A stretch of 64,000 bases of DNA, taken from Candidatus Mediterraneibacter faecavium (lineage in GTDB: Bacteria > Bacillota > Clostridia > Lachnospirales > Lachnospiraceae). The notes beneath the pieces were generated by a model. The model saw nothing but the letters and a program-made list of their open reading frames with translations, was not told where the DNA came from and searched no databases. Of this stretch, positions 1-64,000 are shown piece by piece (within the stretch, counting starts at the first letter, position 1; the number at the start of each line of letters is the position of its first letter). The position numbers were made by a program, and so were the translations under genes. Location: positions 1 to 64,000 of the forward strand of contig DWVY01000051.1 of assembly GCA_019119995.1 (NCBI GenBank), in the 5' to 3' direction.

Positions 1-232
1 TCCGAATACACCTCGTTCTCCATGTTAGTGATGTTAAAATGCGAGTTCCAATGGACGAGCATTTTGATATCGCGTTACATGGATTCGAGGGGATGAGGTA
101 GAGCGGGTCGGCACAGTGTTGTAGTATTCTCTTTTTCTGCGTCCCGTATTCAATCCTGATAGTTACTCTTACTGTTGTAGTGGCATCTGCTAAACAAACA
201 TGAAGAGATTGGAACTTAGTCGACAAAGTCCA

Positions 233-436
233 TCATTGCAGCCCGTTTTTACCATTCTTCCTGCGTATCTCTTCTATCTGTTCATCATTAAGTCCGCTGG
301 CAGCCTTTATGACATCAAGGTCTCCTCCTGCATTTAAAAAGGCAAGTATCATTTCTTCTCGTCCTCGGGTATGTCCTTTGAAATCCGCTTCTTTCAGCTC
401 ATCAGCAAATAATTCATTTAATGCATCGCACAACAT
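233..436 (-). pseudogene. Rpn-family nuclease C-terminal remnant (possible orphan RpnS)
   Basis: The short protein (67 aa from the chosen start, MLCDALNELF...) matches the C-terminal tail typical of Rpn/PD-(D/E)XK transposase-like proteins: a GHTRGREEM segment followed by a helical tail ending in EQIEEIRRK. The nuclease core that should precede it is absent; the acyltransferase stop codon lies about 50 bases upstream. The ORF-track start at 469 is less likely, because GGAGGTGGAG sits just before the ATG at 436. Rpn genes are reported to make a short C-terminal product from an internal start that acts as antitoxin. This could therefore be a decayed gene or a retained small protein. The family call is from recognition only. 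Confidence 0.5.
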
Positions 437-485
437 TTTGCTCCACCTCCATCTGTTCCTAGTTTGCACGTGTAATAAATTAATT

Positions 486-1499
486 TTACGTGATCTTCCG
501 TCCTCCCGGTATCTTCCGTATTACCCACACGCACGCAAACGACGCCAGTGCGATCACAACGATCAGCCCGGGCACTGCGATCCATGCTGTCAGATCCCAC
601 GGTTCCATATATTTCTTATAATTATCGAGGAACAGGATATGGATCAGATATATCCCGAACGAGCACCCGCAGAACAGGTCGATCACTTTTCTTGCGCGTT
701 CGCCCGGTCTGACATGAGTGTTTCCAAGCCGGAGCATAAACAGGAAAAAGCAGACTGCCGCGACAGCTACAAATGGGCTGATATACGTCAGCGCATCCTC
801 ATAATGGTCGCCGGTCACCGCCGTAACTCCCCATGTGATCCCGAACGTTGCAGCCATGCTGAGCACGCAGATTACAGCCAGCGCTCTCTGGCTGATCCGG
901 ATATGACGTCTGTATTTGTAGAGATAATATCCCACAAACACGTACCATACATAGATCCTGTCGCCGATCAGCGGCAGGTCATAATATGCCTCTCCGCCCA
1001 TGAGCCACAGCACATAGTTAAACAGTACCGCGCCCGTCGTCACGATAAGGAATACCTTTTCCAGCTTCAGGCTCATATTTCTGCACATCACCTGAAAGAA
1101 CGGCAGCACGAGGTAAATGGGGATCATGGCGTACAGATACCACAGATGCGCCTCAGCCGGGACATAGAGTATCTCTTTTAAGTCAAATGAAGATCCCATG
1201 TAATAGATATTCCAGAAATAGTAAACTGCGCTCCATACAACAAGCGCGGTGACGAAACGCACGATCCTGTGTATATGTTTCTCGACCGGCTCGTCCCGCC
1301 CCAGAAGCAGGGCTCCGGATATCATGAAGAAGCAGGGCACGCTCAGCCTTGCCACTGTATCGATCACAAGAGAAAAGAGATATTCCCCCTGCGGGATCCT
1401 GCCGTAAGCCCGGCAGAAATAGTTGCTCACATGGATCGCGATCACGAGGATGAACGAGATCATCCGGACCAGTTCAAGATTATAATTCTTTTCTTTCAT
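486..1499 (-). CDS. Membrane acyltransferase, family 3
   Basis: A 337-residue, strongly hydrophobic protein with about ten membrane segments. It opens with the acyltransferase_3 pattern (NLELVRMISFILVIAIHVSNY), in which the histidine of the first segment is the expected catalytic residue, and ends with IYLIHILFLD and a basic tail. Family members move acetyl or similar groups onto cell-surface polysaccharide or peptidoglycan from the inner face of the membrane. There is no extracellular SGNH domain, so it is the short, membrane-only form. A GAGAGGGG ribosome site precedes the start. It follows dinB on the same strand. The substrate cannot be told from sequence. Confidence 0.8.
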   Translation of the reverse strand: MKEKNYNLELVRMISFILVIAIHVSNYFCRAYGRIPQGEYLFSLVIDTVARLSVPCFFMISGALLLGRDEPVEKHIHRIVRFVTALVVWSAVYYFWNIYYMGSSFDLKEILYVPAEAHLWYLYAMIPIYLVLPFFQVMCRNMSLKLEKVFLIVTTGAVLFNYVLWLMGGEAYYDLPLIGDRIYVWYVFVGYYLYKYRRHIRISQRALAVICVLSMAATFGITWGVTAVTGDHYEDALTYISPFVAVAAVCFFLFMLRLGNTHVRPGERARKVIDLFCGCSFGIYLIHILFLDNYKKYMEPWDLTAWIAVPGLIVVIALASFACVWVIRKIPGGRKIT

Positions 1500-1567
1500 A
1501 GTGTCTGTACCCCTCTCATGTACTTCGATATGTATCTGCTCATATATTATTTCCTGCTGTCCCTGTC

Positions 1568-2797
1568 CTATATTTTGTCCTGCATTTTGTTCTGTGCCCT
1601 TTTCGGCATCAGGCTTGCTTTCATGACAGAACCTTCCCCGAACTTCCGGTTCAGTTCGTCCATGGCTTTCTTCAGCCGTTTGTGCTTCTCATCGGGCTCT
1701 TTTGGCATCTCAATATCAAAGATCGACAGCTGCTCCGGCGCGGCTTCATCAGTAAGCTTGGAAGTTCGGATCCCGAGCAGGCGCACCGGCTCCCCGCTCC
1801 ATATTTCAAGGAACAGGCTGCACGCAGTCTCTTTTAGTATCTCCGGATCATTGCTCGGCTTATCAAGCTGTATCTGGTGGGACGTCGTACTGAAATCATA
1901 ATATTTGATCTCCATGCTGACCATCCCGGCTTTCTTCCCTGCTTTCTTGAGCCTGCCGCCCACGCTCTGCGCAAGCCGCTCAAATACCGGCCGGATTTCC
2001 TCCATCGTCGCCGCGTCTTCACTGAGCGTTGTGGAATTTCCGATCCCTTTCGCCTCGTCCGGCTCCGACTGGACGACCGAAGTTCCGATGCCGTTGGCAA
2101 ATTCCCACAGCATCTTCCCGTGGCTCTTGAGATGAAGCATGATCAGTTTCGGATCTGAGCGCGCAAGGTCTCCTATCGTATTGATTTCCAGCTTTTTCAG
2201 CACTTCCACACTGGATTTACCCGCCATGTAGAGCTCTCCTATGGGCAGGGGCCACATTTTTTCCTTTATCTCCTCCGGATAAAGCGTGTGGATCCGGTCC
2301 GGCTTTTCAAAGTCCGACGCCATCTTCGCCAGAAGTTTATTCGTAGAAATCCCGATATTCACGGTAAATCCGAAGCGCTCCTTTATCCCGTCTTTTATCT
2401 CCACAGCCCCGTCCACCGGAGAATTCCACCGGTCTGCGATCCCCGTGAAATCCATATAGCATTCATCTACACTGACCTGTTCGATCTCTTTCGTAAATGT
2501 CCGAAGATGCTCCATCAGTCTCCTGCTCTTCTCCCTGTACATCTTATGATCCGGGGGATACATTGCAAGATTCGGGCACTTACGAAAGGCATTCGCAACA
2601 GGTTCCCCCGTGCGGATGCCATATCGTTTCGCCGCAGGGGATTTCGCAAGCACCACGCCATGACGGGATTTCTGATCCCCGCCGATGATCGCCGGTATCT
2701 CGCGCAGATCCACTGCGGCTCCGTTTTTCAGTTGTTCTACTGCAGTCCAGCTAAGATATGCTGAGTTTACATCGATATGAAAAATGATAGGCGCCAT
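1568..2797 (-). CDS. dinB: DNA polymerase IV (Y-family translesion polymerase)
   Basis: At 409 residues it has the usual DinB length plus a modest C-terminal tail. The palm begins with HIDVNSAYLSW, carrying the first metal-binding aspartate, and the second catalytic motif is SVDECYMDFTG. The little-finger region contains KYYDFSTTSHQ and ends near RLLGIRTSKL. The enzyme copies past damaged template bases without proofreading. The tail after residue 350 is charged and lacks an obvious QLxLF-type clamp motif, although EQLSIFDIE at about 360 could serve as a beta-clamp-binding peptide. It lies 130 bases after clpB on the same strand; an AAGGAAG ribosome site supports the start. Confidence 0.93.
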   Translation of the reverse strand: MAPIIFHIDVNSAYLSWTAVEQLKNGAAVDLREIPAIIGGDQKSRHGVVLAKSPAAKRYGIRTGEPVANAFRKCPNLAMYPPDHKMYREKSRRLMEHLRTFTKEIEQVSVDECYMDFTGIADRWNSPVDGAVEIKDGIKERFGFTVNIGISTNKLLAKMASDFEKPDRIHTLYPEEIKEKMWPLPIGELYMAGKSSVEVLKKLEINTIGDLARSDPKLIMLHLKSHGKMLWEFANGIGTSVVQSEPDEAKGIGNSTTLSEDAATMEEIRPVFERLAQSVGGRLKKAGKKAGMVSMEIKYYDFSTTSHQIQLDKPSNDPEILKETACSLFLEIWSGEPVRLLGIRTSKLTDEAAPEQLSIFDIEMPKEPDEKHKRLKKAMDELNRKFGEGSVMKASLMPKRAQNKMQDKI

Positions 2798-2926
2798 ACA
2801 GCCATCTTCCTTTCACGCCGGCTGCAGCGCCGGATGCCGTCCCCCGTTTTCATGGCTGCATCGTCAGACATCCCCGCTTTCACAGCAGCAAGTCTCCTGA
2901 CATCATCCTCGCGGGCATTTTCCGGA

Positions 2927-5530
2927 TTACTCTGCGGCGACGATCTGGCCTTTCACCTCAGCCGTCAGTTTCCCGTCTTTTGCATCGATCAGGATCGTGT
3001 CTTCCCTGCCTACATTTCCGGCAAGGATCAGTCTTGCCGCCAGCGTTTCTACATTCTTCTGCAGATATCTCTTCAGCGGCCTTGCTCCGTACATCGGGTC
3101 GTAACCGCCTTCTACTACGAAGTCTTTCGCCGCATCTGTCAGTTCGATCGTCAGCTCTTTCTCCGCCAGACGTTTGTTGACATCTGCTATCAGTAAGTCA
3201 ATAATGGCACGGATATTCTGTTTCGTCAATGGTTTGAACATAATTATTTCATCCAGACGGTTCAGGAACTCCGGTCTGAAATGGGCTTTCAGGTCGTTCA
3301 TGACCATCTCCTGGCTCTGCGTGTCTATGGAGCCGTCGTCATGGATGCCTTCCAGCAGATAACCTGCACCGATATTGGACGTCATGATCAGGATCGTATT
3401 CTTGAAGTCCACAGTCCTTCCCTGAGAGTCTGTGATCCGTCCGTCGTCAAGCACCTGGAGCAGTACGTTAAATACATCCGGATGGGCTTTCTCGACCTCG
3501 TCGAACAGTACGACGGAGTACGGTTTTCTCCTGACTGCCTCCGTGAGCTGCCCGCCTTCATCGTATCCGACATATCCCGGAGGCGCTCCGATCAGACGGG
3601 ACACGGAATATTTCTCCATGTATTCGCTCATATCGATACGCACCATATTGTTCTCATCATCGAACAGGCTCTGCGCCAATGCTTTGGCAAGCTCTGTCTT
3701 ACCGACTCCGGTAGGTCCTAAGAACAGGAACGAACCGATCGGTTTGCTCGGATCCTTGATCCCTGCTTTGGAACGGATGATCGCTTCTGTCACAAGTTCA
3801 ACGCCTTCATCCTGCCCGACCACACGTTTGTGCAGCTCATCTGCAAGATGGAGCGTCTTGTTCCTCTCGCTCTCGTTCAGTTTCGCCACCGGTATTCCCG
3901 TCCAGCGTGAAACAATACGTGCGATCTCGTCGTCCGTAACAGCCTCATGGACAAGGGAAAGATCCTTTGCTTTTACCTTTTCTTCCTCTTCCTCCAGTTG
4001 TTTCTGAAGCTGAGGCAGCTGTCCATACTGCAGTTCGGCGGCTTTGTTCAGGTCATACTCTCTCTGTGCTTTCTGAATGTCCTTGTTGACCTGCTCGATC
4101 TCCTCGCGGATCTTCTGGACCCGCTCCACGGATTTCTTCTCATTCTCCCACTGGACTTTCTTGCCGGCGTACTGTTCTTTCAGATCCGCCAGTTCTTCCT
4201 GCAGATGTTCCAGACGCTCCTTGCTCAGACGGTCTTCCTCTTTCTTAAGCGCCGACTCCTCGATCTCAAGCTGCATGACCTTACGCCTCAGCTCATCCAG
4301 TTCCGTCGGCATGGAGTCAAGCTCCGTCTTTATAAGAGCGCACGCCTCGTCCACAAGGTCGATTGCCTTATCCGGCAGGAAACGGTCGGAGATATAACGG
4401 TTCGAAAGTGTCGCAGCCGCGACAAGCGCGCTGTCCGTGATCTTTACTCCGTGGAATACTTCGTACCGCTCTTTCAGACCACGCAGGATGGAGATTGCAT
4501 CCTCCACTGTCGGCTCGTCTACCATGACCGGTTGGAACCGGCGTTCCAGAGCCGCGTCTTTCTCAATATATTCACGGTATTCATCCAAAGTCGTTGCGCC
4601 GATACAGTGCAGCTCGCCTCTCGCCAGCATAGGCTTTAACATATTGCCGGCGTCCATGGCGCCGTCCGTCTTGCCTGCGCCGACGATCGTGTGCAGCTCA
4701 TCGATAAACAGGATGATCTTGCCGTCGCTGTTCTTCACTTCCTCGAGGACCGCTTTCAGACGTTCCTCAAACTCGCCCCGGTATTTTGCTCCGGCTACAA
4801 GCGCTCCCATATCAAGGGAAAAGATCGTCTTCTCTTTCAGCCCCTCCGGCACGTCTCCGCTGACGATACGCTGGGCCAGTCCTTCCACGACCGCCGTTTT
4901 GCCGACGCCGGGCTCTCCGATGAGCACAGGGTTGTTCTTTGTCTTACGGGAAAGGATGCGGATCACGTTGCGGATCTCCTCGTCACGGCCGATGACCGGA
5001 TCAAGCTTCTGGTCGCGGGCGCGCTCCACAAGATCCTGCCCGTACTTATTCAATGTATCATAGGTAGCTTCCGGATTGTCGCTGGTCACCCGCTGGTTGC
5101 CCCGCACGGTCGAGAGCGCGTGCAGGAATCCCTCGCGGCTGATGCCGTACTCCCGGAAAAGCTGTTTCATATCTCTACTTGCATATTTTAACAGGGCAAG
5201 AAACAGATGCTCGACGGACACATACTCGTCCCCCATCTGTTTCGCCTCATCCTCTGCATGGATGAGGACGTTGTTGAGATCCTGGCCCACGTAAGCCTGG
5301 CCGCCCTGGACTTTCGGCCGCTTACCGATCATCTGCTCCACACTGTTGATGAAGAGCTGTCCCTGGATACTCATTTTTTCAAGCAATTTTAAGATCAGAC
5401 TGTCGTCCTGCGTCAGCAGCGCATAGAGCAGATGCTCCTGCGCCAACTCCTGATTGCCGTTGTCCGCGGCGATCTTCTCGCAGTTCTGCACAGCCTGCAG
5501 TGAATTCTGTGTAAATTTATTGATATTCAT
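2927..5530 (-). CDS. clpB: ATP-dependent disaggregase ClpB
   Basis: An 867-residue Hsp100 protein with the full ClpB architecture: N-terminal Clp repeats (1-145), first AAA+ module with Walker A GEPGVGKT near residue 205, a long charged middle coiled coil (about 400-525) that separates ClpB from ClpC/ClpA, and a second AAA+ module with GPTGVGKT. It lacks the IGF/LGF loop used by ClpP partners, as expected for a disaggregase that works with DnaK. Heat-shock control is visible upstream: a sigma-A-type promoter whose -35 box overlaps a CIRCE operator. The start follows a GGAGGGAAG ribosome site. Confidence 0.97.
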
Positions 5531-5580
5531 AGTACTTCCCTCCTTCAGGCAGACACTACTTGTTTTCGTGTTCTAGTAGT

Positions 5581-5609
5581 AATATAGCAATAGTTGTTAG
5601 CACTGTCAA
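5581..5609 (-). promoter_or_regulatory. Vegetative promoter of clpB
   Basis: On the minus strand TTGACA is separated by 17 bases from TATATT, about 55 bases upstream of the clpB start. The -35 box lies inside the CIRCE element, so HrcA bound there would block RNA polymerase. Confidence 0.8.
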
Positions 5610-5623
5610 GACTCGAGTGCTAA
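5597..5623. promoter_or_regulatory. CIRCE operator (HrcA binding site)
   Basis: TTAGCACTG, nine bases, GAGTGCTAA. This matches the CIRCE inverted repeat TTAGCACTC-N9-GAGTGCTAA at every arm position but one. CIRCE is the HrcA target at groE and dnaK operons in Firmicutes. It overlaps the clpB -35 box, so clpB belongs to the HrcA regulon here; hrcA itself is not in the window. Confidence 0.92.
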
Positions 5624-5672
5624 TTTATTTTTTCTTTATAAATGTTTTTCCCTGACATTCAAACCATAGAAA

Positions 5673-5771
5673 TTGAACTTCAGGATTCCAACAAAATATT
5701 TTGAACTTTTGTTAATTGTATTGAACTTTTACATTCTTCATGTTATAGTACCTTCAGTGCAAATTGAACTT
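5673..5771 (+). repeat. Four direct TTGAACTT boxes before the XRE-aminotransferase gene
   Basis: The octamer TTGAACTT occurs exactly at 5673, 5701, 5721 and 5764, with start-to-start spacings of 28, 20 and 43 bases. The third copy forms the -35 box of the gene's promoter, and the last lies between the promoter and the ribosome site. An array with this layout is what an autoregulating DNA-binding protein would need. Binding is inferred, not shown. Confidence 0.7.
5721..5749 (+). promoter_or_regulatory. Promoter of the XRE-aminotransferase gene
   Basis: TTGAAC, 17 bases, TATAGT: a near-consensus sigma-A promoter about 50 bases before the ATG at 5802. Its -35 hexamer is part of the third TTGAACTT box. 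Confidence 0.75.
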
Positions 5772-5801
5772 CTTATTTTTAAATTCAAGGAGATAACGAT
5801 A

Positions 5802-7406
5802 ATGTCTAAAGAAATATTCGCAGAGCGCCTTAGAATTTCCATGGCGCAGCAGGGGAAAAAGCAGGTGGATCTGATCCGCGCAGCTTCCGCCTACGGCGTT
5901 AAGCTCGGCAAGAGCCATATCAGCCAATACGTCAGCGGCAAGACGCTTCCAAGACCTGATATCCTGCATTTCCTGGCAGACACGCTTCAGGTCGATGCCG
6001 GCTGGCTGAGGGGTGATGAACCAGAAGATACAGATGCGCGCATTGCCGACAATACTGACAATACCGCCGCACAACAGGCCGCTGCCGGCGGATCAGTCCG
6101 GGCGCAGACTGCTGCCAGCGGTTCGGATCCGGCACAGAGTATCCATATAAATTATAGAAATAATACTGTTACGGGGGACAGAAAAATGAGAACTTTTAAG
6201 AAATCTTCAAAACTTGACAATGTCTTATACGATGTAAGAGGGCCGGTCGTAGATGAAGCCGCACGGATGGAGGAATCCGGCACGCAGATCCTGAAATTGA
6301 ACATCGGCAATCCCGCACCGTTCGGATTCCGCACGCCGGATGAAGTGATCTACGATATGCGGCAGCAATTGACGGAGTGCGAGGGCTATTCCAATGCACA
6401 GGGTCTTTTTTCCGCAAGAAAAGCGATCATGCAGTACGCGCAGATCAAAGGCATTCCGAACATCGCAATCGAGGATATCTACACCGGAAACGGCGTTAGC
6501 GAACTGATCAATATCTGTATGTCCGCACTATTGGACGACGGGGATGAGATCCTGATCCCGTCTCCTGATTATCCGCTGTGGACCGCCTGCGCGACACTTG
6601 CCGGCGGAAAGGCTGTGCATTATATCTGCGACGAGCAGTCGGAATGGTATCCGGATATTGACGACATCCGCAGAAAGATCACCGACCGGACGAAGGCAAT
6701 TGTTATCATCAACCCGAACAATCCGACCGGAGCGCTGTATCCGAAAGAAGTGCTTCAGAAGATTGTCGATGTCGCAAGAGAGCATCAGCTCATCATCTTT
6801 TCCGATGAGATCTACGACCGGCTGGTAATGGATGAGGAAGAACACATTTCCATCGCTTCCCTTGCGCCGGATCTCTTCTGCATTACATTCAGCGGCCTGT
6901 CCAAGTCCCACATGATCGCAGGATTCCGCATCGGCTGGATGATCCTAAGCGGGAACAAGAAAGTCGCGAAAGATTACATTGAGGGGCTTAAGATGCTCTC
7001 CAATATGCGCCTCTGTTCGAATGTCCCTGCGCAGTCTATCGTCCAGACAGCACTGGGCGGCCATCAGAGCGTGCGCGGCTATATCGAACCAGGCGGACGT
7101 ATCCGCGAACAGAGGGATTATATTTACAAGGCACTGACCGATATCCCCGGCATCAGCGCCGTAAAGCCTAAAGCAGCGTTCTACATCTTCCCGAAGATCG
7201 ATATAAAGAGGTTCAATATCACAAACGACGAACAGTTTGCCCTTGATCTGCTCCGGGATAAGAAGATCCTCCTGATCCACGGCGGCGGCTTCAACTGGGA
7301 ACAGCCGGATCATTTCCGAGTAGTCTATCTGCCCCGGATCGAGGTGTTGAAAGAGGCAATGGGGAAGATCGCGGATTTCTTCAGTTACTATAAACAGCAG
7401 CTATAA
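5802..7406 (+). CDS. XRE-type DNA-binding domain fused to alanine-transaminase-like enzyme
   Basis: A 534-residue fusion. Residues 1-70 form a lambda-repressor-like helix-turn-helix (AERLRISMAQQGKKQVDL... SHISQYVSGK). Residues 71-128 are an Ala/Asp/Asn/Thr-rich linker. Residues 129-534 are a fold-type I PLP aminotransferase closest in look to AlaA, with NPNNPTGALY and the PLP lysine in SGLSKSHMIAGFRIGW. The start at 5802 has an ideal AAGGAGA site; the ORF-track start at 5673 would run through the promoter. A second ATG at 6186, exactly at the enzyme boundary, is preceded by GGGGGACAG and could yield the enzyme alone. The protein resembles MocR/GabR in concept but uses an XRE rather than a GntR domain. 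It may sense pyruvate, alanine or PLP. Confidence 0.9.
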   Translation: MSKEIFAERLRISMAQQGKKQVDLIRAASAYGVKLGKSHISQYVSGKTLPRPDILHFLADTLQVDAGWLRGDEPEDTDARIADNTDNTAAQQAAAGGSVRAQTAASGSDPAQSIHINYRNNTVTGDRKMRTFKKSSKLDNVLYDVRGPVVDEAARMEESGTQILKLNIGNPAPFGFRTPDEVIYDMRQQLTECEGYSNAQGLFSARKAIMQYAQIKGIPNIAIEDIYTGNGVSELINICMSALLDDGDEILIPSPDYPLWTACATLAGGKAVHYICDEQSEWYPDIDDIRRKITDRTKAIVIINPNNPTGALYPKEVLQKIVDVAREHQLIIFSDEIYDRLVMDEEEHISIASLAPDLFCITFSGLSKSHMIAGFRIGWMILSGNKKVAKDYIEGLKMLSNMRLCSNVPAQSIVQTALGGHQSVRGYIEPGGRIREQRDYIYKALTDIPGISAVKPKAAFYIFPKIDIKRFNITNDEQFALDLLRDKKILLIHGGGFNWEQPDHFRVVYLPRIEVLKEAMGKIADFFSYYKQQL

Positions 7407-7428
7407 GCGAGATCCTTGAATAAAATCC

Positions 7429-7465
7429 AGGGTCTGCCGCACCATTAACCGGTATGGCAGACCCT
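7429..7465. terminator. Hairpin between convergent aminotransferase gene and gatB
   Basis: AGGGTCTGCC and GGCAGACCCT form a perfect 10-bp stem around a 17-base loop, between the two convergent stop codons. It has no strong U-run, so the efficiency in either direction is uncertain. Confidence 0.6.
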
Positions 7466-7486
7466 CTATCTATTCCACTGAAACTG

Positions 7487-8923
7487 TCACTGCTCCAGTA
7501 TTTCTTTTATCATCTTTGTCACAGCCGCCGGGTCGGCTTTTCCTTTCAGCGCCCTCATGCTCTGTCCCATGAGCGCTCCGAAAGCTTTCTGCTTGCCGCC
7601 CTTATAATCTGCGACCGCCTGCGGATTGTCCGCAAGGACTTTCTCTACCGCTTCTTTGATGGCTCCCTCATCGTTCACGGTCTTAAGTCCGTTCTCTTCC
7701 ACATATTTCTCCGGATCTACATCATCGGTAAAGATCTGTTCGAATACCTTTCTTGCGACAGCGGCGCTGATGGTTCCTGCATCTGTCATATCAATGAGCT
7801 TCGCCAGATGCTCCGGGGAGAACTTCAGGCCTTCCGGTTCCATTCCTTTCTCTTTCATCAGGCGGAACACATCTCCCATGATCCAGTTTGCCGCTTTCTT
7901 CGGTTTTCCGCACAGCTCGACCGTTGCCTCGAAGAGATCCGCCACTTTCTTGGACTCTGTGATAAGCTCCGCATCGTATTCCGGAATATCGAATTCCGCC
8001 TTGTATCTCTCCAGCTTCTCGGGACGAAGTTCCGGCTGGCGCGCTTTGATCTTCTCGATCCACTCGTCGCTTATCACGATCGGCACGAGATCCGGCTCTG
8101 GGAAATAACGGTAATCCTGCGCGTCCTCCTTGGAACGCATCGCATAAGAATGTTCCTTATTATCATCCCATCTTCTTGTCTCCTGGATAACTTCTTTCCC
8201 TTCTTCAAGGAGTTCAATCTGTCTCTGGCGCTCCCCTTCAATGGCATGGGCGATAGCCTTGAACGAGTTCAGGTTCTTCATCTCTGTTCTCGTACCGAAA
8301 GTATCCGATCCAGCCTCACGGACAGACAGGTTCACATCCGCCCTCATGGAACCTTCCTGGAGCTTACAGTCTGACACTCCCAGATACTGCGCGGTCATGC
8401 GCAGTTTTTCCAGATATGCGATCACTTCGTCAGCAGAGCGCATATCCGGTTCGGAGACGATCTCCACAAGGGGCACTCCGCTCCGGTTGTAATCTACAAG
8501 GGAAGTGTCGTCCCACTCGTCGTGGACCAGTTTCCCCGCATCCTCTTCCATATGCATCTCATGGATCCGTACTTTCCTCTTTCCTGTCTGTGTATCGATC
8601 TCCACATATCCGTCTCTAGCGATCGGGAGATAGAGCTGGGATATCTGATAGTTCTGCGGGTTGTCCGGATAGAAATAATTCTTCCGGTCGAACTTGCACA
8701 CCTGTGTGATCTTACAGTTCGTGGCAAGCCCGAGCGCCATAGCATACTCCACCACCTGTTTGTTGAGCACCGGAAGTGATCCGGGCATCCCTGTACACAC
8801 CGGGCATGTATGGGTATTCGGCGCGCTTCCGAACTCTGTGCTGCATCCGCAGAAGATCTTCGTCTTTGTCGCCAGCTCGATATGCACCTCAAGTCCGATG
8901 ACTGTCTCATACTGTTTTGCCAT
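7487..8923 (-). CDS. gatB: Aspartyl/glutamyl-tRNA amidotransferase subunit B
   Basis: A 478-residue GatB, full length. It opens with YETVIGLEVHIELATKTKIFCGC, continues with the conserved CPVCTGMPGSLPVLN stretch, and ends with the YqeY-like tail domain (KAFGALMGQSMRALKGKADP). GatB binds mischarged Asp-tRNA(Asn) or Glu-tRNA(Gln), activates the acyl group with ATP and receives ammonia from GatA. It is the last gene of aspS-gatC-gatA-gatB, two bases after gatA. Confidence 0.97.
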   Translation of the reverse strand: MAKQYETVIGLEVHIELATKTKIFCGCSTEFGSAPNTHTCPVCTGMPGSLPVLNKQVVEYAMALGLATNCKITQVCKFDRKNYFYPDNPQNYQISQLYLPIARDGYVEIDTQTGKRKVRIHEMHMEEDAGKLVHDEWDDTSLVDYNRSGVPLVEIVSEPDMRSADEVIAYLEKLRMTAQYLGVSDCKLQEGSMRADVNLSVREAGSDTFGTRTEMKNLNSFKAIAHAIEGERQRQIELLEEGKEVIQETRRWDDNKEHSYAMRSKEDAQDYRYFPEPDLVPIVISDEWIEKIKARQPELRPEKLERYKAEFDIPEYDAELITESKKVADLFEATVELCGKPKKAANWIMGDVFRLMKEKGMEPEGLKFSPEHLAKLIDMTDAGTISAAVARKVFEQIFTDDVDPEKYVEENGLKTVNDEGAIKEAVEKVLADNPQAVADYKGGKQKAFGALMGQSMRALKGKADPAAVTKMIKEILEQ

Positions 8924-8925
8924 GA

Positions 8926-10395
8926 CTAGCGCACCTCCTTTGCCATTGTCTCATACTGTTTTCCGGTAGCACATTCATAAGTATATGCCGCCCGGATCAG
9001 TGTTTTCTCCTCAAATGCATTTCCGATCAGCTGCATTCCGATCGGAAGGCCGTTCTTATCTTTCCCGACCGGAACTGTCATTCCCGGAAGTCCGGCAAGA
9101 TTTACTGAGATCGTATAAATATCTCCCAGATACATCTTAAGCGGATCGCTCAGGCTCTCGCCAAGCCGGGGAGCTGTCGTCGGCGCCGCCGGTCCCAGGA
9201 TGATATCGTAATACTCAAACGCCTTGTCGAATTCCTTTTTGATCAGCGCTTTTGTCCGGAGGGCTTTCAAGTAGTACGCGTCATAATACCCGGAGCTGAG
9301 CACGAATGAGCCGAGCATGATGCGGCGTTTTACTTCCGGGCCGAACCCCTCGGAACGGGTCTTCTTGTACATGTTGTGAAGCCCCTCGTATTCTTTCGTC
9401 CGATAGCCGTATTTCACGCCGTCGAAGCGTTCCAGGTTCGAGCTTGCCTCCGCGGAAGCGATCGTATAATATGCCGGAATCGCATATTTCACAAGTCGCA
9501 GATCAAACGTCTCGACGACCGCCCCGTTTTCTTCCAGTACTTTCGCCGCCCGCAGGACCGCCTTTCTCACTTCCGGATCAAGGCCGTCTCCCATATAGTC
9601 TTTCGGTATGCCGATCTTCAGACCTTTTGCATTATTCTCCAGAGCGCTCGTAAAATCATAATCGTCTCTGTCTATGGATGTACTGTCTTTCGGGTCGTGG
9701 GATGCGATCGCCTCGAGAAATGCCGCGCAGTCAGACACGTCTTTCGCAACCGGTCCGATCTGATCCAGTGAAGATCCGTAAGCGATCAGTCCGTATCTGG
9801 AAACTGTTCCATAGGTCGGCTTCAGACCGACCACGCCGCAGAAGGAACTGGGTTGCCGGATAGAACCGCCCGTATCCGACCCGAGCGCGCCGAAGCATTC
9901 GCCCGCCGCCACCGCCGCGCAGGAACCGCCGGAAGAGCCGCCCGGCACATGCGCTGTGTTGTGCGGATTTCTCGTCGGTCCGTAGTACGAAGTCTCGGTG
10001 GTGCTCCCCATGGCGAATTCATCCATGTTTGTCTTCCCGATGATCACTGCCCCGGCTTTCTTTAAATTCTCTACCGCCTCTGCAGTATATGTGGGTTTAA
10101 AATTCGAGAGTATCTTAGAGCTGCATGTCGTAAGCTGTCCTTTGATACACATGTTGTCCTTGACCGCAACCGGCACGCCTGCCAGCGGTCCGGTCAGCTC
10201 GCCTGCGTCGATCTTCTTCTGGACCTCTTCCGCCTGTGCAAGTGCTCCGGCCTCGTCCAGCGTCACGTAACTGTTGACCACCGGCTCTGCTTCCTTTGCA
10301 CGGTCGAGCGCCGCCTGGACAGCTTCCCTCACCGTGATCTCGCCGGCTTTTATCTTTTTTCCCAGCTCAAGGGCTGTAAGTTCTAATATTTCCAT
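8926..10395 (-). CDS. gatA: Aspartyl/glutamyl-tRNA amidotransferase subunit A
   Basis: A 489-residue amidase-signature protein that releases ammonia from glutamine for GatB. The Ser-cisSer-Lys triad is visible: lysine in VPVAVKDNMC, and the serines in PGGSSGGSCAAVAAGE and GSDTGGSIRQPSSFCG. The substrate tail TVPVGKDKNGLPIGMQLIG is canonical. It sits between gatC (32 bases upstream) and gatB. The window contains AspRS in the same operon, so Asn-tRNA formation is the clear role; Gln-tRNA formation depends on whether the genome has GlnRS. Confidence 0.97.
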   Translation of the reverse strand: MEILELTALELGKKIKAGEITVREAVQAALDRAKEAEPVVNSYVTLDEAGALAQAEEVQKKIDAGELTGPLAGVPVAVKDNMCIKGQLTTCSSKILSNFKPTYTAEAVENLKKAGAVIIGKTNMDEFAMGSTTETSYYGPTRNPHNTAHVPGGSSGGSCAAVAAGECFGALGSDTGGSIRQPSSFCGVVGLKPTYGTVSRYGLIAYGSSLDQIGPVAKDVSDCAAFLEAIASHDPKDSTSIDRDDYDFTSALENNAKGLKIGIPKDYMGDGLDPEVRKAVLRAAKVLEENGAVVETFDLRLVKYAIPAYYTIASAEASSNLERFDGVKYGYRTKEYEGLHNMYKKTRSEGFGPEVKRRIMLGSFVLSSGYYDAYYLKALRTKALIKKEFDKAFEYYDIILGPAAPTTAPRLGESLSDPLKMYLGDIYTISVNLAGLPGMTVPVGKDKNGLPIGMQLIGNAFEEKTLIRAAYTYECATGKQYETMAKEVR

Positions 10396-10427
10396 GATCT
10401 ATGCCGCCTTTCTGTCATGATGTGTTC

Positions 10428-10721
10428 TCAGCCGATCGTTCTCGGCACTTCAAAGGTGTCCTCTTTTCTCTGCGGTGCGTTCGCCAGAGTCTCTTCCCTG
10501 CCGTCGCCGTTTGTCACCACATCCTCGCGGAATACATTATTTACCGGAAATACATGGGACATCGGCTCGATCCCCGATGTGTCCAGTTCATTCAGTGTAT
10601 CAATGTAATCCAGCATCTTCTCCATGTCAGCTTTCGCAGCCTCTTTTTCTGTATCTGATAACTCGAGCTTTGCCAGGATCCCGACATACTCGATGGTTTC
10701 GTCTGATATCTTGTTTGCCAT
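10428..10721 (-). CDS. gatC: Aspartyl/glutamyl-tRNA amidotransferase subunit C
   Basis: A 97-residue GatC, which wraps around GatA and GatB and stabilises the complex. The chosen start (MANKISDETIEYVGILAKLEL) is preceded by GAAAGGAGAGA; the ORF-track extension of 17 residues has no ribosome site and is not conserved-looking. The typical ending (LRED-like VFREDVV, RKEDTFEVPRTIG) is present. It is the second gene in the operon, about 100 bases after aspS. Confidence 0.95.
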   Translation of the reverse strand: MANKISDETIEYVGILAKLELSDTEKEAAKADMEKMLDYIDTLNELDTSGIEPMSHVFPVNNVFREDVVTNGDGREETLANAPQRKEDTFEVPRTIG

Positions 10722-10824
10722 GACTGTCTCTCCTTTCTCCGATCCGCCGGCAGCTCTGATCCGCCGCCTCAAGATCTGTTTGCACTGATCGGCTGTATAT
10801 TCATCCCTCTGTACGCATACCGCC

Positions 10825-12156
10825 TTATGGTTCCAGTCTGCTCATATCTCTCGGGAACAGTGTCGTCTCGCGGACATTATCGTCGCCTGTCAGTTTCATT
10901 GTCAGACGTTCCAGCCCGATCCCCAGTCCGCCGTGAGGCGGCATGCCGTATTTGAACGTACTCAGATACTGCTCCATTCCTTCTTCCGTCATGCCGCGCT
11001 GTTCCATCTTGGCAAGCAGACTCTCGTAATCGTGGATACGCTGTCCTCCCGTCGTGATCTCCATTCCGCGGAACAGAAGGTCAAAGCTCAGCGTATAAGT
11101 CGGATCCGCCGGATCGTCCATCGCATAGAACGGGCGCTTCCTCGACGGATAGTGTGTGACGAACACGAAATCCGCATCCCATTTTTCTTTCGCGTATCTG
11201 CTGATCAGCACTTCCTCTTCCGGCTCCAGATCATACGGGCTTCTGATCTTGCGTCCGTATTCCTCTGATACAAGTTTCTTTATCTCATCGAAACGCACTG
11301 CCGGGATATCTTCTGTCTTCGGGATCTCGATCCCGAGTATCCGGATCTCGTCCGCATAGTCTTTTTCAAGGAGTTTCATCGTATACTGGAGATATCCGGT
11401 CTCCATCGCCATCACATCCTCGAACCCGTCGATATATCCCATCTCAAAATCAAGGCTCGTATATTCGTTCAGATGACGCTTTGTATTATGTTTCTCCGCA
11501 CGGAATACCGGGGCTGTCTCGAATACTCTGTCAAATACCCCGACCATCATCTGTTTGTAGAACTGGGGGCTCTGCTGCAGGATTGCCGGCCGGTGGAAAT
11601 AATCCAGACGGAACAGGTTCGCACCGCCCTCCGCACTCTTAGCTCCGATCTTCGGCGTGTGGATCTCTGTAAAGCCTTCGCCGTAAAGGAAATCGCGGAA
11701 TCCTCTTACAAGTCCTTCCTGGATCCGGAATCTTGCCCTCTCCCTTAAGTTTCTCAGAGAGATCGGACGGTAGTTGAGCTTTGCCTCAAGCGAAGTGTTC
11801 AGCTTCCACTTTGCGATCGGCAGAGGCATGGGCGCCGCCGGTTCGCTTAAGATGCGGATCCCTCTCAGACGGATCTCGATGCCGTGGGGCGCTTTCTCCG
11901 ATCCCGCCACGATACCTGTAACTTCTACCGTGGCAGCCTCTTTGACATCCTTGAGATCAAAGCCCGACACGCCTTTCTCATACACACACTGCACAAGGCC
12001 GCCGCGTTTTCTGAGGATCACGAAAGCCACCGTACCCATGTCACGGATCGTGTGGACAGCTCCGTTTACCTTAACCGTCTGACCTTTCATCTCTTCCATA
12101 AGCAGGTCTGCAAGTTCCAGAGTTTCTGATTTCTTTACACCTTTTACCAGTTCCAT
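10825..12156 (-). CDS. aspS: Non-discriminating aspartyl-tRNA synthetase (Asp/Asn)
   Basis: A 443-residue AspRS of the archaeal/eukaryotic type: N-terminal OB fold (about 15-110), then a class II core with motif 2 in FRAEKHNTKRHLNEYTSLDFE and motif 3 in GLGIGLERLTMKL. It lacks the GAD insertion of the ~590-residue bacterial enzyme. Such short forms linked to gatCAB generally charge tRNA(Asn) with aspartate for amidation. The start at 12156 (MELVKGVKKSETL) has an AAAGGAGA site; the longer ORF-track start lies inside the T-box terminator. The gene heads the operon and is governed by the T-box leader. Confidence 0.93.
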   Translation of the reverse strand: MELVKGVKKSETLELADLLMEEMKGQTVKVNGAVHTIRDMGTVAFVILRKRGGLVQCVYEKGVSGFDLKDVKEAATVEVTGIVAGSEKAPHGIEIRLRGIRILSEPAAPMPLPIAKWKLNTSLEAKLNYRPISLRNLRERARFRIQEGLVRGFRDFLYGEGFTEIHTPKIGAKSAEGGANLFRLDYFHRPAILQQSPQFYKQMMVGVFDRVFETAPVFRAEKHNTKRHLNEYTSLDFEMGYIDGFEDVMAMETGYLQYTMKLLEKDYADEIRILGIEIPKTEDIPAVRFDEIKKLVSEEYGRKIRSPYDLEPEEEVLISRYAKEKWDADFVFVTHYPSRKRPFYAMDDPADPTYTLSFDLLFRGMEITTGGQRIHDYESLLAKMEQRGMTEEGMEQYLSTFKYGMPPHGGLGIGLERLTMKLTGDDNVRETTLFPRDMSRLEP

Positions 12157-12546
12157 TTTTCTTTCTCCTTTCAGATGCCGTATCCCGGAGAAATAAAAAA
12201 GCCCCGGGATACTTAAGTATCCCGGGACGGAAATTATCAAGATAAAATCCGCGGTACCACCCGCATTGAACCCCCGCACTAAAACTCGACCTTCGCCTCC
12301 GGCTCGTTCTCGTTAAGTACTTTTGGTTCCCCTCTATGCATGTAACGTATGCCTTACGTACCGCCCTACTTTGTGCCAGGTTTCCTGCCCTGCATCTGTT
12401 CAGACGGTCAGCTCCCAAGTGTTCCCTTAGTCTCCTCCGCTGTCCGGCGCTCTCAGTCGGTGACGCCAACTTCCTGTCAGTTTCTGGATACCAGAGTCTT
12501 GTTCATTGCCTTTGTCTATTTTAACACTTTAGTCTGTTAAAATATG
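12157..12546 (-). promoter_or_regulatory. T-box leader of aspS-gatCAB with GAAC specifier
   Basis: The minus strand carries the T-box signature UGCGGGUGGUACCGCGG (complement of 12249-12265) about 30 bases before a terminator. Stem I features lie upstream, including ACCGACUGAGAG in the distal loop and CUUGGGAGCUG just after the specifier position. The triplet there is AAC (Asn), and read one base earlier it is GAA (Glu), giving GAAC at 12424-12421. An overlapping Glu/Asn specifier was described for the Clostridium acetobutylicum transamidation operon. Uncharged tRNA pairing to the UGGU bulge would favour antitermination. The specifier assignment rests on motif alignment by eye. Confidence 0.88.
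12192..12226 (-). terminator. Intrinsic terminator of the aspS T-box
   Basis: CCCGGGATACTT/AAGTATCCCGGG is a perfect 24-base palindrome, followed on the minus strand by GGGCTTTTTTATTT. It competes with the T-box antiterminator, about 45 bases upstream of the aspS start. Confidence 0.93.
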
Positions 12547-12552
12547 TTTTCA

Positions 12553-12581
12553 ATAATAGCACACCGATTTTCAAATTGCAA
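12553..12581 (-). promoter_or_regulatory. Promoter of the aspS-gatCAB operon
   Basis: TTGCAA, 17 bases, TATTAT on the minus strand, placing transcription start near 12546 and giving a leader of about 390 bases, normal for a T-box. Three CAGTTCAA copies (12601, 12612, 12624) lie just upstream of the -35 box. Confidence 0.65.
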
Positions 12582-12649
12582 GCACTTTTTTGTAAAATCA
12601 CAGTTCAATCACAGTTCAAATAGCAGTTCAATGAGCAAAACTGCGGCGT

Positions 12650-12705
12650 CAGCCGCGATAAGCACGCAGTGCAGTTTTGCGAATGGCGCGGGCCAAACTG
12701 TTACT
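12650..12705. repeat. Dispersed palindromic element, copy 1 (overlaps ctpA stop)
   Basis: A 56-base block matching 49853-49908 with about six differences; both contain ATAAGCACG, GAATGGCGCGGGC and AACTGTTACT. It has internal pairing (AGCAAAACTGC with GCAGTTTTGC). Its edge covers the ctpA stop codon at 12701-12703, so it may act as the 3' end of ctpA mRNA. Confidence 0.7.
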
Positions 12706-13927
12706 CCTCCAATTCTTCTCTCACGACTTCCAACGCTTTATCCAGCTGGTTATCGGCCTCCGGATTATTTTCGTCATACTCATACTCTACTTCCACATCC
12801 GGCTCTACACCTGTTCCGTTGATGCTCCTGCCACTCGGTGTATAATACTCGGCAATAGTCACTTTCAAGCAGGTGCCGTCCCCCAGATCCATGAGCTGCT
12901 GCACTACGCCTTTCCCGTATGTCGTCATGCCGACGATCGTTCCCGTGCCGTAATCCTGTATCGCTCCGCTGAATATTTCCGAGGCGCTTGCACTGTACTG
13001 ATTGACGAGAACAGCCAGAGGCTTTGTAAATTCATGCTTTCCATCGCAGCTGATCTCCTCGGTATTGCCGTACTTATCTTTTGTGGATACGATCGTCCCC
13101 TCCGGCAGAAGGAGTTTCAGCATATCCGTTACGGTTGTCAGATTGCCGCCCGGATTTCCTCTCAGATCGATAACGAGCCCCTGCATGCCCTGTGACTCCA
13201 ACTCCTCAAGCGCCGCCTCAAACTGGTCATATGTCACGCTGTCAAACTCGCTTACCGCTATATAGCCGATCTGACCGTCTTTCATCTCACTGCTGACTGT
13301 CTGCACTTCAATGATGTCACGTGTAGCCGTCAGTTCTACTTCTTCTCCGTCCCGCAGCACACAGAGGGTCACGTCTGTCCCCTGTTCTCCTTTGATCCAG
13401 GATACCACCGTTTCAAGATCCTGTCCGGATACAGAGCGGCCGTCAACCTCATATATGACATCTCCCTGCTTCATTCCCGCCTTATCCGCCGGTGAATCCT
13501 CATACACATTGCTCACCGTGATCTCACCGCTGTCCAGACTTTGGGACATTGTAGCGCCGATCCCCGAGAATTCGCCGTTTGTAGACTCATAGAGGGCTTT
13601 TGTCTCTTCTTCATCGTAATACTCCGTATATGGGTCGCCCAATGCCTCTGCATATCCGGAATATATGCCGTCGATCAACGCATCTTCATCAATGTCATCC
13701 TCATACAGATAACATCCCTCGATCAGGCTGTTGATCCGATCCAGCTTTTCATTTACATCTGCTTCGGACACCGTACTCGCTGCCGTATAATCCCCATTAC
13801 GTATGGCGGAAAGCACTTTCCACGTTCCTGCCGCGCCGCAGATAATGAGAGCAGTGACCAGCGCGCCTGTCAGGACGCCCGCACCGAATCTCCCTCTTTC
13901 GTTCCCGTTCTCCTTGTTCCGATCCAT
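12701..13927 (-). CDS. ctpA: Carboxy-terminal processing protease, S41 family
   Basis: A 408-residue secreted or membrane-anchored serine protease. One N-terminal membrane segment (about 14-36), a PDZ domain (about 105-190, with EDSPADKAGMKQGDVIYEVDG), then the S41 catalytic core with QYSASASEIFSGAIQDYG carrying the nucleophile serine, and the lysine in TYGKGVVQQ. CtpA-type enzymes trim C-termini of envelope proteins and, in other Firmicutes, control cell-wall hydrolases. Its place after ftsE-ftsX suggests a role with the FtsEX-regulated hydrolase system. The stop codon lies in a dispersed repeat. Confidence 0.92.
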   Translation of the reverse strand: MDRNKENGNERGRFGAGVLTGALVTALIICGAAGTWKVLSAIRNGDYTAASTVSEADVNEKLDRINSLIEGCYLYEDDIDEDALIDGIYSGYAEALGDPYTEYYDEEETKALYESTNGEFSGIGATMSQSLDSGEITVSNVYEDSPADKAGMKQGDVIYEVDGRSVSGQDLETVVSWIKGEQGTDVTLCVLRDGEEVELTATRDIIEVQTVSSEMKDGQIGYIAVSEFDSVTYDQFEAALEELESQGMQGLVIDLRGNPGGNLTTVTDMLKLLLPEGTIVSTKDKYGNTEEISCDGKHEFTKPLAVLVNQYSASASEIFSGAIQDYGTGTIVGMTTYGKGVVQQLMDLGDGTCLKVTIAEYYTPSGRSINGTGVEPDVEVEYEYDENNPEADNQLDKALEVVREELEE

Positions 13928-14011
13928 CTTTTCTCCACGCCTCCGATATTTACTTGCTGTATAAAATTCTGTTCTCTGTCTGTTTTATCCGTTTCTCCGG
14001 ACTTTTACCAG

Positions 14012-14048
14012 AAAAAGGACAAAGCGGAACTCTTTTTCCACTTTGTCC
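14012..14048 (-). terminator. Terminator downstream of ftsX
   Basis: GGACAAAG/CTTTGTCC stem with a 16-base loop, followed on the minus strand by TTTTTCTGG. It lies between ftsX and ctpA, so ctpA probably has its own promoter as well. Confidence 0.75.
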
Positions 14049-14115
14049 TCCCTTACTCTTACCTGTATATCATATCCGTATACTTCCGGCATGGACATTT
14101 GATATGTCCATGATC

Positions 14116-15058
14116 TTATACTTTCAGATGCTTGCGCACTGTGAAGAAACTTCCCAGGAAACCGATCCCGATACCCATGGCAAGCCCGATCGGAAGCAGG
14201 ATCTGATAAACTGTTCCAACCGGCAGGAAATCTATGATATTCTGCAGGATCTGGAATTTCGTCATAATATACTCTACCGCTCTGTCATACAGGAAGTACA
14301 GCAGTGTCAGCGGGATCGCAGCGCCGAACACACCGATGATCAGACCCTCAATCACGAACGGCGACCGGACCACAAAGTCCTTGGCGCCGATGTATTTCAT
14401 GATCGCGATCTCCTCCTTGCGGACCGTGATACCCATTGTAACCGTATTGCTGATCAGGAAGATCGACACGCCGAGCAGTATGATAATGATCGCAATTGAC
14501 ACGATCGCTACCAGCGTATTCACACTGGAAAGTGTATTTGCGACTACATCTGACTTATTAACATCACGTACTCCGTCCAGATTCTCCGCAAAATCTACCA
14601 GTTCATTCTGTGTTTCAGAAAGAGAACGGCTTCGCGCCACCAGACTCTGGTCGTCATTATCCATAGTCTCCATATATACTTCATAGTTATCAGAACTTGC
14701 AAGCGGATTGTCGTCCTTGAATCCCTCCGCCAGCTCCGGATTGTCGCCGAAGTATTCTTTCTGGAACTCTTCCCACGCCTCGTCTGCCGAGACATACTTT
14801 ACCTCTGCCACGCCTTCATGGTTTTCGAGCTGTTCTCCGATCTCTTCTTTCTGCTCATCTGTTGCGTCCTCATCAAAGAATACCGTGATGGCGACGCCTT
14901 CCTCTGCAGTCCTTATGATATACTGAAAGTTTACAAGAATCGAGAAAAATAATCCAAACAGGAAGATACAAGCTGACATCGTCGCAATGGATGCGAGTGA
15001 AAACATCTTGTTCCTCCAGATATTCTTGATACCCTGTTTTCCTACGTATCCAATTGTA

Positions 15059-15069
<11 letters not shown>
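14116..15069 (-). CDS. ftsX: Cell division protein FtsX
   Basis: A 317-residue membrane protein with four predicted membrane segments: one near residue 25-50, then three in the C-terminal half, with a large extracellular loop (about 55-180) between the first two. The Firmicutes-type pattern KNIWRNKMFSLASIATMSACIFLFG opens the protein. FtsX passes the ATP-hydrolysis signal of FtsE across the membrane to peptidoglycan hydrolases at the septum, and is linked to sporulation onset in Bacillus. It overlaps ftsE by 11 bases, indicating translational coupling. Confidence 0.95.
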
Positions 15070-15745
<676 letters not shown>

Positions 15746-15793
15746 ATGTTCCTCCTAATTATTCATACCCCTGCCCTTGCATCATATACAGTC

Positions 15794-16885
15794 TCAGAAC
15801 TCCAAAGACTCCATATAATTCATATATTTTACGACCATCAGCGCGATCTTGAATGTGATAGCATCCTCGAAAACGCGAAGATCCAGACCGGTGCTCTTCT
15901 GGAGCTTATCCAGTCTGTATACAAGAGTATTTCTGTGAATATAAAGCTGCCTGGACGTTTCTGATACATTAAGACTGTTTTCAAAGAATTTATTGATCGT
16001 CGTCAATGTCTCCTCATCAAAATCGTCCGGAGATTTCCCCTCGAAAATCTCTTTGATGAACATCTTGCACAGCGGGATCGGCAGCTGATAGATCAGACGT
16101 CCGATGCCCAGGGTGGTAAATGCCACGATATCCTTTTCGTCGAAGAATATCTTTCCGACGTCGAGCGCGAGCTTGGCTTCTTTGTAAGACTTGGACACTT
16201 CCTTGATGTCGCCTACGATCGTTCCGTACGCGATGCGGATCTGCTCCTCTCCTCCCTCGTTGCGGAGCGTATCCAGCATCTCCTGTGCCATTTTCTCGAG
16301 TTCTTTATTGCCGTCTTTCTCACTGAGCTCCTTTACCACGATGATATTCTTCTCGTCAACCGCAGTGATAAAGTCTTTGGACTTTCCGCCCAGCAGGCCC
16401 CTTACATTTTCGAGCGCAGCATTATCCCTCTCGTGCGATGTCTCAATAATAAAGATAACACGTTTTACTTCTGTGTCAATATGTAATTTTTTCGCACGGT
16501 TATAAATGTCTACTAAAAGCAGGTTGTCGAGGAGCAGGTTTTTGATGAAGTTATCCTTGTCAAACCGCTCTTTATATGCTACCAGCAGGCTCTGGATCTG
16601 AAACGCCGCGATCTTGCCGAGCATGTACACGTCCTCGGTGTCCCCGTCCGCGAGGAGCACATACTCAAGCCTCTGTTCATCAAAGATCTTGAAAAACTGA
16701 CACCCCTGGATCACCTGACTGTCTGCGGGGGATTCCACGAATGAAAGCACCGCGTCGCTGCGGTCCTGCGGACTGTCAAATGTAGCCGCAAGCTCTTTCC
16801 CCTCCGTGTCAAGGACACAGAAATCCACTCTCGCAATCCCTTTCAGGCCATCGATCGTATTTTGTAGTATCTGATTTGAAATCAT
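15794..16885 (-). CDS. PucR/CdaR-like transcriptional regulator
   Basis: A 363-residue regulator. The last 65 residues form the PucR-type helix-turn-helix (LNVSETSRQLYIHRNTLVYRLDKLQKSTGLDLR). The middle (about 135-270) resembles the GGDEF-like CdaR/PucR spacer domain, and the N-terminal 110 residues look like a small ligand-sensing domain. The start at 16885 (MISNQILQNT) has GGAGGAGTGGAGGAAGAG before it; the ORF-track start 14 residues earlier would include that site. The gene stands alone upstream of ftsE with about 50 bases between them. Ligand and targets are unknown. Confidence 0.85.
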   Translation of the reverse strand: MISNQILQNTIDGLKGIARVDFCVLDTEGKELAATFDSPQDRSDAVLSFVESPADSQVIQGCQFFKIFDEQRLEYVLLADGDTEDVYMLGKIAAFQIQSLLVAYKERFDKDNFIKNLLLDNLLLVDIYNRAKKLHIDTEVKRVIFIIETSHERDNAALENVRGLLGGKSKDFITAVDEKNIIVVKELSEKDGNKELEKMAQEMLDTLRNEGGEEQIRIAYGTIVGDIKEVSKSYKEAKLALDVGKIFFDEKDIVAFTTLGIGRLIYQLPIPLCKMFIKEIFEGKSPDDFDEETLTTINKFFENSLNVSETSRQLYIHRNTLVYRLDKLQKSTGLDLRVFEDAITFKIALMVVKYMNYMESLEF

Positions 16886-17001
16886 AGCTCTTCCTCCACT
16901 CCTCCAGAAAACATGTACACTTTTCACAAAATTTGAGCAAAAAAAATATTCAAATTCACATATTCACGTACTATATTAATGCAAAACACCAAAAAAATAA
17001 A

Positions 17002-17032
17002 GAGGAAATCCATCTTTTTTATGCATTTCCTC
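17002..17032 (-). terminator. Terminator after the WecG/TagA-like gene
   Basis: GAGGAAAT/ATTTCCTC stem followed on the minus strand by TTTATTTTTTT, about 25 bases beyond the stop codon at 17056. Confidence 0.8.
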
Positions 17033-17055
17033 AAATGTTTTACAAAAAATTCATA

Positions 17056-17730
17056 TTATCTTTCTTTCTGCTGCTTTTCCACCTGTCTGCGGAACATTGT
17101 TTTCCGGAAGAAATGTCTGATCTGCTGCAAAACCTTTCTGTCATCATAGCTTCTCGAAAGCATCGGGCCGCATCCGAACCAGAGCCTTGTATTGAGCAGA
17201 GTCTTGTTTCTGCTGATAAAGCTTTCCTGATATGGCGAGGAGAGGACCGACAGGACACAGTCTGTCTCCGTACCGTTGATATCGTTTACAACTTCTTCCT
17301 CCCTGCTGTCTGCTGGATCCAGACAGGCATGGCCGCTTATGCGGATCCCTCTGTTATAGTGCCGGATCGCATTTTCCGCCCGGGAAAGCTCCTCTTCCGT
17401 GTCCGCCAGAAGATAGATCCTCTTCTGATTCTTCTGAAGGTATTTCATAAACATTTTCAGAAATATTCTGTTTTCAGTTTCTTTCAGTTTTACTCTGTCA
17501 TGGATCTCCGCCGCCTCAAGTATCTCGGCCTCCCCGGGAAGTACCAGTTTAAACTCTTTTGCCCGGGCTGTCCACGTTTCGTCCTCCTGATTGTTCATCA
17601 GAGAATCCATGGTCATTATTTCTATTGTATCAACCGGGTCATCTTCCATGAACCGCATAGCCTGAAGCATCGTCTCTTTCGCTGTCAGACAGTCCATCCG
17701 GATCCCCAGGACTTCTATCTTATCTTCCAT
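17056..17730 (-). CDS. Divergent WecG/TagA/CpsF-like protein, probably inactive
   Basis: A 224-residue protein that aligns by eye with WecG/TagA/CpsF glycosyltransferases. It keeps the start (LGIRMDCLTAKETMLQAM), the central RIYLLADTEEELSRAE strand-helix, and the late DCVLSVLSSPYQESFISRN stretch (family: D-LLVGLG-P-QE-WI-RN). The LVLPDGMG catalytic segment reads LVLPGEAEI, losing the aspartate used in TagA, and the TPN-type motif reads TMD. The family transfers ManNAc-type sugars to lipid-linked intermediates. This copy may be non-catalytic or act on something else. It stands alone between the PucR-like regulator and a spore-protein gene. Confidence 0.65.
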   Translation of the reverse strand: MEDKIEVLGIRMDCLTAKETMLQAMRFMEDDPVDTIEIMTMDSLMNNQEDETWTARAKEFKLVLPGEAEILEAAEIHDRVKLKETENRIFLKMFMKYLQKNQKRIYLLADTEEELSRAENAIRHYNRGIRISGHACLDPADSREEEVVNDINGTETDCVLSVLSSPYQESFISRNKTLLNTRLWFGCGPMLSRSYDDRKVLQQIRHFFRKTMFRRQVEKQQKER

Positions 17731-17820
17731 AGCTGTATCACCTATCGTCTCCCCAGTTGTACAATTTTATCAAATCTACACTTTTTTGTAAAGTTTTACC
17801 GATTTTGTTTTATTGTTTTT

Positions 17821-18009
17821 TTATTGTTTCTCCCTCTTCTTCTTTGTCACCATGCCCCCGATGCGCCCGGTTTCTTTTGATGTAAGAGACTTCCAGCCTT
17901 CCGATAACACTCTGTCCAGAAGTCCCAGTTCTTCTGCCACTTCATACTTCATTTTCTCCTCAGGCTCCAGGTTGTTAAGATCGATCTTTTTCTCTTTCTT
18001 CTTTGACAC
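17821..18009 (-). CDS. Small acid-soluble spore protein, alpha/beta type
   Basis: A 62-residue lysine-rich protein. KYEVAEELGL matches the conserved N-terminal SASP block that contains the germination-protease cut site, and LTSKETGRIGG matches the C-terminal block (typical LTSRENGSVGG). Alpha/beta SASPs coat and protect DNA in the dormant spore and are degraded on germination. The acidic and basic flanks (MSKKKEKKIDLNNLEPEEK and KKKREKQ) are unusual, as is the RVLSEGWKS spacer, so it is a minor divergent member. It implies the organism forms spores. Expression is expected from sigma-G in the forespore; I did not identify the promoter. Confidence 0.75.
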   Translation of the reverse strand: MSKKKEKKIDLNNLEPEEKMKYEVAEELGLLDRVLSEGWKSLTSKETGRIGGMVTKKKREKQ

Positions 18010-18120
18010 AGTACCCCTTCTTTCCGCTTTTTCAGGAGTATTGCCGAATTTCTGCCAGAATATTCACGGCAAATGTCCGCTCATGCAAGCATAGCGTCCA
18101 CCCGCCGGATTTGTCACACA

Positions 18121-18156
18121 AAAGTACCGGACGCTCTGAAGAACGCCCGGTACTTT
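18121..18156 (-). terminator. Terminator of the padR-DUF1700-DUF4097-pspC cluster
   Basis: AAAGTACCGG/CCGGTACTTT, a perfect 10-bp stem, followed on the minus strand by TTGTG. It lies 22 bases after the pspC stop codon. Confidence 0.75.
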
Positions 18157-18178
18157 ATGATAGTTCACTCTGTTTTTC

Positions 18179-18370
18179 CTACATCATCGGACTGTCCGGT
18201 ATGATGATCGCAGCTATGATATACCCCAGTATCCCGCTGCCCGACAATCCAAACAGTACAAACAACAGCCGGATCAGCGTAGGATCGATATTAAAATACT
18301 CCGCAATTCCTCCGCACACTCCACACAACATCCTGCTTTCTCTTGAACGATACAATCTTTTTCCCTGCAT
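18179..18370 (-). CDS. PspC-domain membrane protein
   Basis: A 63-residue protein: a basic start (MQGKRLYRSRESRMLCGVCGGIAEYFNIDPTLIRL) followed by one membrane hairpin region, LLFVLFGLSGSGILGYIIAAIIIP. This is the stand-alone PspC domain, associated with phage-shock and envelope-stress sensing. The ATG at 18370 is chosen; the ORF-track start is a GTG five codons earlier with no good ribosome site. It ends the cluster with DUF4097 and DUF1700 genes, an arrangement common in Firmicutes and thought to monitor the membrane. Confidence 0.88.
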   Translation of the reverse strand: MQGKRLYRSRESRMLCGVCGGIAEYFNIDPTLIRLLFVLFGLSGSGILGYIIAAIIIPDSPMM

Positions 18371-18427
18371 GGTCTGAATCCTCACTTTCTCTGATTTAAT
18401 CGCATCTTCTATTTTTCACGATCGGCT

Positions 18428-19348
18428 TTATTCAAATATGATCTCCATCCTGCCTATCCTGCACTCCGCATCTATCATGCAGCTGCTGCCGTTATCTATC
18501 TTCATCTGATTACGAAGGCCGCTGTAAGCTTCATCACCCACGATAAGTTCTCCCGCTGAGCAGGACAGTTCATAATTATAAGTTTCCATCTCTCCCGGCA
18601 GGGTAAAGAGAACTTCCCCGACATCGCAGTTAAGATCTGCGTTTTGCACTACTTCACCCTGTAGTGTGACCTGTCCGGCTCCGCAGTCCGCCTCAAGCAC
18701 ATCTGCATAGAAACCTTCCGCAATGATCTGGCCAGCTCCCACGTCAAGAGAGATCTCTTCCGCCGAAATGCCTTCCATCTCAAGCATTCCCGCTCCTACG
18801 TCAGCAGAAAAGCATTTATAATGTGTCCCACGCGGGATACTGATATACAGCATTTCTGCAGCGGCAGTATTCCACTTCAGGCCGCGATGTCCGTCCGTCT
18901 CCAGTTCCAGCTCTCCTCCATCCTGAGAAACTGCGATGTCTCCCCGGATCTCAGGGCTGAGCTGTGATGTATCCACAATGACCGCGTCACTATCGGAAGG
19001 TGATACGATCACACTCAGATAGGACAGATCCAGTGATATTTCAGTAATCCCGTCATAGGCCGTGATCATATTTCCGTCCGGTTCCCCCGGAACATATCCG
19101 TCGTCAGGATCTCCGCTGTCCGCTATAATATCCGGGATCTCTTCCAATCCATCCCGAACATTCTGAGCGCTTTCTTCTGTCTCCACGATCCTGCCGAACC
19201 GCTGCAGCCACTCATGCACCGGTCCCGATTCATCCGTATTACTCAGCATTCTAAGCCCGCCCAGCGCGACACCTGCCACCGTCATCACAATACCCACTGC
19301 CGCCATGACCGCGCATACGATCCAGAACACTTTCCATCCTGATTTCAT
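18428..19348 (-). CDS. DUF4097-type beta-helix membrane-anchored protein
   Basis: A 306-residue protein with one N-terminal membrane segment (VFWIVCAVMAAVGIVMTVAGVAL) and a long extracytoplasmic part made of short beta-strand repeats, such as YADVLEADCGAGQVTLQGEVVQNADLNCDVGEV, typical of DUF4097 (LiaG-like adhesin fold). The repeats place acidic and glycine residues at regular intervals. The function is unknown; related proteins sit with PadR and DUF1700 genes in putative envelope-stress operons, as here. It starts three bases after the DUF1700 stop codon. Confidence 0.85.
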   Translation of the reverse strand: MKSGWKVFWIVCAVMAAVGIVMTVAGVALGGLRMLSNTDESGPVHEWLQRFGRIVETEESAQNVRDGLEEIPDIIADSGDPDDGYVPGEPDGNMITAYDGITEISLDLSYLSVIVSPSDSDAVIVDTSQLSPEIRGDIAVSQDGGELELETDGHRGLKWNTAAAEMLYISIPRGTHYKCFSADVGAGMLEMEGISAEEISLDVGAGQIIAEGFYADVLEADCGAGQVTLQGEVVQNADLNCDVGEVLFTLPGEMETYNYELSCSAGELIVGDEAYSGLRNQMKIDNGSSCMIDAECRIGRMEIIFE

Positions 19349-19351
19349 CCC

Positions 19352-20080
19352 TTACACCGCCTTTCCGTAAAACGGTCTTCTGCACAGGTTTACAAATCCC
19401 CTGAGCATTGCCGGATACACTATGATACAGAGCTTCACTGTCCCGACTGTAGCGGCCATTCCGAGCACAAACAGAAGGATCCCGATCCCTGCTGCCACAA
19501 GCGCCGCCGACGGGACTGCAGCCACAGCAACGAGCCCGACAATGACCGTACAGCCTCCCGCGATCATGATCGATACCGCCGTGATCACAAGAGCTGCAAA
19601 GAAACATACCACAGCCGCTGCGATACCGAAAACTGCAAGGGCGATCCCCAGCGTCACCGGCCACAGGACGACCGCGATCGCGATGATCAGGATGATCTCC
19701 AGCGTATTGCTGGTCCACGGTCTGCTTTTGCCTGCACCGCCGTCCGCACTTCCTGCGCCGTTCCCCGATCTGTCCCGTCCGGATCCTGCTCCGGGACCTG
19801 CCTGACCGCCGATGTTTCCGTCAGCAGAGCGCTGTCCGTATTTCTCCATATAGTCCTTGCGTTCATAATCCGCTTCGTTAAATTGTGTCCCGTAATAGTC
19901 CGCCTTGATCGACTCGGCCACTTTCTCCGGGCTTCCCAGCTCCCGGATCACATCCGCCTCGTTCGCCTCGCCGGCATCCGCGAAATAATCTGCATAATAC
20001 TGAACCGCCGCCTGCCGCTCTTCTTCCGGCATATCGGCGAGCAGCCGTTCAAGTTCAGCCATAAATCCCATACGGTTCAT
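19352..20080 (-). CDS. DUF1700 (HAAS domain) membrane protein
   Basis: A 242-residue protein. The first 65 residues form the HAAS signalling domain (ELERLLADMPEEERQAAVQYYADYF... ELGSPEKVAESIKADY). A glycine/serine linker (about 88-115) follows, then four hydrophobic segments. HAAS-domain proteins are always seen beside PadR regulators and are thought to be their membrane-bound signalling partners. Its start overlaps the padR stop by four bases (ATGA), so the two are co-translated. The molecular function is not established. Confidence 0.87.
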   Translation of the reverse strand: MNRMGFMAELERLLADMPEEERQAAVQYYADYFADAGEANEADVIRELGSPEKVAESIKADYYGTQFNEADYERKDYMEKYGQRSADGNIGGQAGPGAGSGRDRSGNGAGSADGGAGKSRPWTSNTLEIILIIAIAVVLWPVTLGIALAVFGIAAAVVCFFAALVITAVSIMIAGGCTVIVGLVAVAAVPSAALVAAGIGILLFVLGMAATVGTVKLCIIVYPAMLRGFVNLCRRPFYGKAV

Positions 20081-20400
20081 GCAGTCACACCTCCCTCAAA
20101 TATCTCGTTGATCTTCTGGATATAAGTCTTCCACTCTGACTTATACAGCCGAAGCTGCGCCATCCCTCTGGATGTCACCTTGTAATATCTCCTGTTTCTG
20201 CCGTCAAACTGCCTGTCATACACTTCCAGACACTCATCTTTCTGCAGGCGCCGCAGAACCGGATACAATGTCGATTCCGACACGTCTATGACTCTGCGCA
20301 CATCCTGAGTGATCTTATAGCCGTATGTCCCCTCGTCCTCCCGGGAGACAACGGCAAGTACGATCGCGTCCAGAAGCGCCGCACCTGTATTAAATACCAT
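20077..20400 (-). CDS. PadR-family transcriptional regulator
   Basis: A 107-residue winged-helix protein of the short PadR-s2 type: GTYGYKITQDVRRVIDVSESTLYPVLRRLQKDECLEVYDRQFDGRNRRYYKVTSRGMAQL contains the recognition helix and wing. It probably represses its own operon (padR-DUF1700-DUF4097-pspC) until an envelope signal arrives. The AT-rich upstream region (20460-20520) holds near-palindromic stretches of TATATTATATTTTGTATAATATT, a plausible operator. Confidence 0.9.
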   Translation of the reverse strand: MVFNTGAALLDAIVLAVVSREDEGTYGYKITQDVRRVIDVSESTLYPVLRRLQKDECLEVYDRQFDGRNRRYYKVTSRGMAQLRLYKSEWKTYIQKINEIFEGGVTA

Positions 20401-20560
20401 GCAACCACCCTTCCTGGAACCGGGCTGATCTTTCCATCACGCCTCTGTTCTTTTCTTGACCCCATAATACTATGTCGTTTTCTATATTATATTTTGTATA
20501 ATATTAGTTGTCAATATAATATTGCTTAAGTTATATAGAATGATTTCTAAAGATTCCCTA

Positions 20561-20627
20561 AAGAATACGGCGGATAGCTGCGGGCATATGTTCCATCCAT
20601 ATGCCCGCAGCTATCCGCCGTATTCTT
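20561..20627. repeat. Perfect 30-bp inverted repeat downstream of dapL
   Basis: The 30-base arm AAGAATACGGCGGATAGCTG... is repeated exactly, inverted, after a 7-base loop (20591-20597). It lies 34 bases after the dapL stop and upstream of padR. On the minus strand no clear U-run follows, so it is an unusually long terminator, an mRNA stabiliser or a remnant of a palindromic element. Confidence 0.9.
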
Positions 20628-20660
20628 ATACAAAACAGTTTTCCAGATTTTAACTTATGA

Positions 20661-21863
20661 CTAGAACAGCTTATCAAACCGCTCCATTGCTTCTCTTGTC
20701 TTCTCATGGGTTCCGAATGACGTCAGACGGAAATGATTCTTTCCGTTCACGCCGAACCCTGCCCCCGGCGTTCCGACTACCTGGATATTTTCAAGCAGAT
20801 GATCAAAGAGTTCCCATGACTCCATTCCGTTCGGGCACTTGAACCAGATATAAGGCGAGTTTACTCCGCCGGTGAACGGAATATTCTTCTTGCGGAGCGT
20901 CTCCGCGATCACGCGGGCATTTTCCATATAGTAAGAAATATTTTCCATACACTCGTTCATGCCCTGCTCTGTAAATACCTGCGCAGCCGCATACTGGATG
21001 ATATACGGTGTGCCGTTGAATTTCGTGGACTGTCTTCTGTTCCACATATCATGCAGGCTCAGTTCTTTTCCGTCCGAAGTGCCAAATACCAGTTCTTTCG
21101 GCACAACCGTATAGGAGAAACGTGTTCCCGTAAATCCGGCTGTCTTAGACAGTGAGCAGAACTCGATCGCACACTTTTTCGCCCCTTCCACCGCATAAAT
21201 GCTGCGCGGCAGTTCCGGCTCGGATACGAATGCTTCATAAGCAGAGTCAAAAAGGATCACAGCTTTATTTGCAAGCGCATAGTCCACCCACGCTTTTAAC
21301 TGCTCTTTGTTATAACATGCTCCGGTCGGATTGTTCGGAGAACACAGGTAAATGATATCCGCTTTTACACTGTCATCCGGCATCGGAAGGAAATTATTCT
21401 CCTCCGTTCCGTTCATATAGACGATCTGCTTTCCGTCCATTGTGTTTGTATCCACATAGACCGGATAGACCGGATCCGGCACAAGGATCACATTGTCCTT
21501 TGCAAAAAGCTCTGTAATATTTCCTGTATCGCTCTTCGCGCCATCAGAGATAAACACATCATCCGCGTCAACTTCCACGCCATTTCTTGCATAATAGTCT
21601 GCAACGGCCCTGCGCACGAATTCATATCCCTGCTCCGGTCCGTATCCTTTAAATGTCTCAGACACAGCCTGCTCGTCCACCGCTTTGTGAAGTGCATCGA
21701 TTGCGCTCTTAGTGAGCGGACGGGTCACGTCTCCGATCCCAAGGCGGATGATATTTTCCGCTTTGTCGGGATGATTTTCCTCGTATACCTTTACTCTGCG
21801 CGCGATCTCCGCGAAAAGATAGCTGTCCTGTACGTTCAGATAATTTTCATTTAATTTTGGCAT
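20661..21863 (-). CDS. dapL: LL-diaminopimelate aminotransferase
   Basis: A 400-residue fold-type I aminotransferase. It makes LL-diaminopimelate directly from tetrahydrodipicolinate, bypassing the acyl routes of lysine and peptidoglycan synthesis. DapL hallmarks are present: NENYLNVQDSYLFAEIARRV at the start, RLGIGDVTRPL, SPNNPTGACY and the PLP lysine in FCSLSKTAGFTGTRFSYTVVP. The start at 21863 follows GGAAAGGAAG; the longer ORF-track start runs into a structured leader. It is a single gene with a hairpin leader upstream and a 30-bp palindrome downstream. Confidence 0.94.
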   Translation of the reverse strand: MPKLNENYLNVQDSYLFAEIARRVKVYEENHPDKAENIIRLGIGDVTRPLTKSAIDALHKAVDEQAVSETFKGYGPEQGYEFVRRAVADYYARNGVEVDADDVFISDGAKSDTGNITELFAKDNVILVPDPVYPVYVDTNTMDGKQIVYMNGTEENNFLPMPDDSVKADIIYLCSPNNPTGACYNKEQLKAWVDYALANKAVILFDSAYEAFVSEPELPRSIYAVEGAKKCAIEFCSLSKTAGFTGTRFSYTVVPKELVFGTSDGKELSLHDMWNRRQSTKFNGTPYIIQYAAAQVFTEQGMNECMENISYYMENARVIAETLRKKNIPFTGGVNSPYIWFKCPNGMESWELFDHLLENIQVVGTPGAGFGVNGKNHFRLTSFGTHEKTREAMERFDKLF

Positions 21864-21892
21864 CTTGATCTTCCTTTCCATCTTTACATCAG

Positions 21893-21955
21893 AAAAAAGC
21901 GGGATGGTTCCGGCATGCCGCCCCATTGCGGCAGGACGGGACTCAGGAGCCCGCT
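21893..21955 (-). promoter_or_regulatory. Structured leader or terminator between xpt and dapL
   Basis: On the minus strand AGCGGG and CCCGCT close a 63-base structure that contains a second hairpin (TGCCGC/GCGGCA) and is followed by TTTTTT, then the dapL ribosome site about 20 bases later. A possible -10 box (TAATAT) lies just upstream of it. It may end the yesL-xpt transcript, attenuate dapL, or do both. It does not match a lysine riboswitch by eye. Confidence 0.55.
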
Positions 21956-22013
21956 CTTATGATCTGCATCACTATATTAGCAGAAAACACCTGCTTTGAA
22001 AAGTGTTCTTTCC

Positions 22014-22601
22014 CTATTTTGGCTGCTCCCGGAACTGGATCTCCCCGGTTTCTGCGTTCATTCCGTCCACGATCGCCAGCGACTCGAGCTGATAACCAAG
22101 GTTGCGGATGATACGGCCGCCGGACTGGAATCCTTTTTCGATCGCGATCCCGATCCCTTCCACTGTTGCCCCGGAAGACTGGACGATCTGGATCAGCCCC
22201 TGAAGAGCGCACCCGTTTGCCAGAAAGTCATCGATGATCAGCACGTGGTCTTCAGGCGACAGGAATTTCTGCGCCACGATCACATGATTGATGCATTTAT
22301 GCGTAAAAGATTCAACCTCTGCGACGTACATATCGCCGTCCAGGTTGATACTCTGTGATTTCTTCGCAAATACGACAGGCACATCAAAATGCCGGGCGGC
22401 AATACATGCGATCCCGATCCCCGAAGCCTCGATCGTCAGGATCTTGTTGATCGGCTTGTCCGCAAATCTGCGCTTGAACTCAGCCCCCATCTGATCCAGC
22501 AGTTTGATATCCATCTGATGGTTCAGGAAGCTGTCCACCTTCAGTACGTTTCCTTCTTTTACTACACCGTCTTTTACGATTCGTTCCTCCAGAAAATTCA
22601 T
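22014..22601 (-). CDS. xpt: Xanthine phosphoribosyltransferase
   Basis: A 195-residue type I phosphoribosyltransferase. It converts xanthine and PRPP to XMP in purine salvage. The PRPP loop is [17 protein letters not shown], and the protein opens with the Xpt-type [31 protein letters not shown]. It is downstream of yesL with three bases between stop and start, so the two are co-transcribed. In many Firmicutes xpt is controlled by a purine riboswitch; none is visible ahead of this pair. Confidence 0.95.
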
Positions 22602-22604
22602 CTC

Positions 22605-23267
22605 TTACTCCTTCTCCTCTGTACTGTTATTATCTGTACTGTTCCCACTGTCTTCAAATATAAGGAATACCCTCCGCAATATGTAGGAATTGATCCATGC
22701 GATCAGCGATCCTCCGATCAGGAACCAGAGCGGGATCGCAAACATCAGCGTCGCCGTATTCCACAGCGATGCGATCACCGCGGCCACTGCCACCGCGACC
22801 ATCAGGATCGTATACGGGAGCCTTCCGACCGTAAGGATCAGCGCATTGCGGAGCGTAGCGCGCGTCGTATTCTCGTAGCGCGCTGTCAGCGGGAACACAT
22901 AGATCATGACCGACAAAAGGATAAATCCCACCAGAAGGAATATAGCCCTCATCACAAATCCCGCCGTTCCGGGCAGCGCCCCTGCCACTCTGTAATCGAT
23001 CCAGCAGACGATCCCCAGCAGGAGCAAGATGAGCCATATGACCGTACTCTGCTTAAAATTGGACTTGAACGCCTTGAAAAATCCTCTGAAAATGTATCCC
23101 TCTTCGTTTCTTACCATTTTCAGCATGATCGTGTACAGCGCTGTCGTAGATGCGCCGATCGTTATGATCGGGATGCAGCAGATCAGCCACAGGACATTGA
23201 GGCAGACCATATCGCATATCTTATTCAGCGCTCTCACGATCACATTGTCCGTAATATTAAATCTCAT
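22605..23267 (-). CDS. YesL-family membrane protein (DUF624)
   Basis: A 220-residue protein with five or six hydrophobic segments, beginning NVLWLICCIPIITIGASTTALYTIMLKMVRNEEGYIFRGFFKAFKSNFKQST. This is the DUF624/YesL hallmark, including the conserved G-FF-AFK-NF--ST stretch. YesL proteins usually sit in sugar-ABC-transporter loci but their role is not known. The C-terminus ends in an acidic, asparagine/serine-rich tail. Here it is paired with xpt instead of a sugar locus. Confidence 0.85.
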   Translation of the reverse strand: MRFNITDNVIVRALNKICDMVCLNVLWLICCIPIITIGASTTALYTIMLKMVRNEEGYIFRGFFKAFKSNFKQSTVIWLILLLLGIVCWIDYRVAGALPGTAGFVMRAIFLLVGFILLSVMIYVFPLTARYENTTRATLRNALILTVGRLPYTILMVAVAVAAVIASLWNTATLMFAIPLWFLIGGSLIAWINSYILRRVFLIFEDSGNSTDNNSTEEKE

Positions 23268-23301
23268 AACTATCTCCTGTCTTTCCTGATTGATTTCTTA
23301 C

Positions 23302-23330
23302 AGTATAGCACAGCAAAAAAAATGATACAA
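23302..23330 (-). promoter_or_regulatory. Promoter of yesL-xpt
   Basis: TTGTAT, 17 bases, TATACT on the minus strand. The predicted leader is under 35 bases, too short for a purine riboswitch. Confidence 0.65.
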
Positions 23331-23349
23331 TCTGAAGATGCAGCACTTC

Positions 23350-23365
23350 GACGATCCGGATCGTC
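23350..23365. promoter_or_regulatory. Palindrome between divergent yesL and cdaR-like promoters
   Basis: GACGATCCGGATCGTC is a perfect 16-base palindrome midway between two back-to-back promoters. It is a candidate operator for the adjacent CdaR-like regulator; no binding data are implied. Confidence 0.45.
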
Positions 23366-23382
23366 TCTGATATCCCTGTCCC

Positions 23383-23411
23383 TTGCTATCTCTGCCTTAC
23401 TGACCTATAAT
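23383..23411 (+). promoter_or_regulatory. Promoter of the cdaR-like gene
   Basis: TTGCTA, 17 bases, TATAAT, followed about 30 bases later by the CGGAGG ribosome site and the ATG at 23442. Confidence 0.7.
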
Positions 23412-23441
23412 CAGGATATAAATATATGAACGGAGGACGAC

Positions 23442-24611
23442 ATGCTCGAAGTATCTCTCGCCGAAAAACTGATCGAACAGATCACCAGATATACGGATTA
23501 CAATGTAAATATCATGAACGGAGACGGGATCATCATTGCCAGCCGGGATCCGGACCGCATCAGCGCCTATCACGAACCCGCCTGGCGGATCCTGCACGGG
23601 AAAGAGGACATCATCACTGTAGATTCTGACAGCGACTATCCGGGCGTCAGCCGCGGGATCAATATGGCGATCGAAATAGACGGCAGGCGTGCGGGAGTCG
23701 TCGGAGTTACCGGTGACCCTGACGAGATCCGTCCCATAGCACTCATCATCAAAATGTCTATTGAGACGATGATCCGATACGAGGATCAGAAAATGCGCAT
23801 GCTGCGCCGCCGGACAAAAGAAGAATGTCTGTTGGAGATGATCCTCACAGATGAAGCTCCGGATCCCGGCAGACTGCGCGGACTTATGAAAGAGCTCGGC
23901 TATCGCACAGATGTTCCGCGGACAGCTGTCCTCTGCCGGACCGTCAAGTCCGGCAGACAGGCTGTGCTCTCTCTTATGAAAAGCAGTCCCCTGTACCGGA
24001 AAGACGACATCCTGCTGCTCCCCGGGGAAGAATATATCCTGCTCTTCAAATCCGGCATATCCGCCCCGTCCCCCGGGCAGCATACAGCTATTTTGAAAGA
24101 GCATCAGCTCCTGGCCGGAGAATACCTGCAGTGGATCAGCGATCATCTTTCTCCCAGGGATATGGTCTGTTCCTTTTATGCGGGCACTCTCCAGAACACC
24201 CCTCTTCAGTATCACGCCGCCTATATGCACTGCAAATGGCTGGAAAAGCACACGGACGGTCCGGGGCGCATCGTCTCGTTCTATGACCATATCGGTGAAT
24301 ACACCGCTCAATGCATCCCTTTCCGGGAACTGCAGCAGATCTACAGTGTATACGGAGATGCCATGCCGGAAGAACTCCGCGCCCGCTGTCTGGAGATCGC
24401 GGGCAGCCTGATCGACAGCGATTTCAATATAGCTGCCGCTGCCAGGAAGACTTACATGCATAAGAATACGTTCACCTATCAATATAACAAACTGTGCGGA
24501 CAGCTCGGGATCGATCCGCGGTCGTCTTCTCTGGATAAATGGTTTATGACATTCCTTTATTACTATCTAAAGCGTGCCGCAGCCCCAGAGTCCAGGGAGC
24601 AGCATAAGTGA
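23442..24611 (+). CDS. CdaR-like sugar-diacid/glycerate regulator
   Basis: A 389-residue regulator with an N-terminal diacid-recognition domain (about 5-135: AEKLIEQITRYTDYNVNIMNGDGIIIASRDPDRI ... GRRAGVVGVTGDPDEIRPIALIIKMSIE), a middle spacer domain, and a C-terminal PucR-type helix-turn-helix (FNIAAAARKTYMHKNTFTYQYNKLCGQLGID). CdaR activates glucarate, galactarate and glycerate genes in E. coli. It precedes glycerate kinase on the same strand, which fits a glycerate-responsive activator. A CGGAGG site supports the start. Confidence 0.9.
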   Translation: MLEVSLAEKLIEQITRYTDYNVNIMNGDGIIIASRDPDRISAYHEPAWRILHGKEDIITVDSDSDYPGVSRGINMAIEIDGRRAGVVGVTGDPDEIRPIALIIKMSIETMIRYEDQKMRMLRRRTKEECLLEMILTDEAPDPGRLRGLMKELGYRTDVPRTAVLCRTVKSGRQAVLSLMKSSPLYRKDDILLLPGEEYILLFKSGISAPSPGQHTAILKEHQLLAGEYLQWISDHLSPRDMVCSFYAGTLQNTPLQYHAAYMHCKWLEKHTDGPGRIVSFYDHIGEYTAQCIPFRELQQIYSVYGDAMPEELRARCLEIAGSLIDSDFNIAAAARKTYMHKNTFTYQYNKLCGQLGIDPRSSSLDKWFMTFLYYYLKRAAAPESREQHK

Positions 24612-24678
24612 CCCTGTACTTTCGCGCCGGTATCTGCGGATTTGTTCCCGGGACACAAGATTTAACCTGTTTTTTGTA

Positions 24679-24691
24679 CATGCGGGGCATG
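24679..24691. promoter_or_regulatory. Palindrome upstream of glycerate kinase gene
   Basis: CATGCGGGGCATG (5-bp arms, 3-base centre) lies just upstream of a -10-like TAAAAT at 24711 that has a poor -35 box. That is the arrangement expected for an activator site, possibly CdaR. Confidence 0.4.
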
Positions 24692-24779
24692 AATTAAAAA
24701 TTTCCCTCTGCTAAAATATACGTAGGCATCATAACCGGAGCTTCTGCTCCTGACCATATTTATAAGAGGTGAGATCTAT

Positions 24780-25949
24780 ATGAAATTCTTATTTGCATCA
24801 GATTCTTTCAAAGGAACCCTTTCTTCCAGGCGGACTGCCGAGCTTCTTACACAGGCTGCCAGAGAGGTTTTCCCAGCCTGCGAGTGCAGGTCCGTAGAAG
24901 TCGCTGACGGCGGCGAGGGGACGACCGACGCGGTCCTGTCTGCTGTCAGCGGAGAAAGGGTCACTCTGCCCGTGCACGGGCCTTTGGGAGAAATAACTGA
25001 AAGTTACTACGGGATACTGGATGACAGGAAAGCCATTATGGAAATGGCATCCGCCTCGGGACTTCCTCTCGTCCCCGGCTCCCTCCGCGATCCCCGCCGG
25101 ACTTCGTCCTACGGCACCGGCGAAATGATCGCCGATGCCCTGGAAAAAGGCTGCCGCGACATCTCCATCGCGATCGGCGGCTCTGCCACGAATGACGGCG
25201 GGATGGGCTGCATGCGTGCCCTGGGCGTCAGATTTCTCGATAAAGACGGGAATGAACTGGCAGGATGCGGCCAGGATCTCATAAATGTAAAGACGATCGA
25301 TACGGTCGGCATCCACCCGCTCGTAAAAGGCGCTTCCTTTACCGTGATGTGCGACGTCACGAATCCGCTGTGCGGAAAAGACGGCGCTACATATACTTTT
25401 GGAAAGCAAAAAGGCGGGACGCCGGAAATACTGGATGAACTCGAAGAAGGGATGCAGAATTACCGGGATATCATCCGGAACCAGTTCGGGATCAACATGG
25501 ATGAAATCGCGGGCGCCGGAGCAGCCGGCGGCCTTGGCGCTGCGCTTATGGTATTTCTCAACGGGAAACTGAAATCCGGTATTGAGACCGTACTTGACCT
25601 CGTAGATTTTGACCGGAAGCTTGACGGAGTTTCTCTTGTAGTAACCGGAGAAGGTTCGACGGACTGGCAGTCTGTATTCGGGAAAGTCATGCAGGGCGTG
25701 GGCATGCGCTGCAAAACGCACGATATCCCTGCCGTCGCCATCGTAGGAAGCATGGGCAAAGGCGCAGAAGATATTTTCGGATATGGGATCGATTCGATCC
25801 TTACGACTGTAAACGGGATCATGCCGCTTGAAGAAGCGCTGGAACGTGCGGACGAGCTGTACCTCGGAGCGGCAAGGCGGATGTTCCGCATGCTGAAAGC
25901 CGGAATGGTCCTAAAACCGGAAGAAACCTATGATCGTCACCGCCTTTGA
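24780..25949 (+). CDS. garK: Glycerate kinase
   Basis: A 389-residue member of the GarK/GlxK family, which phosphorylates D-glycerate (to 2-phosphoglycerate in characterised members) and feeds it into glycolysis. Hallmarks are FASDSFKGTLSSRRTAELL at the start, VADGGEGTTDAV, AIGGSATNDGGMGCMRALG and VVTGEGSTDWQSVFGK. The last is usually GEGRIDxQT; here the arginine-isoleucine pair is Ser-Thr and the glutamine follows a tryptophan, a mild deviation. The AGAGGTGAG ribosome site supports the start. It is preceded by a CdaR-like regulator. Confidence 0.93.
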   Translation: MKFLFASDSFKGTLSSRRTAELLTQAAREVFPACECRSVEVADGGEGTTDAVLSAVSGERVTLPVHGPLGEITESYYGILDDRKAIMEMASASGLPLVPGSLRDPRRTSSYGTGEMIADALEKGCRDISIAIGGSATNDGGMGCMRALGVRFLDKDGNELAGCGQDLINVKTIDTVGIHPLVKGASFTVMCDVTNPLCGKDGATYTFGKQKGGTPEILDELEEGMQNYRDIIRNQFGINMDEIAGAGAAGGLGAALMVFLNGKLKSGIETVLDLVDFDRKLDGVSLVVTGEGSTDWQSVFGKVMQGVGMRCKTHDIPAVAIVGSMGKGAEDIFGYGIDSILTTVNGIMPLEEALERADELYLGAARRMFRMLKAGMVLKPEETYDRHRL

Positions 25950-25956
25950 CAGAAAG

Positions 25957-25991
25957 AAATGCCGGGCGTCTTTTCCGACCGCCCGGCATTT
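25957..25991. terminator. Terminator after garK
   Basis: AAATGCCGGGCG/CGCCCGGCATTT, a perfect 12-bp stem with an 11-base loop, eight bases after the garK stop. The U-run is weak on the plus strand. On the minus strand it lies just beyond tRNA-Gly, whose 3' end is followed by TTTCTTTTTTTT. Confidence 0.8.
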
Positions 25992-26011
25992 GCTGATCAT
26001 AAAAAAAAGAA

Positions 26012-26082
26012 AGCGGGTGATGAGAATCGAACTCACGTATCCAGCTTGGAAGGCTGGTGTTCTACCATTGAACTACACCCGC
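26012..26082 (-). tRNA. tRNA-Gly (anticodon TCC)
   Basis: Minus-strand cloverleaf: acceptor GCGGGTG/CACCCGC, D arm GTTCAATGGTAGAAC, anticodon arm CCAGC-CTTCCAA-GCTGG with anticodon TCC, T arm GTGAG-TTCGATT-CTCAT. Length 71 with discriminator T; no CCA is encoded. Confidence 0.96.
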
Positions 26083-26103
26083 GTCATCTCTGACACAATC
26101 GGT

Positions 26104-26132
26104 ATCTTATCATACAATCTCATAAAATGCAA
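26104..26132 (-). promoter_or_regulatory. Promoter of tRNA-Gly
   Basis: TTGCAT, 17 bases, TAAGAT on the minus strand, about 20 bases upstream of the mature tRNA 5' end. Confidence 0.65.
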
Positions 26133-26216
26133 GAACTTTTTTTAATTTTATGCGCCGATTTATGTGGCAAAGATCTAAAAAAGCTCTAAACTCCCCGGAT
26201 TTTTGCGGATCTTATG

Positions 26217-26263
26217 ACAGTTCAGCCCGCAGTGCTGTTAAGAACACCGGCGGGCTGAACTGT
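26217..26263. repeat. Dispersed palindromic element, related copy 3
   Basis: ACAGTTCAGCCCGC and its exact complement form a 14-bp stem around 19 bases, just after the stop of the flavodiiron gene (26291, minus strand). The ends (ACAGTTCAGCC/GGCTGAACTGT) are the same as those of the element at 49849, but the centre differs. It may also serve as a terminator. Confidence 0.7.
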
Positions 26264-26290
26264 CTGGACTTTATTTACTGTATTGCTTCT

Positions 26291-28825
26291 TTACTGTATT
26301 ACTTCTTTATACGGAGCGTGTTTTTTCAGCGCTTCTGTCATACGGGCCATTTCGCTGAGATCTCCGATCAGGATCACGCCGGACAGCCGGTTATTCAGGA
26401 AATAGTATTTCCTGTACTGTCCTTTGCCCATGTCTCTGAATTCCACAGTCTTATACAGCAGGTTCGGATTCTTGCCGTTATCTCCCGCCGCAAAGAGAGC
26501 TGTGTTCATGCCATGGAAGGTAAGCGCCGCCTCGACCGGCTCGTACTCCAGCGTCTCGCCCGCCGCATTTGCTCCGGCGATCCTTCCCTGTTCTACTGCC
26601 TCCGGCCAGATCGCATAATCAGCGCCTTCATATTCCGCGCAGTCTCCGCACGCATAGACTCCCGGTATGCTGGTCGCCATATGGGCGTCCACTTTCACAG
26701 CCCGTCCGATATCCAGACCGATGGACTGCGCCAGATCCGTCTTCGCCCTGACGCCCGCAGATACAATGACCATGTCCGCCGGTATCGTCTCGCCGCCTCC
26801 GATGCGCACGCCGCTTACGTGGCCCTCTCCTTCAATAGCCGCCACCGTAACGCCTGTCCGGATCGCCACGTCATGCTTCGCCGCGATCTCCTTAAGGATC
26901 TCCGCCGATCCGCTGTCGAGCTGGCGTCCCATGAGCACCGGAGCCACCTCCAGAACCGTTACGTTAAGCCCTGCCTTCTTCAGTTCCCACGCGGCCTCCA
27001 GACCGAGCACGCCGCCTCCGATCACCACTGCATTTTCGGCAGTCTGCATGAGGCTCTCTACTTTCTCCACATCACTCAGACGGCGGATGGCAACCACTTC
27101 CGGAAGGCCGTGTCCCTCCATCGGCGGGATGAAGCATTCGCTTCCCAACGCATAGATCAGACGCGTAAACTGAATCTTTTCTCCGCTGTCCAGAAGGACT
27201 TCTTTTGCATCCATATCAACGGAAGCCACCTGTTTGCCGAGCATCTGGTATACACGGTTCTCCTCATACCATTCCGGTCTTTCGATGGCGATCTGCTCTG
27301 CACTCAATCCTGCAACGATGGATTTCGTCAGCATCGGACGGTTATAGGACGGATACGGCTCATTGGAGATCATCACAATGGAGCCTGTCTTATCCCTCTC
27401 GCGGATCGCTTTCGCCGCATTGAATCCCGCCGCTCCGTTTCCGAGGATCACATAGTATTCCTGTGTATCGTTTGTATAACCGGTGTCTTCTACTTCCACC
27501 GGCACAAAGTTCTCTTTTCCGACGCCGCACACCGGGCAGATTTCCAGGGAAGCGTCAAATATCTCGCCGCAGACAAGGCATTTGACAAGGCTTCTTGCGC
27601 CTTTCTTCTTCGGCTTCACCGGCTCTTTATTCTGAACGACGCATCCGAACTGATATCCGTACTCATACGCGCTCACCAGATCCGCCTCCGACGGTTTGAA
27701 CCGCACGCGGAATCCTTCGGATACTTTCATCTTTAACTGCTTTAATCTCTGCGTGATATTCGGGACGCCCTCGCCGCTCCAGCCGTAGCTTCCGAACGCG
27801 CCTGCGTATTTTCCCCCGTGTGTCGCCGGGAACATGCCCAAAGTCAGATCCCAGATCGGCTTTAACGCCTCCCCCACGATCGTAGGCGTGCCGAGAAGGA
27901 TCCCGTCTGCGAAGAGAAGTTCTTCATTTACCTTCGCCGCATCTGCCTCCACCATATCGTAAGAGCGCACGTCGATATCGCCGCTGTCCTTTACACCCTC
28001 GGCGATCTTTTCCGCAAGCATCCCTGTATAACCGTAGGCGCTTACATAAGGTATAATGACTGTCTTCTTCGGATTCGGGTTCACAACAGTCGACCACTCT
28101 CTGTACTGCTTCATCACAGACTTGATGCGGTCGCCCACAAGCACCGGCCCGTGCCCTGTACAGATCATGGATATATCCATGTTTTCCACCCGGTCAAGAG
28201 CCTTGAGCATAAACGGCTTGAACGGTCCTATAATACAGTCATAGTAGTATTTCAGTGCTTTCTGATAATCCTCTTCGTTTTTAATCTCTGTAGAAACAAC
28301 TTCCGGAAGACAGTAGTGGGAACCGAACGAATCGCATGTCACAAGGATCTGTTCTTCCTCAATGAATGTGTACATTGTATCCGGCCAGTGCAGATTCGGC
28401 ACAAACATAAACCTAAGCGTCCGGTTTCCGATCGTCATCTTTTCCTCATCCCGCGCGGCGATCCCGACGAAATCACGGTTCACGATCTCTTTCAGGAAGC
28501 CCAGCGCACAGCCTGTGGCTATGATCTTCATCTGCGGGCTGTAATCAAGCAGCCTCTCCACGCTTCCCGCGTGATCTGGCTCGGTATGGCTGACGACAAG
28601 ATAGTCGATCTTGTGTACATCGGTCACTTCCTGAAGTTTCTCCAGATATTCGTCACAGAACTTCGCCTTTGCCGTCTCGAAAAGGACGGTCTTGTCTCCC
28701 GCTTTCATCACATAAGAGTTATAGGTCGTTCCAAACTCTGTGTACATGATGATGTCGAATACTCTCAGCTTGTCATCGATAATGCCTGTCCAATAGAAAT
28801 TGTCTCTCAGTTTTATACTTTTCAT
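26291..28825 (-). CDS. Flavodiiron protein - rubredoxin - NAD(P)H reductase fusion
   Basis: An 844-residue, three-part redox enzyme. Residues 1-250 are the metallo-beta-lactamase-like diiron domain (HTEPDH at 80-85, TGHGPV later). Residues 255-395 are a flavodoxin domain. Residues 410-450 are a short rubredoxin-type domain with CLVCG and CPVCG. Residues 455-844 are a pyridine-nucleotide:disulphide-type reductase (VILGNGAAGFNAAKAI, GGGVLGLEAAWELK, VYACGDCAEY). This matches the 'class F' layout in which one chain carries electrons from NAD(P)H to O2 or NO. It protects a strict anaerobe against oxygen. It stands alone and ends at a palindromic element. Confidence 0.95.
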   Translation of the reverse strand: MKSIKLRDNFYWTGIIDDKLRVFDIIMYTEFGTTYNSYVMKAGDKTVLFETAKAKFCDEYLEKLQEVTDVHKIDYLVVSHTEPDHAGSVERLLDYSPQMKIIATGCALGFLKEIVNRDFVGIAARDEEKMTIGNRTLRFMFVPNLHWPDTMYTFIEEEQILVTCDSFGSHYCLPEVVSTEIKNEEDYQKALKYYYDCIIGPFKPFMLKALDRVENMDISMICTGHGPVLVGDRIKSVMKQYREWSTVVNPNPKKTVIIPYVSAYGYTGMLAEKIAEGVKDSGDIDVRSYDMVEADAAKVNEELLFADGILLGTPTIVGEALKPIWDLTLGMFPATHGGKYAGAFGSYGWSGEGVPNITQRLKQLKMKVSEGFRVRFKPSEADLVSAYEYGYQFGCVVQNKEPVKPKKKGARSLVKCLVCGEIFDASLEICPVCGVGKENFVPVEVEDTGYTNDTQEYYVILGNGAAGFNAAKAIRERDKTGSIVMISNEPYPSYNRPMLTKSIVAGLSAEQIAIERPEWYEENRVYQMLGKQVASVDMDAKEVLLDSGEKIQFTRLIYALGSECFIPPMEGHGLPEVVAIRRLSDVEKVESLMQTAENAVVIGGGVLGLEAAWELKKAGLNVTVLEVAPVLMGRQLDSGSAEILKEIAAKHDVAIRTGVTVAAIEGEGHVSGVRIGGGETIPADMVIVSAGVRAKTDLAQSIGLDIGRAVKVDAHMATSIPGVYACGDCAEYEGADYAIWPEAVEQGRIAGANAAGETLEYEPVEAALTFHGMNTALFAAGDNGKNPNLLYKTVEFRDMGKGQYRKYYFLNNRLSGVILIGDLSEMARMTEALKKHAPYKEVIQ

Positions 28826-28914
28826 GTCTGCCTCCTTATCCTTCTTATATTTTTAGAATATTTATATACTTTTATCCACTTTGCCCCGCATCTTTCTGAT
28901 GTCTGTATGTTTGG

Positions 28915-29550
28915 CTAAACGCCGGCTTTCTTACAGATATCCTCCAGGCAGCACCTATCACAGTTCGGTTTTGTCCGGGCCGTGCACACGTCTCTTCCGT
29001 GATAAACAAGCCGGTGGCAGAAGTCGCTGCCCTCTTCCGGCGGGATGATCTTCCAGAGCGCCATCTCAACCTTTTTCGGGTCTTTGATGCCGTCCACCAG
29101 CCCGATCCGGTTGACAAGGCGGATACAGTGGGTATCTGTCACGATCGCCGGTTTCCCGAACACATCGCCCATGATGAGATTCGCGCTCTTTCTCCCCACG
29201 CCGGGAAGTTTCATCAGATCGTCAAAATCATCCGGCACTTTTCCTCCGTATTCGTCCCGGATCATCTTCATGCACGCGCTGATATCTCTCGCCTTGCTCC
29301 TGCCGAGCCCGCAGGGACGCACGATCTCCTCAATGTCATTTACATCCGCGTCCGCCAGTGCATTTACATCGGGGTATTTTTCATACAGTCCCTCCACCAC
29401 TACATTTACGCGGGCGTCCGTACACTGTGCGGCGAGCCGGACGCTCACCAGGAGTTTCCACGCCTGATCGTAATCCAGTGTACAGCCCGCGTCCGGATAT
29501 TCCTGTTTCAGCCGTTCGATCACTTCTAATGCGCGCTGTTTCTTTGTCAT
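28915..29550 (-). CDS. nth: Endonuclease III
   Basis: A 211-residue HhH-GPD DNA glycosylase/AP lyase that removes oxidised pyrimidines. The helix-hairpin-helix LPGVGRKSANLIM is followed by TDTHCIRLVNR with the catalytic aspartate, and the 4Fe-4S site is C-x6-C-x2-C-x5-C (CTARTKPNCDRCCLEDIC). The lysine expected in the helix before the hairpin is replaced here: LKG/LPG regions read KLPGVGRKS, while the canonical SxTD lysine position in E. coli Nth (K120) corresponds to this K in GRKSAN. The start at 29550 (MTKKQRALEV) has AAAGGAAC before it; the 14-residue extension in the ORF track overlaps the neighbouring gene. Confidence 0.94.
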   Translation of the reverse strand: MTKKQRALEVIERLKQEYPDAGCTLDYDQAWKLLVSVRLAAQCTDARVNVVVEGLYEKYPDVNALADADVNDIEEIVRPCGLGRSKARDISACMKMIRDEYGGKVPDDFDDLMKLPGVGRKSANLIMGDVFGKPAIVTDTHCIRLVNRIGLVDGIKDPKKVEMALWKIIPPEEGSDFCHRLVYHGRDVCTARTKPNCDRCCLEDICKKAGV

Positions 29551-29588
29551 TTGTCTCGTTCCTTTCTCTCCGTCTGCATCTTTACAGA

Positions 29589-30590
29589 TCATTTCAAATT
29601 ATCCAGTGTTCTTTTGAGCTCCTCAAGTACATCGGCAAATTTTTCCGATGCCGCGGTAGGATTTCTCTTAAGCTGGCTGGCAATATGCAGATAAATCCTG
29701 TCTGTACGTGAACTCATCCTGTGAAGTTCCGCCACGATAACCTTCTTGAGCTCCGAAAGTTCTTCGCGCCTTTTCTCTCCGATCAGGGAATCCGCTTTTG
29801 CGGGAATCTCCATTTTCATCAGATATTCCACACGCTCTGTCAGTTCCTCAAGCTGAAGCTGTCTCTGCGCCCGCTTCATCCCGATCCGCTCCAGGTATGC
29901 AGCCTTTCGGGAACGGCTCTTCTCTGCTGCTTCTTCTACGCGCGCTCTGTAGTCCTCCACGAGCTTTTCAGAACGGATCTTGTAATCTGCAATAAGCCCG
30001 TCGGATGCCGTTTTGAGCTTCTCCTGCATCTTCTTTATCTGCTCTTTGCTCTCTTCAAGCTGTATGAGGACACGCTTCAGATCCATAGCCTCGTTGAACG
30101 ACTGTGTCAGGTCCACCGACATGATCACAGTGAGCACAAGCGCAGCCCCGTCTGTAATAACCAGGGGGATATCCAGAACTGCCCGCTCGACAGGAACATG
30201 TATCACGCGTACGAGGAGCACCGAAAAAGCTCCCCAGCAGAGGGATGAACTCGCACAGATATATCCGTTCAGATTCAGTTTCTGCCGGCTGTAATCCCAG
30301 TATCTTACATGGAAGAGCTTTTCCATTGCCGCGCCCGTGATATATTCCAGCACAGTCGCAGCGAGCATTCCGAAGAGAAAGATCAGCCACGGATTCTCTC
30401 TTACTCCGATCGTGCTGATGAGGATCACAAGAGCTCCCGAACCGTAGATCGGAAGCATCGGTCCGTGCAGGAAACCGCGGTTTACCCATTGACGCTTCCT
30501 CGCTGATACATAGCAGCTCTCCCATATCCATCCGATAAAGCTGTAGATAAAGAAGAACAGAAGCCATTGGGTCAGATGATACGTATGCAT
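29589..30590 (-). CDS. CmpB-type putative ABC-transporter membrane protein with coiled coil
   Basis: A 333-residue protein. The first 165 residues hold four or five membrane segments in the PF06541-like pattern: FIYSFIGWIWESCYVSARKRQWVNRGFLHGPMLPIYGSGAL, later LEYITGAAMEKLFHVRYWDYS. The second half (about 170-310) is a charged, probably coiled-coil, cytoplasmic region (EESKEQIKKMQEKLK). No ATPase partner lies next to it. The function is unknown in spite of the family name. Its last bases lie just before the nth start, on the same strand. Confidence 0.75.
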   Translation of the reverse strand: MHTYHLTQWLLFFFIYSFIGWIWESCYVSARKRQWVNRGFLHGPMLPIYGSGALVILISTIGVRENPWLIFLFGMLAATVLEYITGAAMEKLFHVRYWDYSRQKLNLNGYICASSSLCWGAFSVLLVRVIHVPVERAVLDIPLVITDGAALVLTVIMSVDLTQSFNEAMDLKRVLIQLEESKEQIKKMQEKLKTASDGLIADYKIRSEKLVEDYRARVEEAAEKSRSRKAAYLERIGMKRAQRQLQLEELTERVEYLMKMEIPAKADSLIGEKRREELSELKKVIVAELHRMSSRTDRIYLHIASQLKRNPTAASEKFADVLEELKRTLDNLK

Positions 30591-30621
30591 CGCTTATCCT
30601 TTCCTGTCAGTATATCTGCTG

Positions 30622-31071
30622 TTATGCCTCTTCTTTTTCTTCGATCGCAGTGATCATACCCACTCTGCGCTGATGGCGTCCGCCCTCAAATTCTGTATCC
30701 AGCCAGGTTTCCACCATCATCTTCGCCAGCTCGGCCCCCACAACTCTTGCGCCAAATGCAAGGATATTACAGTCATTATGGGCGCGCGCCATCTTTGCCG
30801 TAAACGGCTCGCTGCATACTGCCGCGCGGATCCCTTTTACTTTATTCGCCGCAAGGGAAATGCCAAGTCCTGTGCCGCAGATCAGGATCCCCTGCTCTAC
30901 CTCGCCTGCCGCCACTGCCCGCGCCACTTTCTCCCCGTATACCGGGTAATCGCAGCTCTCCGGGGAATTTGTCCCGTAATCGACAACTTCGTGTCCCTTT
31001 TCTTTCAGAAAATCTACGATCTCTGCCTTCAGTTCCAAAGCGGAATGATCGTTTCCTATGCCTATCTTCAT
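30622..31071 (-). CDS. rpiB: Ribose-5-phosphate isomerase B
   Basis: A 149-residue RpiB/LacAB-family enzyme that interconverts ribose 5-phosphate and ribulose 5-phosphate in the non-oxidative pentose phosphate pathway. It has the family start MKIGIGNDHSALELK, the active-site cysteine in ILICGTGLGIS and the phosphate-binding HQRRV near the end. The start at 31071 is chosen because it matches the family; the ORF-track start seven residues earlier has no support. It is followed by the CmpB-like gene after about 30 bases. Confidence 0.94.
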   Translation of the reverse strand: MKIGIGNDHSALELKAEIVDFLKEKGHEVVDYGTNSPESCDYPVYGEKVARAVAAGEVEQGILICGTGLGISLAANKVKGIRAAVCSEPFTAKMARAHNDCNILAFGARVVGAELAKMMVETWLDTEFEGGRHQRRVGMITAIEEKEEA

Positions 31072-31184
31072 AATATGCCTTCCTCTCTTCAACAGTTTTT
31101 ATACGTTTCCTGCAGCTTTCTGTATATTTTACCTGTTAATCATAACAAATTCGAACTGCAAGCGCAAGAAAAGAGCACTGAATA

Positions 31185-31232
31185 AAAAAGACATATGCTT
31201 CGAAGATTTTCACTCTTCTGCATATGTCTTTT
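31185..31232. terminator. Terminator between dnaJ-like gene and rpiB
   Basis: AAAAGACATATGC/GCATATGTCTTTT, a 13-bp stem with a 21-base loop and flanking A/T runs, so it is likely to stop transcription of the dnaJ-like gene 13 bases after its stop codon. Confidence 0.85.
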
Positions 31233-31245
31233 CCTCAGGATTATT

Positions 31246-32274
31246 TTATGCGCTCCTTACTTTACCGGCACACACCGCTTCGAATTCCCTCAGCTTCTGT
31301 TTTGCTGCCGGACTCAGATGCTGCGGGACGTCCACTTCCACAGTCACATACTGGTCGCCGTGTACGGACGGATCTTTCATCGAGACGATCCCTTTGCCTC
31401 TCAGACGGATCTTTGACCCTGACTGGGTGCCTTCTCTGATCTTGCAGATGACATTGCCGTACAATGTCCGGACAACTGCCTCGCCGCCCAGCGCCGCTGT
31501 CGTAAACGGGACTCTCACAGTCGTATATACGTCCATGCCCTTTCTCTCGTATCCCGGTTTTCCGGCTACGGTTACTTTCAGCAGCAGATCGCCTGCCTCG
31601 CCGCCGTTTATCCCCGGCATGCCTTTGCCCTTCAGGCGGATCGACTTACCGGTATCGATCCCCGCAGGGATATGCACCTGAAGCGACTGGACGCCGCCGT
31701 TTTGATCTGACGGATCCTGCAGACGGATGATCTTGTCACAGCCAAATGCCGCTTCGTCGAATCCGACCGTCACCTCAGCCCTGACATCGCTGCCCTTCTG
31801 CCGGAAAGCGCCGCCGGATCTGCCGCCGCCAAACCCGCTGCTGTTAAAACCGCCGAATCCGCCGTAAGACGACCGCTCTGTCCGGTCCGTCCCGTGGTGA
31901 AAGATATCGCCGAAGATGTCCCCGAAGATATCGTCCATATTGCCGCCCTCGAAATGATACTCCTGATAGCCGCCCTGCGGGCCGCCGTATGTTCTCCAGA
32001 AGCCTCCGCCCGGGCCGCCGTTCCCGGCTCCCGCGCCCGCCGTCTGGTCGAACGCCGCATGGCCGAACTGATCGTACATTTTTCTCTTTTCTTTATCACT
32101 CAGGACTGTGTAAGCCTCTGTAACTTCTTTAAACTTCTGTTCTGCATCTGCATCGCCCGCATTGGTATCCGGGTGATATTTCTTTGCAAGTTTTCGATAA
32201 GCTTTTTTAATCTGTGCTTCATCTGCATTTCTGCCGACCCCGAGCACTTCATAGTAATCTCTCTTCTCTGACAT
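31246..32274 (-). CDS. DnaJ-family co-chaperone without zinc finger (CbpA-like)
   Basis: A 342-residue Hsp40. The J domain (4-70) contains the HPD triad in [11 protein letters not shown] glycine/phenylalanine-rich stretch (about 80-155) follows, then the two C-terminal beta domains, ending in [23 protein letters not shown]. The four CxxCxGxG repeats of true DnaJ are absent, so it is a CbpA/class B type. It stimulates DnaK ATPase and holds unfolded proteins. dnaK is not in the window. The start at 32274 ([13 protein letters not shown]) is preferred to the ORF-track start three residues upstream. Confidence 0.92.
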
Positions 32275-32471
32275 TGTGACCACCCTCCCGCATCATAGCT
32301 TCTATTCTCTATACTAAGAGCATCCGCATAGAGAAAACTCCATGCGGATATCATTGACATTTTCATTGTTCTATTTGTAATATAACAGCTATTTTGCGAA
32401 ATGTCAAGGGCAGCCGGATTCTTATACGAGCATAAATCCGTTGCCTAGCATCAGACGGCTGAACCGTTCCT

Positions 32472-34625
32472 CTAAATTCCCCGCATCGTGAGCTGGATCC
32501 GTTTTTTCTTCAGATCCACACTCATCACTTTCACGTCGACGATATCTCCCACACTTACCACTTCCAACGGATGTTTGATATACCGGTCCGTGATCTGGGA
32601 GATATGCACAAGGCCGTCCTGATGGACTCCGATATCCACAAACACGCCGAAGTCGATCACATTTCTCACTGTTCCTTTGAGGATCATGCCTTCTTTTAAA
32701 TCTTTCATCTCAAGGACATCTGTGCGCAGGATCGGTTTGGGCATCTCATCGCGGGGATCTCTTGCCGGTTTCTCCAGCTCTTTGACAATATCGCGCAGAG
32801 TGATCTCACCGATCCCCAGTTCTTCGGCAAGCTTCTTATAGTCCTTGATCGTAAGCGACAGTCCGTTCAGACGATGTCCGGCGACATCTTCCGGGGTAAA
32901 GCTCTGTTTCTTAAGCAGCTTCTCCGCCGCATCATAGGATTCCGGATGCACGCCTGTCATGTCGAGCGGGTTCTTCCCGCCCTGTATCCTCATAAATCCG
33001 GCGCACTGCTCGTATGCTTTCGGCCCCAGTTTCGGCACTTTCAGAAGTTCCCTGCGGTCTGTAAAGCGCCCGTTCTCCTCCCGGTACGTCACGATATTCT
33101 TCGCGATCGTGCTGCTGATCCCGGAGATATAGGAAAGCAGAGGTGCGGACGCAGTGTTCAGATCCACTCCGACTTTGTTTACGCAGTCTTCTACCACGCC
33201 GCTTAAGGACTCTCCCAACTTCTTCTGGTTCATGTCGTGCTGGTACTGGCCCACGCCGATAGATTTCGGGTCGATCTTCACCAGTTCTGCCAGCGGATCC
33301 TGGAGCCTCCGCGCGATCGACGCCGCGCTTCTCTGTCCCACGTCGAAGTTCGGAAACTCCTCGCTCGCCAGCTTGCTCGCGGAATACACCGACGCGCCGG
33401 CCTCATTTACGATCACATACTGGACTTTCTCCTCCGGGATCTCTTTGAGCAGCTCCACGATAAACTGCTCCGACTCCCGCGACGCGGTGCCGTTCCCCAG
33501 GGAGATAAGAGAAATATGATATTTCGGTATGATCTTCTTGAGCAGGTCCTTGCTGGCTTTGATCTTCTGCGGCGTCGTCGGCGCAGTCGGATAAATGACT
33601 GTCGTCCCGATCACTTTTCCTGTCGGATCCACTACCGCCAGCTTGCATCCGGTACGGAACGCAGGATCCCAGCCGAGCACCACTTTTCCGGCGATCGGCG
33701 GCTGCATCAGGAGCTGATGCAGGTTCTTGCCGAACACTTCGATCGCTCCGTCCTCCGCCTTCTCTGTCAGCTCATTCCGGATCTCGCGTTCGATCGCCGG
33801 GGCGATCAGACGGTGATAGCTGTCCTCCACTGTCTCTTTCAGGACCGGAACTGTATAAGGATTGTCCTTATGTATGGTCTTCTTCTCCAGATAGCGCAAG
33901 ATATCCTCTTCCGGCGCTTCCACTTTCACTGTCAGGAACTTTTCTTTCTCTCCTCTGTTCAGCGCGAGTATCCTGTGTCCCGCAAGCTTTGACACAGGCT
34001 CTTCAAATTCATAGTACATCTCATACACAGATTCTGCCTCAGGGTCTTTCGCAGCGGAAGTAACCTTTCCTTTTTTCATCGTCGTCTTACGTATCCAGCT
34101 CCTGTAATCTGCATTGTCCGAAATGGATTCGGCAATGATATCTTTCGCCCCTGCGATCGCATCCGCCGCACTCTTGACATCCTTTTCTTCCGAAACGTAC
34201 TGCTGCGCTGTATGTTCCAACGGCTCCTTCGCATTCTGCAGCATGATAAAAGCAGCCAGAGGCTCCAGCCCTTTCTCCTTCGCGATCGTCGCCCGGGTCC
34301 TTCTCTTCGGACGGTACGGGCGGTACAGGTCTTCCACCGTCACCTGAGTCTCCGCCGCCAGGATCTGCTGTCTGAGTTCCTCCGTCAGTTTCCCCTGCTC
34401 TTCAATACTGGAAATGACCTGCGCCTTCTTCTCCTCGAGGTTCCGCAGATATACCAGACGCTCATGCAGCTTTCTCAGCTGCTCATCGTTTAATGATCCT
34501 GTGACTTCCTTTCTGTATCTCGAGATAAAAGGGATCGTGTTGCCCTCGTCGATCAGTTTCACCGCGGCATCGACCTGCCAGCGCTTTACACCAAGTTCTT
34601 CAGTAAGTTTCTGATTAATGTCCAT
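32472..34625 (-). CDS. tex: Tex-family RNA-binding transcription accessory protein
   Basis: A 717-residue Tex protein with the full architecture: N-terminal helical region (EELGVKRWQVDAAVKLIDEGNTIPFISRYRKEVTGSL), YqgF-like RNase H fold (about 325-450, GWDPAFRTGCKLAVVD), helix-hairpin-helix repeats (about 490-640, LNTASAPLLSYISGISSTIAKNIV) and a C-terminal S1 domain (about 645-715, GMILKGTVRNVIDFGVFVDIGVHQDGLVHISQITD). It binds RNA and is linked to transcription and toxin gene control in other bacteria. It is a single gene, divergent from the RluA gene. Confidence 0.95.
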   Translation of the reverse strand: MDINQKLTEELGVKRWQVDAAVKLIDEGNTIPFISRYRKEVTGSLNDEQLRKLHERLVYLRNLEEKKAQVISSIEEQGKLTEELRQQILAAETQVTVEDLYRPYRPKRRTRATIAKEKGLEPLAAFIMLQNAKEPLEHTAQQYVSEEKDVKSAADAIAGAKDIIAESISDNADYRSWIRKTTMKKGKVTSAAKDPEAESVYEMYYEFEEPVSKLAGHRILALNRGEKEKFLTVKVEAPEEDILRYLEKKTIHKDNPYTVPVLKETVEDSYHRLIAPAIEREIRNELTEKAEDGAIEVFGKNLHQLLMQPPIAGKVVLGWDPAFRTGCKLAVVDPTGKVIGTTVIYPTAPTTPQKIKASKDLLKKIIPKYHISLISLGNGTASRESEQFIVELLKEIPEEKVQYVIVNEAGASVYSASKLASEEFPNFDVGQRSAASIARRLQDPLAELVKIDPKSIGVGQYQHDMNQKKLGESLSGVVEDCVNKVGVDLNTASAPLLSYISGISSTIAKNIVTYREENGRFTDRRELLKVPKLGPKAYEQCAGFMRIQGGKNPLDMTGVHPESYDAAEKLLKKQSFTPEDVAGHRLNGLSLTIKDYKKLAEELGIGEITLRDIVKELEKPARDPRDEMPKPILRTDVLEMKDLKEGMILKGTVRNVIDFGVFVDIGVHQDGLVHISQITDRYIKHPLEVVSVGDIVDVKVMSVDLKKKRIQLTMRGI

Positions 34626-34780
34626 GTATCAATTGTCCTCTCTGTCGTTTTTCATCTCATTCTATCATAAAAAAGACCACTGTGTTGACATTTCTGCCTG
34701 TTTTCGTCAAAATATCCGTAGCATCATATCATTTACTGATATCGGACTTTGCACCATATTTTAACAGACAGGAGAAACTT

Positions 34781-35671
34781 ATGGAACGGACGATCACCTA
34801 TCACATAGACAGCGCCGCCGCGGGGCTTCGCATCGAACAGTACCTGCGCCGCCGCGGCTATTCCTATCAGAATCTGACGCAGCTTAAGAAAATGCACGAG
34901 AGTATTCTCCTGAACGGAGTCTGGAGCTATATGCGCGCATCTGTACAAGACGGTGACATCCTGACGGTCCATATCCAGGAGCCGGAATCTTCGCCGCATA
35001 TACCGCCGGTCAGCCTCCCTCTTGACATCGTCTATGAGGACGAGGACATCGTCGTAGTAAACAAACCTGCGGGAATGCCCATTCACCCGTCTCTTAACAA
35101 CTATGAGAACTCGCTTGCCAACGGGCTCATGTACTACTATCAGGAACAGGGAAAGCCCTTCATCTTCCGGTGCACGAACCGGTTGGACCGGGACACTTCC
35201 GGGCTGACCGTAGTCGCCAAGCATATGGTAAGCTCCAGCATACTCTCCGGCATGGGTGTACGCCACGAGATCACACGGGAATATCTCGCTGTTGTCCGCG
35301 GAGTACTCAAGCCGTCCGAGGGAACGATCGACGCCCCCATCGGAAGGACAGGCAGTTCCATGATCGAGCGGAAGATCGACTTTGAAAACGGCGAACGTGC
35401 AGTCACTCATTACCGCGCTATAAAAGAGCAAAACGGGCACAGCCTCGTCTCCCTTATACTGGAGACAGGCCGCACCCATCAGATCCGTGTCCATATGAAA
35501 TATATCGGTCGTCCGCTTGTCGGTGATTATCTGTACAATCCCGATATGGAATATATCACCCGGCAGGCGCTGCATTCATACCGTCTGGCATTCGCCCATC
35601 CCATCACAGAAGAGAAGATGGAATTCACAGCGCCGCTGCCTGAGGATATGCGCAGAATCCTAACCGGTTAG
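34781..35671 (+). CDS. RluA-family pseudouridine synthase
   Basis: A 296-residue RNA-modifying enzyme. A short S4-like region (about 12-70) precedes the catalytic domain. The active-site aspartate lies in RLDRDTSGLTVVAK; ETGRTHQIRVHMKYIGRPLVGD is the typical C-terminal block. It converts uridine to pseudouridine in rRNA or tRNA; the exact site cannot be told. The start at 34781 has ACAGGAGAAA upstream; the 33-residue ORF-track extension is a hydrophobic stretch with no ribosome site. It runs divergently from tex. Confidence 0.92.
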   Translation: MERTITYHIDSAAAGLRIEQYLRRRGYSYQNLTQLKKMHESILLNGVWSYMRASVQDGDILTVHIQEPESSPHIPPVSLPLDIVYEDEDIVVVNKPAGMPIHPSLNNYENSLANGLMYYYQEQGKPFIFRCTNRLDRDTSGLTVVAKHMVSSSILSGMGVRHEITREYLAVVRGVLKPSEGTIDAPIGRTGSSMIERKIDFENGERAVTHYRAIKEQNGHSLVSLILETGRTHQIRVHMKYIGRPLVGDYLYNPDMEYITRQALHSYRLAFAHPITEEKMEFTAPLPEDMRRILTG

Positions 35672-35748
35672 CGCCGTCTAAGGATAGATGTAAATCCCGA
35701 CCAGGCAGCGGCGCCGCATTGATTGACGGCGCCGCCTGCAGAACTTAT

Positions 35749-36513
35749 TTACACACTCAGCTTCTTCTCCGCCAGCACTCCGGAAACGCCGAACAGCGCC
35801 AGACACACAATAACATAATAAATAACATCCCATACAGACCACCCCAGCGCTTCCACTCTGTTCGCCGCCTCGACAAACGGGATCATGCACATCAGATCGT
35901 ACACTCTCGCAACCGCGAAATCGATGACAAAAAACAGGAGCACTGCCAGCAGTCCCACAAATCTCGACTTGATAAGCACGGTCCTCGCAAGGATCACCGC
36001 AAGGAAGCCGGTCATGATCACAAGCGTCCACACAAGGAACATCAGAAATGCCATCGATATCAGATCTCCCCAGTCCAGGCCGCCCTGCACGAACGACTTG
36101 GACATTGTCCGTATCATCTCAAGAAACTCTGAAAGACCTCCGATCGTCAGCACCGCTCCCGCCGTACTTACCGCTACAGCCGCGCAGGATACGCCGAACA
36201 CGATCAGCATCTGCAGGATCGCCGAAATAAACTTTGCCCCGAGGATCTCCCATATCGATCTGGGGAGCATCCAGAGCATATAGCTCTGCTTCGTCCTCAG
36301 ATCCCTGTTGAACACAAGGATCCCCTCAATTCCTGTGTAGAACAAAACAAACACAGCGCCTAACATCATCGCGGCAATACTTATCCCCGCAAGCCCTCCG
36401 CTGTTGAATGCGATTCCCGCCCAGAAGCAGACAAGCGCGACTGCCAGCGCAATAAAGATCACCATTCTGGATGTTCTCTGTTTTCTCAGTTCATATTTGA
36501 TCAGTTTACCCAT
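35749..36513 (-). CDS. ABC-2-type transporter permease
   Basis: A 254-residue membrane protein with six hydrophobic segments, beginning MGKLIKYELRKQRTSRMVIFIALAVALVCFWAGIAF. It carries the permease half of the exporter encoded with the upstream ATPase. The start at 36513 follows GGGAGGAATAG. It is the third gene of gntR-ATPase-permease. YtrA-type operons of this kind respond to cell-wall-active compounds in Bacillus; the substrate here is unknown. Confidence 0.85.
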   Translation of the reverse strand: MGKLIKYELRKQRTSRMVIFIALAVALVCFWAGIAFNSGGLAGISIAAMMLGAVFVLFYTGIEGILVFNRDLRTKQSYMLWMLPRSIWEILGAKFISAILQMLIVFGVSCAAVAVSTAGAVLTIGGLSEFLEMIRTMSKSFVQGGLDWGDLISMAFLMFLVWTLVIMTGFLAVILARTVLIKSRFVGLLAVLLFFVIDFAVARVYDLMCMIPFVEAANRVEALGWSVWDVIYYVIVCLALFGVSGVLAEKKLSV

Positions 36514-36553
36514 GATTTCTATTCCTCCCTGTTCATCCGATTCTCTATACACA

Positions 36554-37240
36554 TTACAGAATATCCGTATACAGCTCTGTCAGAGACCTGCCGCTCTTCA
36601 TCCGTTCAGACTCCAGATTCACCTTATCCGCCAGATGTCCGTCCTTGATAAAAATCGCGTACTCGATAAAGCTTTCCACTTCTTCCAACAGATGCGTCGA
36701 GATCACAAATGTATTCTCTCCGTTCGCCTCTTCAAGTATGAGTCCGATGATCTCTTCCCTCGCCTTATAGTCGATCCCGTTCAGGGGCTCGTCGAGAAGA
36801 TACAGTTCCGCGTTTCTTGACAAAGTAGCCGCAAGCTTCAGCTTCGCGCTCATGCCGCTGGAAAGATTTCTCACCTTCATCCCCGGTTCCAGTCCCATCG
36901 CGCTGACCGTCTCTGTATATTTCCTGCGGTCAAAATCTTCGAAAAACGCCTCATAGTATTCGCCCACATCAGATACTTTCATGAAATCATAGAAGAACGG
37001 CTCCGTAGCCATATATGCGATCTTCGCCTTATCCCGCCACCCGATGGGATGTCCTTCATAGAGTATCTCGCCGCGGCCCGGCTTTGTAAGACCTGCCACC
37101 ATCTTCATCCATGTCGTCTTGCCGCTTCCGTTCTCGCCGAGCAGTCCGTAGATCTTCCCCTTATCCAGATTCAGCGTCAGATCGGCAACCGCCTCTTTTG
37201 ATCCAAACCATTTTGTCAGTTCCCTGCACTCAAGCATCAT
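36554..37240 (-). CDS. ABC transporter ATP-binding protein
   Basis: A 228-residue ABC ATPase with Walker A GENGSGKTT, a variant signature LSSGMSAKLKLAATL and Walker B LYLLDEPLNGID, the pattern of BcrA/CcmA-like exporters. The start at 37240 (MMLECRELTKWF) sits nine bases after AAGGAGG; the ORF-track start at 37249 directly abuts that site and is unlikely. It overlaps the gntR gene by about 11 bases, so translation is coupled. Confidence 0.9.
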   Translation of the reverse strand: MMLECRELTKWFGSKEAVADLTLNLDKGKIYGLLGENGSGKTTWMKMVAGLTKPGRGEILYEGHPIGWRDKAKIAYMATEPFFYDFMKVSDVGEYYEAFFEDFDRRKYTETVSAMGLEPGMKVRNLSSGMSAKLKLAATLSRNAELYLLDEPLNGIDYKAREEIIGLILEEANGENTFVISTHLLEEVESFIEYAIFIKDGHLADKVNLESERMKSGRSLTELYTDIL

Positions 37241-37601
37241 TTTCTCCATCCTCCTTATAATCTGCGATCTGATTGATAATGTCGTCTTTCTTGTAGCCGA
37301 GCCCGCTCATCTCATGCATAAAGTTTTTAAGCAGCTCTGACGCCATTTCCTTTTTTAAATCCTGAAACATATTCTCCTCCTCCGACACGAAAGTCCCGAT
37401 CCCGCGTCTTGTAAAACACCAGCCCTGCATTTCCATCTCCCGGTAGATACGCGCCGCCGTATTCTGGTTGACCTTATATTCCACAGCCAGATCACGGCTG
37501 GACGGCATCTTCTCCCCGGGCTTCAGTTCTCCCTTCACCATCTTCTTCTTCAGTTCATTGATGACCTGAAGATAGATCGGAGCGCCTGTATTGTATTCCA
37601 T
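37230..37601 (-). CDS. GntR-family regulator, YtrA type
   Basis: A 123-residue protein: winged helix GAPIYLQVINELKKKMVKGELKPGEKMPSSRDLAVEYKVNQNTAARIYREMEMQGW and a short helical tail of about 45 residues, which is the YtrA subfamily layout. YtrA regulators repress their own ABC-transporter operons. AGAGGAGGT precedes the start at 37601; the ORF-track start 19 residues upstream is not supported. First gene of the transporter operon. Confidence 0.9.
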   Translation of the reverse strand: MEYNTGAPIYLQVINELKKKMVKGELKPGEKMPSSRDLAVEYKVNQNTAARIYREMEMQGWCFTRRGIGTFVSEEENMFQDLKKEMASELLKNFMHEMSGLGYKKDDIINQIADYKEDGENDA

Positions 37602-37732
37602 GACATACCTCCTCTGTTCATCCGGCTCCACAGATATGGTTTCATCCATACGCCTCATGTGCCAGTGATATAGTTAGATAGTACACTAGTATTTTAGTTT
37701 TGTCAACATATATTTCAAAGTAAACTTATAAA

Positions 37733-37763
37733 AGCGGCTATGAACAAAAATGTCATAACCGCT
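37733..37763 (-). terminator. Terminator after the AAA-ATPase/nuclease-like gene
   Basis: AGCGGCTATGA and TCATAACCGCT pair with one mismatch around nine bases, followed on the minus strand by TTTTATAAG, 33 bases beyond the stop codon. Confidence 0.7.
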
Positions 37764-37795
37764 CTTCAAGATCAGAAAATATTAAATTTCACTTT

Positions 37796-39367
37796 CTATT
37801 TCCTGCAGCTTTCTATCTTGCAGGTATGCACTTGCGTCTTTTTATCATAATTAATTCCGACCAGCAGCAGGTTTCCTTTATATTCTTCCAGACTGCGGCA
37901 ATACTCTTTCTCCTTGATCTGTTTGATCGCGCCTTCTGCACTTTTATCCCACTTTAATTCAACCACCAGCGCAGGTTTATCCATAAAGCGTTTTCTCGGA
38001 ACATAGACAAGATCTGCAAATCCTTTTCCGCCGGGAAATTCCCGATGTACTGTGTAAAAATTCCGCGCCGCATAAAGCGCGAGAGAAATCGTATAGCTAA
38101 GTGCATTCTCGTCATTATACTGTAGATGGGACGTTTCAAAATGAGCCCGCCGTATTCCCTCTGCGACCTGCTTTTCTCTTCCCTGCCAGACAGCCTGCAA
38201 TGTATCCGCCGAGTTTTTCAGCGCTTTGGAAACTTCACCCCAGTCAGATACAGCAACGGCGCTTACATATTCGGAACGGATCTCCTCATTTGGAATAAAA
38301 ACTGTCTTATCCGCATAATAATATCCCAGATATCCCAGATGGATCAGAAGTGTAAGCACATCATCTTCCGTCCGGAAAGTTGTCATATCATTTGTAAAAC
38401 TTCTTGTATTTACCGGCACCGTTTCCCCGGCGATCATGCTCAGGATATCGTCCCGAAGCCCTTCGAAGTTCATGTCAATATAGAGCTGTAATGCCTCAAA
38501 AGTCTCCGTCTGGCTCCAGTAATTCCCAAGTTTGCCGAGCCTCATGCAGCTCACGACCGATTTCGGACTGTATATGGACTTTATTTCTTCAAAAGAATAG
38601 CCGTCATACCAGTTCTTGATCTCATTAATATCCATCTGATATTTCCGGCAGAGCGCTTCTACTTCTTTCTCCGTAAATCCCACATATTCAGCCAATGGAC
38701 CGGGATCGATCATAGAGAACTCATCAAACATGTTCAGCGCACTGTGGGTTCCATATTTCTTTATGGGAAGGATTCCCGTCATATAGGCAAGATAAATATA
38801 TTCTTTGTCCTTGAGCAGATCACGCAGAAAATCAAGATAAGTCTCCTGCGCAGCCTTATCGTGCTTAAACTCCCGGAAAATGCAGTCCCATTCATCAATG
38901 ATAACCACAAAGGGGCATCCGCCTTCTGCAAAAATATCCTGCATCGTTTCCGCCAGATCATTTTCATCATATAATTCCGCATCCGGATACTGCTTCTTCA
39001 GTTCACGGATCACTTTGCTTTCCACTCTCTCCAGCAATTCCTGCACATCCGAACTTCTGCTCAGGAATTCCTGCATGTTCAGAAAGATGGTATCATATTT
39101 ATTCAAATGCTCCTCAAAACTTTTATCACAGGCAATCTCCAACCCGGAAAACAGTTCCCTGGAATCGCAGCCTTTGCTGTAATAAGCCGTGAGCATATCG
39201 GCTGCCATGGACTTCCCAAAGCGCCTCGGTCTGCTGACGCATACGCAGGACTGCAGCGTATTGACAACACTGTTTGTATATTTTATTAAGCCTGTTTTAT
39301 CCACATAAATATCCGAATTCACTGCTCTTCTGAATTTATTGTTCCCCGGATTCAGATAGATACCCAT
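37796..39367 (-). CDS. AAA-ATPase-like protein with PD-(D/E)XK nuclease domain
   Basis: A 523-residue protein of the AAA-ATPase_like/DUF1703 family. The start KFRRAVNSDIYVDKTGLIKY and RPRRFGKSMAADML (Walker A region) are typical, as is VVIIDEWDCIFRE (Walker B). The last 110 residues resemble a PD-(D/E)XK nuclease fold: FADLVYVP...PALVVELKWDKSAEGAIKQI carries the D, E-x-K pattern. The family is often present in many copies in gut bacteria and has no settled function; mobile-element or defence roles are guesses. It stands alone, in AT-richer surroundings than its neighbours. Confidence 0.85.
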   Translation of the reverse strand: MGIYLNPGNNKFRRAVNSDIYVDKTGLIKYTNSVVNTLQSCVCVSRPRRFGKSMAADMLTAYYSKGCDSRELFSGLEIACDKSFEEHLNKYDTIFLNMQEFLSRSSDVQELLERVESKVIRELKKQYPDAELYDENDLAETMQDIFAEGGCPFVVIIDEWDCIFREFKHDKAAQETYLDFLRDLLKDKEYIYLAYMTGILPIKKYGTHSALNMFDEFSMIDPGPLAEYVGFTEKEVEALCRKYQMDINEIKNWYDGYSFEEIKSIYSPKSVVSCMRLGKLGNYWSQTETFEALQLYIDMNFEGLRDDILSMIAGETVPVNTRSFTNDMTTFRTEDDVLTLLIHLGYLGYYYADKTVFIPNEEIRSEYVSAVAVSDWGEVSKALKNSADTLQAVWQGREKQVAEGIRRAHFETSHLQYNDENALSYTISLALYAARNFYTVHREFPGGKGFADLVYVPRKRFMDKPALVVELKWDKSAEGAIKQIKEKEYCRSLEEYKGNLLLVGINYDKKTQVHTCKIESCRK

Positions 39368-39474
39368 AAGCCAGCCGTCCTTTCTTCGATTTTTACGATG
39401 CCGATAAGCAATAACAATTTTATTCTATATTAACACAGCAATGTCATTTAGTTAAGTTTTTTTCAATAAAATCA

Positions 39475-39503
39475 TTGACATTAATCCAAAACTATACTAT
39501 AAT
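39475..39503 (+). promoter_or_regulatory. Consensus promoter of tRNA-Arg
   Basis: TTGACA, 17 bases, TATAAT: a perfect sigma-A promoter 36 bases ahead of the mature tRNA, as expected for a stable RNA. Confidence 0.92.
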
Positions 39504-39538
39504 AAGTTCTGCTGTGAACGAGACAGCATATAACAGAT

Positions 39539-39612
39539 GTGCGATTAGCTCAGCTGGATAGAGCGTCTGGCTACGGACCAGAAGGTCGGGAGTTCGAATC
39601 TTCTATCGCACG
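39539..39612 (+). tRNA. tRNA-Arg (anticodon ACG)
   Basis: Acceptor GTGCGAT/ATCGCAC pairs fully; D arm GCTC...GAGC; anticodon arm TCTGG-CTACGGA-CCAGA with anticodon ACG; T arm GGGAG-TTCGAAT-CTTCT; discriminator G. No encoded CCA. Confidence 0.96.
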
Positions 39613-39615
39613 TAG

Positions 39616-39650
39616 AAAAGAGTATTCCTTGTGGAATGCTCTTTTTGTTT
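39616..39650 (+). terminator. Terminator of tRNA-Arg
   Basis: AAAGAGTATTCC/GGAATGCTCTTT hairpin with a four-base loop and a following TTGTTTTTC, immediately after the tRNA. Confidence 0.9.
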
Positions 39651-39710
39651 TTCATGTAAATGTCCGCTCCGGCAGGATTGGCGATCTTTTTCCTGGTATC
39701 CCCAGCAAAA

Positions 39711-39735
39711 CAGGCAGGGCGAAAAGCCCTGCCTG
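39711..39735 (-). terminator. Terminator of trpS
   Basis: CAGGCAGGGC/GCCCTGCCTG, a perfect 10-bp stem with a five-base loop, then TTTTGCTGGG on the minus strand; 34 bases past the trpS stop codon. Confidence 0.85.
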
Positions 39736-39768
39736 ATATATTTTTCCGCCAATCTCTCTGCCGGTTCT

Positions 39769-40857
39769 TTATTCTTCCGTATATTTCGCCGACTGCATCT
39801 TAATCAGTTCCTCGTCGTCAAAGTAATTGATCTTCATCGCAGCCTTCACATCCCTAAGCGTCTCAGCGGCTACTTTCTCCGCCTTCTCGCTTCCTTTTCT
39901 GAGGATCTCATACACAGCCGGGATATCCTTCTGCCATTCTTTCCTGCGGCTGCGGATCGGCTCCAGTTCCGCCTGGAGCACATTGTTCAGGAACCGCTTC
40001 ACTTTCATATCGCCGAGGCCGCCCCTCTTATAGTGGTCTTTGAGCTCGTCAAGATCATTGTACTCCGGAAGGAACTCCGGGAAATACTCCGGCCTGCAGA
40101 ATGCATCCAGATACGTAAACACTGTGTTTCCTTCCAGTTTGCCCGGATCCTCGATACGGATATGGGTCGGATCTGTAAACATGCTGAAGACTTTCTTCTT
40201 GATCTCCTCCGGCTCCTCCGACAGATAGATGCAGTTCCCGAGGGACTTGCTCATCTTCGCCTTTCCGTCGATCCCCGGAAGGCGCATGCACGCCTCGTTG
40301 TCCGGAAGAAGGATCTGCGGCTCCACAAGAGTCTCTCCGTAGACCGAATTGAACTTGTGCACGATCTCTTTCGTCTGCTCCAGCATCGGCATCTGATCCT
40401 CGCCCACAGGCACGACCGTCGCCTTAAACGCCGTGATGTCAGCCGCCTGGCTGATCGGATAGGTAAAGAATCCCACCGGGATGCTCGCCTCGAAATTGCG
40501 CATCTTGATCTCGGTCTTTACCGTAGGATTGCGCTGCAGCCTTGACACAGTCACCAGGTTCATATAGTAGAACGACAGCTCGCACAGCTCCGGGATCTGG
40601 GACTGGATCAGCAGCGTCGATTTCTCCGGGTCAAGTCCGCAGGCAAGGTAGTCCAGAGCCACCTCGATGATGTTCTGGCGCACCTTCTCCGGATTGTCCG
40701 CATTGTCGGTCAGCGCCTGCGCATCCGCTATCATGATAAATATATCGTCAAAATCTCCTGTATTCTGAAGCTCTACCCGACGTCTCAGGGAACCCACGTA
40801 ATGTCCGACGTGGAGTTTCCCCGTAGGACGGTCTCCGGTAAGCATAATCTTCTTCAT
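39769..40857 (-). CDS. trpS: Tryptophanyl-tRNA synthetase
   Basis: A 362-residue class I synthetase charging tRNA(Trp). The HIGH-type motif is [13 protein letters not shown] and the KMSKS motif is [11 protein letters not shown]. It resembles the TrpRS II-like clade ([30 protein letters not shown]). The upstream gap to the PAP2 gene is about 70 bases and holds no T-box, unlike trpS of many Bacilli. A GGAGGAAAAAGG site precedes the start. Confidence 0.95.
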
Positions 40858-40926
40858 CCTTTTTCCTCCTGATCCTATTACTTATTGCCGGCAGGAACGC
40901 CGGCATCTCTCTTTTTCTTTCCTCTG

Positions 40927-41613
40927 TCACAGCACCGGCCTCTTCTGGCTCTTCTGTCCCGCGAACTTCGGGACACGGCGTCTCTGCGGCGCATATACAA
41001 ACTGATACAGAACGCATGCCATCACGCCCGCCCCGAGCACATCCAGGACCGAATGCTGCTTCAGGAACATCGTCGCGAGTATAATCAGCCCTGCCAGCAC
41101 ATAGGCGCCGGCGCATATCCCCTTATGCTTTCTGAGCGCCCCGCTCTCTCCTACAGCGATGCACACGCTCAGAGAATTGAACACATGAAGGCTCGGGAAC
41201 ACATTCGTACATGTATCCGCCCGGTAAAGCGTTCTCACCATATCCACGAAAATATTATCCCGTTCAAAGACAACCGGACGCAGATCCTGTCCGTTCGGGA
41301 ATATGGTACATATGATGAGAAATACAGTCATCCCCGTAAACATGAATTTGGCCAGTCTGTAAAATCCCGGCACATCTGTAAAGAAAAAATACAGAAACGC
41401 CGCGACGATAAACACAAACCACAGCAGATACGGGATGATAAAATATTCGATGAACGGAATATGCTCATCCAGTCTGATCTGGATCACATGGTAATGTGTG
41501 GTCACATGTTTCTCAAGAAACAGAAACCACGGCATATAAATAAAGATATATAGAAACACCCATGCATGCCTGTATTTCTTAACCAGTCCTGCAAATCTAT
41601 TTTTCAGCTTCAT
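40927..41613 (-). CDS. PAP2-family membrane phosphatase
   Basis: A 228-residue integral membrane protein with six hydrophobic segments. The phosphatase triad is visible: NGQDLRPVVF, FPSLHVFNS and FLKQHSVLDVLGAG. PAP2 proteins dephosphorylate lipid phosphates such as phosphatidate or undecaprenyl diphosphate; related short forms have inositol-phosphate transferase activity. The specific substrate is unknown. It is followed by trpS on the same strand and has its own promoter. Confidence 0.88.
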   Translation of the reverse strand: MKLKNRFAGLVKKYRHAWVFLYIFIYMPWFLFLEKHVTTHYHVIQIRLDEHIPFIEYFIIPYLLWFVFIVAAFLYFFFTDVPGFYRLAKFMFTGMTVFLIICTIFPNGQDLRPVVFERDNIFVDMVRTLYRADTCTNVFPSLHVFNSLSVCIAVGESGALRKHKGICAGAYVLAGLIILATMFLKQHSVLDVLGAGVMACVLYQFVYAPQRRRVPKFAGQKSQKRPVL

Positions 41614-41689
41614 AGCGATGCCCCTTTGAATACAGTTTTGCCTGTTTTTACTTCCCCGGTCAGTTTATCATATCCTCTCAATCGCATCG

Positions 41690-41718
41690 ATTATAGCACG
41701 ATTTAAAACCGTCAACAA
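41690..41718 (-). promoter_or_regulatory. Promoter of the PAP2 gene
   Basis: TTGTTG, 17 bases, TATAAT on the minus strand, about 75 bases upstream of the start codon. Confidence 0.7.
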
Positions 41719-41786
41719 CTGTCTTCACAAAACATTTATTAAATCTTTCGATTTCAGGACAGGGCACAGCCGTAACAGATCATGCT

Positions 41787-42707
41787 TTATCCCGTGATCA
41801 CCCGAAGACTTTCTCTCATAAACGACGCCCTGACTTCTTTCCTTAGAAATCCCGGTTCTCCGTCCGTGTGCAGCGGAAGCGGTTTCTCTGTTCTGACCTG
41901 TATTTCTTTACACCTTATGAGCGTAACACCTTTAAATCCCGTATGTTTACCCCAGAACGCCAGCGGCAGCAGACACAGGATCTTCACCACGGGGAGACCG
42001 TGTACGATAATCACATCCATCTCACCGTCCGCCGGAGACGCCTCCGGACAGAACTTAAATCCGCCGCCCTCATAAGGCAGGTTCATAAATGCTGCAAAAT
42101 ACGCTCTCTCAAATGTCCGGACCGTGCCGTCTGCAAGTGTCACTGTCATTTCCGCCGGCCGGTCTTTTTTCAGCCGGTCCAGAGCCACCACCGCATAACT
42201 CAGTTTTCCCAATCCAATGCGGTTCAGCAGTACTTTCCATTTTGAGACACACACTTCATGACAGACCGCAGCGTCAAACCCGATCCCGGCGCTCACGGCG
42301 AAGCGCCTTTGCCGGCCTGCTGCACACAGTACTCCTACATCCATATATATGATCTTCTGAGGGGCAAGTATGATATCCAGCGCTTTCTCAGGATCTTTCG
42401 GGATCTTCAAGCCCCGTGCGAAATCATTGCTCGACCCGATCGGAATGTATCCGAGAGTCACTTTCCCCGGTTCTCTGATCCCGTTGACCACTTCATTCAC
42501 GGTGCCGTCTCCTCCCAGGACCACGATCCTGTGCTCCTGCCCGTCCGCTGTGATCCGTCCGGCGATCTTCCGCGCATGATTCCTGCTCTTTGTCATGTAG
42601 CAGCAATAATCCACACGCTTTTTCTTAAGTTCCGGTTCGATCATCCTCCATATCATCTCGCCCATCCCCGTGCGGGCTTTCGGGTTTACAATAAAATGAT
42701 ATTCCAT
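41787..42707 (-). CDS. Diacylglycerol-kinase-like lipid kinase
   Basis: A 306-residue DgkB/YegS-type kinase. The start MEYHFIVNPKARTGMGEMIW and the nucleotide-binding VVLGGDGTVNEVVNGI with IGYIPIGSSNDFARGL are diagnostic; the C-terminal half is the beta-sandwich. It phosphorylates diacylglycerol or a related lipid for phospholipid recycling. The 42707 start is chosen over a TTG eight codons upstream, with moderate confidence. The tetR stop codon at 42719 lies just upstream, so the two form an operon. Confidence 0.92.
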   Translation of the reverse strand: MEYHFIVNPKARTGMGEMIWRMIEPELKKKRVDYCCYMTKSRNHARKIAGRITADGQEHRIVVLGGDGTVNEVVNGIREPGKVTLGYIPIGSSNDFARGLKIPKDPEKALDIILAPQKIIYMDVGVLCAAGRQRRFAVSAGIGFDAAVCHEVCVSKWKVLLNRIGLGKLSYAVVALDRLKKDRPAEMTVTLADGTVRTFERAYFAAFMNLPYEGGGFKFCPEASPADGEMDVIIVHGLPVVKILCLLPLAFWGKHTGFKGVTLIRCKEIQVRTEKPLPLHTDGEPGFLRKEVRASFMRESLRVITG

Positions 42708-42718
42708 CTCCGCCGACC

Positions 42719-43327
42719 TTACCCCCTGCAAAGTGCTGCATCCAGATATTTGCCGAGTGACCTTGCCATGTTCCCTTCAAAATCAGCCTCGCCGTGCTTT
42801 ACACACCACTCAAAGACATTTCCGATCACGATCATCCTGATATCTGTCGTAAATTCCTCAATGCTCTCATTCAGGCTCACGATCCCTGCCTGTTCGGCCT
42901 TTTCCACATAGTTCTGCACTGTCACGATGGGATAGGGCCGCTCCATACGGATCGCCGCATTGAGCGCCTGATTCTTCGTATCGTAGTATTCCGACATGAA
43001 TTCCACGCCCAGCTCCCGGCAGTATTTCACATAGTTCATATACACCTGGATGATCCCTTCTTTCACTCCGTCCACACTGTCCGGCAGTTCCAGAAGATCC
43101 GGGTCGATCTTCGGCTGATCCTCGATATAGTAAGACAGCAGATCGTCTTTTGTCTTGAAATGATGATAGAAACTGCCGTTGGAGACTCCCGCCTCCTCGC
43201 AGATATTCTTAATAGACAGCTCCTCGTACCCTTTTTTCTGCAGGATCCGCTTTGCCGCCTGGAATATCTTCTCTTTCGTCTCCCGCGATTTCTGCTGCTG
43301 TCTGGAAATAGATGCTTTTTCACTCAT
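42719..43327 (-). CDS. TetR-family transcriptional regulator
   Basis: A 202-residue protein with a typical TetR DNA-binding region: REKIFQAAKRIL-like TKEKIFQAAKRILQKKGYEELSIKNICEEAGVSNGSFYHHFKTKDDLLSYY. The C-terminal ligand domain is unassigned. It is co-transcribed with the lipid kinase gene, so it may respond to a lipid or membrane-active compound; that is inference. The start at 43327 (MSEKASISRQQQ) is preferred over a 15-residue extension that has no ribosome site. Confidence 0.9.
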   Translation of the reverse strand: MSEKASISRQQQKSRETKEKIFQAAKRILQKKGYEELSIKNICEEAGVSNGSFYHHFKTKDDLLSYYIEDQPKIDPDLLELPDSVDGVKEGIIQVYMNYVKYCRELGVEFMSEYYDTKNQALNAAIRMERPYPIVTVQNYVEKAEQAGIVSLNESIEEFTTDIRMIVIGNVFEWCVKHGEADFEGNMARSLGKYLDAALCRG

Positions 43328-43436
43328 TTTGTGATACTCTCCTGTTTTTTGTACGAGTCCATTGTACCACATGCGCCTACCCGTTTCAAGAAAACAGAGC
43401 GGACTCGGTAACTGTTACATCCTGTCCGGGCTGACG

Positions 43437-45179
43437 CTATTTTGGCATATACGCCTCAAATGCAGCAGGCATCGGATATTCTTCCTGAAGCTGCCGTATC
43501 CCTGCGAAAATGATGCCGTTTTTCTTCCGCTCCTCAGCCGTCATATTTTTCTCAAGCTCATCCACCAGGATCTCATATCCGGTCATATGCCACTCTACAT
43601 GACTGAATATATGCTTTGCATTTCCCAGTCTTCTGATGCGGATCGGCGTCAGCCCCAGCGATTTTCCGTACTCGACCACCTCGTCATGCTCCATATGCCC
43701 TTCCCTGTTCGGGAACTCGTACATCCCTGCCAGCAGACCTTTTGCCGGGCGTTTCCTGATCGCCGCCTTCTCCGCATCCCGGAAAAGCAGCACGGTCCGG
43801 TTCTCGATCCGGCGATCCTTCGCTTTCGTCTTCACCGGGAATTCCATCTCCCGCCCCTGCTCATGCGCCAGACAGAGATCATTTACAGGACACACATCAC
43901 ACCGGGGCCCGCCGTTCGGCAGACAGACAACAGCCCCCAGCTCGATCAGGCTCTGGTTGAAATCGTCTGCCGCATCTCCCGGGATCACTTCCTCGATCTC
44001 TTTTTCGATCTTCGCCTTGGTCCCGGCTTTCGCGATATCCGAATCATCCGCCGTGATCCGGCTTACAACACGCAGCACATTTCCATCCACGGCAGGTTTC
44101 GGGATATTGTAGACAAAGGAGCTGATCGCGCCTGCCGTATAACTGCCGATCCCTTTCAGCGAACGGATCTCGTCATATGTCTCAGGGAACTTTCCGTCAT
44201 ATTCATCCATGATCTGGCAGGCTGCATATTTCAGGTTCCTCGCCCGGTTATAATATCCCAGTCCTTCCCATAATTTCAGAAGGCGGTCTTCCGGGACTTC
44301 CGCCAGCGCCTTTACATCCGGCAGTTCTCTCAGGAAACGTTCATAATACGGCTTTACCGCCTCCACTCTTGTCTGTTGGAGCATGATCTCGGATATCCAC
44401 ACCCGGTAAGCGTCCATCCGCTCTCTCCACGGCAGATCCCGCTTATTCTCCCGGAACCATCCCACAAGCGGTTTCGCCGCTTCTTTCAGCCTCGGGCTTT
44501 CCAACACCACGTCCACCGGCCTTCGGATCATGATACTGTCCGGCGTCACTTTGCAGTCATAGGCAAGGATCTTCACCCCTGCTGCCGCAGCCTTTTTCAA
44601 TGCTTCCGCAAACGCCGGATGGGTATCCGTATTCGGCGTGAAATACCTGACATTCTCCATCTGGATCACAAAGAATACATAGGTCTCATACCCTTCTTTC
44701 TTCGCCCGGATCAGCTCTTCCAGATGCTTTACCGCCCGGTCGCTGGGCGCATCCGGGAACCGGCACACACCGTCTTCCTCCAGTGTGACGCCCTTTACTT
44801 CAATGAATATCCTGCGATCCCCGGCTTCCACATACAGGTCGAATCTGGAATTCCCATACGTCGTCTCCGGACGGACCAGCCGCACATCACGAAAGAGATT
44901 CCCGTCTTCGATCCACTCCTGAACCACTTTATTCGGGATCTGGGAATCCATGTTGATCAGACGCTCTCCTTTCTCCACCGCGATCAGATCCCACTTTGTC
45001 TTCCTTGCAGGATTGCCGCTCTCCTGTATATAGACCGGCGCGCCGGGAACAAGCAGCTCCGCGCACCGCCCTGTATTCTTCACATGTACCGTCTCTTTCT
45101 GTCCGTTTAGCTGCGCATATGCGATAAAACGGTTCGGCCGCTCTATAAAGACTGCCTTTTGCATCCGTTCATAATTCAT
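43437..45179 (-). CDS. SfsA nuclease - MutY adenine glycosylase fusion
   Basis: A 580-residue fusion with no frameshift and no internal start at the join. Residues 1-228 are a full SfsA domain (KNTGRCAELLVPG, NSRFDLYVEAGDRRIFIEVKGVTLEEDGVCRFPDAPSDRAVKHLEEL, with D and E-x-K of a PD-(D/E)XK nuclease). Residues 230-580 are MutY: WISEIMLQQTRVEAVKPYYERF, LKGIGSYTAGAI, the catalytic aspartate in PAVDGNVLRV, a four-cysteine iron-sulphur site CLPNGGPRCDVCPVNDLC, and a NUDIX-like tail that recognises 8-oxoG. MutY removes adenine opposite 8-oxoguanine; SfsA is reported to be a DNA/RNA nuclease. The fusion suggests a repair link. Confidence 0.93.
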   Translation of the reverse strand: MNYERMQKAVFIERPNRFIAYAQLNGQKETVHVKNTGRCAELLVPGAPVYIQESGNPARKTKWDLIAVEKGERLINMDSQIPNKVVQEWIEDGNLFRDVRLVRPETTYGNSRFDLYVEAGDRRIFIEVKGVTLEEDGVCRFPDAPSDRAVKHLEELIRAKKEGYETYVFFVIQMENVRYFTPNTDTHPAFAEALKKAAAAGVKILAYDCKVTPDSIMIRRPVDVVLESPRLKEAAKPLVGWFRENKRDLPWRERMDAYRVWISEIMLQQTRVEAVKPYYERFLRELPDVKALAEVPEDRLLKLWEGLGYYNRARNLKYAACQIMDEYDGKFPETYDEIRSLKGIGSYTAGAISSFVYNIPKPAVDGNVLRVVSRITADDSDIAKAGTKAKIEKEIEEVIPGDAADDFNQSLIELGAVVCLPNGGPRCDVCPVNDLCLAHEQGREMEFPVKTKAKDRRIENRTVLLFRDAEKAAIRKRPAKGLLAGMYEFPNREGHMEHDEVVEYGKSLGLTPIRIRRLGNAKHIFSHVEWHMTGYEILVDELEKNMTAEERKKNGIIFAGIRQLQEEYPMPAAFEAYMPK

Positions 45180-45205
45180 GTATATTCACTCTCCCTGCCG
45201 ATAAA

Positions 45206-45231
45206 ATGATGTCAGGGCATCCTGACATCAT
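45206..45231. repeat. Perfect 11-bp palindromic hairpin upstream of the fusion gene
   Basis: ATGATGTCAGG-GCAT-CCTGACATCAT, 26 bp in all, 26 bases ahead of the sfsA-mutY start codon. It may be an operator or part of the adjacent structured region. Confidence 0.7.
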
Positions 45232-45236
45232 AAACG

Positions 45237-45316
45237 AACGCCGGAATCATTCCGGATCACACGCGGCATACGCTTTTTCCCGTATACCGCCGTAATGCCA
45301 TCATAATTCCGGCGTT
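45237..45316. repeat. Structured 80-base element with AACGCCGGAAT terminal arms
   Basis: Arms AACGCCGGAAT and ATTCCGGCGTT pair perfectly. Two inner hairpins can form: GGAATCATTCC at the left edge and GCGGCATACG/CGTATACCGC. It lies between glnQ-like and sfsA-mutY genes and has no coding signal. A terminator cluster or a small miniature element is possible. Confidence 0.6.
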
Positions 45317-45399
45317 GTCTGCTGTCAATGTAAAATAATGCCGGGGCAGAAGCCCCCGATATGATGCGTGGTGTCCGCGGACAGTTCCGTGCCGCGCAC

Positions 45400-46224
45400 T
45401 CACAGGATCTTGGACAGGAACTCTTTCAGCCTCTCATCCTTCGGATGTTCGAAGAACTCCTCCGGCGGAGCCTCCTCAAGGATCTGTCCGTCGTCCATAA
45501 AGATCACCCGCGAAGCCACCTCCCTAGCAAAGCCCATCTCATGTGTGACGACAACCATCGTCATTCCGTCTTTCGCCAGTTCCTTCATCAGGTCGAGCAC
45601 CTCGCCGACCATCTCCGGATCCAGCGCCGATGTAGGTTCGTCGAAAAGGATCACGTCCGGGTTCATTGCAAGAGACCGGATGATCGCGACTCTCTGCTTC
45701 TGACCGCCTGAGAGCGTGGACGGATAGACATCCGCCTTGTCGTCCAGCCCGATCCTCTTTAAGAGATCCATCGCCTGCTTCTTCGCCTCGCTTTTGATCT
45801 GCTCCTTCGTCGTCGTGATCGGGATCAGGTCTTCCTTCCGGCTGCGGAATACATTTTTCAGACGGATCATGCGGTTCTTCCGCTTCGCTTTCTTCAGGTC
45901 CTGGCACCGCAGATAAGCCGGGGCCAGCATCACGTTCTGGAGCACCGTCTTATTGTTAAACAGATTGAAATGCTGGAACACCATCCCCATATGGCGGCGG
46001 TGTACATTGATGTCGACCTTCATGTCGGCAATGTCAACGCCTTTAAATATAATGCTGCCCGACGTCGGATCCTCCATACAGTTCAGACACCGGAGAAATG
46101 TACTCTTGCCGGAACCTGACGGGCCGAGCACCGCGACGATATCGCCTTTGTTGATGGTGATGTTGATTCCTTTGAGGACCTCAAGCCCTCCGAAGCTTTT
46201 CCTAAGATTAATTACGTCTATCAC
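45400..46224 (-). CDS. Polar amino acid ABC transporter ATP-binding protein (GlnQ-like)
   Basis: A 274-residue ATPase, about 30 residues longer than GlnQ. Walker [10 protein letters not shown], signature [15 protein letters not shown] and Walker [16 protein letters not shown] are intact. The extra residues ([30 protein letters not shown]) form a basic insertion between the Q-loop and signature regions. It is the third gene of binding protein-permease-ATPase and overlaps the permease by 17 bases. It powers uptake of a polar amino acid. Confidence 0.93.
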
Positions 46225-46918
46225 TCTTCCTCAGGCTCCTTTCCAGTAATTTGACCAACAGTGAGATCACCAGCACAAGTACGATATAGATCGCCGCCAT
46301 TACCAGATACGGCACCATAAAGTCATAGCTGTTTGATCCGATATAGTTAAACGCCACATAGAGATCCGCAGCAGCGACAAAGCTGACGACCGACGTCTCT
46401 TTCACCAGTGTAATAAACTCGTTTCCCAGAGTCGGAAGGATATTCTTGACCGCCTGCGGGATCACGATCTTTGTCATGCTTGTGCTGAAGCTTAAGCCCA
46501 CCGCGCGCCCCGCTTCCATCTGTCCGATGTCCACCGACTGGATACCGCTCCGCATGATCTCCGATATGTAAGCGCCGCTGTTGAGTCCGAATACGATCAT
46601 TGATATCTGTACGCCGTCCAGGTTTACCCCGATCAGCGGCAGGATAACATAGTAGCCGACAAGCAACTGCACCACCATAGGCGTTCCCCTGAACAGCGCC
46701 ACATAAAAGCTGCAGATGCCATTGAGCACTCTCGGAAGCCGTCTGTACTTCGGGATCACCCTCACGGTCGCGATCAATGTTCCGATCACGATACCGACGA
46801 TCAGTCCGGTAACCGCGATCAGGAGCGTATTCTGAAGACCTTCCACCACTCTCGTATAACCGTTCTGGGCAATAAACACTTCTACAAATTTGTCTATTCT
46901 CTGACTAAAATTACTCAT
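46208..46918 (-). CDS. Polar amino acid ABC transporter permease
   Basis: A 236-residue membrane protein of the His/Glu/Gln/Arg permease family. The coupling-loop motif is [46 protein letters not shown], and five hydrophobic segments are visible. It is a single permease, so it probably works as a homodimer. It follows the binding-protein gene after a gap that holds a strong hairpin, and overlaps the ATPase gene. Confidence 0.93.
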
Positions 46919-46936
46919 TGCTTTCCCTTCTCAAAA

Positions 46937-46990
46937 GAAGGAAAATGCCTGCATCCCGGTCAGCCGTCAATGATGCCTGTATTTTCCTTC
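46937..46990 (-). terminator. Intercistronic hairpin between binding protein and permease
   Basis: GAAGGAAAATGCCTGCATC pairs nearly fully with GATGCCTGTATTTTCCTTC; on the minus strand TTTTG follows. A partial terminator or RNA stabiliser here would keep the binding protein in excess over the membrane parts. Confidence 0.75.
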
Positions 46991-47046
46991 CTGCTTAAGT
47001 CCTTTTCTCTATTTTACTGCCTGTCCTGTACCGTCAGACGCCGCGC

Positions 47047-47940
47047 CTACTGCATCTCATTGATGGACTCTGTGATAGCCGCTGCCGGAGCCGCGTCGAT
47101 GATCACGTAATCGATATTTCCGTTCAGCATATCCTGTACTGCCAGAGAACCGTTCTTATATGTCTTGCAGGTTACGTTAAGTCCCGGGAATCCGAGGTCA
47201 TCGCTGCCTTCTATATAGCTGTTTCCTGTCGTACCCTGCTGGCATCCGATCTGTACGGAAGAATCGAGCTCGCCAAGAGCCGCCGCGATCGTATCAGCGT
47301 CCGTCATGTCGTCAAATGTCGTATCATCGCTCGGCACGATCAGTCTCTGTGACGCCTGATAATATGTGTCGGAGAATGTCACGTACTCTTTTCTGTCTTC
47401 GCTGACTGTGAGCCCTGCCATTGCGATATCACATTTCTGCTGTCCGACTGACAGACATACCGCGTCAAAATCCATATTCTGGATCACAAGCTCCTGTCCC
47501 AGCTCCTCTGCGAGCAGAGCCGCGATCTCCATGTCGATCCCCACATAGTTCTCACCTTCCATATACTCAAAAGGCTCAAACGCCGCATTGGTCGCAACTA
47601 CGAGCTGATCCTTTGATGTATCCAGCTCTGCGGACTCTACCGGTGTCGGCTCTCCGCCGCCGAAGTATTTATCAAAGATCTCATCCAGCGTTCCGTCTTC
47701 CTGGATCTTGGCGATAAATGCATTTACCTGCTCCAGAAGTTCCGGCTGAGACTTGTCAACACCGAAGGCATACTCTTCATTTGTAAGATCCACATCAATT
47801 ACTTTTGCTGTCTTCGCGCTGCCCGCATCAGAATCCGAACCGCTTCCGCCGTTGTCACTGCCGCTGTCGCTTCCGCCGCATCCTGCGAGCATTCCGACAG
47901 TCAGGGCTGCTGTTAAGACTGCTGCCAATAACTTTTTCAT
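47047..47940 (-). CDS. Circularly permuted amino-acid-binding lipoprotein of an ABC importer
   Basis: A 297-residue lipoprotein: signal peptide with lipobox LAGC (Cys21) and a Gly/Ser/Asp linker. Residues 46-96 (KVIDVDLTNEEYAFGVDKSQ ... DGTLDEIFDKYFGGG) have the look of the C-terminal end of a GlnH-type binding protein. Residues 111-297 then start with the usual mature N-terminus (QLVVATNAAFEPFEY) and stop after YVIIDAAPAAAITESINEMQ, exactly where the moved segment would normally follow. The fold should still be closed, with termini relocated. The ligand is a polar amino acid, not determined. Comparison was made from memory of GlnH. Confidence 0.88.
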   Translation of the reverse strand: MKKLLAAVLTAALTVGMLAGCGGSDSGSDNGGSGSDSDAGSAKTAKVIDVDLTNEEYAFGVDKSQPELLEQVNAFIAKIQEDGTLDEIFDKYFGGGEPTPVESAELDTSKDQLVVATNAAFEPFEYMEGENYVGIDMEIAALLAEELGQELVIQNMDFDAVCLSVGQQKCDIAMAGLTVSEDRKEYVTFSDTYYQASQRLIVPSDDTTFDDMTDADTIAAALGELDSSVQIGCQQGTTGNSYIEGSDDLGFPGLNVTCKTYKNGSLAVQDMLNGNIDYVIIDAAPAAAITESINEMQ

Positions 47941-47969
47941 GTTTACATTCCTCCATTTGGTCTTTAATT

Positions 47970-48064
47970 TGCATAATCATACAGATTATCCTACTAATTT
48001 TAGCATGTTCTGCATAAATTTCAAGTCTCACATTGAAAGTTTATGCAACCAATTTATGCAGGAC
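47970..48064. promoter_or_regulatory. Promoter region of the amino acid importer with TGCATAA half-sites
   Basis: On the minus strand TTGAAA, 16 bases, TAAAAT forms the promoter. TGCATAA/TTATGCA-type half-sites recur around it, and TGCATAATCATACA at 47970-47983 resembles the ARG box TGAATAATTATTCA at 11 of 14 positions. ArgR control is suggested, not proven. Confidence 0.45.
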
Positions 48065-48121
48065 AGGTAACCGTCCAGTCTGCGCAGCCCGCAAAAACAG
48101 CACGCCTGTACGGACATAGCT

Positions 48122-48949
48122 TCAGGCGAGCAGTGCCTGGATCCCGAAAAAGAGGAATACGATCACGCCCAGCACGATCCTGTAATAACCGAATACCTTG
48201 AAGTCATTCTTCCTGATATAGCTCATCAGGAACTTGATCGCTACAATAGATACTGCAAACGAGACGACCATTCCGACAAGCAGCACAGCCGCCTGCATAG
48301 CTGTAAAATTAAATCCGAACTTGACCAGCTTGAGCAGGCTTGCCCCGAACATGACCGGGATCGCCAGAAAGAACGTGTATTCCGCAGCCACACTTCTGGA
48401 TACTCCGATCATAAGGGCGCCCACGATCGTCGCGCCGGACCTGGAAGTTCCCGGGATCAGCGCCAGCATCTGGAATACTCCGATAATAAGGATCATCGGA
48501 ACCGTCAGCTGGGAGAACTTTGTAACCTGCGGCGTCTTGTCTTTCTGATAATTCTCCACCACGATAAACAAAACACCGTATATGATCAGCGTCAGCGCCA
48601 CTACATACCAGTGATATAGCTTCTTGTCGATCCAGTCGTTAAACAGCAGTCCGACCACTCCCGCCGGCACGCATCCTATGACCACCTTGATCCAGATCTG
48701 CCATGTCATCATCTTCTGCTTCTGTGTCTTCTTCGGCGAGAACGGATTCAGCTTGTGGAAATAAATCACTACTACCGCCAGGATCGCACCGAGCTGGATC
48801 ACCACCTGGAACATTTCAAAGAACGCATCTCCCTGATCCAGTTTCAGCAGCTCCTCCATTATAATAAGATGACCGGTACTGCTGATCGGAAGCCATTCTG
48901 TGATTCCTTCTACGATACCGAATATGATCGCTTTTAATATATCCAACAT
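48122..48949 (-). CDS. uppP: Undecaprenyl-diphosphatase
   Basis: A 275-residue membrane enzyme that recycles undecaprenyl diphosphate to the monophosphate for cell-wall synthesis and gives bacitracin tolerance. Motifs: GIVEGITEWLPISSTGHLII with the catalytic glutamate region, and PGTSRSGATIVGALMIGVSR. Seven or eight membrane segments. The start at 48949 (MLDILKAII) follows AAGGAGGAAG; the longer ORF-track start would include it. Seven bases or so separate it from the upstream HAD gene stop. Confidence 0.95.
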   Translation of the reverse strand: MLDILKAIIFGIVEGITEWLPISSTGHLIIMEELLKLDQGDAFFEMFQVVIQLGAILAVVVIYFHKLNPFSPKKTQKQKMMTWQIWIKVVIGCVPAGVVGLLFNDWIDKKLYHWYVVALTLIIYGVLFIVVENYQKDKTPQVTKFSQLTVPMILIIGVFQMLALIPGTSRSGATIVGALMIGVSRSVAAEYTFFLAIPVMFGASLLKLVKFGFNFTAMQAAVLLVGMVVSFAVSIVAIKFLMSYIRKNDFKVFGYYRIVLGVIVFLFFGIQALLA

Positions 48950-48983
48950 TTCTTCTTCCTCCTTATCAATATACAATATGTTT

Positions 48984-49814
48984 TTATATCAGAACGTATT
49001 TCTCTATCACATCCGCCACACCGTCTTCTTCATTAGACAGTGTGATATAGTCTGCCGCTTCTTTCACCTTTTCTTCGCCATTCGCCATAGCGACTCCGAA
49101 ACCGGCTTCTCTCAGCATGACAATATCGTTGTCCCCGTCGCCGCAGGCCATGATCTCCTCACGACTGATCCCGAGCATACGCCCCAGGTTCACAAGCCCT
49201 TTGCCTTTATTGACTCCCCCGGCATTGACCTCGATATTGTATCTTAAGGAACCGACAAGCTCCAGTCCCCCTACTGCCTCCAATTCCTTCCAGGCAAGCT
49301 CTCGCTCATCCATATCCGCGAAAAGGGCCTGCACTTTATCAAGTCCTCTATTCTCCTTTTTCACCAGTGCGCCAATATCCTCAACGGGTATCCTGGTCTT
49401 TCTCATGTATTCACACATGCTGGGATTTCTGTGATACCGCTCCACAAAAGCCATCTGATCTGCAGGCGCATACCCCTGCCCGTCAAAATAGACCTCCTGT
49501 AGAGTATCATATTTCCCGCAGATTTCCAATACCTTTTGCGCCAACTGCGGAGAAAGCAGATGTTCCTCGATCACGCGGTCCTCCACTGTATCTATGATCC
49601 TCGCTCCATTTGACGTAAGGGCGTAACGCATCCCCGGGAACTTTCTAAGTTCTTCAGGGATCCCCATCCATGGACGCCCTGTCGCGACAAGGACGACAAC
49701 TCCCCGGGCAAGCGCTTTGCTGATCGCATCTTTTGTACGCTCTGTAAGTTCTTTCTTCTCTGTAAGAACAGTACCATCCAGATCCAGCCCGATCATCTTT
49801 ATCTTATGTTCCAT
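48984..49814 (-). CDS. Cof-type HAD-family phosphatase
   Basis: A 276-residue haloacid dehalogenase of the IIB (Cof) group. Motif I is MIGLDLDGTVLTEKKELTERT, motif II VLVATGRPW, motif IV ACGDGDNDIVMLREAGFGVAMANGEEKVKEAADYIT. Such enzymes dephosphorylate sugar phosphates, FMN or PLP; the substrate is not predictable. It precedes uppP on the same strand and may share a transcript. Confidence 0.92.
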   Translation of the reverse strand: MEHKIKMIGLDLDGTVLTEKKELTERTKDAISKALARGVVVLVATGRPWMGIPEELRKFPGMRYALTSNGARIIDTVEDRVIEEHLLSPQLAQKVLEICGKYDTLQEVYFDGQGYAPADQMAFVERYHRNPSMCEYMRKTRIPVEDIGALVKKENRGLDKVQALFADMDERELAWKELEAVGGLELVGSLRYNIEVNAGGVNKGKGLVNLGRMLGISREEIMACGDGDNDIVMLREAGFGVAMANGEEKVKEAADYITLSNEEDGVADVIEKYVLI

Positions 49815-49852
49815 AGTGCACTCCGATCCTGCTTATATTTTACGCAACAGTT

Positions 49853-49908
49853 CAGCCGCAATAAGCACGAAGTGCGGTTTTCCGAATGGCGCGGGCTGAA
49901 CTGTTACT
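49853..49908. repeat. Dispersed palindromic element, copy 2
   Basis: A 56-base block nearly identical to 12650-12705. Including flanks, AACAGTTCAGCC (49847) and GGCTGAACTGTT pair perfectly over 12 bp, with GCACGAAGTGC as an inner hairpin. It lies between divergent genes, upstream of the HAD gene and the SleB-like hydrolase gene. Confidence 0.8.
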
Positions 49909-50014
49909 ATTTTACATTTATTTTATTCTATCAGAGTTTGCCAAATAACGCAATTTGTAGTATAATAATTACTCGCAACTGAATATCGCAGAAATTAAGA
50001 AAGGATCTTACCAT

Positions 50015-51157
50015 ATGAAATTCTACAAAAAACGATGGATACAGACCGGTATTTCCCTGATCTGTTCTCTCGCAATTGTACTTTCGGTTTTTCCTGTTTT
50101 AGCGGATAACGAAGAGATTCAAAGTCTGGAAAGCCAGTCTTCTTCTCTCGAAAGTGAACTTCAGGGCATCAACGAAGATATCCTTGCCCTGAGCGACGAA
50201 ATTTCCACTACCGAAATGCAGGTAGAGATGCTCAACGGCGAGATCGCCCGTACTTCCGACGAGCTTGATGCGGCAAAGGCAAATGAGGAAAAGCAGTACG
50301 AAGACATGAAGACTCGTATCAAATATATGTACGAGCACGGAAATGCAACACTGTTGGAGCTGCTCTTTTCCGCCGAAAATATGTCAGACTTTCTGAATAA
50401 AGCAGATTTTATCGAGAACCTCAGCGAATATGACCGTAACGCTCTGGAGGACCTGAAGGATATTCACCAGCAGATCGAAGATGAACAGAAGACTCTGCAG
50501 ACCCAGCAGGCTTCACTCACCGATCTTCAGGAACAGCTCCAGTCCCAGCAGACAGAACTGCAGGCGAAAGCCGATGCTACTTCCACGGATCTTGCCGATG
50601 TGCAGGCCAGGCTGCAGCAGGCGAAAGAGGAAGAAGCAGCGCGTATTGCAGCTGAGGAGGCCGCGCGTAAAAAGGCTGAAGAAGAAGCGGCCAGAGAAGC
50701 AGCCGCATCAGCCAATAATAATTCCGGCAGCGGAAGTTCCGGCGGCGGGAACTCCGGCGGCGGATATGATGACTCTGTTATAAACGGCGGCGGGATCAGC
50801 GCATCCACAGATGAGGTCACACTGCTCGCAGCGATCATCCAATGTGAAGCTTATCAGACTTACGACGCTTTGCTCGCAGTAGCAACTGTCATCATGAACC
50901 GTGTAGAAAGTCCCCGCTTCCCGAATTCGATCAGCGGAGTGATCTATGCAAGCGGACAGTTTGAACCGGTGTGGACAGGCCGTCTTGAAAACGTGCTGAA
51001 CAGCGGGCCTACAAGTCTTTCCATGCAGGTCGCCCAAGATGCGATCAACGGCGCACGGCTTGCTGCGGTTTCTGATTGTTATTACTTCCTGTACGCACCG
51101 TATACCGACAGAGACGGCGTTGTAATAGGAGATAACGTATTCTTCCAGTCGTGGTAG
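50015..51157 (+). CDS. Secreted SleB-like cell-wall hydrolase with PcsB-like coiled coil
   Basis: A 380-residue secreted protein. Signal peptide to about residue 31 (ICSLAIVLSVFPVLA), a long coiled coil with PcsB/CwlO-type heptads (about 33-225, ENLSEYDRNALEDLKDIHQQIEDEQKTL and an Ala/Glu/Lys-rich stretch), a Ser/Gly linker (about 228-250), then a C-terminal hydrolase_2/SleB domain (about 265-380: LLAAIIQCEAYQTYDALLAVATVIMNRVES ... QFEPVW). SleB-type domains cut glycan strands, mostly spore cortex. Coiled coils of this kind dock on FtsX, and ftsEX is in the window. AAAGGATC precedes the start. Confidence 0.9.
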   Translation: MKFYKKRWIQTGISLICSLAIVLSVFPVLADNEEIQSLESQSSSLESELQGINEDILALSDEISTTEMQVEMLNGEIARTSDELDAAKANEEKQYEDMKTRIKYMYEHGNATLLELLFSAENMSDFLNKADFIENLSEYDRNALEDLKDIHQQIEDEQKTLQTQQASLTDLQEQLQSQQTELQAKADATSTDLADVQARLQQAKEEEAARIAAEEAARKKAEEEAAREAAASANNNSGSGSSGGGNSGGGYDDSVINGGGISASTDEVTLLAAIIQCEAYQTYDALLAVATVIMNRVESPRFPNSISGVIYASGQFEPVWTGRLENVLNSGPTSLSMQVAQDAINGARLAAVSDCYYFLYAPYTDRDGVVIGDNVFFQSW

Positions 51158-51201
51158 AGGAATTCGTATTTATCTGAGAGACATTTTTCAGTAAAATATC
51201 C

Positions 51202-51250
51202 GAAAATCACCCGGATACAGTGGATTGACTCACATATCCGGGTGATTTTC
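51202..51250 (+). terminator. Terminator after the SleB-like hydrolase gene
   Basis: GAAAATCACCCGGATA/TATCCGGGTGATTTTC, a perfect 16-bp stem with a 17-base loop. It can serve the hydrolase gene (plus) and the APH-like gene (minus), which converge. Confidence 0.88.
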
Positions 51251-51319
51251 TGCGTTCATCTGATTAGAAGTGTCTCCCGGCGGATACTTTATTAGTACGG
51301 AAAACACGAAATTTTCTCC

Positions 51320-52075
51320 TTACTGGTAATCGATCACATCGATCCATCTCATGAGAAATTCTTTCTCCAGTTCATTGTCTTTTGTAAGCTGTGCCGCAGC
51401 CACGATCGGAAGCCACTGCTGTACATACTGTCTTGCAGTATCGCTCTTCCTGCAGAACATGTTGAGATACAGATCTGCCATTTCCTGATCTTTCAGTGCA
51501 AACAAAAGATATGTCATAGCTGCGTCTGCACTTGCGTTGCCCTGTGTTGCATGCGACCAGTCAATTACCGACATTTTTCCGTTCTCACTTACGATCACAT
51601 TACTGGGGTTAAAATCTCCGTGGCACACCTTTTTATGTTTCGGCATACTCTCCAGTCGTGACAACAGCTCATATCTGGTCGTTGCATCAAGGATCTTCAG
51701 ACTGTTGATCTGGCGCGTCAGCTTGTCCTTCATCCCCGTAAGAAGCGGCGATGTCATGCTGTGCACCTGAAGCTGCAGGTCGACGAAATCACTCATATAT
51801 TTATCCAGATTGCTTCTGTCAGACTGCATCATCTCTTCCAGAGTCTTCCCTTCTCTGTACTCGATCTCGATCGCCCATTTCCCTTCAAGCAGGTTCACTC
51901 CCTTTACTTTCGGGATGTCAAGCCCTGTCTCTTCTATCCGGGCTGTCAGAAGCGCTTCATTAAAAATATCTGCTTTCGGATGAGTCTGTGCAAACACTTT
52001 TACAACACTGTCATCACACTTATATACTGTTTTGTACCGACGCTTTACAATGATGTTTTTTTCTTCAAGCTTCAT
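51320..52075 (-). CDS. Aminoglycoside-phosphotransferase-like kinase
   Basis: A 251-residue APH/choline-kinase-fold protein. The catalytic loop is VCHGDFNPSNVIV and the metal-binding segment is SVIDWSHATQGN. The N-terminal lobe has a lysine in DSVVKVFAQ and a glutamate in NEALLTARIEE. Members phosphorylate small molecules or antibiotics; nothing here indicates resistance. It is not clearly part of the downstream sugar operon, lying 80 bases after the URO-D-like gene. Confidence 0.85.
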   Translation of the reverse strand: MKLEEKNIIVKRRYKTVYKCDDSVVKVFAQTHPKADIFNEALLTARIEETGLDIPKVKGVNLLEGKWAIEIEYREGKTLEEMMQSDRSNLDKYMSDFVDLQLQVHSMTSPLLTGMKDKLTRQINSLKILDATTRYELLSRLESMPKHKKVCHGDFNPSNVIVSENGKMSVIDWSHATQGNASADAAMTYLLFALKDQEMADLYLNMFCRKSDTARQYVQQWLPIVAAAQLTKDNELEKEFLMRWIDVIDYQ

Positions 52076-52157
52076 AACTAAAGCCCTCCTTATCGAACTG
52101 TTTTCTGATGTAGTTATTATACCTCAGATAAGAGGTCGAAAAAAGAGGGCTCATAAA

Positions 52158-53387
52158 CTATTTATCAGTTTCTTCTCTCACAATCTCAACTGCTCTTTTT
52201 ACTTTATCCAGATTTCCGTGCAGAGTATAAATATCTCTGAATATAAATTCCGTTTTGCAGTCTTTTGTCAGCTCTGCGGTATGCCTGATATATTTTCTGA
52301 ATGCATCTTCATCAAACTCTTTCTGAACACCGATGAAATTCGGTGACGGTTTCCTCGAATAGATCACCTTGCCGCCTGACAGTCTCTCAGACATAAACTC
52401 CTCATTACACCATGGAGAAATAGATACTTTCCGAAGATGCGGATACTTAGATATATCCTGATCCCAATACATTTCTACCGGTTCACAGCACCCATAGTAG
52501 ACAAGACCGAATTCTTCCGCCATACGGCTGAAATACGGTGCAATGAATTCATGATACATTTCCGGGGAGATACCTACACTCTCCTGACTATTCAGATGTC
52601 CCCAGAGATGTCTGGACAGCACTTTTCCTGCAAAGTCCTTTCCCGGCAGTTCTTTCGTAAAGCAATAACTTCCGCTTCCCATATAATCATTTCCGTTGTT
52701 CAGAAACAGAACGCCCTGCTCCTCCTGCCATCGTAGAAAACGCACCATTTCTTTTACAAGTCTGTCCATCAATTCATGGAATTCATCTTCTTCTGTTTTC
52801 ATCGAACAGAACATATTCTCCATTCCCATCAGATTAACAATTTTTTCTGTCAAAGCAAAAGCCCAATGATTTACGGAATTGTACAGTCTCACCTGAAGGA
52901 TATCCCCAAGCGTTTCCTCCGCCACTGCCTTTTTCCTCATAGTTTCTTCTTTATCATAGATAAATACTGAGTCCTTAAGAATTCCCATATCGTCTTCCAA
53001 AAATTCCAGTACTGGTTCAATATGAAATCCTGCGCCCTCAGACGCAAATACTTTTTTAACCGGCACATCAAAGAGACGCAACTCTACCTGAACATCGACT
53101 TTAAAATCCGCTGTGACTACTTTATCATCCTGGAACAGCCTTTCTGGAAGTAATGTCTTCAATATCTGCTTCTCTATCCATTTCCCGTCTTCACTTGTAC
53201 ACTTTAGAGGCGGCATGATCTCGTCCAGAAATGTCTCTTCCTCCATTACTACCATAGGTCTCTCGCCTTGCAGAGAATTATGGAGATACCACAGCCGCTC
53301 TCTTTCTTTCATAACGGGATCTTCAGACAATTCCCTCTGTTGTTTTGCCAGCTCGCGCAAGTATTGTTTCTCTTGTTCTGTAATCAT
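52158..53387 (-). CDS. URO-D/MtaA-fold protein of unknown function in a galactoside locus
   Basis: A 409-residue TIM-barrel protein like uroporphyrinogen decarboxylases and cobalamin-linked methyltransferases. The recognisable segment is ISPEMYHEFIAPYFSRMAEEFGLVYYGCCEPVEMYW (typical SPEMY-EFI-PY---L--- G---LHSCGN). The usual HxC metal site is replaced by GCCEP. Only the fold is supported. It is the last gene of the operon with the GH36 gene and sugar importer, so it may act on a sugar or its aglycone. The ATG at 53387 has a GGGAGA site; the ORF-track start is a TTG. Confidence 0.65.
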   Translation of the reverse strand: MITEQEKQYLRELAKQQRELSEDPVMKERERLWYLHNSLQGERPMVVMEEETFLDEIMPPLKCTSEDGKWIEKQILKTLLPERLFQDDKVVTADFKVDVQVELRLFDVPVKKVFASEGAGFHIEPVLEFLEDDMGILKDSVFIYDKEETMRKKAVAEETLGDILQVRLYNSVNHWAFALTEKIVNLMGMENMFCSMKTEEDEFHELMDRLVKEMVRFLRWQEEQGVLFLNNGNDYMGSGSYCFTKELPGKDFAGKVLSRHLWGHLNSQESVGISPEMYHEFIAPYFSRMAEEFGLVYYGCCEPVEMYWDQDISKYPHLRKVSISPWCNEEFMSERLSGGKVIYSRKPSPNFIGVQKEFDEDAFRKYIRHTAELTKDCKTEFIFRDIYTLHGNLDKVKRAVEIVREETDK

Positions 53388-53401
53388 CTCTTTTTCTCCC
53401 T

Positions 53402-53791
53402 TCAAAAATACTGTTTCTTTTTCATGGCAGGAACCACCTCTGCCAAAACCAAAAGATTACTTGTTTCAGCCCAGCAGCTTCCATTAAATACACCGCCGAT
53501 GCATCTTTCGCTTTCCCAGTCTGATATGTTCACCCGCTCACAGATGAATCCCTGCGGCAGCTTTTCCGGTTCTGCCCTGAGAGAATCATCATTCAGCAGA
53601 CTTGCATCTTTCGGCACATCCCATGAATAAATCGGTCTGTTTTCTGTAGACATATATTGACTGACCGTAAGCGTGACATCTTTCGCAAGTTCCAGATACG
53701 TATCTTTCACATCTTCATTCGCTATAATAGTAATCTCATTCTCATGCTCTTCTGCGACAGAAAAATATCGATCCGATTTTAATTTAAGCAT
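53402..53791 (-). CDS. Small protein of unknown function in alpha-galactosidase operon
   Basis: A 129-residue soluble acidic protein (MLKLKSDRYFSVAEEHENEITIIANEDVKDTYLELAKDV...). I recognise no family, signal peptide or membrane segment. Two cysteines (FICERV and GSCWAE) and an aromatic-rich end are the only notable features. Its stop lies 15 bases before the start of the URO-D-like gene and its start 11 bases after the GH36 stop, so it is an operon gene. Co-translation with both is likely. Confidence 0.7.
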   Translation of the reverse strand: MLKLKSDRYFSVAEEHENEITIIANEDVKDTYLELAKDVTLTVSQYMSTENRPIYSWDVPKDASLLNDDSLRAEPEKLPQGFICERVNISDWESERCIGGVFNGSCWAETSNLLVLAEVVPAMKKKQYF

Positions 53792-53802
53792 AATTTACCT
53801 CT

Positions 53803-55953
53803 TTACTCCTCTTCGCCTCCGGAAGAATGTTCCACCAAATGAACGGCTGCTGCCTCCCATGATTTTTCCGGTATGATTTCAATCTTTCTATTATCTGCAG
53901 ATATCTTTACATCAGCCCCGATGCGTCCTGCCATCTTCCAGTTTCCCTCAGGGAGCTCTCCGATGAGCGGCCCCTTCGGATTTTCAAAACTATGATAAAC
54001 GATCAGCACCTCTCCATTGGATCCGTATCGCACCAATACCTGACACCCTTTCAGGTAATGATGATTATTTGTGCTTTCTCTGAACAGCCTGCTTCTTCCG
54101 CATTTTATTATGTTTTTCACACTTTCATAAAACACTGCGGCTTTCCGGACCTCCAGCCACTGTTCTTCGTTTAATTTTCCGATTTCGCCGGAGAGACAAA
54201 AGCGTCCCAGCATTGCCGATGCCAGCCGATACTGGACTTCCTGAACGGACAGCTCCGGTGAGATCACTGCCCATATCTGGCTTTGTCTCGGTAATATCAA
54301 TTGATGCAGATCAACTGCAATATAGGGGATCTCCCGGCATTCATGCGCGTCGGAGAAAGAGCTCATGGCCGTTATCCCCATCATTCTGGGCTCCAGTCTG
54401 TGTCCGCCAGAAGCACAGTTTTCAATGACCAGTTCCGGAAGTTCCTTTCTCATCAATTCAAAGAACTGATACACACCTTCCATCTGTGCTCTCAAACCTT
54501 CACCCGGACTTTCTGCTCCGTCACATCCGCATCCGATGGAACCGTTATAGTCTACTTTCAGATAAAAGAGTTCATTTTTACGAAGGAAATCTATCACCTT
54601 TTCCTTCAGATAAGTGATCACTTCACTTTTTCTAAAATCCCAGAATCTGCGGTTTTTCCCTGTTTGTATAATTTCACCGTTTCGGTATAAATGCATTGCA
54701 TCATAGATACCGCTATGGACTTTTGCGCCTTCTGTTGTCACTTCAAATTCCATCCAGATTCCCAGATGGAATCCTGCTTCTCTCACCTGCCTTGACAGTG
54801 CAAGCAGCCCGTGCGGGAACTTCTGCGGATCATATTCCCAGTCTCCGTTGCTTCCCTGAGGGTCATGATCCTCAACTTCTTTCTTGCTCCATCCCGCATC
54901 GATCACCAGATAACGAACCGGCATATCTTTCAATTTATATGTCAGATCGACCATCTTATCGTGCGTCGGTTCTCCCCAGGTATAGCACCACTCATTGAAT
55001 ATGATCGGGAGTTCCCTTTCGCACACCGGCTGTTCATCCACATATTTCTGAAACATGTCCGTAATGTTCTGACATACATCCCAGAATCCCTCTTTGCTCA
55101 CACTGACATATGCTTTCGGGGCCGTAAAGCTTTCACCGTCTTTGATCTGTTTCCACCAATTTCCGAACTCACAGTCCGCGATTCCTCCTGACAGAGAATA
55201 ACAATCCCCGTCTTTAGAAAGCTCCATCTGCCAGGAAGAATTGCTCCCCAGCTGAGCCGCCCAGTATACATGATATTCTGTATCTTCCACGCATCCAAAC
55301 GGGAACCATCTCTTCACCGGATGACTTCCCAGCACTCCATACCTCTCACTTTCCGGGAAAGCACGCACCCAGGTTTCTTCCAGATTCAGATCTTCTATTG
55401 TATCTTCGGTATGCTTTCCTTCCATGCTCCAGCCGCCTCTAAATCTATGCAGCTTCAGCTTATAAGGGGCGCTATCCTTTTGAAACGGGCTCAGATTATC
55501 AAGGGAAAACGAAGTAAGCATATCCAGCTCAACAGAGCGCCCTGTATGGTTAATAAAGGTTGTTTCTATCTCAACCCCGGATCCGCCATGCGCGTAATCA
55601 ACCGCATGCTCAATCTGATACCCTTCATCCGCTTCCATTAATGTAACAATGCGGACACCAGTCTCCGTCTTTACAACATCCTGTTTGACATAATGAAGTT
55701 TTTCCGTAGATTTCCCGTATTTCAGAGTATTTCCCGCTCCGTTTCCCTGCGGGTGATGGCGCAGGGAAAGATGGCACAGGCTTCCAATATCCCATGCATT
55801 ACAGCTGTTCTTTCCCGCATACATCATTTTCCGGCGTTCTTCGTAATGATCCTGCATGCCGCCCGGAAGCAGCACCATACAAATATGGCCGGTACTTTCG
55901 TCCAGAAGATACCTCAGAACGAACTTCCCGAGTGTATGATCAATCTTTTTCAT
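53803..55953 (-). CDS. Alpha-galactosidase, GH36
   Basis: A 716-residue glycoside hydrolase of family 36 without a signal peptide, so it acts in the cytoplasm on imported sugar. N-terminal beta-sandwich (1-310), (beta/alpha)8 barrel with YLVIDAGWSKK, LGIWMEFE and the nucleophile aspartate in FYLKVDYNGSIG (Asp468); the acid/base aspartate lies in SSFSDAHECREIP; a beta-rich tail follows. It should cleave alpha-1,6-galactosyl bonds in melibiose, raffinose or similar; alpha-N-acetylgalactosaminidase activity cannot be excluded. It sits behind a sugar ABC importer. Confidence 0.92.
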   Translation of the reverse strand: MKKIDHTLGKFVLRYLLDESTGHICMVLLPGGMQDHYEERRKMMYAGKNSCNAWDIGSLCHLSLRHHPQGNGAGNTLKYGKSTEKLHYVKQDVVKTETGVRIVTLMEADEGYQIEHAVDYAHGGSGVEIETTFINHTGRSVELDMLTSFSLDNLSPFQKDSAPYKLKLHRFRGGWSMEGKHTEDTIEDLNLEETWVRAFPESERYGVLGSHPVKRWFPFGCVEDTEYHVYWAAQLGSNSSWQMELSKDGDCYSLSGGIADCEFGNWWKQIKDGESFTAPKAYVSVSKEGFWDVCQNITDMFQKYVDEQPVCERELPIIFNEWCYTWGEPTHDKMVDLTYKLKDMPVRYLVIDAGWSKKEVEDHDPQGSNGDWEYDPQKFPHGLLALSRQVREAGFHLGIWMEFEVTTEGAKVHSGIYDAMHLYRNGEIIQTGKNRRFWDFRKSEVITYLKEKVIDFLRKNELFYLKVDYNGSIGCGCDGAESPGEGLRAQMEGVYQFFELMRKELPELVIENCASGGHRLEPRMMGITAMSSFSDAHECREIPYIAVDLHQLILPRQSQIWAVISPELSVQEVQYRLASAMLGRFCLSGEIGKLNEEQWLEVRKAAVFYESVKNIIKCGRSRLFRESTNNHHYLKGCQVLVRYGSNGEVLIVYHSFENPKGPLIGELPEGNWKMAGRIGADVKISADNRKIEIIPEKSWEAAAVHLVEHSSGGEEE

Positions 55954-55983
55954 GCACTTTCCTCCACATACCGTTCTTCAAAA

Positions 55984-56814
55984 TCAGCCTTTTACTGCTC
56001 CTGCGGTTCCGCTTACGATATATTTCTGTGCTACTATATAAATGATCATGATAGGCGCAACAGTCAGTACGATATCTGCGAATACCATATTCCAGTCATT
56101 GAAGTGCTCACCGAAGAAGTTATAAATACTGTTTGTCATTCCCAGTTTTTCACTGTCGCTCAAGAGATACAGCGGTGTAACGAAATCGTTCCACGCTCCC
56201 ATAAAGTTCAGCACAACTCCGGTGATAGTTGCCGGCTTCAAAAGCGGGAATACCACCTTGAAAAACAGCTGAAATGGTCCGCATCCGTCGATCAGCGCCG
56301 CCTCATCAAGTTCTCTCGGGATATTATCAAAAAATCCATAGTAAAGGAATACAAGGAAAGCGATTCCGCATGCTGCAAAATCTAAGATCATTCCGATATA
56401 TGTATTCTCAAGGTGTAAGAACTTCAAGGTAAATAACGTTGTAACATAATTGACCGGTGCAATCAGCCCCATAAAGAAATACAGATAAATCACACGGTGA
56501 GATTTTGTAGGTCTCCTGCTCAATGCATATGCCGCCATAGAAGATACAAGGACTGCAATAGCAGAAGAAACTGTTGCCATTAGCATACTATTAAAAAAAG
56601 CACGCACCAGATTCGCAGATTGGATCACGTCGATATAATTGCTCCACTGAATCGTAGTCGGCAGTGCAAAGCTTAACATCTGAGACTCTTCTACTGTTTT
56701 CAATGAATTCACTACAATGAAATAAATCGGAAGCAGTATGATAAGGCTGCATAATGCAACAACCAAAAACTTCAATATCTTTTTTACCCGTTTTATTACT
56801 CTTGCTCTACTCAT
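55984..56814 (-). CDS. Carbohydrate ABC transporter permease (MalG type)
   Basis: A 276-residue permease with six membrane segments. The EAA loop ELDEAALIDGCGPFQLFFKVVFPLLKPA is the docking site for the shared sugar ATPase (not in the window, usually MsmK-like). It forms the second membrane subunit of the importer, and overlaps the first permease by eight bases. Confidence 0.93.
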   Translation of the reverse strand: MSRARVIKRVKKILKFLVVALCSLIILLPIYFIVVNSLKTVEESQMLSFALPTTIQWSNYIDVIQSANLVRAFFNSMLMATVSSAIAVLVSSMAAYALSRRPTKSHRVIYLYFFMGLIAPVNYVTTLFTLKFLHLENTYIGMILDFAACGIAFLVFLYYGFFDNIPRELDEAALIDGCGPFQLFFKVVFPLLKPATITGVVLNFMGAWNDFVTPLYLLSDSEKLGMTNSIYNFFGEHFNDWNMVFADIVLTVAPIMIIYIVAQKYIVSGTAGAVKG

Positions 56815-57685
56815 TGTTCTCCTTTCCAGTCAGTAATCTCTGCATAATGACAGCGATCACTACTGTAACAACAAAAATCACAACATTCAGTGCATTTGCC
56901 ATTCCATACCGGCCCATACCGAATTCTTTAAACACCTGTGTATTGATCAGCTCGGTCAGCCCTCCCGGTCCGCCTCCGGTCAAAGCGAAGACAATATCAA
57001 ATGTACGCAGTCCGTGAATTGTATTTAAGACAATTACTGTCATCAATGAAGGTCGTAAGAACGGAAGCGTAATTTTCCAAAACTGTTTCCATTTAGTTGC
57101 TCCATCAATCGATGAAGCTTCGTAATATTCTTCCGGTATCATCTGCATACCTGCAAGCAGGATCATCATATTCCACCCCGCCATTCTCCATATCTCCACC
57201 GCCATCGTGGAACCGAGTGCAGTATTTGGATCTGAAAGCCATGAATGAGTCAGCGCCCCCAGACCGACAGCTTCTAAAACCGCATTGAACGGTCCTTCCG
57301 GTTTCAGTACGGAAATAAATGAAATACCGATAATGACCGGCGCCAGAGCATATGGTGTAAAGAAGATCGTTCTAAAAACATTCTGGCTCCTCAATCCCTT
57401 AAAGAGCAGCAGGGCAAGTCCCAGTCCCAAAACCGTCTTAAATATCACCGTAACAAATGTAAATTCCAATGTATGGATAATACTTCCCAGATACTGACCG
57501 CCTTTTGAAGTGAAAATATCAACAAAGTTCTGTAAGCCTATAAAATGGATATCCGGCTTTGCCACATTCCAGTCAGTCAGTGAAATGACCATTCCGGCTA
57601 CCGAAGGGATCACGAATAATATTGTGTACAAAACAAATGCCGGAATAATAAATCGCTTACCATATAGTTTTTTCTTGTATTTCAT
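56807..57685 (-). CDS. Carbohydrate ABC transporter permease (MalF type)
   Basis: A 292-residue permease with six membrane segments, starting FIIPAFVLYTILFVIPSVAGMVISLTDWN. The EAA loop reads YYEASSIDGATKWKQFWKITLPFLRPS. It pairs with the downstream permease. No ATP-binding subunit is encoded in the operon, as is common for CUT1 oligosaccharide importers that share an ATPase. Confidence 0.93.
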   Translation of the reverse strand: MKYKKKLYGKRFIIPAFVLYTILFVIPSVAGMVISLTDWNVAKPDIHFIGLQNFVDIFTSKGGQYLGSIIHTLEFTFVTVIFKTVLGLGLALLLFKGLRSQNVFRTIFFTPYALAPVIIGISFISVLKPEGPFNAVLEAVGLGALTHSWLSDPNTALGSTMAVEIWRMAGWNMMILLAGMQMIPEEYYEASSIDGATKWKQFWKITLPFLRPSLMTVIVLNTIHGLRTFDIVFALTGGGPGGLTELINTQVFKEFGMGRYGMANALNVVIFVVTVVIAVIMQRLLTGKENNE

Positions 57686-57715
57686 AATAGCTCTCCTTGT
57701 GCCTATATTTTAAAA

Positions 57716-57746
57716 TAGGAGAACGCCCGAAATTGGCGTTCTCCTA
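57716..57746 (-). terminator. Intercistronic hairpin between sugar-binding protein and permease genes
   Basis: TAGGAGAACGCC and GGCGTTCTCCTA form a perfect 12-bp stem around seven bases, 28 bases after the binding-protein stop. Together with the same arrangement in the amino acid importer, it suggests partial termination or 3'-end protection. Confidence 0.85.
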
Positions 57747-57774
57747 CAGGCCGATAAGACATATTCTATACTAT

Positions 57775-59073
57775 TTAAAAGTTCGGCTGTCTTATATCAT
57801 CAATTCCTGATAATACATCATCTGCACTGGTTCCACCTACGAACATAGCCTGAATCAGATTTCCTACTTGTGTTGCATCCCAGTATGAGATACCATCTTC
57901 TGCGGTCAGTCCGGAAGCAGAAGCATTGTTCATTACTTCCTCATATACTGCCGGAACATTTCCCGGAATGTCTGTGAAGGAGCACGGACCTAAGTCAAGA
58001 CGTGCGTCGTAATATGTCTGAAGATTTTCCGGCTGGGACAGGAAATCAAGATACTCTTTTACTGCATCTTCTACTTTTGTATCCTTGTTAACACAGCGTC
58101 CGATTCCTCCTGCAGATACACCGAATGTAGTGTTGTCCGCCAGCGGGATCGGGAACATTCCCCATGAATCTGCTGTCATCTCCGGATTTGCCGCCTCAAC
58201 TTCTGCCGGGAATGTTGTGTATACAAGTCCCATCGCATAGTCGCCGGAAGCCATCTTGGAAACCATATCTTCCCATGTATTTGACATAACATCGTCTCCG
58301 AAGTATCCTGCTTCATTCATCTCCACAAGCTGATCCAGTGCTGTCTTAAGATCTTCCTGACCTGCAAAAGTCTGGCTGTTATCATTCAGGCCGTCATAGT
58401 AATTTCCTGTATCTGTCTCTACCTTTGTCGTCATCTCTCCAAGCCATGTGGACCAGTGCCACTGAGCTGCACCCGGCTGGTAGATCGGTGTTTTACCGAT
58501 TGCAAGGATCTTGTCGCATGCATCTTTAAAGCTTGCATAATCTGTAGGCACTTCTGTAATTCCTGCTTCTTCGAACATCGCCTTGTTGTACAGGAGCCCC
58601 CATCCGTCTACGCTCCATGTCTGGAACTGAACTGTCTTGCCGTTGTATGTTGTACCTTCTTTAGCCCAGTCATTATACCGGCTTACCCATTCCTGGTCAG
58701 ACAGGTCCATCATATACTTATCCGGCTGATATCTTGTAAGTGTGATACCGGAACGTACATAGAAAATATCTGCCGCTTCTCCAACTGCCAGTTTTGAATT
58801 CAGAACATTTTCATACTGATCATCCGGGCTGAGCTGCCACTCGATCTTATTTCCTGTTTCTTCCTCAAACTTCTGGGCAAGCTCTTTATCAACATCCTTT
58901 ACCCAGCTGGTTGAAGCCGCAACTGTGATCGTCTGTCCGCCCGAGTCACCTCCGGATTCTCCTCCATTTCCTTCATCGCCGCTTCCGCTGCTCCCGCATC
59001 CCGCTACGCCCACAGTCAACATTGCCATCATTGTTGCAAGTGCTGTAAGTCTTAACACTTTTTTCTTTTTCAT
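57775..59073 (-). CDS. Sugar-binding lipoprotein of an ABC importer
   Basis: A 432-residue extracellular solute-binding protein, family 1. Signal peptide and lipobox: LTALATMMAMLTVGVAGCGSSGSG (Cys at about 27), then ITVAASTSWVKDVDKELAQKFEEETGNKIEWQLSPDD. It binds an oligosaccharide, probably an alpha-galactoside given the GH36 gene. The start at 59073 (MKKKKVLRL) follows AAGGAGGAAG. It is the first gene of the operon, divergent from yesM. Confidence 0.93.
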   Translation of the reverse strand: MKKKKVLRLTALATMMAMLTVGVAGCGSSGSGDEGNGGESGGDSGGQTITVAASTSWVKDVDKELAQKFEEETGNKIEWQLSPDDQYENVLNSKLAVGEAADIFYVRSGITLTRYQPDKYMMDLSDQEWVSRYNDWAKEGTTYNGKTVQFQTWSVDGWGLLYNKAMFEEAGITEVPTDYASFKDACDKILAIGKTPIYQPGAAQWHWSTWLGEMTTKVETDTGNYYDGLNDNSQTFAGQEDLKTALDQLVEMNEAGYFGDDVMSNTWEDMVSKMASGDYAMGLVYTTFPAEVEAANPEMTADSWGMFPIPLADNTTFGVSAGGIGRCVNKDTKVEDAVKEYLDFLSQPENLQTYYDARLDLGPCSFTDIPGNVPAVYEEVMNNASASGLTAEDGISYWDATQVGNLIQAMFVGGTSADDVLSGIDDIRQPNF

Positions 59074-59190
59074 GTTTCTTCCTCCTTGTTTCGTTTTCTG
59101 ATAGCTCAATTATACTCCATCATTTTGGCCAATTCTTTAGATAATTTTTTTCTGTTTTTGTGCACATTTTGTTCACATATTTTTTACACA

Positions 59191-59219
59191 TTGCTTTTTC
59201 ATACATTTTGAACTATAAT
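59191..59219 (+). promoter_or_regulatory. Promoter of the yesM-yesN pair
   Basis: TTGCTT, 17 bases, TATAAT, about 45 bases upstream of the histidine kinase start. On the minus strand TATAAT (59114-59109) has a weak -35 and an adjacent TTGGCCAA, which suits an activator-dependent promoter for the sugar-binding-protein gene. Confidence 0.7.
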
Positions 59220-59264
59220 TTTAAAATGTTATGATTACTTTTTTCTTATTATTCAGGGCGGGGG

Positions 59265-61109
59265 ATGACTATGAATTCGCTTCATCACAAATTGTTTTTT
59301 CGCTATGCTGCTTTGATTTTTCCTCTTATAGCAGTATTTATGATAGTGCTTTACATAATCCTCGGCAACACGCTGCGCGAAAATGCTTCAAGCGAACTTC
59401 AGGCAGATTGCGACAATATATCCACCTTACTTGGAACAGAATTAGAAAAAATAGATACCCTGTCCCAGAATGTTGTCAGTTCATCACAGGTGCGTTCTCT
59501 GTTTCTCGAGGATCTGTATTCGTATAATTCGGATTCCTATACAAACAGACACGATTTTTCTTCTGCATTATTTGATATTATAAAGCTGTCATTCAGCAAT
59601 CTCAGCCTTAACATAGTCGACACAGACGGGCGCCATGTCTATGTTGGCAGCATAAGTTCATTTCAGCGAAGAGATTCCTCTGAAATTTATGAGCTCCCAT
59701 GGTTTCAGGATACACTGGAGCTGTATGGGAAAAAGGTTATACTTCCTCCTCGTGTCCCAGAACTCAACCCTCAGGACGGAGCTGTCATCTCCCTTTGCCG
59801 CGCCTTTTCACCGGAATCAACCGCAAAGGAAACCGCTGTACTTGAAATGCAGGTTCAATATTCGTATCTGACCCAGAAGATCGAAGATGCGATCCATGAT
59901 CAAACGGGTGAAAAACAGGTCTATATTTACAATTCGGATGGTGAACGCATTTATCCTTATGAGATTACTGCATCAGAGAATTTGGAAGATTTTATGCAGA
60001 ATGCACTTTCAGAATCCGGGAGCTCAGATTATCCTCGTTCTTATTCTCCTGAATCAGGTGCTCCTATGCTGATTGCCTGGCAGACTTCTGATTCGGCTGA
60101 CTGGACCATTTTTGTAACAGCGTCAGAGAAAGCGTTATTTTCCTCTTTTTATGAATATCGCTCTCTGCTTATAATGATAGCCTTTATTGTCCTTCTCTTG
60201 CTGCTTTTTATCACCTATCAGATTGCATCGCATATTGCTGCACCTCTGCAGAAACTGGAGGAGACCGCGCGCTCTATAACGATTGATAATCTAACAGATC
60301 CTCTGCCGGAATACAAGAGCGGCTTTAAGGAGATGGACTCTCTTTTCTACTCATTTGAACAGATGCAGACGAATCTAAAAAATTCACTGCAGGAAAACAT
60401 AAATGCTCATGCAATGGCAAATGACGCCAAAATGATCGCGCTTCAGTCACAGATGAATCCTCACTTTCTGTATAATACGCTGGCATCTATCAGTATACTT
60501 GCAGAAGACGGTGAAAACGAGAAGGTAATCAACACATGTACAGACCTTTCCTCTCTGCTGCGCTATTGTTCTTCAAATAAATCCATGACTGTAGATATAC
60601 GACAGGAAGTAGACAATCTGATTGCCTACATTCACTTGATCAAAATAAAATATGAGGAAAGAATCCAGTTTCACATCCAGATTCACGACGATCTCATGTC
60701 ACTGCAGGTGCCCAAACTGATTCTGCAGCCACTTGTGGAAAACTGTGTAAAGTATGCCCTTACATGTGATCCACCCTGGATCATAACTATTGACGGATTC
60801 CTCAATAGTGGCAAATGGACTCTTCGTGTACGTGATAACGGAGCCGGATTCTCGCACGAGTATCTGAGTTCATTCTATGAAAAGATCAAAAAAATGAATC
60901 CGGAAAATCCCCTCCCAGACCTGTCCATTAATGGCATGGGACTTTTAAATCTTTATATCCGGTTATACCTCAAATATAAAACTGACTTAATTTTTGATCT
61001 GAGGAATCTGGATGAAGGCGGTGCACAGGTTATGATCGGCGGACCTTTACAGGAATGCGAAGGAGAGAACAGCAATGGACATGAAAAAAATCCGAGTACT
61101 CATCGTTGA
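59265..61109 (+). CDS. YesM-type sensor histidine kinase
   Basis: A 614-residue membrane kinase. Membrane segments near 14-36 and 295-318 flank a large extracellular Cache-like sensor. A HAMP region follows, then the His_kinase domain with the phosphorylated histidine in QSQMNPHFLYNTLASIS, and an HATPase with VRDNGAGFSHEYLSSF. It probably senses a sugar bound to or near the binding protein. The ATG at 59265 or the one at 59271 could be used. Its stop codon lies 35 bases past the response regulator start. Confidence 0.93.
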   Translation: MTMNSLHHKLFFRYAALIFPLIAVFMIVLYIILGNTLRENASSELQADCDNISTLLGTELEKIDTLSQNVVSSSQVRSLFLEDLYSYNSDSYTNRHDFSSALFDIIKLSFSNLSLNIVDTDGRHVYVGSISSFQRRDSSEIYELPWFQDTLELYGKKVILPPRVPELNPQDGAVISLCRAFSPESTAKETAVLEMQVQYSYLTQKIEDAIHDQTGEKQVYIYNSDGERIYPYEITASENLEDFMQNALSESGSSDYPRSYSPESGAPMLIAWQTSDSADWTIFVTASEKALFSSFYEYRSLLIMIAFIVLLLLLFITYQIASHIAAPLQKLEETARSITIDNLTDPLPEYKSGFKEMDSLFYSFEQMQTNLKNSLQENINAHAMANDAKMIALQSQMNPHFLYNTLASISILAEDGENEKVINTCTDLSSLLRYCSSNKSMTVDIRQEVDNLIAYIHLIKIKYEERIQFHIQIHDDLMSLQVPKLILQPLVENCVKYALTCDPPWIITIDGFLNSGKWTLRVRDNGAGFSHEYLSSFYEKIKKMNPENPLPDLSINGMGLLNLYIRLYLKYKTDLIFDLRNLDEGGAQVMIGGPLQECEGENSNGHEKNPSTHR

Positions 61110-62598
61110 GGATGAAATTCTTCTTTTAAAAAACATATGTAAAAAGATAACTCAGGTGTCTTCAGATTTTATTGTAGTCGGTGAAGCATTTAACGGAAAA
61201 GAGGCCTTAGAAATCATCGAAAATACCCATCCGGATATTGTATTTACCGATATTCGTATGCCCGTAATGGACGGAATCGAACTTGCCCGGATACTTTATA
61301 CAGAATATCCGAATATACTCACTGTGATCGTCAGCGGTTACGATGATTTTGAATACGCGCGGACACTTCTTGCTTATCATGTGCAGGATTACCTGCTGAA
61401 GCCACTTGCACAGGATGAACTCGAAGCTCTTTTACAGCGTCTCAAGAATATTGTATATAAGAACAGGCTGATGCATTACGGGCAGCTGTTTCAGTCTCTT
61501 ATACTAGGACAGTCCGTCTCGCCCTCATATTCACCTTACATAGAAGATTTATCGGCGCGGGGAATCTATATGTTTGCGGTCTGTCTGGGAAATCTGTATC
61601 TTCGCACACCAGATTATTTTCTTCAGCCCGAGCAGAAAAAGTTTGTCAAGAAACAGTGGGATATCCTCGCAGAGGAGCTCCACTTTGACTCATGGTATTT
61701 TCCGCAGGAGGAAAGTAATTCTTTTCTGATCATCACACGCCGCACAGATATGCCTGTACGCAAGCAGGCTTTCCTTCTCCATCGCAAGCTGATCGATCAG
61801 ATGGCTCCCTCCGCCATCACCATTTGTTACTGCGATGTTGATGACATAACACAATCATCCTTTTACTATCACGAAATATGGAAAAGATTAAAGTCTTCCT
61901 TGATCATCGGATATTCTACTGTCTTTGATATAGATGAAACCCGGTCTTTTCCGACAGTTCTTCCTAAAGAAGAGGCAAAACTTTTCCAAACTATGCTGAC
62001 ATCTAACAATCAGGAAGGCCTTCGTAAATTCCTTCTGGATCTGTTCCAGACCTGGGAAACCGAAAAATATCCTCAGGATTGTATTGATAAGATACTCCTG
62101 CAGATCCTGACATTACTCCAGCGCAGTCTTTTTTCCTCAGAGGAAGATTACTCTTCCATATATAGGAATATTTTCTATATACTTGAAACAGAAGCATCTC
62201 TGTCTTCTTCTTCAGGGGAAATTGTTCTTGAGCTTCTCAGCTGGATCAACCGCAATCACAGTGTACCTTCTGAGATCGAGAACGTGATCGAAGAGTTGGA
62301 TACCTTTATCCATACTCATTATACCGAAGACTTAAATATTTCTGAGCTCGCAGAAAGATATCATTTTAATCATTCTTATCTGACAAAAGTATTTAAGAAA
62401 CAAAAGGGAGAATCACCCCTTCAACTGATAAACTCCCTTCGAATCAAAGATGCTAAAAAAATGCTGTTAAATCAGGCTCTGTCAGTCCGGGAGATCAGTG
62501 AAATGCTCGGCTTCTCAAGCCAGCATTATTTCAGCCGGATCTTTAAAAGTTATACCGGCCAGACACCGTTGGAATATCGAGCCTCCAATATACGATAG
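61075..62598 (+). CDS. YesN-type response regulator (REC-AraC)
   Basis: A 507-residue regulator. The receiver domain (1-120) has VEDE at 11-14 and the phosphoacceptor Asp59 in FTDIRMPVMDG. A long middle region (about 130-395) is unassigned, and an AraC DNA-binding domain closes the protein (about 405-507: LNISELAERYHFNHSYLTKVFKKQKGESPLQLINSLR). It likely activates the divergent alpha-galactoside operon. Overlap with yesM indicates translational coupling. Confidence 0.93.
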   Translation: MDMKKIRVLIVEDEILLLKNICKKITQVSSDFIVVGEAFNGKEALEIIENTHPDIVFTDIRMPVMDGIELARILYTEYPNILTVIVSGYDDFEYARTLLAYHVQDYLLKPLAQDELEALLQRLKNIVYKNRLMHYGQLFQSLILGQSVSPSYSPYIEDLSARGIYMFAVCLGNLYLRTPDYFLQPEQKKFVKKQWDILAEELHFDSWYFPQEESNSFLIITRRTDMPVRKQAFLLHRKLIDQMAPSAITICYCDVDDITQSSFYYHEIWKRLKSSLIIGYSTVFDIDETRSFPTVLPKEEAKLFQTMLTSNNQEGLRKFLLDLFQTWETEKYPQDCIDKILLQILTLLQRSLFSSEEDYSSIYRNIFYILETEASLSSSSGEIVLELLSWINRNHSVPSEIENVIEELDTFIHTHYTEDLNISELAERYHFNHSYLTKVFKKQKGESPLQLINSLRIKDAKKMLLNQALSVREISEMLGFSSQHYFSRIFKSYTGQTPLEYRASNIR

Positions 62599-62608
62599 TC
62601 CACATCAA

Positions 62609-62649
62609 AGGGCTGCCCTCACGCTTTCATTTATCTTCAGGGCAGCCCT
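62609..62649 (+). terminator. Terminator of yesM-yesN
   Basis: AGGGCTGCCCT/AGGGCAGCCCT stem with a 19-base loop, then TGTTCTGTTTTTC. It starts 11 bases after the yesN stop codon. Confidence 0.88.
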
Positions 62650-62692
62650 GTTCTGTTTTTCAACTTTTACTCTTCTGTAATTTCATTTACTG

Positions 62693-63013
62693 TCAATGTC
62701 CCGATGTCGCTTTCAGCCCCACAATTCCGACCAATAACAGTGACACAAAAAAAATCCTTGCGGCCGTCACCGGCTCTTTAAACAGCACGATCCCAACTAT
62801 GACTGCTCCCAGAGCTCCTATTCCAGTCCAGACTGCGTAAGCCGTTCCCAGAGGCAGAGTCCTGGTCGCCTGCGACAGAAAAAGGAAACTGAATATCATC
62901 CCGACTATCGTCAGTATTGTGTACTTTATTTCCGTAAACCCGTTTGAATACTTCATACGGGTGGACCAAAAAACTTCCAGACCGCCTGCGATCACTAAAA
63001 ATGCCCATTCCAT
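62693..63013 (-). CDS. Small multidrug resistance (SMR) family transporter, Gdx/SugE-like
   Basis: A 106-residue four-segment membrane protein, opening with MEWAFLVIAGGLEVFWSTRMKYS (the key glutamate is in GGLEVFW) and ending LLLVGIVGLKATSGH. The LGTAYAVWTGIGALGAVIVG segment is the SMR signature, and the sequence looks more like the guanidinium exporter Gdx than EmrE. It works as a dual-topology dimer driven by protons. The start at 63013 is chosen over an 11-residue extension. No guanidine riboswitch is apparent upstream. Confidence 0.87.
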   Translation of the reverse strand: MEWAFLVIAGGLEVFWSTRMKYSNGFTEIKYTILTIVGMIFSFLFLSQATRTLPLGTAYAVWTGIGALGAVIVGIVLFKEPVTAARIFFVSLLLVGIVGLKATSGH

Positions 63014-63044
63014 AATATGTAACCTCTCTTTCATCCTTCTGTGC

Positions 63045-63102
63045 AAAAAGAAAAGCGCCGAATCTGTATCTCCTATGGCCTATCGATACAGATTCAACGC
63101 TT
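63045..63102 (-). terminator. Terminator of the rplQ operon
   Basis: On the minus strand AAGCGTTGAATCTGTATC pairs with GATACAGATTCGGCGCTT, with one mismatched step, and is followed by TTCTTTTTG. It lies 45 bases after the rplQ stop. Confidence 0.9.
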
Positions 63103-63146
63103 TACATTTACCCGGCGGTAAATGATTGATCTTACATTTTATTTAA

Positions 63147-63683
63147 TTATACAAGCTCGATGAGAACTTCCATAGCAGCGTCACCTTTACGCTGGCCAAT
63201 CTTGATGATTCTTGTGTAACCACCGTTGCGGTCTGCGTATTTCGGTGCGATCTCTGTGAAGAGTTTCTCTACTACGTCAACTTTCTTTGTGCCTGCTTTC
63301 TTGCCTGCAGCCTTTGCCGGAACTTCTGTAACCGGGCAGAGAACTTTCATCATCTCACGTCTTGCGTGGAGACGGCTCGGCTGATCTTTTTTAATCTTCT
63401 TCTCTACTTCGTCGTAAACTGTTACTTTCTTTCCGTCAACAACTTCTTTCACTCTCTTGCCGTCTTTGTCCTTGCGGGCAACCTTAGCTGTTACAGTTAC
63501 TTCATCAAAGTTGTCTTTCTCTTTTACTGCCATTGCGATAAGTTTCTCAGCAACTTTGCGGATCTCTTTCGCTTTAGCTTCTGTTGTAACGATCTTTCCA
63601 TTGTTGAGCAGAGCAGTTACCTGGTTTCTGATCAACGCTTTTCTCTGACTGGATGTTCTGCCGAGTTTTCTATACTTTGCCAT
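63147..63683 (-). CDS. rplQ: 50S ribosomal protein L17 (long form)
   Basis: A 178-residue L17, against about 115-130 in most bacteria. The core ([48 protein letters not shown] ... [26 protein letters not shown]) is intact. An insertion of about 50 residues ([37 protein letters not shown]... and the [14 protein letters not shown] stretch) lies in the middle. Long forms occur in several Clostridia. It is the last gene of the alpha operon after rpoA. Confidence 0.95.
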
Positions 63684-63716
63684 TTCTAATTTCCTCCACT
63701 ATTAAGCACTTGGTTA

Positions 63717-63766
63717 TGCTCTTCGGTCTTATTAATCAAATGCCCCTGCCGTGCTCTTCGGTCTTA
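63717..63766 (-). repeat. Two 15-base direct repeats between rpoA and rplQ
   Basis: TGCTCTTCGGTCTTA occurs at 63717-63731 and again at 63752-63766. The copy nearer rpoA is embedded in a hairpin (CTGCCG/CGGCAG). No protein-coding role is seen. Confidence 0.75.
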
Positions 63767-63808
63767 CCGGCAGAGATATATTTCAATGTTTCTTTCAGGG
63801 TTTCAGGA

Positions 63809-64000
63809 TTACTCGTCGCCCTGGTTAAGCTCAAGGTTGAGCTCTTTGAGCTTCGCAAGAACTTCCTCAAGGGATTTACGTCCGAGATTGCGGACTTTCA
63901 TCATGTCCTCAGGGGTCTTGTTCGTAAGCTCTTCTACCGTATTGATTCCGGCTCTTTTCAGACAATTGTAGGAACGTACGGAAAGCTCGAGCTCATCGAT
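63809..64000 (-). CDS. rpoA: RNA polymerase alpha subunit, C-terminal part
   Basis: The window edge cuts the gene; only the last 63 codons are present. Translation reads [20 protein letters not shown], then [20 protein letters not shown] and a tail ending [10 protein letters not shown], which is the alpha C-terminal domain that contacts UP elements and activators. It precedes rplQ, the usual order. Confidence 0.97.

Follow-up and report, generated by a model that had tools for sequence, protein, structure and literature searches.

A lipoprotein gene in the 64,000-nucleotide stretch of DNA analysed here (the window; positions 1 to 64,000 of contig DWVY01000051.1, Candidatus Mediterraneibacter faecavium) very probably encodes a genuine, old and natural circular permutant, the substrate-binding protein (SBP) of an ABC importer for polar amino acids, probably arginine. 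We regard the permutation as genuine because of homology that runs out of order, a rotation scan, the pLDDT of an AlphaFold2 (AF2) model, invariant ligand contacts, a junction of fixed length and an operon order that 78 of 80 loci share. The parts of the gene are as follows.

47047-47940, minus strand: SBP lipoprotein gene, an ORF of 297 residues ending in ...YVIIDAAPAAAITESINEMQ*
47878-47940, minus strand: signal peptide with lipobox LAGC, residues 1-21, read from the translation
47809-47877, minus strand: disordered Ser/Gly/Asp tether, residues 22-44, of variable length in relatives
47659-47808, minus strand: moved segment, residues 45-94
47608-47658, minus strand: junction linker from the old C-terminus to the old N-terminus, residues 95-111, with a conserved 16-residue core
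47050-47607, minus strand: canonical N-terminal four-fifths of the SBP, residues 112-297

The homology of the lipoprotein runs out of order

Along with the signal peptide and its nearly invariant Cys21, the expected lipidation residue, the protein carries two regions of family-3 SBP homology. With phmmer, residues 112-289 fall on residues 11-174 of AncQR (4zv1; i-E 1e-19) and residues 45-94 on 183-232, its true C-terminus (i-E 9e-5); against GlnH (1ggg), residues 112-222 fall on 4-114 and residues 46-95 on 174-223. A sequence-only reading of this DNA had likened residues 46-96 to the C-terminal end of GlnH and had placed the usual mature N-terminus only at residue 112, and these matches agree with it on both counts. 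The SBP_bac_3 profile (PF00497) scores 116.1 bits on the protein, above its gathering score of 26.4, with co-linear order absent: 47146-47604 corresponds to profile positions 1-102 and 47659-47820 to positions 97-131, reversed in the chain. Judged by these matches, the protein is a homologous but permuted relative of SBP_bac_3 and not a standard member.

We built an HMM from canonical relatives only and scored each cyclic rotation of the mature chain, the rotated chain of the window protein serving for scoring only. The native order was matched in two pieces of 177 and 44 bits, and the displayed rotations, which begin at residues 99-112, were matched as one domain of 231 bits spanning profile positions 1-214. 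This gain is far above chance.

The same arrangement might be produced by an assembly or sequencing artefact, or by a frameshift that masks a normal C-terminus, and the window's genome is indeed a draft of 66 contigs. However, no SBP tail was found in the 150 bases read round and past the stop codon, where the frame has stops, so that the chain does stop where the moved segment would normally continue, as had been claimed. Moreover, in a sample of 200 genomes from the family of the window's genome, one per genus, full-length co-linear homologues occur in 20 other genera at 43-76% identity, many of them from independent assemblies and isolates. The homologues and the tail-free downstream frame refute the artefact, to which we assign a negligible probability.

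A confident predicted structure, and a cut placed in lobe 2 by alignment

AF2, given an alignment of 33 proteins in the permuted order and no templates, returned a confident model over residues 41-297, with blockwise pLDDT of about 80-98, near or above 90 for most, and a pTM of 0.78. This structure prediction had been proposed as a check on the permutation, and both new elements of the chain are included in the confident part: the moved segment has a pLDDT of about 88-98 and junction residues 101-110 a mean of 96. Residues 1-38 are disordered (pLDDT below 50). The secondary-structure elements of the model match those of GlnH/ArtJ-type SBPs. Foldseek, a sequential aligner, aligned about 170-220 columns with family-3 SBPs at a target TM-score of at most 0.68 among 50 listed; such partial alignments are expected of a permutant under a sequential aligner.

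In terms of a canonical family-3 SBP, the moved segment supplies the last strand of lobe 2, hinge strand 2 and the C-terminal helices, and residues 112-297 supply the first part of lobe 1, hinge strand 1 and lobe 2. Aligned to GlnH, the chain opens with the final strand of lobe 2, which lies just ahead of hinge strand 2, and stops once it has completed the lobe-2 helix that normally precedes that strand; the cut therefore falls within a loop of lobe 2. In sequence, the chain passes from the last lobe-2 strand through hinge strand 2 into the lobe-1 C-terminal helices and the 16-residue junction, and from there through the canonical N-terminus and hinge strand 1 into lobe 2. The permutation leaves both hinge crossings, and the residues that contact the ligand, in place. 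Residues F121, F158, T178, R183, T238 and D282, invariant across relatives, align with the ligand contacts F13, F50, T70, R75, G119 and D157 of GlnH; R75 and D157, the counterparts of R183 and D282, hold the carboxylate (Arg) and the amine (Asp) of alpha-amino acids.

The moved segment could instead complete a neighbouring molecule in a domain-swapped assembly, the functional unit being an SBP dimer or chain. Thermotoga ArgBP, whose solved fold is one of the closest, is reported to form a dimer that is loosely organised by domain swapping (PMC4022495), and its C-terminal helix is reported to matter for its conformational transition (PMC9402392). Against a swap, the conserved, confidently modelled junction of fixed 16-residue length suggests a closed single chain, and AF2 packs one chain on itself, although the query was for a single chain. 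We consider a swapped assembly improbable, and favour the closed, permuted single chain. Such a protein would close on its ligand as GlnH or ArtJ do and hand it to the permease of the adjoining gene. Physically, the permutation would chiefly shift the lipid tether to lobe 2, away from the lobe-1 strand that runs into the binding site. Docking on the permease may change, as had been suggested.

The permuted order is conserved and appears to have arisen repeatedly

A search for other lipoproteins of the same order had likewise been proposed at the outset; 117 ORFs with the order of the window protein (class A) were examined, and across their large clade the order is fixed. The junction core is exactly 16 residues long in all 117, some of which come from the same species, with the consensus xGxPxxVxSAxLDxSK; linkers of canonical lipoproteins vary from 6 to 58 residues. 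Outside the family, a wider sample of the class held class A proteins in 18 genomes of other families, and a phylum-wide sample (E <= 1e-28) gave five matches outside the class, all in the canonical order. A scan of named genomes returned at least 575 related stretches; the top 80 are all from Clostridia, mostly Lachnospiraceae, with Mediterraneibacter species closest. With the order conserved in more than 100 homologues, alongside the out-of-order matches, the rotation scan and the AF2 model, the claim that a GlnH-type binding lipoprotein has been circularly permuted is upheld.

A second permuted order (class B) was the best match, judged by query ranges, in about 40 genera of the 200-genome family sample. 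Its chain runs from the first half of lobe 2 to the C-terminal helices, a junction of 15-22 residues (mostly 18-19) and the canonical N-terminus, and ends just past hinge strand 1. Several class B ORFs, of 510-556 residues, are permease fusions. An AF2 model of one class B protein from its single sequence, with no alignment as input, was uninformative (pLDDT 35).

A tree of the sequences, brought into a common order, requires at least four changes, on branches with good support, to explain the class A cut. Some of these changes could be reversals. Small groups with this cut sit beside canonical proteins (L190, L183), apart from the main clade. The AU test rejects a single class A clade, and with it one origin of this cut (p = 0.0068), with the caveat that the group was named after inspection of the tree. 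The junctions differ among class A, class A' and class B, which is consistent with separate origins. The permutation is common to hundreds of related gut bacteria, with apparently several independent origins and two cut points. The suggestion of a clade-wide variant was right in kind and too modest in extent, as the class A cut is not confined to one branch and another cut is frequent.

Two further class B loci were observed. In L152, two adjacent class B SBP genes (924-1721 and 1869-2684, plus strand), one much more diverged, precede a single permease. An IMG/VR contig (L115), which may be cellular, carries a class B SBP (3821-4741, plus strand), next to which lies a permease with 61% identity to that of class A; it was the one class B relative retrieved from viral contigs, among which a class B query found none.

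The class B order also occurs in another SBP subfamily. Adjoining the class A operon of L092 lies a class B permutant of this second subfamily (7554-8354, plus strand), of which the window's own genome has the canonical form (L001). Among the 200 family genomes, five other genera (L208-L212) have the permuted form, and the other matches fall into two pieces each, the pattern given by canonical proteins. Segments of the permuted proteins are 66-80% and 54-64% identical to the L001 protein, and the neighbours in L208-L212 are orthologous in order to those of L001 (permease 60-66%, ATPase 70-74%), indicating that the permuted form replaced the canonical one within the same operon type.

Tandem duplication as the likeliest route

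The likeliest route, which we infer for this clade too, is duplication followed by loss of the outer halves: a tandem SBP duplication, as in GlnPQ-like fusions, would have lost its outer halves and left a permutant. We favour it because tandem arrays exist among the relatives and because GlnPQ has a 14-residue linker between its SBDs (PMC8025302). One array is a 973-residue ORF with three nearly identical tandem canonical SBPs and a permease (L026, 568-3486, minus strand); the other, of 1000 residues, has half-full-full-half SBP repeats, equal to three class B units in tandem, and a permease (L176, 706-3705, minus strand).

Selection on tether position or neutral change

Whether the permutation matters to the cell is a question apart from its reality. 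It could be neutral, an accident fixed in each lineage that affects neither tethering nor docking. The binding site is unchanged, and in related genera a single operon type is served here by a canonical SBP and there by its class B orthologue. Against this, there is more than one origin, the cuts always fall in lobe 2 of lipid-anchored proteins and the junctions are separately conserved, all of which hints at selection, although this hint is weakened if lobe-1 cuts are disfavoured simply by folding, as they may be. Neutrality is a serious possibility, somewhat short of an even chance. Alternatively, the family-3 SBPs of Clostridia may have been permuted repeatedly, in at least four events and at two lobe-2 loops, because a tether or permease linker on lobe 2 improves delivery; we offer this tentatively, as a proposal that may well fail. 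If that is true, these SBPs would amount to a natural test of how the position of the tether governs ABC import.

As a rule, a natural circular permutant is a lone, ancient case that was recognised in a structure. The present related genera share an operon type in which the SBP is canonical in some and permuted in others, and there are two cut sites, fusions to the permease and tandem arrays, so that SBP evolution, folding and tether geometry can be compared directly among close relatives. There is also a warning for annotation: Pfam and NCBIfam match permuted SBPs in split pieces or in part, and the permutation therefore goes unremarked.

Comparison with known systems

The closest known proteins, GlnH, ArtJ and AncQR (PDB 1ggg, 2pvu and 4zv1), share with the window protein the SBP_bac_3 family, the structural elements, the ligand-contact positions and the transporter type. 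They are canonical, whereas the window protein has the last strand and C-terminal helices first, the tether on lobe 2 and the conserved 16-residue junction. GlnPQ of Lactococcus (PDB 6h30; PMC8025302) has a linker that, like the window junction, leads from C-terminal helices to the next N-terminus, but it consists of two complete canonical SBPs fused to a permease, without permutation.

Natural permutation of SBPs is already known. TpMglB-2 (Tp0684) of Treponema pallidum, designated 'Type Ic / Cluster Bc', is a naturally permuted tethered SBP that binds glucose and changes shape on binding; a related clade occurs in Gram-positive gut bacteria, and tethering was proposed by its authors as a possible reason for the permutation (PMC4990184). 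The window protein is likewise a natural permutant and a tethered SBP, but TpMglB-2 has a Type I sugar-binding fold, an N-lobe cut, an extra hinge crossing, and an unrelated family and ligand. Assignment of the window protein to 'Type Ic' was rejected, its matches being amino-acid SBPs of another type and its cut lying in lobe 2. Both proteins may share a theme, in which the tether is taken off the strand that runs into the binding site; as a hypothesis this is attractive. Permutation among ABC-importer SBPs is also described for the glycine betaine-binding proteins and their kin (PDB 2B4L, 1R9L, 1SW1; PMC2395249), which belong to another SBP family and whose relations were found structurally at less than 24% identity rather than among near-orthologues. 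Neither the window protein nor a class B protein, used as sequence queries, retrieved a solved permuted family-3 structure, and in the open-access literature we found no report of permuted family-3 SBPs or of repeated SBP permutation.

The operon and its probable ligand

The SBP gene lies in one operon with the genes and sites below.

47997-48024, minus strand: promoter-like sequence, read directly, TTGAAA (48024-48019) and TAAAAT (48002-47997) with a 16-bp spacer
47970-47983, minus strand: ARG-box-like operator TGTATGATTATGCA, shortly after the promoter-like -10
46208-46918, minus strand: cognate permease (Pfam BPD_transp_1), polar amino acid type
45400-46224, minus strand: cognate GlnQ-type ATPase (Pfam ABC_tran, NCBIfam GlnQ)
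45787-45912, minus strand: lineage-specific ATPase insertion between Q-loop and LSGGQ (spacing 87), limits approximate

As the SBP shares its operon with a permease and a GlnQ-type ATPase, the system is an ABC importer of the PAAT type. The permease adjoins the SBP in 79 of 80 fetched genome loci and is accompanied by the ATPase in 78; in the two incomplete loci, the contig ends soon after the SBP or permease.

An arginine-type importer is the best reading and a probable one, given regulation and homology. The promoter has an ARG box like that of argC, the genome has an ArgR gene, and the TGTATGATTATGCA site resembles published ARG boxes (consensus from PMC4865122); with operator and regulator both present, the operon is a predicted member of the ArgR regulon. 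A tighter ARG-box pattern occurs at four places in the window's genome, namely the TGTATGATTATGCA site, one site upstream of argC and two inside coding genes, the first two being its only intergenic copies; the control gave one match per strand. Among class A upstream regions, which are related to each other, 63 of 111 have ARG-box-like sites against 0.44 expected in shuffles, and the arms of these sites vary with the palindrome kept. No riboswitch or T-box was found upstream of the SBP gene. The best fold and sequence matches of the protein, which are arginine and glutamine binders, speak for the arginine reading as well. Against it, N118 and Q234 align with GlnH D10 and K115, so that the ligand may instead be glutamine or another polar amino acid.

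The ATPase insertion was considered as a functional partner of the permutation and rejected, as it is absent from class A' and class B. From Q-loop to LSGGQ, the main class A clade has spacings of 63-89; a spacing of 53 is seen in class A' and class B and in almost every canonical relative. Among the ATPases compared, insertions of 10-36 residues occur only in the main class A clade, with the exception of a 10-residue insertion in an L001 ATPase, and the insertion is probably a lineage marker.
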